From IMG/VR virus record IMGVR_UViG_3300010430_000452, positions 1 through 23,825 of that record: a stretch of 23,825 bases of DNA; one strand, written 5' to 3'. Below the pieces are notes generated by a model, which was not told where the DNA came from, ran no database searches, and saw nothing but the letters and a program-made list of their open reading frames with translations. A program made the position numbers and the translations under genes. This stretch comes from a virus. Positions 1 to 23,825 of the stretch are shown here, piece after piece. Numbering within the stretch: the stretch's first letter is position 1; each line of letters starts with the position of its first letter.

Positions 1-432
1 ATGATTGGTATCGTTGACCCATCGGTTGCTCACTACCTAGAGACTATCACTAACATCTCTAACATCTCGAACAACCCTCGTTGGGAAGGTATCGTTGAAT
101 CTGGTATCGCACCAGACATGCAGTTCGTTCGTAACGTGTACGGCATCGACTTGTTCGTGTCGAACTTGCTACCAACTGCTAACGAAACTATCGACGCAGG
201 CGGCGGTAACCGTACAACTACTGACGGTGTAGCTAACATGTTCATGAACGTGAGCGATGTGGGCTTACTACCATTCGTAGTAGCATGGAAAGAAGCACCA
301 ACTACTGAGTCATTCATCGACCCATACAACTCAGACTTGAACACAGCGACTACAGCTCGTTGGGGTAATGGTCTAGTTCGTGATGAGAACTTAGTATGTG
401 TGTTATCTAACCGCGACCAAGTAACATTCTAA
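1..432 (+). CDS. Major capsid protein, C-terminal part (5' truncated)
   Basis: This is the last 143 codons of what is probably the major capsid protein, which builds the icosahedral shell. The frame is open from the first base, and 143 residues is far too short for a capsid protein, so the ATG at base 1 is probably internal and the true start lies upstream. The visible part resembles podovirus capsid C-termini: a GIVDP segment, then a run beginning NNPRWEGIVESGI, then a VYGIDLFVSNLLP strand, ending in VLSNRDQVTF. The position supports the call, since it is followed by a decoration-like gene, a terminator and fibre and tail genes. The stop is followed 14 bases later by the next start. The family is known; the assignment here is by pattern and context. 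Confidence 0.75.
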   Translation: MIGIVDPSVAHYLETITNISNISNNPRWEGIVESGIAPDMQFVRNVYGIDLFVSNLLPTANETIDAGGGNRTTTDGVANMFMNVSDVGLLPFVVAWKEAPTTESFIDPYNSDLNTATTARWGNGLVRDENLVCVLSNRDQVTF

Positions 433-446
433 GGGGGATGTAGATT

Positions 447-968
447 ATGTCACGTGAATCAATCACAGCAGGTGCAACGGCGGGTGGTACTCGTCGTGCA
501 GCTACCCACTACGGTCGTCGTCTTGAAGAAGGTGCAAACGTTTCTGTCCACCACGTGGATGGTAATGTGTTCCGTCAGGAAACTACCTTCGGCTATGACC
601 AACTACCGACGTTTACGTTGGATGAGCTACACCAGCGCATTCCAGCAGGCGCTCGTGTAATCAGCGCTACCATCAAGGTACACACTACATTCACAGCTAC
701 TACAGCAGTGAACGTGAACTTCGGCTTATATGAGCCAGATGGTACAGTCATCGACCTAGACGGTATCGACGCAGCAGTGACTATCGCTTCGCTAGTAGCA
801 GGCGCGTACATTGACTGTGACGGTGCACTAGTTGGTGCAGGTTCAGGTCTAGCAGCAGCAGGCCAGCTTGTAGTAGCAGCTAACGTAGATGACCTAACAG
901 CAGGTGAAGCTACTATCGTAATCGAATACGAGAAAGCGGATGACCGCCAACAATTGATGAATGGCTAA
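447..968 (+). CDS. Putative capsid decoration / minor head protein
   Basis: This 173-aa protein is dominated by alternating beta-strand segments. The N-terminus (residues 1-35) is polar and Ala/Arg rich. Residues about 65-160 hold a run starting IPAGARVISATIKV, several Gly/Ala/Val-rich strands, and a final TAGEATIVIEYEK strand. This layout is typical of small beta-sandwich proteins encoded just after the capsid gene in many podoviruses, which are often decoration or head-stabilising proteins. An AAGGGGG ribosome binding site precedes the ATG. The gene sits between the capsid protein and a strong terminator, so the two would share the most abundant late transcript. The decoration role is inferred from position and strand pattern; no catalytic motif is visible. 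Confidence 0.5.
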   Translation: MSRESITAGATAGGTRRAATHYGRRLEEGANVSVHHVDGNVFRQETTFGYDQLPTFTLDELHQRIPAGARVISATIKVHTTFTATTAVNVNFGLYEPDGTVIDLDGIDAAVTIASLVAGAYIDCDGALVGAGSGLAAAGQLVVAANVDDLTAGEATIVIEYEKADDRQQLMNG

Positions 969-991
969 CACCTAACATCTTTGTATATACT

Positions 992-1019
992 AAAGGGGGC
1001 TACGGCCCTCTTTTTATTT
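992..1019 (+). terminator. Rho-independent terminator after the capsid genes
   Basis: A 9-bp stem (AAAGGGGGC at 992-1000 with GCCCTCTTT at 1005-1013, one G-U pair) closes a TACG loop. The C-TACG-G arrangement is a UNCG-type tetraloop, known to be unusually stable. A TTATTT tail follows. It lies 24 bases after the stop of the decoration-like gene and overlaps the upstream edge of the next gene's ribosome binding site. No promoter is obvious between it and the next gene, so partial read-through is likely. Confidence 0.85.
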
Positions 1020-1031
1020 AGGAGCGTATAT

Positions 1032-2015
1032 ATGACTAACCACGTAGATTTACCAAACAGTGAACTACACGAACCGAAAGGCATGAAGCCGCTGACTGGC
1101 GGTGCTGCTGACATTGGTAAGGTGATTGTATCCAAGGGTGACGGTACAAGTGAGGCGCGTAAGCTCACACCAACAGACATTGAAGGGCTAGGAGCTGACT
1201 TACTATCCGGTACATTCTTCGATGACAACATGGCTACTACCACTATTGATGTGGCAGTGGAGGGTAAGGAGCACTACATCGTAGGCGCTGCCCCTACTCA
1301 GATTATCCAAGTACAGCTACCAGACCCAGTGGAGTATGCTGGTGTGCATGTGGCCCTGAAGCGTGTGGACACTAACCACGGTGACGGTAGTGAGGTGAAG
1401 TTCATCCCACAGGCTGCTGAGACTATTGAAGGTGCAGCAGAGCTAGCCATCACAATGCAGAACACATCCATCGTCGTGACATCAGATGGTACAAACTGGT
1501 ACATCCTGAATGACATCTACCCGACTAAACTCAAGCACGGCTGGTTTAACTATAACGACCTAGCCACAGCTACCACACCTATCAGCCATACAGGTGGCGT
1601 AGACACCAAGCTAACGAATGACACTTTAGGCCCAGCCACACTCACTCCATTCCCACCAGAGGGTGTGACGCAAGTGTGGGACGAAGTTGCCAACCAATTT
1701 GATTGGACCGAGCTACGTAATGGGGATACTGTAGACATCCGTCTCGACTTGGAGATTACTACTGCCTCAGCTAATCAAGAGTTAGAGGTGTACATGAAGC
1801 TAGGTGTCGGCGGTACTGAAATCATCGTACCTATCATGGACAGGGTAATCAAGACAGCAGGTGCTATCCGTATTGTAGAGTTCTCTAGTGTATTCATGGG
1901 CGGTGATAACACGCTGTTGAACCCAGCAGAGCTGTACTTCTCGTCACCAAATAACGCTACCATTAAGGTGAATGGTTGGTACAACCGAGTAATCGGTATC
2001 AACGACACCTACTAA
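1032..2015 (+). CDS. Putative capsid fibre / virion fibre protein with LHEPKG N-terminus
   Basis: This 327-aa protein starts at the ATG at 1032, which follows a TAGGAG site; an in-frame upstream ATG at 981 precedes the terminator and is not used here. Residues 11-17 (ELHEPKG) form a motif common at the N-terminus of phage head-fibre and tail-associated proteins, where it probably anchors the protein to the particle. Residues about 60-160 are a beta-rich middle. Residues about 165-327 look like a C-terminal jelly-roll head domain, with alternating strands around FDWTELRNGDTVDIRLDLEI and a closing VNGWYNRVIGIN strand. It may contact the host surface or decorate the capsid. The next gene begins 9 bases later behind a strong ribosome binding site. 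Role inferred. Confidence 0.5.
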   Translation: MTNHVDLPNSELHEPKGMKPLTGGAADIGKVIVSKGDGTSEARKLTPTDIEGLGADLLSGTFFDDNMATTTIDVAVEGKEHYIVGAAPTQIIQVQLPDPVEYAGVHVALKRVDTNHGDGSEVKFIPQAAETIEGAAELAITMQNTSIVVTSDGTNWYILNDIYPTKLKHGWFNYNDLATATTPISHTGGVDTKLTNDTLGPATLTPFPPEGVTQVWDEVANQFDWTELRNGDTVDIRLDLEITTASANQELEVYMKLGVGGTEIIVPIMDRVIKTAGAIRIVEFSSVFMGGDNTLLNPAELYFSSPNNATIKVNGWYNRVIGINDTY

Positions 2016-2024
2016 GGAGGTATC

Positions 2025-4286
2025 ATGGCGATTCGTAAAGGTGCTGCTAACCGCTTCGCTCCTATCAAGGGGTGGGTGACTGAAGGCAACCTAGCCAACT
2101 ACCAACAAGATGTAGCACTCGACATCCAGAACATGACCATCGACCAGACAGGATTGACCGAGCGGCGCTACGGATTCTTGTCTGAGTCTGGTGACCAAGC
2201 CCTGCTACCTGAGTTCACACAGAACGCACGGGAGCGTGGCCTAATCTCCATGAAGTCATGGCAGGGTGTAGGTGATGGACTTGAGCGTAACCTGCTTATC
2301 TTCCACTCCGGTAACTACATCTATGTGTTGGAGGACAAGAGTCCTATCTCGTTTGCTAACGTCATCCTCACTATCAACCTCACTCAAGGTGGTATTGCAG
2401 TGGATGGTGGGGTAGTAGAACCATGCCACATTTCAGTGGGTATCAACTTTGCTGTGGTAACCAACCCTCGCATTAACCCCGTATTAATCACGTATGACGG
2501 TCAGGAGGACGATGGGAGCCTCATCCTAGCCTACCGTACCCTTGACCTGAAAGTACGCACACGTGACCTCCTGAAGCCATTTACGGAGGGTCCGAATTAC
2601 GGCACTGCTCTGACAGCAGAGGAAGAATGGAACTTATACAACTCTGGATGGCCTCGTTCAGCTCGTGCAAGTAACGATAGAGAAGGTGGTGCTACCTCTA
2701 CGGTGACGCCTATTAAGTATTACTTCGACAAGCGTGGGTTCTACCCAACGCACTCAGTGCTGTACTCAGCTATGAAGCTATCCAGTGCTAAGGAAGTGGC
2801 GGCTGTCGGCGCATTCTCCCCTTGGGAAGATGAGAAGATTAACTTCGGTAACACCACTCCACCTTTAGGTCGATTCGTACACAGTGCCTACTCGTTTGAC
2901 TCCCGCTCGATTATGCTTGAGCAATTGTCGGACCGTGAGGACACTGACCCTGAGTTCCCTGAAGGTACGATTCCTAAGCAGCTCCGCTTCCTCATCACAG
3001 ATGAAGGTGAGACTGTAACGTGGACTGTACGAGACAGACCTCGCTGCTCTGCCTACCACAATGGTCATGTGTACTTTGCGGACAAGGACTACCAAGGTAA
3101 GACCCGCATCCTAGTGTCACAACTAGTGTCGGACTTCGACAACATCGAGAAGTGTTACCAAGATGCAGACCCATCGGCAGAGGAAATCAATGACCTGATT
3201 GCTACTGATGGCTTCAGTATGTTCCCAGTGGGTATGGGTACGGTACTCAACATGATTGAGTTCAACCGTGGCCTGATGATTATCGCAACGAATGGTGCAT
3301 GGCAGATTAAAGGTACACAGGGTGGCGGTGCTACGGCTACTGACTTCACCATTGACCGTGTAGCGACGTTCGAGTTCTTCTCACCACAATCGGTGGTGGA
3401 TACTGGTGCAGCAATCATTCTATTCTCAGAGCGGGGCATCATTGCTATCGGGACTAACGAGTTCGGTGACATCACATCGCAGAACCTAACGGATGCGACC
3501 ATTGATGAGTATTACCAGACACTCCCTCGTTCTGTAATCAAGAACGTGAAAGGTACTTTCGTTACTGATGAGCGCCGATGCTACTGGTGTATACCGAATC
3601 CAGCAGATAGCTTGGGCAATAACCCATCGGATGCTGAGTTCGTACTAGTGCTGAACATGGACACAGGCGGCTTCTTCAAGTACACCACATCAGGTGGTCC
3701 GGTGTTACACCTACCGTACACCAAGCTAACCACTAACGTGGAGACTATCACTGACCCTATCACTGAGACAGATGGCACGCCTATCACCACTACTGGGGGT
3801 GAAGTGATTGGTACACAGCGTATCAAGACAACGTCTATCAAGTCAGAGGTTGGGTACTTCGCAAGTAACTACGACAACGGTACGTTGATTAACTTCTCAG
3901 CAGCAGCACTGGACGATACGTTCTATGATTGGAACAACATCGCAGGTGCTACACCGACTGATGCTAAAGCATTCATCGACTTCGCGTATGAGTATCCAGA
4001 GACTATGATAGGTGCAATCCAGATGCCGTATGTTCACTCGTTCTTCTTGAGTGGCATCCGTTCATCAACACCATCAATCGGTCAGGGAGCAACGTACCAC
4101 ACTGAGTACGCAGCTATCTCGTTTAATAAGCCAGAGTCACTTATGATTAAGGAGTATGCGGCAGCAACGTTCGTCAAACCAGAGGACTTGTTGACCGAGG
4201 AGATGGCAGTAGTATCGTTCTATAAACCTGACCCATTACACATTACTGGCATGGTTGTAGTATCATTCCATAAAGAAACCCCATAG
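2025..4286 (+). CDS. Tail tube nozzle-like protein (T7 gp12-like) with C-terminal repeats
   Basis: This 753-aa protein probably forms the tail nozzle. The N-terminus (residues about 8-55) has the family layout: an exposed Asn/Ala segment, an AxDIQNM stretch, then GLTERRYGFLSES, comparable to the start of T7 gp12-type proteins. The middle is long, beta-rich and propeller-like, with segments such as HNGHVYFADKDYQGKTRILV and ERGIIAIGTNEFGDI. Residues 694-753 are three full and one partial copies of a 16-residue repeat (see separate entry). The start follows TAAGGAGG, a near-ideal ribosome binding site. The adaptor-like gene lies about 1.3 kb downstream. The nozzle role is supported by the N-terminus and the position; the repeat tail is not something I associate with the family. 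Confidence 0.6.
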   Translation: MAIRKGAANRFAPIKGWVTEGNLANYQQDVALDIQNMTIDQTGLTERRYGFLSESGDQALLPEFTQNARERGLISMKSWQGVGDGLERNLLIFHSGNYIYVLEDKSPISFANVILTINLTQGGIAVDGGVVEPCHISVGINFAVVTNPRINPVLITYDGQEDDGSLILAYRTLDLKVRTRDLLKPFTEGPNYGTALTAEEEWNLYNSGWPRSARASNDREGGATSTVTPIKYYFDKRGFYPTHSVLYSAMKLSSAKEVAAVGAFSPWEDEKINFGNTTPPLGRFVHSAYSFDSRSIMLEQLSDREDTDPEFPEGTIPKQLRFLITDEGETVTWTVRDRPRCSAYHNGHVYFADKDYQGKTRILVSQLVSDFDNIEKCYQDADPSAEEINDLIATDGFSMFPVGMGTVLNMIEFNRGLMIIATNGAWQIKGTQGGGATATDFTIDRVATFEFFSPQSVVDTGAAIILFSERGIIAIGTNEFGDITSQNLTDATIDEYYQTLPRSVIKNVKGTFVTDERRCYWCIPNPADSLGNNPSDAEFVLVLNMDTGGFFKYTTSGGPVLHLPYTKLTTNVETITDPITETDGTPITTTGGEVIGTQRIKTTSIKSEVGYFASNYDNGTLINFSAAALDDTFYDWNNIAGATPTDAKAFIDFAYEYPETMIGAIQMPYVHSFFLSGIRSSTPSIGQGATYHTEYAAISFNKPESLMIKEYAAATFVKPEDLLTEEMAVVSFYKPDPLHITGMVVVSFHKETP
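4104..4283 (+). repeat. 48-bp (16-residue) degenerate tandem repeat in the nozzle-like gene
   Basis: The last 60 residues of the nozzle-like protein are four tandem units: EYAAISFNKPESLMIK, EYAAATFVKPEDLLTE, EMAVVSFYKPDPLHIT and a shortened GMVVVSFHKETP. The conserved pattern is a hydrophobic strand, then Ser/Thr-Phe, a variable residue, and Lys-Pro or a close variant. The DNA copies have diverged clearly, so the repeat is old or under protein-level selection rather than a recent slippage product. Confidence 0.85.
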
Positions 4287-4295
4287 GAGAAACAC

Positions 4296-5321
4296 ATGGC
4301 AATTTTAGATTTTGCAACTGGCTTCAGCTCAGCATTGGTGGGTAACACAGCCAACTATGAAGGTGGTGTACCTGACTCAGCTCAGAATGGTCACTACGTT
4401 CTTGAGGGAATCGAGGTGATTAACCAAGGTATCCGTGACAAGATTTGTAGCCTAAGCTGGACTGCGCGTACTGAGGTGTGGATTAGTTACTACCACTACC
4501 AAGACCAGCGAGACACAACTATCAACCAGCAAGAGATTCCCCCATTCATGATTGAGGGACTTAATGCTGATGGTGACCTACGTCGTTATGTTTACTTCGA
4601 CGTTAACGCTACCAATGACAACCGTGTTGACCTAGTAGTTGATGGACGTGTCCTGATTCCGAGCATGAACCTAGTGCCAGCAGACGGTACACGTACCCGT
4701 GTTGATGTTCATATCAAGATGGATGCGGTGAACGGTGAAGCAGATGTGTGGTTTAACCAAGCCTTAGTTGGTACGTTCCGTGGTGACACTTCGGATGTAG
4801 AGCTAACAGACTTTGACCGCTGTTCAATGGGCTTCAGTGGTGACTGGGACTTCGGTGACTTCAGTCTTAAATGGTCAGCAGCATTCGCTGCCGATGAGGA
4901 ATCAATCGGTATCACTATGGTGCAGCATGAGATTACTGGCAACGGTAGCCTACAGCAAATGTCCGGTGGATACACTGACATCAACACACTGAATGCGTTT
5001 GATGACGTGACTCGTCTTGAGTCCAACGCTACTAACCAGACCTCGACGTTTACGAAGGGCGCTACCCCGCCTATCTTCGGTACGGGCTATGACATCATCT
5101 CGGTGGGCCTATGCTCACGTGCAGCAGTAGGTGCAGCCAACAGTATCAACAACATCTCGCTAGTGATTGATGACCTGACGAACACAGTGGAGTCGGCAGA
5201 CATCGCAGTTGACCAGTTGATTCAACCACGTAAGGCATTGTTCACTACTGCGCCAGATGGCGGGGCATGGACAGCAGCTAAGCTGGATGCAACGCAAGTC
5301 GGAGTTAAGAGTAAAGCATGA
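4296..5321 (+). CDS. LamG / concanavalin-like fibre or tail protein
   Basis: This 341-aa protein has two parts. Residues about 1-200 look like a laminin-G/concanavalin-type jelly roll: strands around VWISYYHYQDQ and a characteristic block in which RVDVHIKMDAVNGEADVWF is followed by a VGTF strand, with a late strand DFGDFSLKWS. Residues about 205-341 form a second beta-rich domain. Such lectin-like modules often bind glycans or other virion proteins in phage tails. The start follows AGGAGAAACAC. The stop overlaps the next ATG in an ATGA junction, which suggests translational coupling to the 98-aa protein. A receptor-contact or tail-fibre role is likely but inferred. Confidence 0.55.
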   Translation: MAILDFATGFSSALVGNTANYEGGVPDSAQNGHYVLEGIEVINQGIRDKICSLSWTARTEVWISYYHYQDQRDTTINQQEIPPFMIEGLNADGDLRRYVYFDVNATNDNRVDLVVDGRVLIPSMNLVPADGTRTRVDVHIKMDAVNGEADVWFNQALVGTFRGDTSDVELTDFDRCSMGFSGDWDFGDFSLKWSAAFAADEESIGITMVQHEITGNGSLQQMSGGYTDINTLNAFDDVTRLESNATNQTSTFTKGATPPIFGTGYDIISVGLCSRAAVGAANSINNISLVIDDLTNTVESADIAVDQLIQPRKALFTTAPDGGAWTAAKLDATQVGVKSKA

Positions 5322-5614
5322 TTCCATCGAACTTCCACAGTGCTCTACTTAGTGTGTCCTTTGATTGGTCATTGGATGCACGCACTGGCAAGATTACCCG
5401 CACTCAGGAAGCGTACAAGTACGAGCCTCGCCGTCTGTCTCAGGGCAGCGGTGAGCAAGACTACCCATACGAGGTGGTCGATACCAAGCTCCGCATTCGT
5501 GGGGCTGGTCGTGCTATGCGCATTCGATACGAGTCATCGGAAGGTAAAGACCTACGGCTATTAGGTTACTCCCTGATTGGCCTGAGCTTGAGCGATACGG
5601 AGGCTAGTAAATAA
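5318..5614 (+). CDS. Small virion-associated protein, unknown function
   Basis: This 98-aa protein begins inside the stop region of the LamG-like gene (ATGA overlap) and ends in a TAATG junction with the adaptor-like gene, so all three are probably translated together. The C-terminal half holds KLRIRGAGRAMRIRYESSEG and then DLRLLGYSLIGL, a strand pattern seen at the ends of several phage tail proteins that closes a beta domain. It may complete or cap a neighbouring tail protein. I do not recognise a named family; the structural role is inferred from coupling and position. Confidence 0.55.
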   Translation: MIPSNFHSALLSVSFDWSLDARTGKITRTQEAYKYEPRRLSQGSGEQDYPYEVVDTKLRIRGAGRAMRIRYESSEGKDLRLLGYSLIGLSLSDTEASK

Positions 5615-6369
5615 TGCCTAAGCTAACCCTATTAGAAATGGTGGCACACGTAGCTGATAAGATTAGCTCCGATGAAGTGTCCACATTAGCGACAGACTCA
5701 GTTGAGGTGGAGGAGATTACCAAGCTAGTGCTTGAGGTGTTGGAAGACATCATCTACCGCAACGACTGGGAGTTCCTACGTGACCGACCAATGCAGTTGA
5801 CGGCAGGCACTAACGAGATTGAACTCACCATCCCGACCAATGTGAAGAAGATTCAGACAGTGCGCTACCGCTTTGTCGATGCAGGCATTCAGTCAGGCTT
5901 CCGCACACTACAGTACATGCACCCTGATGAGTTCATCCAACGCTTGCAGAACAACCGTCCAACAGAGCCAGACACGGCTACTGTCATCATCAATGGCATG
6001 GAGTTGTACCCACGTACCAACCGCCAGCCTAGATACTGGACATCGTTTAACGAGCAGACCATTGTGTTTGATAGCTATGACGCAGCAGAGAACCCATCTG
6101 GTGTTGAGGCGACAGATAGCACAATCCTTGCTACAATCTATCTAGACTTCACAGGCAGTGACATCGAGACATGGGTAGCCCCTATCCCTGAACAGTTGTT
6201 CACTCTCTGGAAGCAAGAGTCAGTAGCCGAAGCATTCGTGCAACTGCGACAATCTGAAAACCCTAGAGCTGAACGCCGTTCCCGCCGCACTTATATTCAG
6301 CAGATTAAGAAAGAGCCAGTCACTAACAAGGACGAAGGCAGTAAGGAAGTAAACTATGGACGCAAGTAA
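5614..6369 (+). CDS. Tail tube adaptor-like protein (T7 gp11-like)
   Basis: This 251-aa protein probably forms the ring joining portal and tail nozzle. The N-terminus fits the podovirus adaptor pattern: LTLLEMV, then a KISSDEVSTL segment, an EVEEITKLVLEVLEDIIYR helix and NDWEFLRD, followed by strands that include IELTIPTNVKKIQTVRYRF. A C-terminal helix carries several charged residues (ENPRAERRSRRTY). The length is somewhat greater than the 196 residues of T7 gp11. Translation is coupled to the preceding gene through TAATG, and the last 14 bases overlap the next gene. In T7 the adaptor is encoded before the nozzle; here the order is reversed and a lectin-like gene lies between. Confidence 0.65.
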   Translation: MPKLTLLEMVAHVADKISSDEVSTLATDSVEVEEITKLVLEVLEDIIYRNDWEFLRDRPMQLTAGTNEIELTIPTNVKKIQTVRYRFVDAGIQSGFRTLQYMHPDEFIQRLQNNRPTEPDTATVIINGMELYPRTNRQPRYWTSFNEQTIVFDSYDAAENPSGVEATDSTILATIYLDFTGSDIETWVAPIPEQLFTLWKQESVAEAFVQLRQSENPRAERRSRRTYIQQIKKEPVTNKDEGSKEVNYGRK

Positions 6370-6637
6370 CGAAGATAGAGTACGTCGCCAGATGACAAAG
6401 AAGGCACACGAGACTTACATCGGCACGGATAGTACAGGTGCAGAGTATTGGTTAATCCCTTTCAGTGAGAAGACTGTAGGTAACCGTAAGTTCGAGATTC
6501 GTAAGAGTAAGAAGGCAGTTCCTAAGATGCTGCAAGGTATGATTACGGATGCAGGCACAGCGGTACGCTTATTCAACCAGCACATCCAGCATGAGAAAGC
6601 AAAGAAGAAACCTGCGGCTAAGGCGGCAGAGAAGTAA
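6356..6637 (+). CDS. Small lysine-rich late protein, unknown function
   Basis: This 93-aa protein overlaps the adaptor-like gene by 14 bases; its ribosome binding site (AAGGAAG) lies inside that gene. The first 30 residues are charged, followed by an AEYWLIPF strand and KFEIRKSKKAVPKML. The last 11 residues, KKKPAAKAAEK, form a histone-H1-like Lys/Ala/Pro tail. A similar tail occurs on the 44-aa protein at 14994. It is the last gene before the second late terminator. A DNA-binding or packaged-protein role is possible, but I recognise no family. Confidence 0.6.
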   Translation: MDASNEDRVRRQMTKKAHETYIGTDSTGAEYWLIPFSEKTVGNRKFEIRKSKKAVPKMLQGMITDAGTAVRLFNQHIQHEKAKKKPAAKAAEK

Positions 6638-6656
6638 AAGTTACTTTCATCTAAAC

Positions 6657-6686
6657 AGGGGCTACTAAGGTGGCCCTTTTTCTTTT
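6657..6686 (+). terminator. Rho-independent terminator inside the late operon
   Basis: An imperfect hairpin (AGGGGCTAC at 6657-6665 with GTGGCCCT at 6670-6677, one bulged G and one G-U pair, TAAG loop) is followed by TTTTCTTTT. It lies 20 bases after the 93-aa gene and just before the ribosome binding site of the acetyltransferase gene. It separates the tail genes from the acetyltransferase and internal virion genes. Confidence 0.75.
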
Positions 6687-6697
6687 AAGGACAGACT

Positions 6698-7168
6698 ATG
6701 AAGATTTTCAAAGCCAATGTGGAATGGTTCGTGAACAACGGTGGCCCTGCCCTAGCAGTAGCACACCTTGATGAAGCTATGCCTGTGACGGCAGCTAAGG
6801 GAGAGTTCCGTGAGGTGGACTACAAGACCTACATGGAGCTGGAACTAACAGGGAGCTTACTCATTCTGGTGGCCTTGGATGACGATGAGAAGTTAGTGGG
6901 GTATGTAGTGGGTACAGCAACCCCGTCTATCCACAACAAGGGCTTCTTTGAGTTTAACACCACTGCGTTTTATACTGTGCCAGAGCAGAGAGGCGCAGGT
7001 ATCGGGCGAATGTTATTCGACGGATTGCAACAGGTGTGCTCTGATTGTGGCGTGAGTGAGATTAACTACGTCGTGAGTGAGGGACAGCCTATGACCCATG
7101 AGGTGGTCCAGAAATTAGGTCTAATCAAGACCGAGACTATCTATACATTGAAGGTAAACCATGAGTAA
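6698..7168 (+). CDS. GNAT-family N-acetyltransferase
   Basis: This 156-aa protein is a GNAT acetyltransferase, which moves an acetyl group from acetyl-CoA to an amine. The acetyl-CoA pyrophosphate loop is seen in FYTVPEQRGAGIGRMLFDGL (residues about 88-107), with the R-G-A-G-I-G signature of motif A. Upstream strands (ILVALDDDEKLVGYVVGTA) match the core beta sheet, and the C-terminal LGLIKTETIYTLKV matches the last strands. The start follows TTTTAAGG. Its stop overlaps the start of the next gene, the glycine-zipper internal protein. The substrate is not predictable; encoding inside the structural module suggests a virion protein or a late host target. Confidence 0.85.
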   Translation: MKIFKANVEWFVNNGGPALAVAHLDEAMPVTAAKGEFREVDYKTYMELELTGSLLILVALDDDEKLVGYVVGTATPSIHNKGFFEFNTTAFYTVPEQRGAGIGRMLFDGLQQVCSDCGVSEINYVVSEGQPMTHEVVQKLGLIKTETIYTLKVNHE

Positions 7169-7706
7169 AGTAGTTCAAACAGTAGCAGGTGCAGCCATCG
7201 GCTTCTTTACGGGCGGTCCGATTGGTGCAGTCGTTGGTGCAGTGGGAGCATTTGCCTCAGCATCAGCAGCAGAGAAGCGTGAGGAAGCAGCCAACCGCTC
7301 TATCCAAGAGCAGCAGAAGGCCAACGCTATCAACAATGCTCAGCAGGCTATCAACCGACAGCGTCAGATTCGTCAGTCACTAGCTGAAGCCCGTGTTCGT
7401 AGAGCGCAGATTACAGCCCGTGCATTTGAAGGCGGCCCAGCAGGTGCAGGTCAGAGCATCACAGGTGATACAGGCTCAGCCATTGGTAACGCACTGACAC
7501 AGCAGGGCGCAGCATTTGGTATCTCCACAGCACAGAACAGAGCAGCCTCGTTCAACCGTGAAGCACAAAGCTCTAACAGCTTCGACACCCTAGCAGGTAT
7601 CGCTGGTCTATTCAGTCAAGGCTTGTCATTCGCACAAGGTGGCGGATTCCAAGGACTGTTCCAACGTAGTGGTGGTCCAGCTCCAGTGACAGACCTAACA
7701 GGTTAA
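7161..7706 (+). CDS. Internal virion protein with glycine zipper (T7 gp14-like)
   Basis: This 181-aa protein resembles the small internal core proteins that leave the capsid first and form a channel in the outer membrane. Residues about 8-38 form a Gly/Ala-rich hydrophobic segment (AGAAIGFFTGGPIGAVVGAV) with regular small residues, typical of a membrane-inserting glycine zipper. Residues 40-90 form a long charged and Gln-rich helix (EKREEAANRSIQEQQKA, then RQRQIRQSLAEARVRRAQI). The C-terminus is Gly/Gln/Phe rich and flexible. The gene starts 8 bases before the acetyltransferase stop and is followed 9 bases later by the large internal protein, the same order as T7 genes 14 to 16. The role is inferred by analogy. 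Confidence 0.7.
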   Translation: MSKVVQTVAGAAIGFFTGGPIGAVVGAVGAFASASAAEKREEAANRSIQEQQKANAINNAQQAINRQRQIRQSLAEARVRRAQITARAFEGGPAGAGQSITGDTGSAIGNALTQQGAAFGISTAQNRAASFNREAQSSNSFDTLAGIAGLFSQGLSFAQGGGFQGLFQRSGGPAPVTDLTG

Positions 7707-7715
7707 GAGGGCATT

Positions 7716-10700
7716 ATGGCTAACGCAGATGAATTGAAGAACCTAGAAGCTACGCTATCAGGCACAGCCGATGAGAATGTAATGCCATCCACTGACATGG
7801 TGGGTGCATTCCTCTCTCCTACTCCAATGGTCACGCCTCGCGTGGCCTCTATGTATGCAGGGCAGGCAGCTATGATTGCAGGCCAACCGTATGAGGTTGA
7901 GCAGAAGCATGGGGCAGCAGCCGCAACAGACCCGAAGCTCTACAAAGACCAGACAACACAGCAATGGTATGCCGAGAAGAAAGCATCTGGCATGGAGCGC
8001 CTATCGCAGACACAGTTTGCGTCGGCTGAAGTGCTACAGGAAGCAGTGATTGCAGAGCAGCAGCGCATCAATAACCTTGAGGCTGGTGAAACTGGCCCAG
8101 TAGCAGGTGAGGTGGCATACGTTACTAACGCTGCACCAGAAGGTGATGCTGAGTTACTGGCTGAGAAGGCGTATGAGTTGGCCCTGTCCACTGAGATGAA
8201 AGCTCTCACTGATGGACTATCTATGGGCGAGGCTGTCGCTAACTTTGCAGGCTACCTACTACCATTCGGTGAAGCAGCAGATGTTCAGGACATCGCTGAC
8301 TCGGTGAAGAACCAACCAGAGCTAGCAGCCGTAGCTGGTGAGGACTTGGAGGCGTTCATTGATAACTGGCAGGCACTACCTGCACAGCGTCGTACTGAGC
8401 TACTACCGTTCCTATCCCAAGCTATCTTGGATGCAACTAGCACACTGGGCTACACAGAGAATGAGCTGAAGGCATCACAGTTCTTGAGTGCGTTCCTTGA
8501 GTTCGACCCAGCAGAGACACTACGTAAGCAGCAGTTTGAAGACGTGGCATTCTCAGCATTCGACTTCATCCCTACCACTGGGGTGGTGAAGGCTATGAAG
8601 CCTACGGAGAAGGTGCTTGCTCGTAACACTGTGGCTAAGGCTGTGGATGAGGCGTTGAACAAGACGCACGCAGCTAAGGTGGCGTCAGATGTAGGTGATG
8701 TGAACGCAGCAGCAGCGCATACGCTAGCTGGTACGCTGGATGATGTGACAGCAGACGCACTGGGTACTACCCGTGTCGATGCAGCTATGTCAGCCCTACC
8801 ACTTGAGACTTCCACGTGGTTCAAGCGCGTAGTGGATGATGACAAGCTACCGTCAGCAGTGGCAGACCGTATGAATAAGATTGCTGCGGAAGCTAATGGC
8901 TTTACGTCTACGCTATCTGAGGCTAATGGCCTAGTACGTCAGGGTATCCTGTCACCAGCAGAGCGAGTGCAGGTGCATAAGTTCTGGAATGATGACATGA
9001 AGGCGTTGGGCGAGGACTACCTAACTCAGAACCTAGAGATGGATAACCTCCGTATCGTGAAGGAAGGGAAGGATGGGTTCACCTATCAGTACACACTGAA
9101 GGATAAGAACGTACCTACTACACCGGACGGTAAAGAGAAGCTGGTACTGAAGCAAGGGCAAGTTAAGTTCACGCTTAACGATGTGACTGGTAACTTCAGT
9201 GCAACAGTGAATGACCCACTGGCACAGAACACCATCGCTAATAAAGCACTGTCCCCTGCTACATGGTCACGCCGTGGTGAGACTGGTGACTTTAACTTCG
9301 AGGTGACTAGCCAATTCGTAGGTGATGACGTATCAACTGCATACCAGACTAAGGTGGAGCAGGCATTGAACTGGGCTTTCGAGCCAGTGTCCAAGGCACG
9401 TCAGAGTGGCCTGCGTAAGATGGTGGAAGATGTGATTGTTGCGGGTGATGAGTATGTGAATGAGTCAGGTCAGACAGTGGGCCGTACATTTACGCCAACA
9501 GAACTGGCAGCAGGTGTGGAAACACCAGCAGGTACTATCCGACTCACTGACCCAGCGGCAGTGGAGACTTACTACCGTGTCCGTGCTTATGCAGACAGCA
9601 TGTTCCAACTGGAAGATTCAGTGATTAAACGTGAGCTAGAGCTAGGTGGGTTCACAGAGGTGAGGCTACATGCCCTACCACGAAGCCTAGACGATAGCGC
9701 CACGGTGCGAAACGTGCGTGATGCGATGGATACCATTGCTAAACCTTACAACGACGTTACAGGCGCTCTCAGCGCGATGCGTAACAAGCGTGGTCAAGGC
9801 GTATGGGATGACCGTGCAGGTGCTACAGTCGATTTGACTGAGGACTATGTACGTCAAGTGTACGATGAGGGTGATGTGTTAGTGAGAATGCGCTCGGACT
9901 GGAATACCAAAGGTACTGGTGAGCTAGATGGTAGCGGTGAGTTCGTGCAGTTCGCACGTGTGAGCAAGGACAGAGTGAAAGCAGCACTACCGGAGAACGT
10001 ACTCCAATATCGTGACGGCTACTTCCCTAAGATTAGTGAGGCAGAGTATTTCGTTACACGTACCCAGAAGCTATATGCTCGTGGTCGTGATGGACTACAG
10101 CGCACTGAAGCACTGCGTGGGTTCAACAGCTTGGCTGATGCTAAGACATTCCGTGAACAGCAGGTGGCGCGTTACATGCGTGAGAAGGGAGCATCCCGTG
10201 CTGAGGCAGAGGACATCTTCCCTGAAGTGAAAGCATCCATTGACCTCACTCCAGCGGAACGCTTGGAGGGTGCAGTGGCTAGACATGCTGGCTTGTACCA
10301 CGGAGCACGTTCTAAGGACGAGCTACTGTTCGGTCTATCTGGTCAGAAGATGGCACGTGTGAATCCTATCGAGGCATTCCAGCGCCACGCTGCTCACTTG
10401 GGTAACTTCTTCAACATGAATGAAGTGCGCATTGCACGTGAGAAACGCTGGCTGAATACAGTGCGTCAAGAGTTTCCAGAGGTGGAGGTACGTGGGTTCG
10501 ATAACACTGCCATCCCTACTGGTACGAAGAAGGCTAAGGCTATCGAGGCTATGCGTACACAGATTCGTGAGTGGAATAACATCCCTACTCGTGAGGAAGC
10601 GCTGTTCGAAACAGGCGTACAGAAGCTACATGACTGGGCTTTGTATGGTGTGCGTCGTATGGGCTATGCAGATAAGGAGAGTGTGAAGTCATTGAACTGG

Positions 10701-12416
10701 CTGAAGCACGCCAATGGTTATGCTGCTCTGAAGTCAGCTACCATGCACGGCCTACTAGGTGTACTTAACCCTGCACAATGGTACGTACAAGGCTCAGCTA
10801 TGGCGATTGCCATGTCTAAGTTCCCACGTCACGCAGGTGCAGCACTTAAAGCAGTACCGCAGATGTCTATCCTAGATAACATCAAGAGCGTGAAGGGTGC
10901 AGAAGAAGCCATCCGTATTATGAAACGTGGAGGATTGTTAAGTGAACGAGCGGAAGCTAGCTATCGTGCTTGGAATCGCACTGGTTTGCAGGAAGCTGTA
11001 TTCAATAACTCCGATTTGCAGCGTGTATCTGGTTTTGGATTGGGTTATACCGCTAAAACTATTCGCTCCTTGGACTTCCTTTCCCTACTACCTTATCGTG
11101 CTGGTGAGTTAGCAGCCCGTCGTGCGACATTCGTCACCGAGTTTGAGGAATGGGTGAGACGTACTGGGCGTACAGACCCGACTGATGTGGAGTTGACTCA
11201 GATTCTTGAAGAAGTACACAAGGACTTGCTGACTCTTGGCCCTGCTAACAAGGCATGGTGGCAAGGTGGTGCTAACGCAGGCTCTATCCGCCAAGCATTG
11301 GGTGTGGCTACACAGTTTATGCAGGTGGGTACGAAGACACTAGAGCTGGCTCTGAAGAATGAGGGACGAGGTGGCCTAACTAGCGGTCAACGTCTACGTA
11401 TTCTGATGGGACAGACTGCACTGTTCGGTGCGGCTGGTGTTCCATTCGCTTCATGGATGGTACAGGGAATCAAAGAGTTTGCAGGTGTGAATGAACTGGA
11501 CCCAGTGGTGGCAGATGCTATCAACCAAGGCATGATTGGTGTGGCAGGTAACTGGGCTGCGGGTGCACTGGATACAGATGAGTCATTAGACGAGTATGCA
11601 GACCGCATCTTGAATGGTGGTTACCAACCTACTATCCAGATTAGTGAGCGTTTCGGTATCGGTGCGCAGACAACTGAGATGGTTAAGGAGTGGTTCACCA
11701 ATGAAGACCCGCTCATCGTTAAGATGGCAGGCCCAGCAGGTGGTGGTGTACTAGGTCGTATCTATGAGGGATTGCAAGAGGCGTATGTCGTAGCTTCAGC
11801 AGACTTCACAGACTACCAAGAGCTAGATGCCCAGCAGTATGAGCTGGCTATCAGCGTATTAGCACAGGCACTAGGTGAAGTACCAAGCACACTACGTAAC
11901 GCAGTGAAAGCTCAGCTAATGTCCAACCACCAACGTGTGTTGAACTCTAGTGGTAAGCTACAAATTGCTAAGGACTTCTACCCGTCCGAGATTCTGGCTA
12001 CCTACTTGGGCTTCCAGACAGTGGATGAAGTGCAGACCCGCTTACTACAGCAGGACGATAGAGCTACGCAGGAGGCCATCCAAGCCTACGCTGCGGTGCG
12101 TACTAACATTGCACACAAAGCTATCTACAGCATGAGCCTAGATGAGAGACAGATGGCTGCACTAGCCTACGCACTACAGGTGCTAGATACTTCAGTCGGT
12201 CCATACATCGGGGCTAAAGGTCGAGACGCATACGTGGAGCGTGTACTGAATGTCCGTGAGCAGAGTGTGAAGGAGCAGCAGATTCAGAAGTTCATCGAAC
12301 GCACTGCCCCTGAAAAACTTTCTAATGATGCTATTATGGATAGCAAGACATTCAACAGTGAGCGCCCATTGGTGCAACCATTCAGCCAGTGGCTAAACAA
12401 GAAAGAGGCAGATTAA
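7716..12416 (+). CDS. Large internal virion / DNA ejection protein (T7 gp15/gp16-like position)
   Basis: This 1566-aa protein is the longest in the window and is mainly alpha-helical and acidic, as expected for a large ejected core protein. No lytic motif is visible in its N-terminus; that activity seems to be in the separate gene at 14216. Residues about 990-1060 contain small-residue and hydrophobic helices (GYAALKSATMHGLLGVL, SAMAIAMSKF), and residues about 1230-1250 hold TALFGAAGVPFASWMVQGI, both possible membrane-contact segments. The C-terminal 250 residues are again helical and charged. It could be part of a trans-envelope ejection channel with the 181-aa and 597-aa products. Size alone does not make it an N4-like virion RNA polymerase: I saw no polymerase motif. 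Residues about 1070-1130 show different codon use. Confidence 0.65.
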   Translation: MANADELKNLEATLSGTADENVMPSTDMVGAFLSPTPMVTPRVASMYAGQAAMIAGQPYEVEQKHGAAAATDPKLYKDQTTQQWYAEKKASGMERLSQTQFASAEVLQEAVIAEQQRINNLEAGETGPVAGEVAYVTNAAPEGDAELLAEKAYELALSTEMKALTDGLSMGEAVANFAGYLLPFGEAADVQDIADSVKNQPELAAVAGEDLEAFIDNWQALPAQRRTELLPFLSQAILDATSTLGYTENELKASQFLSAFLEFDPAETLRKQQFEDVAFSAFDFIPTTGVVKAMKPTEKVLARNTVAKAVDEALNKTHAAKVASDVGDVNAAAAHTLAGTLDDVTADALGTTRVDAAMSALPLETSTWFKRVVDDDKLPSAVADRMNKIAAEANGFTSTLSEANGLVRQGILSPAERVQVHKFWNDDMKALGEDYLTQNLEMDNLRIVKEGKDGFTYQYTLKDKNVPTTPDGKEKLVLKQGQVKFTLNDVTGNFSATVNDPLAQNTIANKALSPATWSRRGETGDFNFEVTSQFVGDDVSTAYQTKVEQALNWAFEPVSKARQSGLRKMVEDVIVAGDEYVNESGQTVGRTFTPTELAAGVETPAGTIRLTDPAAVETYYRVRAYADSMFQLEDSVIKRELELGGFTEVRLHALPRSLDDSATVRNVRDAMDTIAKPYNDVTGALSAMRNKRGQGVWDDRAGATVDLTEDYVRQVYDEGDVLVRMRSDWNTKGTGELDGSGEFVQFARVSKDRVKAALPENVLQYRDGYFPKISEAEYFVTRTQKLYARGRDGLQRTEALRGFNSLADAKTFREQQVARYMREKGASRAEAEDIFPEVKASIDLTPAERLEGAVARHAGLYHGARSKDELLFGLSGQKMARVNPIEAFQRHAAHLGNFFNMNEVRIAREKRWLNTVRQEFPEVEVRGFDNTAIPTGTKKAKAIEAMRTQIREWNNIPTREEALFETGVQKLHDWALYGVRRMGYADKESVKSLNWLKHANGYAALKSATMHGLLGVLNPAQWYVQGSAMAIAMSKFPRHAGAALKAVPQMSILDNIKSVKGAEEAIRIMKRGGLLSERAEASYRAWNRTGLQEAVFNNSDLQRVSGFGLGYTAKTIRSLDFLSLLPYRAGELAARRATFVTEFEEWVRRTGRTDPTDVELTQILEEVHKDLLTLGPANKAWWQGGANAGSIRQALGVATQFMQVGTKTLELALKNEGRGGLTSGQRLRILMGQTALFGAAGVPFASWMVQGIKEFAGVNELDPVVADAINQGMIGVAGNWAAGALDTDESLDEYADRILNGGYQPTIQISERFGIGAQTTEMVKEWFTNEDPLIVKMAGPAGGGVLGRIYEGLQEAYVVASADFTDYQELDAQQYELAISVLAQALGEVPSTLRNAVKAQLMSNHQRVLNSSGKLQIAKDFYPSEILATYLGFQTVDEVQTRLLQQDDRATQEAIQAYAAVRTNIAHKAIYSMSLDERQMAALAYALQVLDTSVGPYIGAKGRDAYVERVLNVREQSVKEQQIQKFIERTAPEKLSNDAIMDSKTFNSERPLVQPFSQWLNKKEAD

Positions 12417-12417
12417 T

Positions 12418-14211
12418 ATGGCAGGTCCATTCGCAACAAGCGGTAACAACGCAGGCGACCTATCACCAGTCCAACTACGTGGGGGTGCTTCTGCCCCTAT
12501 CGTACCAGACCCAAAGCTAGGTGCTATCGCAGCAGCAGGTGAGGCTATCGAGACTGTGTCTCAGGTGAGCCAGCAACGCCTACAGAATCAGGCAGTGACA
12601 GGAATCCAGTCTGAGATTCAGAGTGTACGTGATGCACTACAGATTGCTAAGGAAGGCACAGCCACAACTGTGTTCACGGCTGAAGCATTGAAAGACCCGT
12701 ACATCAAGCAGGTGTTCTCGGAGTTCAATGACATTCAATCGGCCTCATTCCAAGGCAAGTTCCCACAAGAGATGGCACTACAGCGTATGGATGCACTACT
12801 GTCCGAGGCTATCAGCCGTCGTCCTCAGTATGCAGAGGCCATCCGTAAGGCAGCTAACGAGACAGCAGGGGCTAACATCTCCGCTAAGTTCTTCGACCAG
12901 CTAATGACTGAGACTCCTGAGCAACAGGCGTTCGAACGTCTAACTCAAGAGGCTGCATTCTACGGTATCGAGCAAGGTACATACCGCAACCTAGTGAACC
13001 AACAGTTCCAGCGTGACCAGATTGTAAATCAGATTGACTTCGATAAGGCGCAAGGCACTGTCACATTAGGACAGCTACGTAACCAAGCCAACAACATGGT
13101 GTTTGGTCTAACTCAGGACATCATGGGAGCTATACGAGCAGCCACCGCACAGGGTGGTGTAGCTAATCCAGAGGAATACCGTCAGTTCGTATCACAACAG
13201 ATGACTATGATTCGCCAACGTGTGCTAGGTAACGTCCCAGCTACAGTGACTAGCTCAGACCTCAACTCAGTGACAGCTCAATTGGACTCAGCAGAGGAAC
13301 GTCTGTTTGCACAGATTGATAATGGCTCGATGGTTAAGCTAGCGACAGAACGTACTGACCTATTCTCGGCCCTATCTAAGCAGAGCGCACAGCAAGGCGC
13401 ACCAGATGCGATGATGATTCTCGAACTACTAGGCACAGAGCAAGGTCTGAAGTACCTAGATGAAGTGGCTAAGGTGGAAGCTAACCCAACAGGGTACAAG
13501 TCTATCTTCATGAACAACCGTGGCGGTACAGCTAACCTAGTGGACGGTATGCTGATGCAAGGTCAACGCTTAGGTCTAATCCTAAACGGTGAAGAAGAAC
13601 CACGTGATGACGTAGAGCGTACACAAGCAGGTACTATGGCAGCTCAATCCCTACAGGGTGGAGCAGTGGACCAGCAAGGTAAGGTTATTATCACTCCGCA
13701 GAAAGCACAGCGTTTGGTACAGGTGGTGGAAGGTATGGGTGTGGACTATTCACTCACTGCACTGTCTGACCCGAAGGTGGCACAGACTGTGGCAGGTATC
13801 AAAGAGACTCATGGACAGGTGATTGCAGTGTACAAGCGAGGGGAGTCAGCACTACAGCGTGAGTACAACCAGCTCAAAGCTGAGGGCTTCCTAAGTGACG
13901 GGGATATTCAGGTGAAGAATGGACAGTTGTTCGTGGACTATGGCAATAGAGCAGCCAACCTAGATGCAGGTGGTCGAGCTAACATGTCGTCATCCATTGA
14001 CACGTTCATCCGTAATGCAAACCTCACACTACGTATGGGCCAAACCTATCAGGCTCGTGGTGTATTCCCTGACACTGTATTCAAGAACACAGGTGCACTG
14101 ATTGAATCCATTGTGAAACAGGAGGTGGCAGTTGAGAACACTGAGACAGGTAATGATAGCGTCATCCGTTATGACATTGATGCTAGCGGCAACCTCTTTA
14201 TCGTGGAGTAG
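12418..14211 (+). CDS. Internal virion protein, helical and Gln-rich
   Basis: This 597-aa protein begins 1 base after the stop of the 1566-aa gene. It is rich in Gln, Ala and short helices, for example VSQVSQQRLQNQAVTGIQ in the N-terminal region and YNQLKAEGFLSDGDIQVKNG near residue 490. The first 35 residues are Gly/Pro/Asn rich and probably flexible. No catalytic motif is seen. Position between a very large internal protein and a lysozyme-like protein matches the internal core set of T7-like phages, so it probably joins the ejection apparatus. The stop TAG is followed 4 bases later by the next start. The role is inferred from position and composition. Confidence 0.6.
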   Translation: MAGPFATSGNNAGDLSPVQLRGGASAPIVPDPKLGAIAAAGEAIETVSQVSQQRLQNQAVTGIQSEIQSVRDALQIAKEGTATTVFTAEALKDPYIKQVFSEFNDIQSASFQGKFPQEMALQRMDALLSEAISRRPQYAEAIRKAANETAGANISAKFFDQLMTETPEQQAFERLTQEAAFYGIEQGTYRNLVNQQFQRDQIVNQIDFDKAQGTVTLGQLRNQANNMVFGLTQDIMGAIRAATAQGGVANPEEYRQFVSQQMTMIRQRVLGNVPATVTSSDLNSVTAQLDSAEERLFAQIDNGSMVKLATERTDLFSALSKQSAQQGAPDAMMILELLGTEQGLKYLDEVAKVEANPTGYKSIFMNNRGGTANLVDGMLMQGQRLGLILNGEEEPRDDVERTQAGTMAAQSLQGGAVDQQGKVIITPQKAQRLVQVVEGMGVDYSLTALSDPKVAQTVAGIKETHGQVIAVYKRGESALQREYNQLKAEGFLSDGDIQVKNGQLFVDYGNRAANLDAGGRANMSSSIDTFIRNANLTLRMGQTYQARGVFPDTVFKNTGALIESIVKQEVAVENTETGNDSVIRYDIDASGNLFIVE

Positions 14212-14215
14212 TGAC

Positions 14216-15010
14216 ATGCAGAAGGTAGAGTTCCAAGGAAGACAGTTCGAGTTCCCGACTCAGGCAAGCAAGGAACAGATTGAAGGCGCATTACAACAGT
14301 ACCTACAGAGCCAGCCCACTGCGGCTGGTATCTCTACGCCTGACAAGAGCGCAGCTATGCGTACAGAGGAGCAGTATGCCCCAACTGAAAGTTACTTGGG
14401 AGAAGGCGAGAGCCCACAGCTACAAGCACTGCACAAAATGAACAAGGAACAGCGTCAGTTCGCTGATGCTATTGCAGAGGTGGAGACAGGAGGGCTTCAG
14501 AATCGCAGCGTGCGTACTCAGGTGAAGCCGAACGGTGATGGGGCAGGGTCTAGTGCCTATGGCACGTATCAAATCACTCACGGGCTTCTGGGTGGCTATA
14601 TCAATAACAGGGTGGTGGAGTTTTCTGAGCAGGAAATGACAGCAGCTCAAGAGCTACTACGTCGTCAAGAGATTAGCTTGGCTATTGGGGGTAGGGATAG
14701 AGCGAAGTATCAGGCAGGTGGTGCGAAGCATGGGCAGGCAGTAGCATGGGCTAAGTCCTACGGCTATGAAGATGTGGACTCGTTCCTAGATGCGTTCGAT
14801 TATGGCGGCACTCTAGGTCTGAGTAATGATGCAGAGTTTCAGGTGTTGTATGAGTCGATTGCACGTAAGATGCTTAACCGACATCTGAAGGATGCGGGTG
14901 GTGACCCGTTCAAGGCAGCACGCCAGTGGCATGGTGGACCTAAAGGTGCGGGTAAGAAGACAGATATGTATGAGCAAAAGGTAAGGAAAGTGTATGAGCG
15001 AAGTAATTAA
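14216..15010 (+). CDS. Virion-associated lysozyme / lytic transglycosylase-like protein
   Basis: This 264-aa protein starts at the ATG at 14216, right after the preceding stop; an earlier in-frame ATG at 14132 would overlap the 597-aa gene by 80 bases and is less likely. Residues 5-30 (EFQGRQFEFP, then EQIEGALQQYL) form a short module common at the N-terminus of phage internal proteins. Residues about 80-240 resemble the lysozyme/SLT fold: FADAIAEVETGG with the likely catalytic Glu90, then SSAYGTYQITHGLL matching the GxYQI motif, and ARQWHGGPKGAGK near the end. It probably cuts peptidoglycan during genome entry and may be packaged. It is a separate gene here, whereas T7 fuses this activity to gp16. 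An endolysin role cannot be excluded. Confidence 0.7.
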   Translation: MQKVEFQGRQFEFPTQASKEQIEGALQQYLQSQPTAAGISTPDKSAAMRTEEQYAPTESYLGEGESPQLQALHKMNKEQRQFADAIAEVETGGLQNRSVRTQVKPNGDGAGSSAYGTYQITHGLLGGYINNRVVEFSEQEMTAAQELLRRQEISLAIGGRDRAKYQAGGAKHGQAVAWAKSYGYEDVDSFLDAFDYGGTLGLSNDAEFQVLYESIARKMLNRHLKDAGGDPFKAARQWHGGPKGAGKKTDMYEQKVRKVYERSN

Positions 15011-15128
15011 GAAAGGTGTGTGGTGGGTAGAGGTGGATGCTAAGGGGAAGGAGCTGAAGCGTAGCCGAAACCGATTCGAGCCTAGTAAGAAAGCAGCGCC
15101 TAAGAAGAAGGCAGCAGCTAAGAAATAA
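14994..15128 (+). CDS. Very small lysine-rich late protein
   Basis: This 44-aa protein begins inside the lysozyme-like gene (17-base overlap) and is the last rightward gene. Residues 1-15 (MSEVIKKGVWWVEVD) hold a Trp-Trp pair; the rest is strongly basic and ends KKAAPKKKAAAKK, a histone-H1-like tail. The codon pattern and the tight fit between the preceding gene and the terminator support it as real. A nucleic-acid-binding role is suggested by composition only; no named family is recognised. Confidence 0.6.
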   Translation: MSEVIKKGVWWVEVDAKGKELKRSRNRFEPSKKAAPKKKAAAKK

Positions 15129-15152
15129 AAAGGGGGAGCATTAGCTCCCTCT
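15125..15152 (-). terminator. Terminator at the convergence of late and early transcripts
   Basis: A hairpin with core GGGAGC / GCTCCC and an ATTA loop (stem arms 15131-15139 and 15144-15152) lies between the last rightward and last leftward gene. Read on the - strand, the stem is followed by TTTTTATTT, a good U tract. Read on the + strand, the stem is slightly longer (9 bp with one G-U) but is followed by CTTAGTAT, a poor tail. It therefore fits best as the terminator of the leftward operon, with possible weak action on the rightward one. Confidence 0.75.
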
Positions 15153-15153
15153 C

Positions 15154-15543
15154 TTAGTATAGTGACACAGTGAGTGAGAAGGCACGGTACTCGGTGTCTG
15201 CGAGTATAGCCTCCATCGGTTGCTCTAGGTGAGCACTAGCAGCCGCATCATCCTTGAAGGGCTTATCTATACGGATGAGCTGCACCTCAGTAGGTGGTTT
15301 AATCAGGTCACGTGCATGGCACTGGTCAAGACTGCTCTCGATGTTCATAGTCTCAATCAACTTCTCCATACAAGCGACTGCCATATCCTCAGCTACAGCA
15401 CGTAGCGCTGCTCCATGCATATCGAACTGAGAGAACTTAGCTTTGTAATCATCCACCACAGCAGCAACGTACTTGTCACCTAGCATTGTGACGTACTTCA
15501 TTTCATTCAGTGCGCCCAGTGTGCGGAAGCGGTAGATAATCAT
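15154..15543 (-). CDS. Hypothetical early protein, end of leftward operon
   Basis: This 129-aa protein is the last gene of the leftward operon. It has a GGAGG ribosome binding site and an ATGA overlap with the preceding gene. The N-terminal half is helical (residues about 12-75, including GAALRAVAEDMAVACMEKL), and the C-terminal half is mixed with VQLIRIDKPF and a final FSLTVSLY strand. No catalytic or binding motif is recognised. Because it is coupled to the gene before it, which in turn overlaps the protease-like gene, the three may act together, but there is no direct evidence. Confidence 0.65.
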   Translation of the reverse strand: MIIYRFRTLGALNEMKYVTMLGDKYVAAVVDDYKAKFSQFDMHGAALRAVAEDMAVACMEKLIETMNIESSLDQCHARDLIKPPTEVQLIRIDKPFKDDAAASAHLEQPMEAILADTEYRAFSLTVSLY

Positions 15544-15881
15544 ACATGCCTCCGCTTTACTGCGTCTGCGAAGTCAGTGATGGTGTCATGAACTCCTCGC
15601 ATGTGGTTCCATCGCACTGTTGGCGGGATGGATACACTCTCAGCAACGTGGACAGTGGCCTGATACAAGGCTTCCGATGGTTCGCTGGTAAGGCTTTCAA
15701 GTATGTGCGCTTTGATAAGCTGCTTAGTGAGTAGCTGCGCCACACCGTACAGGTTGACAGGGTTGGCTTCATCGCAAGGGTACTCAGCACATACCACAGT
15801 ATCGCGTAGCTTAGCCGCAAAACGTATCTCACCACTTTTTGCAGTGCCGTCATAATATCTAATAACATTGTCTTTACTCAT
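15540..15881 (-). CDS. Hypothetical early protein next to the protease-like gene
   Basis: This 113-aa protein is read from the ATG at 15881, which overlaps the end of the HslV-like gene and has AGGAG about 7 bases upstream; a longer reading from 15941 would lie inside that gene. The sequence starts MSKDNVIRYYDGTAKSG and continues IRFAAKLRDTVVCAEYP, a beta-rich start, then helical stretches (LYGVAQLLTKQLIKAHILE). Two Cys are present but no zinc motif. It resembles its downstream neighbour in size and in having a helical segment followed by a strand-rich end, but I see no convincing homology. The function is unknown. Confidence 0.65.
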   Translation of the reverse strand: MSKDNVIRYYDGTAKSGEIRFAAKLRDTVVCAEYPCDEANPVNLYGVAQLLTKQLIKAHILESLTSEPSEALYQATVHVAESVSIPPTVRWNHMRGVHDTITDFADAVKRRHV

Positions 15882-16359
15882 CTCCTTGCTCCTGTTGAGG
15901 TGGTTGGAATAGACCGACTGTACCACCAGTACCAGAGTCACGTGTCATTGCATACTGCACTGCTTCCACAGCACTCATGCCCATGTCCATAGCAGCCAAT
16001 GCAAAGGTGTCACCGCTACCGATAGCGTAGTTGTACGTTAAGTCCCACTGTACTTGCTCAGCTTCAGCATTGTGAGTGTGCAGGTTGTACGCTACAAACT
16101 TGTCCTGCTCTGCGAAGTAGACGATAGCGCTCATCGACATATTGCGGCAATGCGTTAAGTCTTCCTCACACAGCCCTTCATCCCACAGACTAGTGACCTG
16201 TTCGATTAGAGGCACATCACCAGCAGCAGCTATAACATCACCGCTCTCGCAAGTGAATAACTTGCTCTCGTTGTCGTTGATAATCATGCCATCAGGTAGG
16301 CAGGCACGTCCATCGGTTGCGATGGTACGAGACTCATGGCGGTATGTGATTGTAGTCAT
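15874..16359 (-). CDS. HslV/proteasome beta-subunit-like Ntn hydrolase
   Basis: This 161-aa protein resembles HslV, the peptidase of the HslUV protease. It begins Met-Thr-Thr-Ile, so removal of Met would expose an N-terminal Thr, the nucleophile of this family. Counting that Thr as 1, Asp15 (in TIATDGRA) and Lys32 (in NESKLF) align with the catalytic-site Asp17 and Lys33 of HslV. Further matches are VIAAAGD and the core AIGSGDTFALAAMDMGMSA, followed by EAVQYAMTRDSGTGG, the proteasome-fold signature. The length is close to that of bacterial HslV. AAGGAAA precedes the start, and a hairpin lies just upstream. No AAA+ unfoldase is in the window, so it either works alone on peptides, borrows host HslU or needs an unseen partner. 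The target, perhaps a host regulator or capsid precursor, is unknown. Confidence 0.8.
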   Translation of the reverse strand: MTTITYRHESRTIATDGRACLPDGMIINDNESKLFTCESGDVIAAAGDVPLIEQVTSLWDEGLCEEDLTHCRNMSMSAIVYFAEQDKFVAYNLHTHNAEAEQVQWDLTYNYAIGSGDTFALAAMDMGMSAVEAVQYAMTRDSGTGGTVGLFQPPQQEQGDE

Positions 16360-16370
16360 AGGATTTCCTT

Positions 16371-16395
16371 ACGAAGAAAGGGGCACGAAGCCCCC
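16371..16395 (-). terminator. Probable terminator inside the leftward operon
   Basis: On the - strand GGGGC-TTCGT-GCCCC forms a 5-bp GC stem (arms at 16390-16394 and 16380-16384) followed by TTTCTT. It lies right after the 59-aa gene and just before the ribosome binding site of the HslV-like gene. The U tract is interrupted, so it may attenuate rather than stop transcription. Confidence 0.55.
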
Positions 16396-16398
16396 ATC

Positions 16399-16578
16399 TT
16401 ATTTCTTGGTTTGTTCAGAGAGTAGGCGCTCGTTCTTCAGAGCATCTGGATTAGCACCTGCTTCTTTCAGGCGGTCCTGCTTCTGCTCGAACTCCTCGTC
16501 AGCGAACCCCGCTTCCCAAGGGCGCTTGCCCTCACGTGTCACTGTACGTTTCTCTTGCTTGTCTTCTGGTTTACTCAT
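16399..16578 (-). CDS. Small hypothetical early protein (59 aa)
   Basis: This 59-aa protein starts MSKPEDKQEKRTVTREGKRP and continues WEAGFADEEF before a charged helix (QKQDRLKEAGANPDAL). AGGAG lies 7 bases before the ATG, and the start overlaps the end of the preceding gene by 8 bases. It ends just before a hairpin. It is highly charged, has no Cys and no membrane segment. Codon use and packing support a real gene; the function is unknown. Confidence 0.6.
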   Translation of the reverse strand: MSKPEDKQEKRTVTREGKRPWEAGFADEEFEQKQDRLKEAGANPDALKNERLLSEQTKK

Positions 16579-16765
16579 CAGCTAACTCCTGTAGTTCTCG
16601 ATAAGTTTCTATGGTCACAAAGATAAGGCGTTCACTCTCTTGGAATGCCACAGGTACATCACCTTCTTCCCAATCAGCGAACATCTTGAACCATTCTTCG
16701 GGCCGTACTTGTACTTCCCATCCATCCTGTAGCACAGGAAGTATAGACTCAACAACGGGTGTCAT
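16571..16765 (-). CDS. Small acidic hypothetical early protein
   Basis: This protein is read from the ATG at 16765, which follows the stop of the phosphatase-like gene with one base between (TAGCATG); that gives 64 aa. A start at 16783 would add six residues but would overlap the phosphatase gene, and neither has a strong ribosome binding site. The sequence includes VQVRPEEWFKMFADWEEG and a RLIFVTIETYRELQELADE end. It is acidic with several aromatics and could be a small protein-binding factor. No family is recognised. Confidence 0.6.
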   Translation of the reverse strand: MTPVVESILPVLQDGWEVQVRPEEWFKMFADWEEGDVPVAFQESERLIFVTIETYRELQELADE

Positions 16766-16766
16766 G

Positions 16767-17237
16767 CTAGTCGAGCCATTCACTCAGTGCACCGGAGACA
16801 CCGTCACCCATCTCTACGTCCATGCCCACTTCATATTCGAGGTAGGCGATTGCATCCACCAATGAGCAGCCCCACGTCTTGCATCGGTAGTAGAGGTAGA
16901 TACCTACACTGCGTGACTTACCTTGGTTACAGTTGATGAGGACAGGTACTCCCATTGCACAGGCATTAGTGATGATGGTCACTGCGTCATCGAAGATAGC
17001 CTTCGGAATAAACTCAGGCTTCGGGGAGTCAACCAAGTTGTACGCAACGAACGTTTCACGGTGTGCCATCAGGTACTCATCGCTGTCCTTCGGAGCAGCA
17101 CGTCCAGTGTACCCCACTGCCTTGCGGTGGTATGGTTCTTTAGCTGCATGTACGCAGTAGCCGCCTTCATGGTCAGCGTAGAACTCATCTACGTCTGCAT
17201 CACATCCGATGAATACACCATCTTCTACTTCAATCAT
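16767..17237 (-). CDS. Dual-specificity phosphatase-like protein
   Basis: This 156-aa protein has the phosphatase P-loop C-x5-R: Cys103-NQGKS-Arg109 in the stretch VLINCNQGKSRSVG. Cys103 would be the nucleophile and Arg109 would bind phosphate. Asp70 in NLVDSPKPEFI is a candidate general acid. The usual His before the Cys is replaced by Asn102. The block CVHAAKEPYHRKAVGYTG followed by AAPKDSDEYL matches a subgroup of this family common in phages and bacteria. The probable substrates are phosphoproteins or small phosphorylated molecules. An AAGGGAG site precedes the start, which overlaps the 58-aa gene by ATGA. It may alter host signalling during infection; that role is inferred. Confidence 0.8.
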   Translation of the reverse strand: MIEVEDGVFIGCDADVDEFYADHEGGYCVHAAKEPYHRKAVGYTGRAAPKDSDEYLMAHRETFVAYNLVDSPKPEFIPKAIFDDAVTIITNACAMGVPVLINCNQGKSRSVGIYLYYRCKTWGCSLVDAIAYLEYEVGMDVEMGDGVSGALSEWLD

Positions 17238-17410
17238 TTGCTTGCTCCCTTAGTCGTAGCTGTGTAGCTCATGTAGTGCTTGGCCTTAGCCACAGTGTCG
17301 TGGTGTATCACCTCTGACACGTCGCCATTACCATTCGTCTTCCATGTGACATTACTGTCACGGTGTACCTTGCCACCCTTACAAGTGGCGTGTGCTGTTC
17401 GAAATTTCAT
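17234..17410 (-). CDS. Small hypothetical early protein (58 aa)
   Basis: This 58-aa protein starts MKFRTAHATCKGGKVHRDSN and continues with a polar segment (NGNGDVSEVIHHDTVAKAKHY). Its stop overlaps the phosphatase start (ATGA), and its start overlaps the stop of the upstream 55-aa gene (ATGA again). GAAGG lies 5 bases upstream. It is basic at the N-terminus with one Cys and several His. No family is recognised, but the two coupled junctions strongly support it. Confidence 0.65.
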   Translation of the reverse strand: MKFRTAHATCKGGKVHRDSNVTWKTNGNGDVSEVIHHDTVAKAKHYMSYTATTKGASK

Positions 17411-17574
17411 AGACCTTCAATCTCCGATTCATTGCCGTCATAGTCACGGCATATGTCTGCGGCTGCACGTAATTCCGCGATGGCATTTAGCGCATACGGT
17501 TCTTCTTTCTCGATGTGGTTAGCCAACGCCTCAAGGACGTCAGCTACATCACCTAAATCACTGGCACGAATCAC
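17407..17574 (-). CDS. Small hypothetical early protein with GTG start (55 aa)
   Basis: This gene starts with GTG at 17574, in a GTGA overlap with the stop of the ParB-like gene, behind AGGGGA 6 bases upstream. The 55-residue product begins VIRASDLGDVADVLEALANH and is mostly helical and acidic, ending DYDGNESEIEGL. It overlaps the next start by ATGA. The GTG start makes it easy to overlook. The function is unknown; a small regulatory or protein-binding role is possible. Confidence 0.65.
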   Translation of the reverse strand: MIRASDLGDVADVLEALANHIEKEEPYALNAIAELRAAADICRDYDGNESEIEGL

Positions 17575-18428
17575 TTGTTATCCCCTTTGTATTCGTCGTA
17601 GTCTTCCAGAATCATCACCAGTTCGTACATGTCTGCCTTATCCAAGGACAGTTCCACTTCGACATCGCCATCACCTAACTCATCGTAGTTGGAGATGAAT
17701 GATTCATAGTCCATACCTGCTAGCAACAGCTCTGCAACGGAGCGTAGCTTGGCAGCACTAAAGGCTTTAGGACCAGAGCCTCGGACTTTGTTTCCGCCCT
17801 TGTTCTCTGCCTTCTTTAGCATGTGCTCTAGGTGATTGAGTGCCTTGTCACCATGCTTGATGATGGCCTCAACAGCCACAGTACCGGACACCTTCTCTGC
17901 TCTTACAAGCTCTTTGATTTCTTCAGGAGCTTCTGCCAGTAGGAGCTTGTTGTTGACGGCGGTACGGCTAATACCCAAGCGCTTAGCAAGGGACTCAGGG
18001 GTGTAGTCACCTTCGGCCTTGATGTCAGCAATGACTTCAGCATCTTGCAGGTAGGTAAGTGGTAGGCCAGATGTACTCGCTCGCATTGTAACCTTGCGGT
18101 CAGCGGCTGAGCCTTTCCATTCTTTGACGAGGAGCAGGTCATCGTGTCCCTCCTGTTCTGCGAGTTGTTCTTTAGCAAGGTGACGGTGGAAGCCTTCAAT
18201 TACATGTGGTACACCTTCGCGCATCTCTACCAGTACGGCAGGCATCCACTCATCTTCACGCATTGAGTGCTTCCAACGTTCGAGGTGTTCTACATCTAGG
18301 TCACGGATGTTCTCGTCCCAGTTACATACGATGGATGCGATAGGGATGAGGAACTCTTTCTGTAGCGATGCACCGCTGTCCTTTGTTGCGTTGTACACGC
18401 CGCTTAGTGAGTTAGATTTTCTAGCCAT
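17571..18428 (-). CDS. ParB/Spo0J-like DNA-binding protein
   Basis: This protein is read from the ATG at 18428, which has AGGAGG just upstream; an earlier in-frame ATG at 18443 lacks a good site. The 285 residues show the ParB plan. Residues about 28-90 form the ParB N-terminal domain, with ENIRDLD and VIEGFHRHLA in place of the GERR-type box. Residues about 144-164 are a helix-turn-helix (PESLAKRLGISRTAVNNKLL). The C-terminal region (about 190-285) is acidic and ends in a charged helix. No ParA and no good parS site are visible, so it is more likely a regulator, a nuclease-like ParB or a DNA-organising protein than a partition protein. It is coupled to the preceding 57-aa gene and the following GTG gene. 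Confidence 0.75.
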   Translation of the reverse strand: MARKSNSLSGVYNATKDSGASLQKEFLIPIASIVCNWDENIRDLDVEHLERWKHSMREDEWMPAVLVEMREGVPHVIEGFHRHLAKEQLAEQEGHDDLLLVKEWKGSAADRKVTMRASTSGLPLTYLQDAEVIADIKAEGDYTPESLAKRLGISRTAVNNKLLLAEAPEEIKELVRAEKVSGTVAVEAIIKHGDKALNHLEHMLKKAENKGGNKVRGSGPKAFSAAKLRSVAELLLAGMDYESFISNYDELGDGDVEVELSLDKADMYELVMILEDYDEYKGDNK

Positions 18429-18594
18429 ATTGCCTCCTAGCAATTTCTACGGTAATCAGTTGCCACACTTCAGGGTCACGTTTAATCCACCACTTGGCAT
18501 GGGCACGTAACTGTGGCAGTGAATAGGTTTGGAAACGATTGAGCAACCGCACCCGATAGATGCGGCTGTCACTTAGTCGGATGATGTTGGACAT
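18421..18594 (-). CDS. Small basic hypothetical early protein (57 aa)
   Basis: This protein is read from the ATG at 18594, behind GGGGAG, inside the end of the membrane-protein gene (22-base overlap); a longer reading from 18657 would overlap it much more. The 57 residues are basic and aromatic: MSNIIRLSDSRIYRVRLLNR, then FQTYSLPQLRAHAKWWIKRD. It overlaps the start of the ParB-like gene by 8 bases. It may bind nucleic acid given its charge, but no motif is recognised. Confidence 0.55.
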   Translation of the reverse strand: MSNIIRLSDSRIYRVRLLNRFQTYSLPQLRAHAKWWIKRDPEVWQLITVEIARRQYG

Positions 18595-18905
18595 GCGAGT
18601 AGTATCTCCCCATCTGGATGCTTGAACACAATGTTGTCCACGTCCGGTAGGGAGCACTGCTCTAGCACAGTGAGAACTACGCGCTTGTAGCCTTCAATCA
18701 TGCCTTGTTGGATGCCATAGTTGTAGGCATTGCTGAGTAGGTTACGCACGTTGCGCTCCTTCTCCGCTACTTGCTCTGCTGTGTAGCAGGACACCTGCAC
18801 GTCACTGGCTTCCATCGCGTCTGAGTAGAACATTAGCAAGATGGCTAATGCTACAGCTAGTATGATGTAACCTAGACGGCCTTGGTTCTTCTGTGGATTA
18901 CTCAT
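18573..18905 (-). CDS. Small single-pass membrane protein
   Basis: This 110-aa protein has one clear membrane helix, residues about 12-28 (GYIILAVALAILLMFYS), after a short positively charged N-terminus (SNPQKNQGR). By the positive-inside rule the N-terminus would be cytoplasmic and the C-terminal 80 residues periplasmic. That part has three Cys, which could form disulfides, and a coiled segment (AEQVAEKERNVRNLLSNAY). The start overlaps the end of the HNH gene and has GGAG 9 bases upstream. Early membrane proteins in phages often affect superinfection or the host envelope. A spanin-like role is possible but less likely in an early operon. Confidence 0.65.
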   Translation of the reverse strand: MSNPQKNQGRLGYIILAVALAILLMFYSDAMEASDVQVSCYTAEQVAEKERNVRNLLSNAYNYGIQQGMIEGYKRVVLTVLEQCSLPDVDNIVFKHPDGEILLACPTSSD

Positions 18906-19476
18906 TGTACTTCTCCTTCAGATAGGCAGTGAACGTCTCGATACGTACCGCCTCGTTGTTTCCTTCAGGGAGGCCCAGCTTTGAAAGTTGCTTTCGCATT
19001 GGACCAGCTTTGAGCTTCTTGAAAGCAGCCAGCTCTTGCTGCATAGGTACTTCTTCCCACGTACAGCCAGTACGCTGCATGGTGTTCACCTTCTCGTGAC
19101 AGCCCTTACAGATTTCACGGATGTCGTCGTAGCCTACCCACCACATACGGTGTAGCCATTCGATGAACTCGTCGTGGTTAGAGAATCCGTACCCACCTTC
19201 GAGGTGGTCCACTTGTAACTGGGAGACAGGGAACCATTGCTCACAAATCTCACAGCTTCTCAGCTTCTTGGTACGGGGCGATAGCTTCACACCAATAGGG
19301 TAGCCTTCCTCTATGGCTGTAGACACAGCTACGGCTGTTCTACTGGCTGTGTAGCGGTGTTTGATTGGGTGTCTAGCCCATATCTTACGGATACCAGAGC
19401 GTCCGAACTTAGATAGGAAGTCGTTCTCATCCTTCCACAAATCTGGAGCATCCTCCCACGGTTTACTTTTAGCCAT
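18898..19476 (-). CDS. HNH endonuclease
   Basis: This 192-aa protein has an HNH core: Cys75-x2-Cys78 (RSCEICEQWF), the His pair region LQVDHLEGG with Asp90-His91, then EICKGCHEKVN with Cys123-x2-Cys126 and His127. The four Cys probably hold a structural zinc, and His91 with His127 forms the metal-binding active site. The first 50 residues are basic and may bind DNA. It begins just after the MazG-like gene and overlaps the membrane-protein gene. It could be a homing-type nuclease, a recombination or repair nuclease, or an enzyme degrading host DNA. Free-standing homing cannot be decided without comparing relatives. Confidence 0.8.
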   Translation of the reverse strand: MAKSKPWEDAPDLWKDENDFLSKFGRSGIRKIWARHPIKHRYTASRTAVAVSTAIEEGYPIGVKLSPRTKKLRSCEICEQWFPVSQLQVDHLEGGYGFSNHDEFIEWLHRMWWVGYDDIREICKGCHEKVNTMQRTGCTWEEVPMQQELAAFKKLKAGPMRKQLSKLGLPEGNNEAVRIETFTAYLKEKYNE

Positions 19477-19479
19477 ACA

Positions 19480-20016
19480 TCACCACTTCTTACCACCCGC
19501 TGCATCACGCACTTCAGGGTCATGGTCAGGTCTGTTCTTGTTGTACTGAATCTTGGCTTCCATGATTTGCTCCATGCAGTAGCCTTCACGAGCTACGATA
19601 CGGTAGGCCAAGACAGCCGCACGCTGTAGCTGATGGGTATGGAACAAGTTACCACGCTGTAGCCACGCCTCACTGATGCAGGCATGTAGGTTTGCTAGGT
19701 CAGTGGGCATGTCATCAGTCAGCTTCCATTCAGATAGCCCGTCATCCCAGTTCACCTTCTTAGCACCGAGGTAATCAAGGATACGGATAGCTGTGTCCGC
19801 CATCTCTACCACCACCATCGGGTACTCCACGAGATGGGTGTCCAGTAGTATCTTGCGTAGACCTTCGACACCTTCACTCACTTCGGAGTGGAACAGGCAG
19901 ATGAACTGAGCTGTGCTGCGCTCGCCAGTGTGCCAACCTTTCTCACAGTTCTGCTTGTAGATGGCAGGCTGTATCTGCTTGTAGTAATCAGTGATGATGT
20001 GTAGTGGTTTAGCCAT
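19480..20016 (-). CDS. MazG-like nucleotide pyrophosphohydrolase
   Basis: This protein is read from the ATG at 20016, which has GGGAG 9 bases upstream and lies near the preceding stop; the longer reading from 20064 is less likely. The 178 residues fit the all-alpha NTP pyrophosphohydrolase family: the metal-binding pair Glu45-x2-Glu48 in LFHSEVSEGVEGLRK, then Glu71-x2-Asp74 in VEMADTAIRILDYL, and the C-terminal AKIQYNKNRPDHD that is typical of phage members. Such enzymes hydrolyse NTPs or dNTPs, sometimes including (p)ppGpp-related substrates, and may clean up nucleotide pools or ease the stringent response. The substrate cannot be read from sequence. Confidence 0.8.
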   Translation of the reverse strand: MAKPLHIITDYYKQIQPAIYKQNCEKGWHTGERSTAQFICLFHSEVSEGVEGLRKILLDTHLVEYPMVVVEMADTAIRILDYLGAKKVNWDDGLSEWKLTDDMPTDLANLHACISEAWLQRGNLFHTHQLQRAAVLAYRIVAREGYCMEQIMEAKIQYNKNRPDHDPEVRDAAGGKKW

Positions 20017-20281
20017 CGGCAATCTCCCATGTGTTAGTGATGATAAGTGACTCGCCCTCAGCAAGAGGCATTACTGCACCTAGCGCAAGCTGTGGCATTA
20101 CGTCGCCTACTTCGTAGCCATCTTCTGAGTCTTTCTGCTGAATGACTGTAGCTCTAGCAGCTCTGCCATTTATAGCCGTGATTAGGACTACACGCCCTGC
20201 ATCAGTTATAGCCCAGTAAGGCAGCTTCAATTCCTTCTTAGGCTCGTAAGGTATTCTGTCGTGTTGGATTAGGTAGCCCAT
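20009..20281 (-). CDS. Hypothetical early protein
   Basis: This protein is read from the ATG at 20281, adjacent to the exonuclease stop, with a G-rich ribosome binding site; a longer reading from 20347 would lie inside the exonuclease gene. The 90-aa product begins MGYLIQHDRIPYEPKKELKL and has alternating strands (AGRVVLITAINGRAARATVI), so it is probably a small beta-barrel. It ends ESLIITNTWEIADG, with its stop overlapping the MazG-like start. There is no named family, but the flanking exonuclease and pyrophosphohydrolase place it in the DNA-metabolism block. Confidence 0.6.
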   Translation of the reverse strand: MGYLIQHDRIPYEPKKELKLPYWAITDAGRVVLITAINGRAARATVIQQKDSEDGYEVGDVMPQLALGAVMPLAEGESLIITNTWEIADG

Positions 20282-20282
20282 G

Positions 20283-21260
20283 CTAGTCCCCCCATGTGAA
20301 CTTGGTGTGTTGGTAACGACGTAGGAACAGTAGGTTAGCTGTCTCACACAGCATCTCCTGCCACGTCAGGTGAGTGATGCCATCTTCTGCCATGACACCG
20401 TCTGGATACTTGCGTTCGTATTCTTGGGCAACGAACTTAGCCATGTCCCCTTCAGTAATGAACTGACTGATAGCAGCAGTCGAGGTCTTGATACCCCAGC
20501 CTGACTTCTGTCTATCACCGGACAGTCCTTTGATGTTATCAATGCGGTCACCCATCAACATCTGGATGTATAGGTTACGGCAAGCCTCAAGCTCCGTGAC
20601 ATACACCACACCTTCCTTCATCTTGTTCGGGTTGAGGTGGTAGCCCATCACTGTGCGTAAGTCCTTATCGGGTGAGCACACAATCACACGGCCCACGTTG
20701 TTACGTGCAGCAGATGCCATCGAGTCGTCGGCCTCCAAGCCTTGGCACACGGTGGCCTTGAACGCCTTCTCCATGAATGAACGGATGTCGTCATAGTAGA
20801 CAGGCTTCTCCATATCCTTACGGTTATCTTTGTAACCTTGGATGGTGGCATCATCATTGCGCCATAGCGTAGAGCCTTTGGTTAAGAACCACGCCTGCTT
20901 AGCACCACGCACAGCAGTGTTAATCTGCTTCTTCTTGTTACGTAGTATGAGGCGGCACTTATCAAAGTCTTCCACCCAGTGGAGGGTGTCTAAGTTATCG
21001 AAGTCAATGTTAGCAGCACGGTCTGGATGTTTCTTACACCACGCATTGAACTCTGACTTCTTAACCCAATGCCCTACGAACTTACCATCCTTCGTATAAG
21101 CAATAGGCTCGTTGTGTTCAACAGAGAACCCCGCTGCGTACACGAACGGGTCGCCATCTACCAGTGTTCGACATTCTTTGAAAGGGAGTTTGTCACGTAC
21201 TGGCTCGTCGGTGAGTGGCTCGAATGGGTCTGCCATATAGGGCAAAGGGTTAATCAGCAT
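20283..21260 (-). CDS. 5'-3' exonuclease (FEN/T5 D15-like)
   Basis: This 325-aa protein is a FEN-type nuclease that removes 5' ends or flaps. The acidic metal-binding residues appear in order: Asp35/Asp37 in LVDGDPFVY, Glu176 and Asp178-179 in GLEADDSMASAA, Asp198 and Asp200 in SPDKDLRTVMG, and Asp238/Asp241 in MGDRIDNIKGLSG. The last segment is followed by the GWGIKTSTAA region, which fits the DNA-binding helix-turn. The start at 21260 has AAGGAG 6-7 bases upstream, inside the end of the 51-aa gene. It probably acts in primer removal, recombination or host DNA breakdown, as T7 gp6 does. The C-terminus is about 25 residues after a typical FEN end, with a Trp-rich tail. Confidence 0.85.
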   Translation of the reverse strand: MLINPLPYMADPFEPLTDEPVRDKLPFKECRTLVDGDPFVYAAGFSVEHNEPIAYTKDGKFVGHWVKKSEFNAWCKKHPDRAANIDFDNLDTLHWVEDFDKCRLILRNKKKQINTAVRGAKQAWFLTKGSTLWRNDDATIQGYKDNRKDMEKPVYYDDIRSFMEKAFKATVCQGLEADDSMASAARNNVGRVIVCSPDKDLRTVMGYHLNPNKMKEGVVYVTELEACRNLYIQMLMGDRIDNIKGLSGDRQKSGWGIKTSTAAISQFITEGDMAKFVAQEYERKYPDGVMAEDGITHLTWQEMLCETANLLFLRRYQHTKFTWGD

Positions 21261-21263
21261 TGC

Positions 21264-21419
21264 CTACTCCTTGGGTAAGATTTCCCACTTACCTTCACCA
21301 TTGTCTTTCGCTTGGTGTGTATCACCTAGCCCCTTACGTTCGATGAACGCCTTAGCCTTGTCTTCATTGAAGAAGAACTTAGGCTTACCATCCATGCCTA
21401 GTGACTTATCCTTCGCCAT
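21264..21419 (-). CDS. Small basic hypothetical protein (51 aa)
   Basis: This 51-aa protein starts MAKDKSLGMDGKPKFFFNED and continues KAKAFIERKG, ending GEGKWEILPKE. The start overlaps the end of the SEC-C gene. The stop lies inside the ribosome binding region of the exonuclease gene, so translation of the two is probably coupled. It is charged, without Cys or membrane segment. Its length puts it below common gene-calling limits. The function is unknown. Confidence 0.6.
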   Translation of the reverse strand: MAKDKSLGMDGKPKFFFNEDKAKAFIERKGLGDTHQAKDNGEGKWEILPKE

Positions 21420-21681
21420 AGTCTGCCTCCTTAGCTATGCAGCACTTCTTGTACTTCTTACCACTACCACAAGGGCAGCACTTATTACGCTGGTTATTCT
21501 TAACACGACGGCGCTCTTGCACCAGTGTGACTCGGCGCTCAGCGCGGGGCATTTCTTCTAGCAGTTCTGCCTCTGCCTGAGTGAGCCTCTCTAGCTCTCC
21601 CTTATCCACCATGCGGTCAATAGCTTCTGCTTCTGCTTCTGCTTCACTGAAGCGCATTAGCTCTAGGCTTCTATTGTCCAT
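21406..21681 (-). CDS. SEC-C zinc motif protein
   Basis: This 91-aa protein ends with a SEC-C motif, CPCGSGKKYKKCC (residues 69-81), in which Cys69, Cys71, Cys80 and Cys81 bind zinc. SEC-C motifs occur at the end of SecA and in many free-standing proteins, where they bind proteins such as SecB or mediate other contacts. The N-terminal 60 residues are a charged helix containing the run EAEAEAEA (13-20) and ending in basic residues (RAERRVTLVQERRR). The start overlaps the 95-aa gene and the end overlaps the 51-aa gene. The target is unknown; it may be an adaptor to host proteins. Confidence 0.75.
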   Translation of the reverse strand: MDNRSLELMRFSEAEAEAEAIDRMVDKGELERLTQAEAELLEEMPRAERRVTLVQERRRVKNNQRNKCCPCGSGKKYKKCCIAKEADYGEG

Positions 21682-21958
21682 CTTCCTGCCCCTTCAGCTT
21701 GGTGTGTAGTTCTTGTAGCTGTGCTACATCCAGACCCTCCAACTCACGTCGGATACCTGCACGGCTAGGTACACCCACCTGTGACACATCGTGGATGTCA
21801 GCAAAGCGGTGCGCCAAACGCATAGCCACTTCGTTCTTGAATACGAATCCGCTGTTCGTCCATGCAGAGTGTGGCTTCTTGCCACGGCTACGGTTGCGCT
21901 TAGCACGCTTGGTTTGCAGTGCGTTACGCTCTTGCTTAGTAGTGTGTTCTTTCTTCAT
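21671..21958 (-). CDS. Basic hypothetical early protein (95 aa)
   Basis: This 95-aa protein is coupled to the winged-helix gene by an ATGA overlap and overlaps the SEC-C gene. The N-terminal 30 residues are very basic (KQERNALQTKRAKRNRSRGK), followed by helical segments and an EGLDVAQLQELHTKLKGQE end. The basic start suggests nucleic-acid binding. No named family is recognised. Context places it with DNA-binding and regulatory factors. Confidence 0.6.
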   Translation of the reverse strand: MKKEHTTKQERNALQTKRAKRNRSRGKKPHSAWTNSGFVFKNEVAMRLAHRFADIHDVSQVGVPSRAGIRRELEGLDVAQLQELHTKLKGQEDGQ

Positions 21959-22557
21959 CGGTTGTCTTCCTCTAGTACAACATACGATACGCGCTTAATC
22001 TTAACGCGCTCCTTCTGGCTTTGGATGCTGGATAGCACTCGGCAGATTGAGGACTTATGTATCCCCAGCTCGAACTCTATCTCAGCGAGGGAAGCCTTAC
22101 CCCCTTTCTCTATGATGAAGTCAACGACGGTATCAAGCTGTGACTTGTACTCGTACGTGTTCTCCTCATCCCAGATGTACACCCCATCACGTAGACGCTG
22201 GCAGCATGTCAGTGTTCTAGTTAGACGGGCCATACGATTAGAACAATCATGACGCGACAGGTCACCCAGTGCCTTAGACACCTGAAGGGGAGACACTTCC
22301 TCCCCCTTGTGTTGCTCCCACCACTCAATGATGCGCGTCTCTATCGTAGCCTTCGTTCCCACTGGCTCATCTGAGTAGACGAACTCACCCTGACCTACAC
22401 GGTAGATGCCGACGTCTTGGTTGTACGTCAGTCTATACAGGGCTGTACGGGTGGAGGCGAATGGTAGGTCCAATGCGTTAGCAATGTGCTGAGCTGTCTT
22501 GGCCTTACCTTTGAATGACTTTAGGTAGTCGTGTATCAGTTGAGTGTTGGCTTTCAT
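21955..22557 (-). CDS. Triple winged-helix DNA-binding protein
   Basis: This 200-aa protein appears to contain three winged-helix units in tandem. Unit 1 (residues about 5-62) has TAQHIANALDLPFASTRTAL and a wing VGIYRVGQGEFVY. Unit 2 (about 72-130) has SPLQVSKALGDLSRHDCSNR and a wing RDGVYIWD. Unit 3 (about 140-196) has SLAEIEFELGIHKSSICRVL and a wing VKIKRVSYVVL. Each begins with a helix, then a recognition-helix pattern and a strand. It is probably a transcription or replication regulator acting early. Three units may bind repeated DNA sites. Assignment is by pattern; specificity is not known. Confidence 0.65.
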   Translation of the reverse strand: MKANTQLIHDYLKSFKGKAKTAQHIANALDLPFASTRTALYRLTYNQDVGIYRVGQGEFVYSDEPVGTKATIETRIIEWWEQHKGEEVSPLQVSKALGDLSRHDCSNRMARLTRTLTCCQRLRDGVYIWDEENTYEYKSQLDTVVDFIIEKGGKASLAEIEFELGIHKSSICRVLSSIQSQKERVKIKRVSYVVLEEDNR

Positions 22558-22558
22558 A

Positions 22559-23185
22559 TTAGATGTCCTCGTCGTAGCTATCGCGGGTGACAGTTACTTT
22601 CAGCACGTATGGCTGACCGTGTTCATCGAACTGTAGTTCCTTGAACTGCTTAGCACCAACCAGTGCTTTCAGATTCTTGACCTGTGTCGCAGTCTCGATG
22701 GTCATGATGAGAGACTTCTCCTCGAAGCCACGTTCAATCTCCTCATCCTCGACACCTGCTGCACGGAGTTTAGCTTTGAGACGTTCAATCTCTGCTTCAG
22801 CTTCAGTCTGCTTCTTAGCCTGTGCTTTCTTAGCAGCTTCTTCGTCTGCCTTCTTACGACGTAGCACAGCTGCATCAAGTGGCGCTTCAATCTTCTTCAC
22901 CGACGCGATAGCTTTGTTCTTGGCTTCATCAATAGCCTTCGTTACCACTAGGTACGGGGCTTTGACTTCCTTGTGCTGGTTAGTGATGGCAGTACGCAGC
23001 TCAGTACAAGTCTTCTTCGCACCTTCCACCACTGCCTTCTCATCCACATGCACTAGCATTGCGTCTAGCTTCTCGTCTGACCAACCGAACTTCTCGGCAA
23101 GCTGCACAATCTGTGCATCGAACTTAGCTAGGGATACGGTTACTTTCTCAGGTTGTAGTACGACTGGTAGTTTCTTCTCTGTCAT
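22559..23185 (-). CDS. Coiled-coil early protein (DUF1351-like)
   Basis: This 208-aa protein has an N-terminal helical region (residues about 25-95) with a pattern of ELRTAITNQHKEVKAPYLVV, like phage recombination-associated DUF1351 proteins. A long coiled coil follows (about 100-150, LRRKKADEEAAKKAQAKKQT and EAEAEIERLKAKLR). The C-terminus (about 160-208) is a small beta region. AAGGAG lies 9 bases before the start. It ends 1 base before the winged-helix gene. DUF1351 proteins are found near phage recombination genes; the similarity here is weak and the role is uncertain. Confidence 0.55.
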   Translation of the reverse strand: MTEKKLPVVLQPEKVTVSLAKFDAQIVQLAEKFGWSDEKLDAMLVHVDEKAVVEGAKKTCTELRTAITNQHKEVKAPYLVVTKAIDEAKNKAIASVKKIEAPLDAAVLRRKKADEEAAKKAQAKKQTEAEAEIERLKAKLRAAGVEDEEIERGFEEKSLIMTIETATQVKNLKALVGAKQFKELQFDEHGQPYVLKVTVTRDSYDEDI

Positions 23186-23196
23186 GATGTGTCTCC

Positions 23197-23595
23197 TTAA
23201 AATACGAATGTGTGTTGCTCTAGGAATGTAGGTAAGTATTCGTTATGAATACCACCACCTAGTATGTGGCGATTCGTGACGCGCCCATCTGCTACACGCA
23301 CCACCACATAGAGTGAGCGTTCTTGGAAGTCAGCGCCAGTACCAGTCAGTGACCACACCTCACCCACCTTGGGTTGCTTGGGCTGCATTAACGCAAGAGG
23401 GAAGTCAAACTCACTGCTACTCTCTGTGATGTCCTCGCCTTCATCATCGAGGATGTAGGGCTGCTTGTTGTCTGGGTTGACGTGTATAGGGTAGCGTTTA
23501 CCCTCCGTGAAGAACTTAGTTTCAGCGTGAGTGCACACTAGTACACGCCCTTCGTCACGCTCACTGTAGTTGAAGTGGTTAAAACGGAAAGTCAT
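23197..23595 (-). CDS. Hypothetical early protein (132 aa)
   Basis: This protein is read from the ATG at 23595, which follows GGAGAA 7 bases upstream and lies just after the HNH stop; a longer reading from 23709 would run through the HNH gene. The 132 residues start MTFRFNHFNYSERDEGRVLV and contain several strand-rich, acidic segments (KRYPIHVNPDNKQPYILD), then VGEVWSLTG and a VVVRVADGRVTNRHIL region. It may be a small beta-barrel. No family is recognised, and its role is not clear from its neighbours. Confidence 0.6.
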   Translation of the reverse strand: MTFRFNHFNYSERDEGRVLVCTHAETKFFTEGKRYPIHVNPDNKQPYILDDEGEDITESSSEFDFPLALMQPKQPKVGEVWSLTGTGADFQERSLYVVVRVADGRVTNRHILGGGIHNEYLPTFLEQHTFVF

Positions 23596-23596
23596 G

Positions 23597-23825
23597 TTAT
23601 TTCTCCATGTGATGTTGTTTGTGACAGGCTGCACATAACCAGATAACTTCCAGTGGTTTATTGTAGTCCTCGTGATGTGCATGTGAATCTGGATTACTGC
23701 AACGCTCACAAGGTAGACGTGTCAACTTACCATCTCTTACTGCGTTGTTTACTAAGGTGTGTGCCTTGTACTTCTCAGGGTTATCAGCTCTGTACTTCCT
23801 CGTGTAATCAACACCCTGTCTGTTA
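23597..23825 (-). CDS. HNH endonuclease, C-terminal part (cut by window edge)
   Basis: The frame is open from the right edge and ends with TAA at 23597-23599, leaving about 75 residues; the start lies outside the window. The core is TRLPCERCSNPDSHAHHED, then NKPLEVIWLCAACHKQHH, with Cys-x2-Cys zinc pairs, a central His-His and a C-terminal Cys-x2-Cys-His. This is the compact HNH form common in phages, often intron or free-standing homing nucleases. The gene ends one base before the next start (TAACATG), so it is part of the operon. Whether it is mobile cannot be judged from this end alone. Confidence 0.75.
   Translation of the reverse strand, partial: NRQGVDYTRKYRADNPEKYKAHTLVNNAVRDGKLTRLPCERCSNPDSHAHHEDYNKPLEVIWLCAACHKQHHMEK

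Follow-up and report, generated by a model that had tools for sequence, protein, structure and literature searches.

A probable divergent member of the phage proteasome-homologue family PPH in a relative of Vibrio phage VpV262

The proteasome homologues of phages and their hosts (PPH), as Fuchs, Alva and Lupas (2021) defined them, are proteins of about 140 residues that occur in phages and prophages, lack a propeptide and helix H2 (missing in the published description of PPH/RPC), and have no known function (PMC8665760). No co-occurring AAA+ interactors could be identified for these homologues (Fuchs et al. 2021, PMC8665760), and a phage paper already records HslV without HslU (PMC7823757). 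The HslV residues that contact HslU or line the pore are 54, 57, 79-80, 114 and 86/89/90 (PMC6429459, PMC5777263). The related BPH showed no activity on peptides or casein in standard assays, although its active site is intact (PMC5777263). The superfamily also includes connectase, a protein ligase without H1 and H2 (PMC8665760). We found no measured activity or functional study of any PPH in the open-access literature.

Here we analyse a 23,825-nucleotide stretch of viral DNA (positions 1 to 23,825 of IMG/VR record IMGVR_UViG_3300010430_000452; hereafter the window), whose source is a marine-type virus of bacteria. The window carries a genuine gene, and divergent membership of the described family PPH accounts well for its product. 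A preliminary description had called its product a proteasome/HslV-like protease without a visible ATPase partner. The family itself has been described before and occurs in many phages; what the window protein adds is a probable divergent member.

The gene and its catalytic residues

The PPH gene is an ATG-initiated open reading frame on the minus strand (Table 1). About 7 nt 5' of the start there is a Shine-Dalgarno-like AAGGA, and the stop overlaps the start of the next gene (GATGAGTAA). The place of the gene is conserved in VpV262, and the reading frame picked out in the preliminary description proved to be a real gene with unchanged boundaries. The protein has no propeptide and starts with Met-Thr, as do its relatives.

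Numbered from the Thr that follows Met, residues Thr1, Asp15 and Lys32 of the window protein are equivalent to proteasome Thr1, Asp17 and Lys33, and residues 112-130 (AIGSGDTFALAAMDMGMSA) match the GSG/Ser129 motif. These three residues and the motif core, on which the protease assignment had been based, are all present and are nearly invariant in 78 phage relatives (a non-redundant set, <90% identity). The equivalent of Asp166 was kept in 77 of the 78, and the D-x-x-[ST]-G-G motif takes the form DSGTGG in the window protein, with Thr replacing Ser. The perfect count for Thr1 arises partly by construction, as many fetch patterns span the N-terminus and non-MTT starts were dropped; counts for the other catalytic residues are mostly unaffected by this selection. 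M1, T2, D16 and K33 (protein numbering) were also invariant across 17 aligned phage proteins, a set free of fetch-pattern bias (16 of the 17 came from tblastn hits and a neighbour). Loss of the Thr in close homologues had been named as a reason to abandon the assignment; the Thr was retained in both sets. Judged by its sequence, the window protein is catalytically intact. A median dN/dS of 0.13 between close pairs indicates that PPH relatives are under purifying selection.

Table 1. Positions of the PPH gene, its predicted catalytic codons and the neighbouring genes in the window
Feature	Position	Strand	Evidence
PPH gene, proteasome-homologue threonine protease, 161 aa, PHROG 1040	15874..16359	-	ORF; PHROG 1040 E=1e-23; AlphaFold pLDDT 95.4; VIA-align Z 17.2 to HslV 1e94_A
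Ribosome-binding region of PPH gene (AAGGA)	16360..16380	-	Sequence
Thr1 codon, predicted catalytic N-terminal nucleophile after Met removal	16354..16356	-	Sequence; 78/78, partly by construction
Codon of Asp equivalent to proteasome Asp17	16312..16314	-	Sequence; conserved in 76/78
Codon of Lys equivalent to proteasome Lys33	16261..16263	-	Sequence; conserved in 78/78
Oxyanion-hole Gly codon	16219..16221	-	Conserved in 77/78
Gly-Ser-Gly motif with Ser129 equivalent	16012..16020	-	G 78/78, S 76/78, G 78/78
Asp-Ser-Gly-Thr-Gly-Gly, equivalent to proteasome-beta Asp166-x-x-Ser/Thr169-Gly-Gly motif	15922..15939	-	In 76/78 relatives; no match in E. coli HslV
Downstream gene beginning MSKDNVIRYYDG	15540..15881	-	Start overlaps PPH stop; 70% to VpV262
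Small upstream gene	16399..16578	-	64% to VpV262
Dual-specificity phosphatase, same operon here and neighbour in VpV262	16767..17237	-	DSPc E=1.6e-7 (slightly below Pfam cut-off); 72% to VpV262
ParB-like protein, same operon here and neighbour in VpV262	17571..18443	-	PHROG 1033 E=1e-46; 74% to VpV262

Family assignment and predicted fold

The window protein fits best as a divergent member of PPH and of PHROG 1040 ('peptidase HslV family'), the latter matching its residues 1-158. The PHROG 1040 match, the VpV262 orthologue in conserved gene order and the structural similarity to HslV put the resemblance well beyond what chance would give. It is 33-36% identical to smaller PPH members, and relatives are 136-162 residues long, apart from forms of 186-288 residues. 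Its score against Pfam Proteasome was sub-threshold (E=0.039), and it reached 24 bits against the archaeal proteasome beta model (cut-off 224) and 12.7 and 13.2 bits against the NCBIfam HslV models (cut-offs 157.75 and 137, respectively). A single-sequence search of the PDB with the window protein found no relative. With a profile of the PPH family, the best PDB matches were beta5/beta8 proteasome subunits (E=1e-12), and the profile scored PSMB8 at 51 bits versus 29 bits for E. coli HslV. In a tree of 32 proteins, which is weak given its long branches, HslV formed a monophyletic clade (100/100) that did not contain the window protein. The window protein and that of VpV262 formed a pair (99/98 support), while deeper PPH branches, including the position of this pair, were unsupported.

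The AlphaFold model (43 input sequences, pTM 0.88) superposed with VIA-align on E. coli HslV over 145 residues at 2.5 A (Z 17.2), with residue 2 (Thr1) lying on the start of HslV. Matches to BPH (5ovt_A, Z 16.5) and to 20S beta5 subunits (Z 16-16.6; yeast beta5 about 16.5) were similar. As Z differences below 1 are ties, the fold does not tell which family is nearest. The top match in a library of viral structures was the VpV262 protein. Helices assigned by DSSP span residues 49-57, 117-125 and 130-140, with one four-residue turn at 65-68. Thus, H1, H3 and H4 are present and H2 is missing, and strands 3 and 4 of the model are not separated by a helical insertion of the connectase type. By sequence and model, the window protein is an Ntn-type threonine protease of the proteasome superfamily, and the structure prediction proposed as a check in the preliminary description bore out that much. 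The narrower label 'HslV-type' did not hold for HslV proper: the family cut-offs, the tree and the missing H2 rule out an HslV orthologue.

Compared with the closest described systems, the window protein most resembles PPH, with which it shares phage origin, an intact triad and the lack of a propeptide, of H2 and of an AAA+ partner, although at 161 residues it is longer than the published length (PMC8665760). It has the fold, the Thr1/Asp/Lys set and the GSG motif in common with HslV (ClpQ, TIGR03692), but has neither H2 nor the pore segment, is not accompanied by an HslU gene and carries the proteasome-type DxxTGG motif. The 20S proteasome beta subunits (beta5/beta8) have a similar RDxxSGG-type motif, whereas the window protein has no propeptide, is shorter by the H2 region and has no alpha subunit in the phage. 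BPH (5OVS/5OVT) is alike in fold, in the lack of a propeptide and in having no known AAA+ partner, but H2 and the long acidic pore loop that follows it in BPH are both absent from the window protein.

Genomic setting and distribution

A 42,023-base contig of the same phage, IMGVR_UViG_3300006467_000441, contains the window in reverse orientation, with 99.96% identity over all 23,825 bases. The gene order is exonuclease, pyrophosphatase, HNH, ParB, dual-specificity phosphatase, a small gene and PPH, followed by convergent virion genes. The order around PPH matches that in Vibrio phage VpV262, a related member of the Zobellviridae. The phosphatase mentioned in the preliminary description is real, as shown by its DSPc match, and the operon is a replication-side one. 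The VpV262 orthologue (ORF47, NP_640302.1; tblastn E=2e-22) is the sister of the window protein in the tree. It is encoded at 20001-20561 in the VpV262 stretch, has an insertion and is only 38.5% identical to the window protein, whereas most flanking genes are 64-75% identical. This contrast suggests local fast change, or replacement, of PPH. PPH was below the neighbour median in just 41% of 325 pairs of related loci; a generally fast-evolving PPH was rejected, and the VpV262 contrast is local. Two small or regulatory open reading frames (21955-22557 and 16571-16783) are likewise near 39% to VpV262. The ParB-like gene, shared with VpV262, sits in a podovirus-type genome, and a probable GNAT-type acetyltransferase gene (6698-7168; 68% to VpV262) lies among the virion genes.

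The absence of a visible ATPase partner extends to the larger contig, where no match to HslU, AAA or AAA_2 was found (the contig is possibly incomplete). Its sole open reading frame with a canonical Walker A motif encodes a DnaB-like helicase. VpV262 also gave no match to HslU or AAA_2. A missing ATPase gene is the rule among these homologues and not a peculiarity of this phage.

PPH relatives were found in other phages, as the preliminary description had proposed to check. In tblastn searches the window protein matched 120 phage records, the Medea1 homologue matched 469 and the homologue of Vibrio phage 1.193.O matched 329; the three lists overlap. One PPH subgroup alone accounted for 363 stretches in viral contigs. 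A scan of bacterial genomes with a second subgroup gave mainly Pseudomonas, and the scan with one marine subgroup found nothing. Among the hundreds of sequenced phage records with PPH are some from phages whose hosts are tractable (Escherichia, Salmonella, Pseudomonas and Vibrio). No constant genomic partner emerged: in temperate loci of the Pseudomonas type the recurring genes are terminase, portal and NinG, and elsewhere PPH lies beside PhoH, primase, DnaB or lysis genes. This varying position fits an accessory role.

Possible function and variant forms

From its sequence and model, we lean towards the window protein being an ATP-independent, proteasome-fold N-terminal-threonine protease of the PPH class, an accessory enzyme that would need no HslU. 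Its role would most likely be in takeover or clean-up. Host methionine aminopeptidase would remove Met and expose Thr1, which Lys32 together with Asp15 would deprotonate, and the subunits would assemble via H3/H4 contacts. With no H2 gate, the active sites would be open to unfolded segments or peptides, so that cleavage could proceed without ATP and without HslU. Gene order suggests co-expression with the ParB and phosphatase genes, and the protein may trim or remove a limited number of proteins of the host or the phage. Given the inertness of BPH in standard assays, PPH may well depend on a hidden activator or accept only a few substrates. If PPH does work alone, a gated ATP-dependent machine has been pared down to a simple viral enzyme.

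A more specialised role, as a counter-defence or takeover protease of narrow specificity whose cleavage target is a single regulator or defence protein of the host, appears unlikely. The low identity to the VpV262 protein relative to its flanks is what a conflict gene could show, and the distribution among phages is wide and mosaic. However, across the 325 pairs of loci PPH does not generally change faster than its neighbours, and PADLOC gave no match for PPH or the genes around it. We regard as quite unlikely the bolder proposal that PPH are free-standing viral proteasomes that, having lost the gate, cleave particular host proteins independently of ATP, the VpV262-type lineage being a fast-changing version that tracks its host target.

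The preliminary description had also raised pairing with host HslU. The window protein would then dock on HslU in place of host HslV and redirect HslU-dependent degradation. Its fold is close to that of HslV, and of the 13 genomes with PPH relatives that were tested, 10 had HslU over the cut-off. The other three, which count against docking, are metagenome-assembled genomes (MAGs labelled Peregrinibacteria, Komeilibacteria and Methylotenera) that have PPH genes on their contigs but neither HslU over the cut-off nor a Proteasome-family match; they may be incomplete or mis-binned, and the host HslU distribution is uninformative. Against docking, HslV positions ~64-90, which include the Ala79/Lys80 contacts and the Arg86/Arg89/Lys90 pore cluster, are mostly gapped in the alignment with the window protein. 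Pairing is disfavoured because most of this segment is missing. In BPH, moreover, the interface residues are not conserved, and BPH was not found associated with HslU (PMC5777263). We therefore consider HslU docking very unlikely.

That the window protein is a protein ligase or another non-hydrolytic Ntn enzyme is suggested by the presence of connectase in the superfamily, but it retains the full proteasome catalytic set and its model has no connectase-type insertion, which makes this reading highly improbable. A prohead-type protease acting in head maturation is hardly credible. In its favour, the gene lies near head or terminase genes in Gungnir39, VaS_L1, 2.095.A and Medea1, and temperate loci repeatedly have portal and terminase genes close by. 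Against it, in this phage and VpV262 the gene belongs to an oppositely oriented replication-side operon and elsewhere it adjoins PhoH, primase or DnaB genes, with no constant position.

Several variant forms were seen among the relatives. Several large phages of 124-148 kb carry a longer PPH form (217-288 residues, with an RPC-like C-terminal extension) close to a PhoH-like gene. Aeromonas phage 4L372XY has a tandem pair of distinct proteasome-type genes, of 183 and 275 residues (locus 3432-4828), both annotated 'peptidase HslV family', whose products could form a two-subunit complex; in phAPEC8 and Eryne the gene upstream (PHROG 14834) cannot be recognised as a homologue. Gp16 of Microbacterium phage LeeroyJenkins ('protease'; locus 3638-4168) is an intact PHROG 1040 member (E=7e-31) of AAH or PPH type from an actinobacterial phage; for the AAH type, Fuchs et al. 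reported no phage specific to Actinobacteria (PMC8665760).
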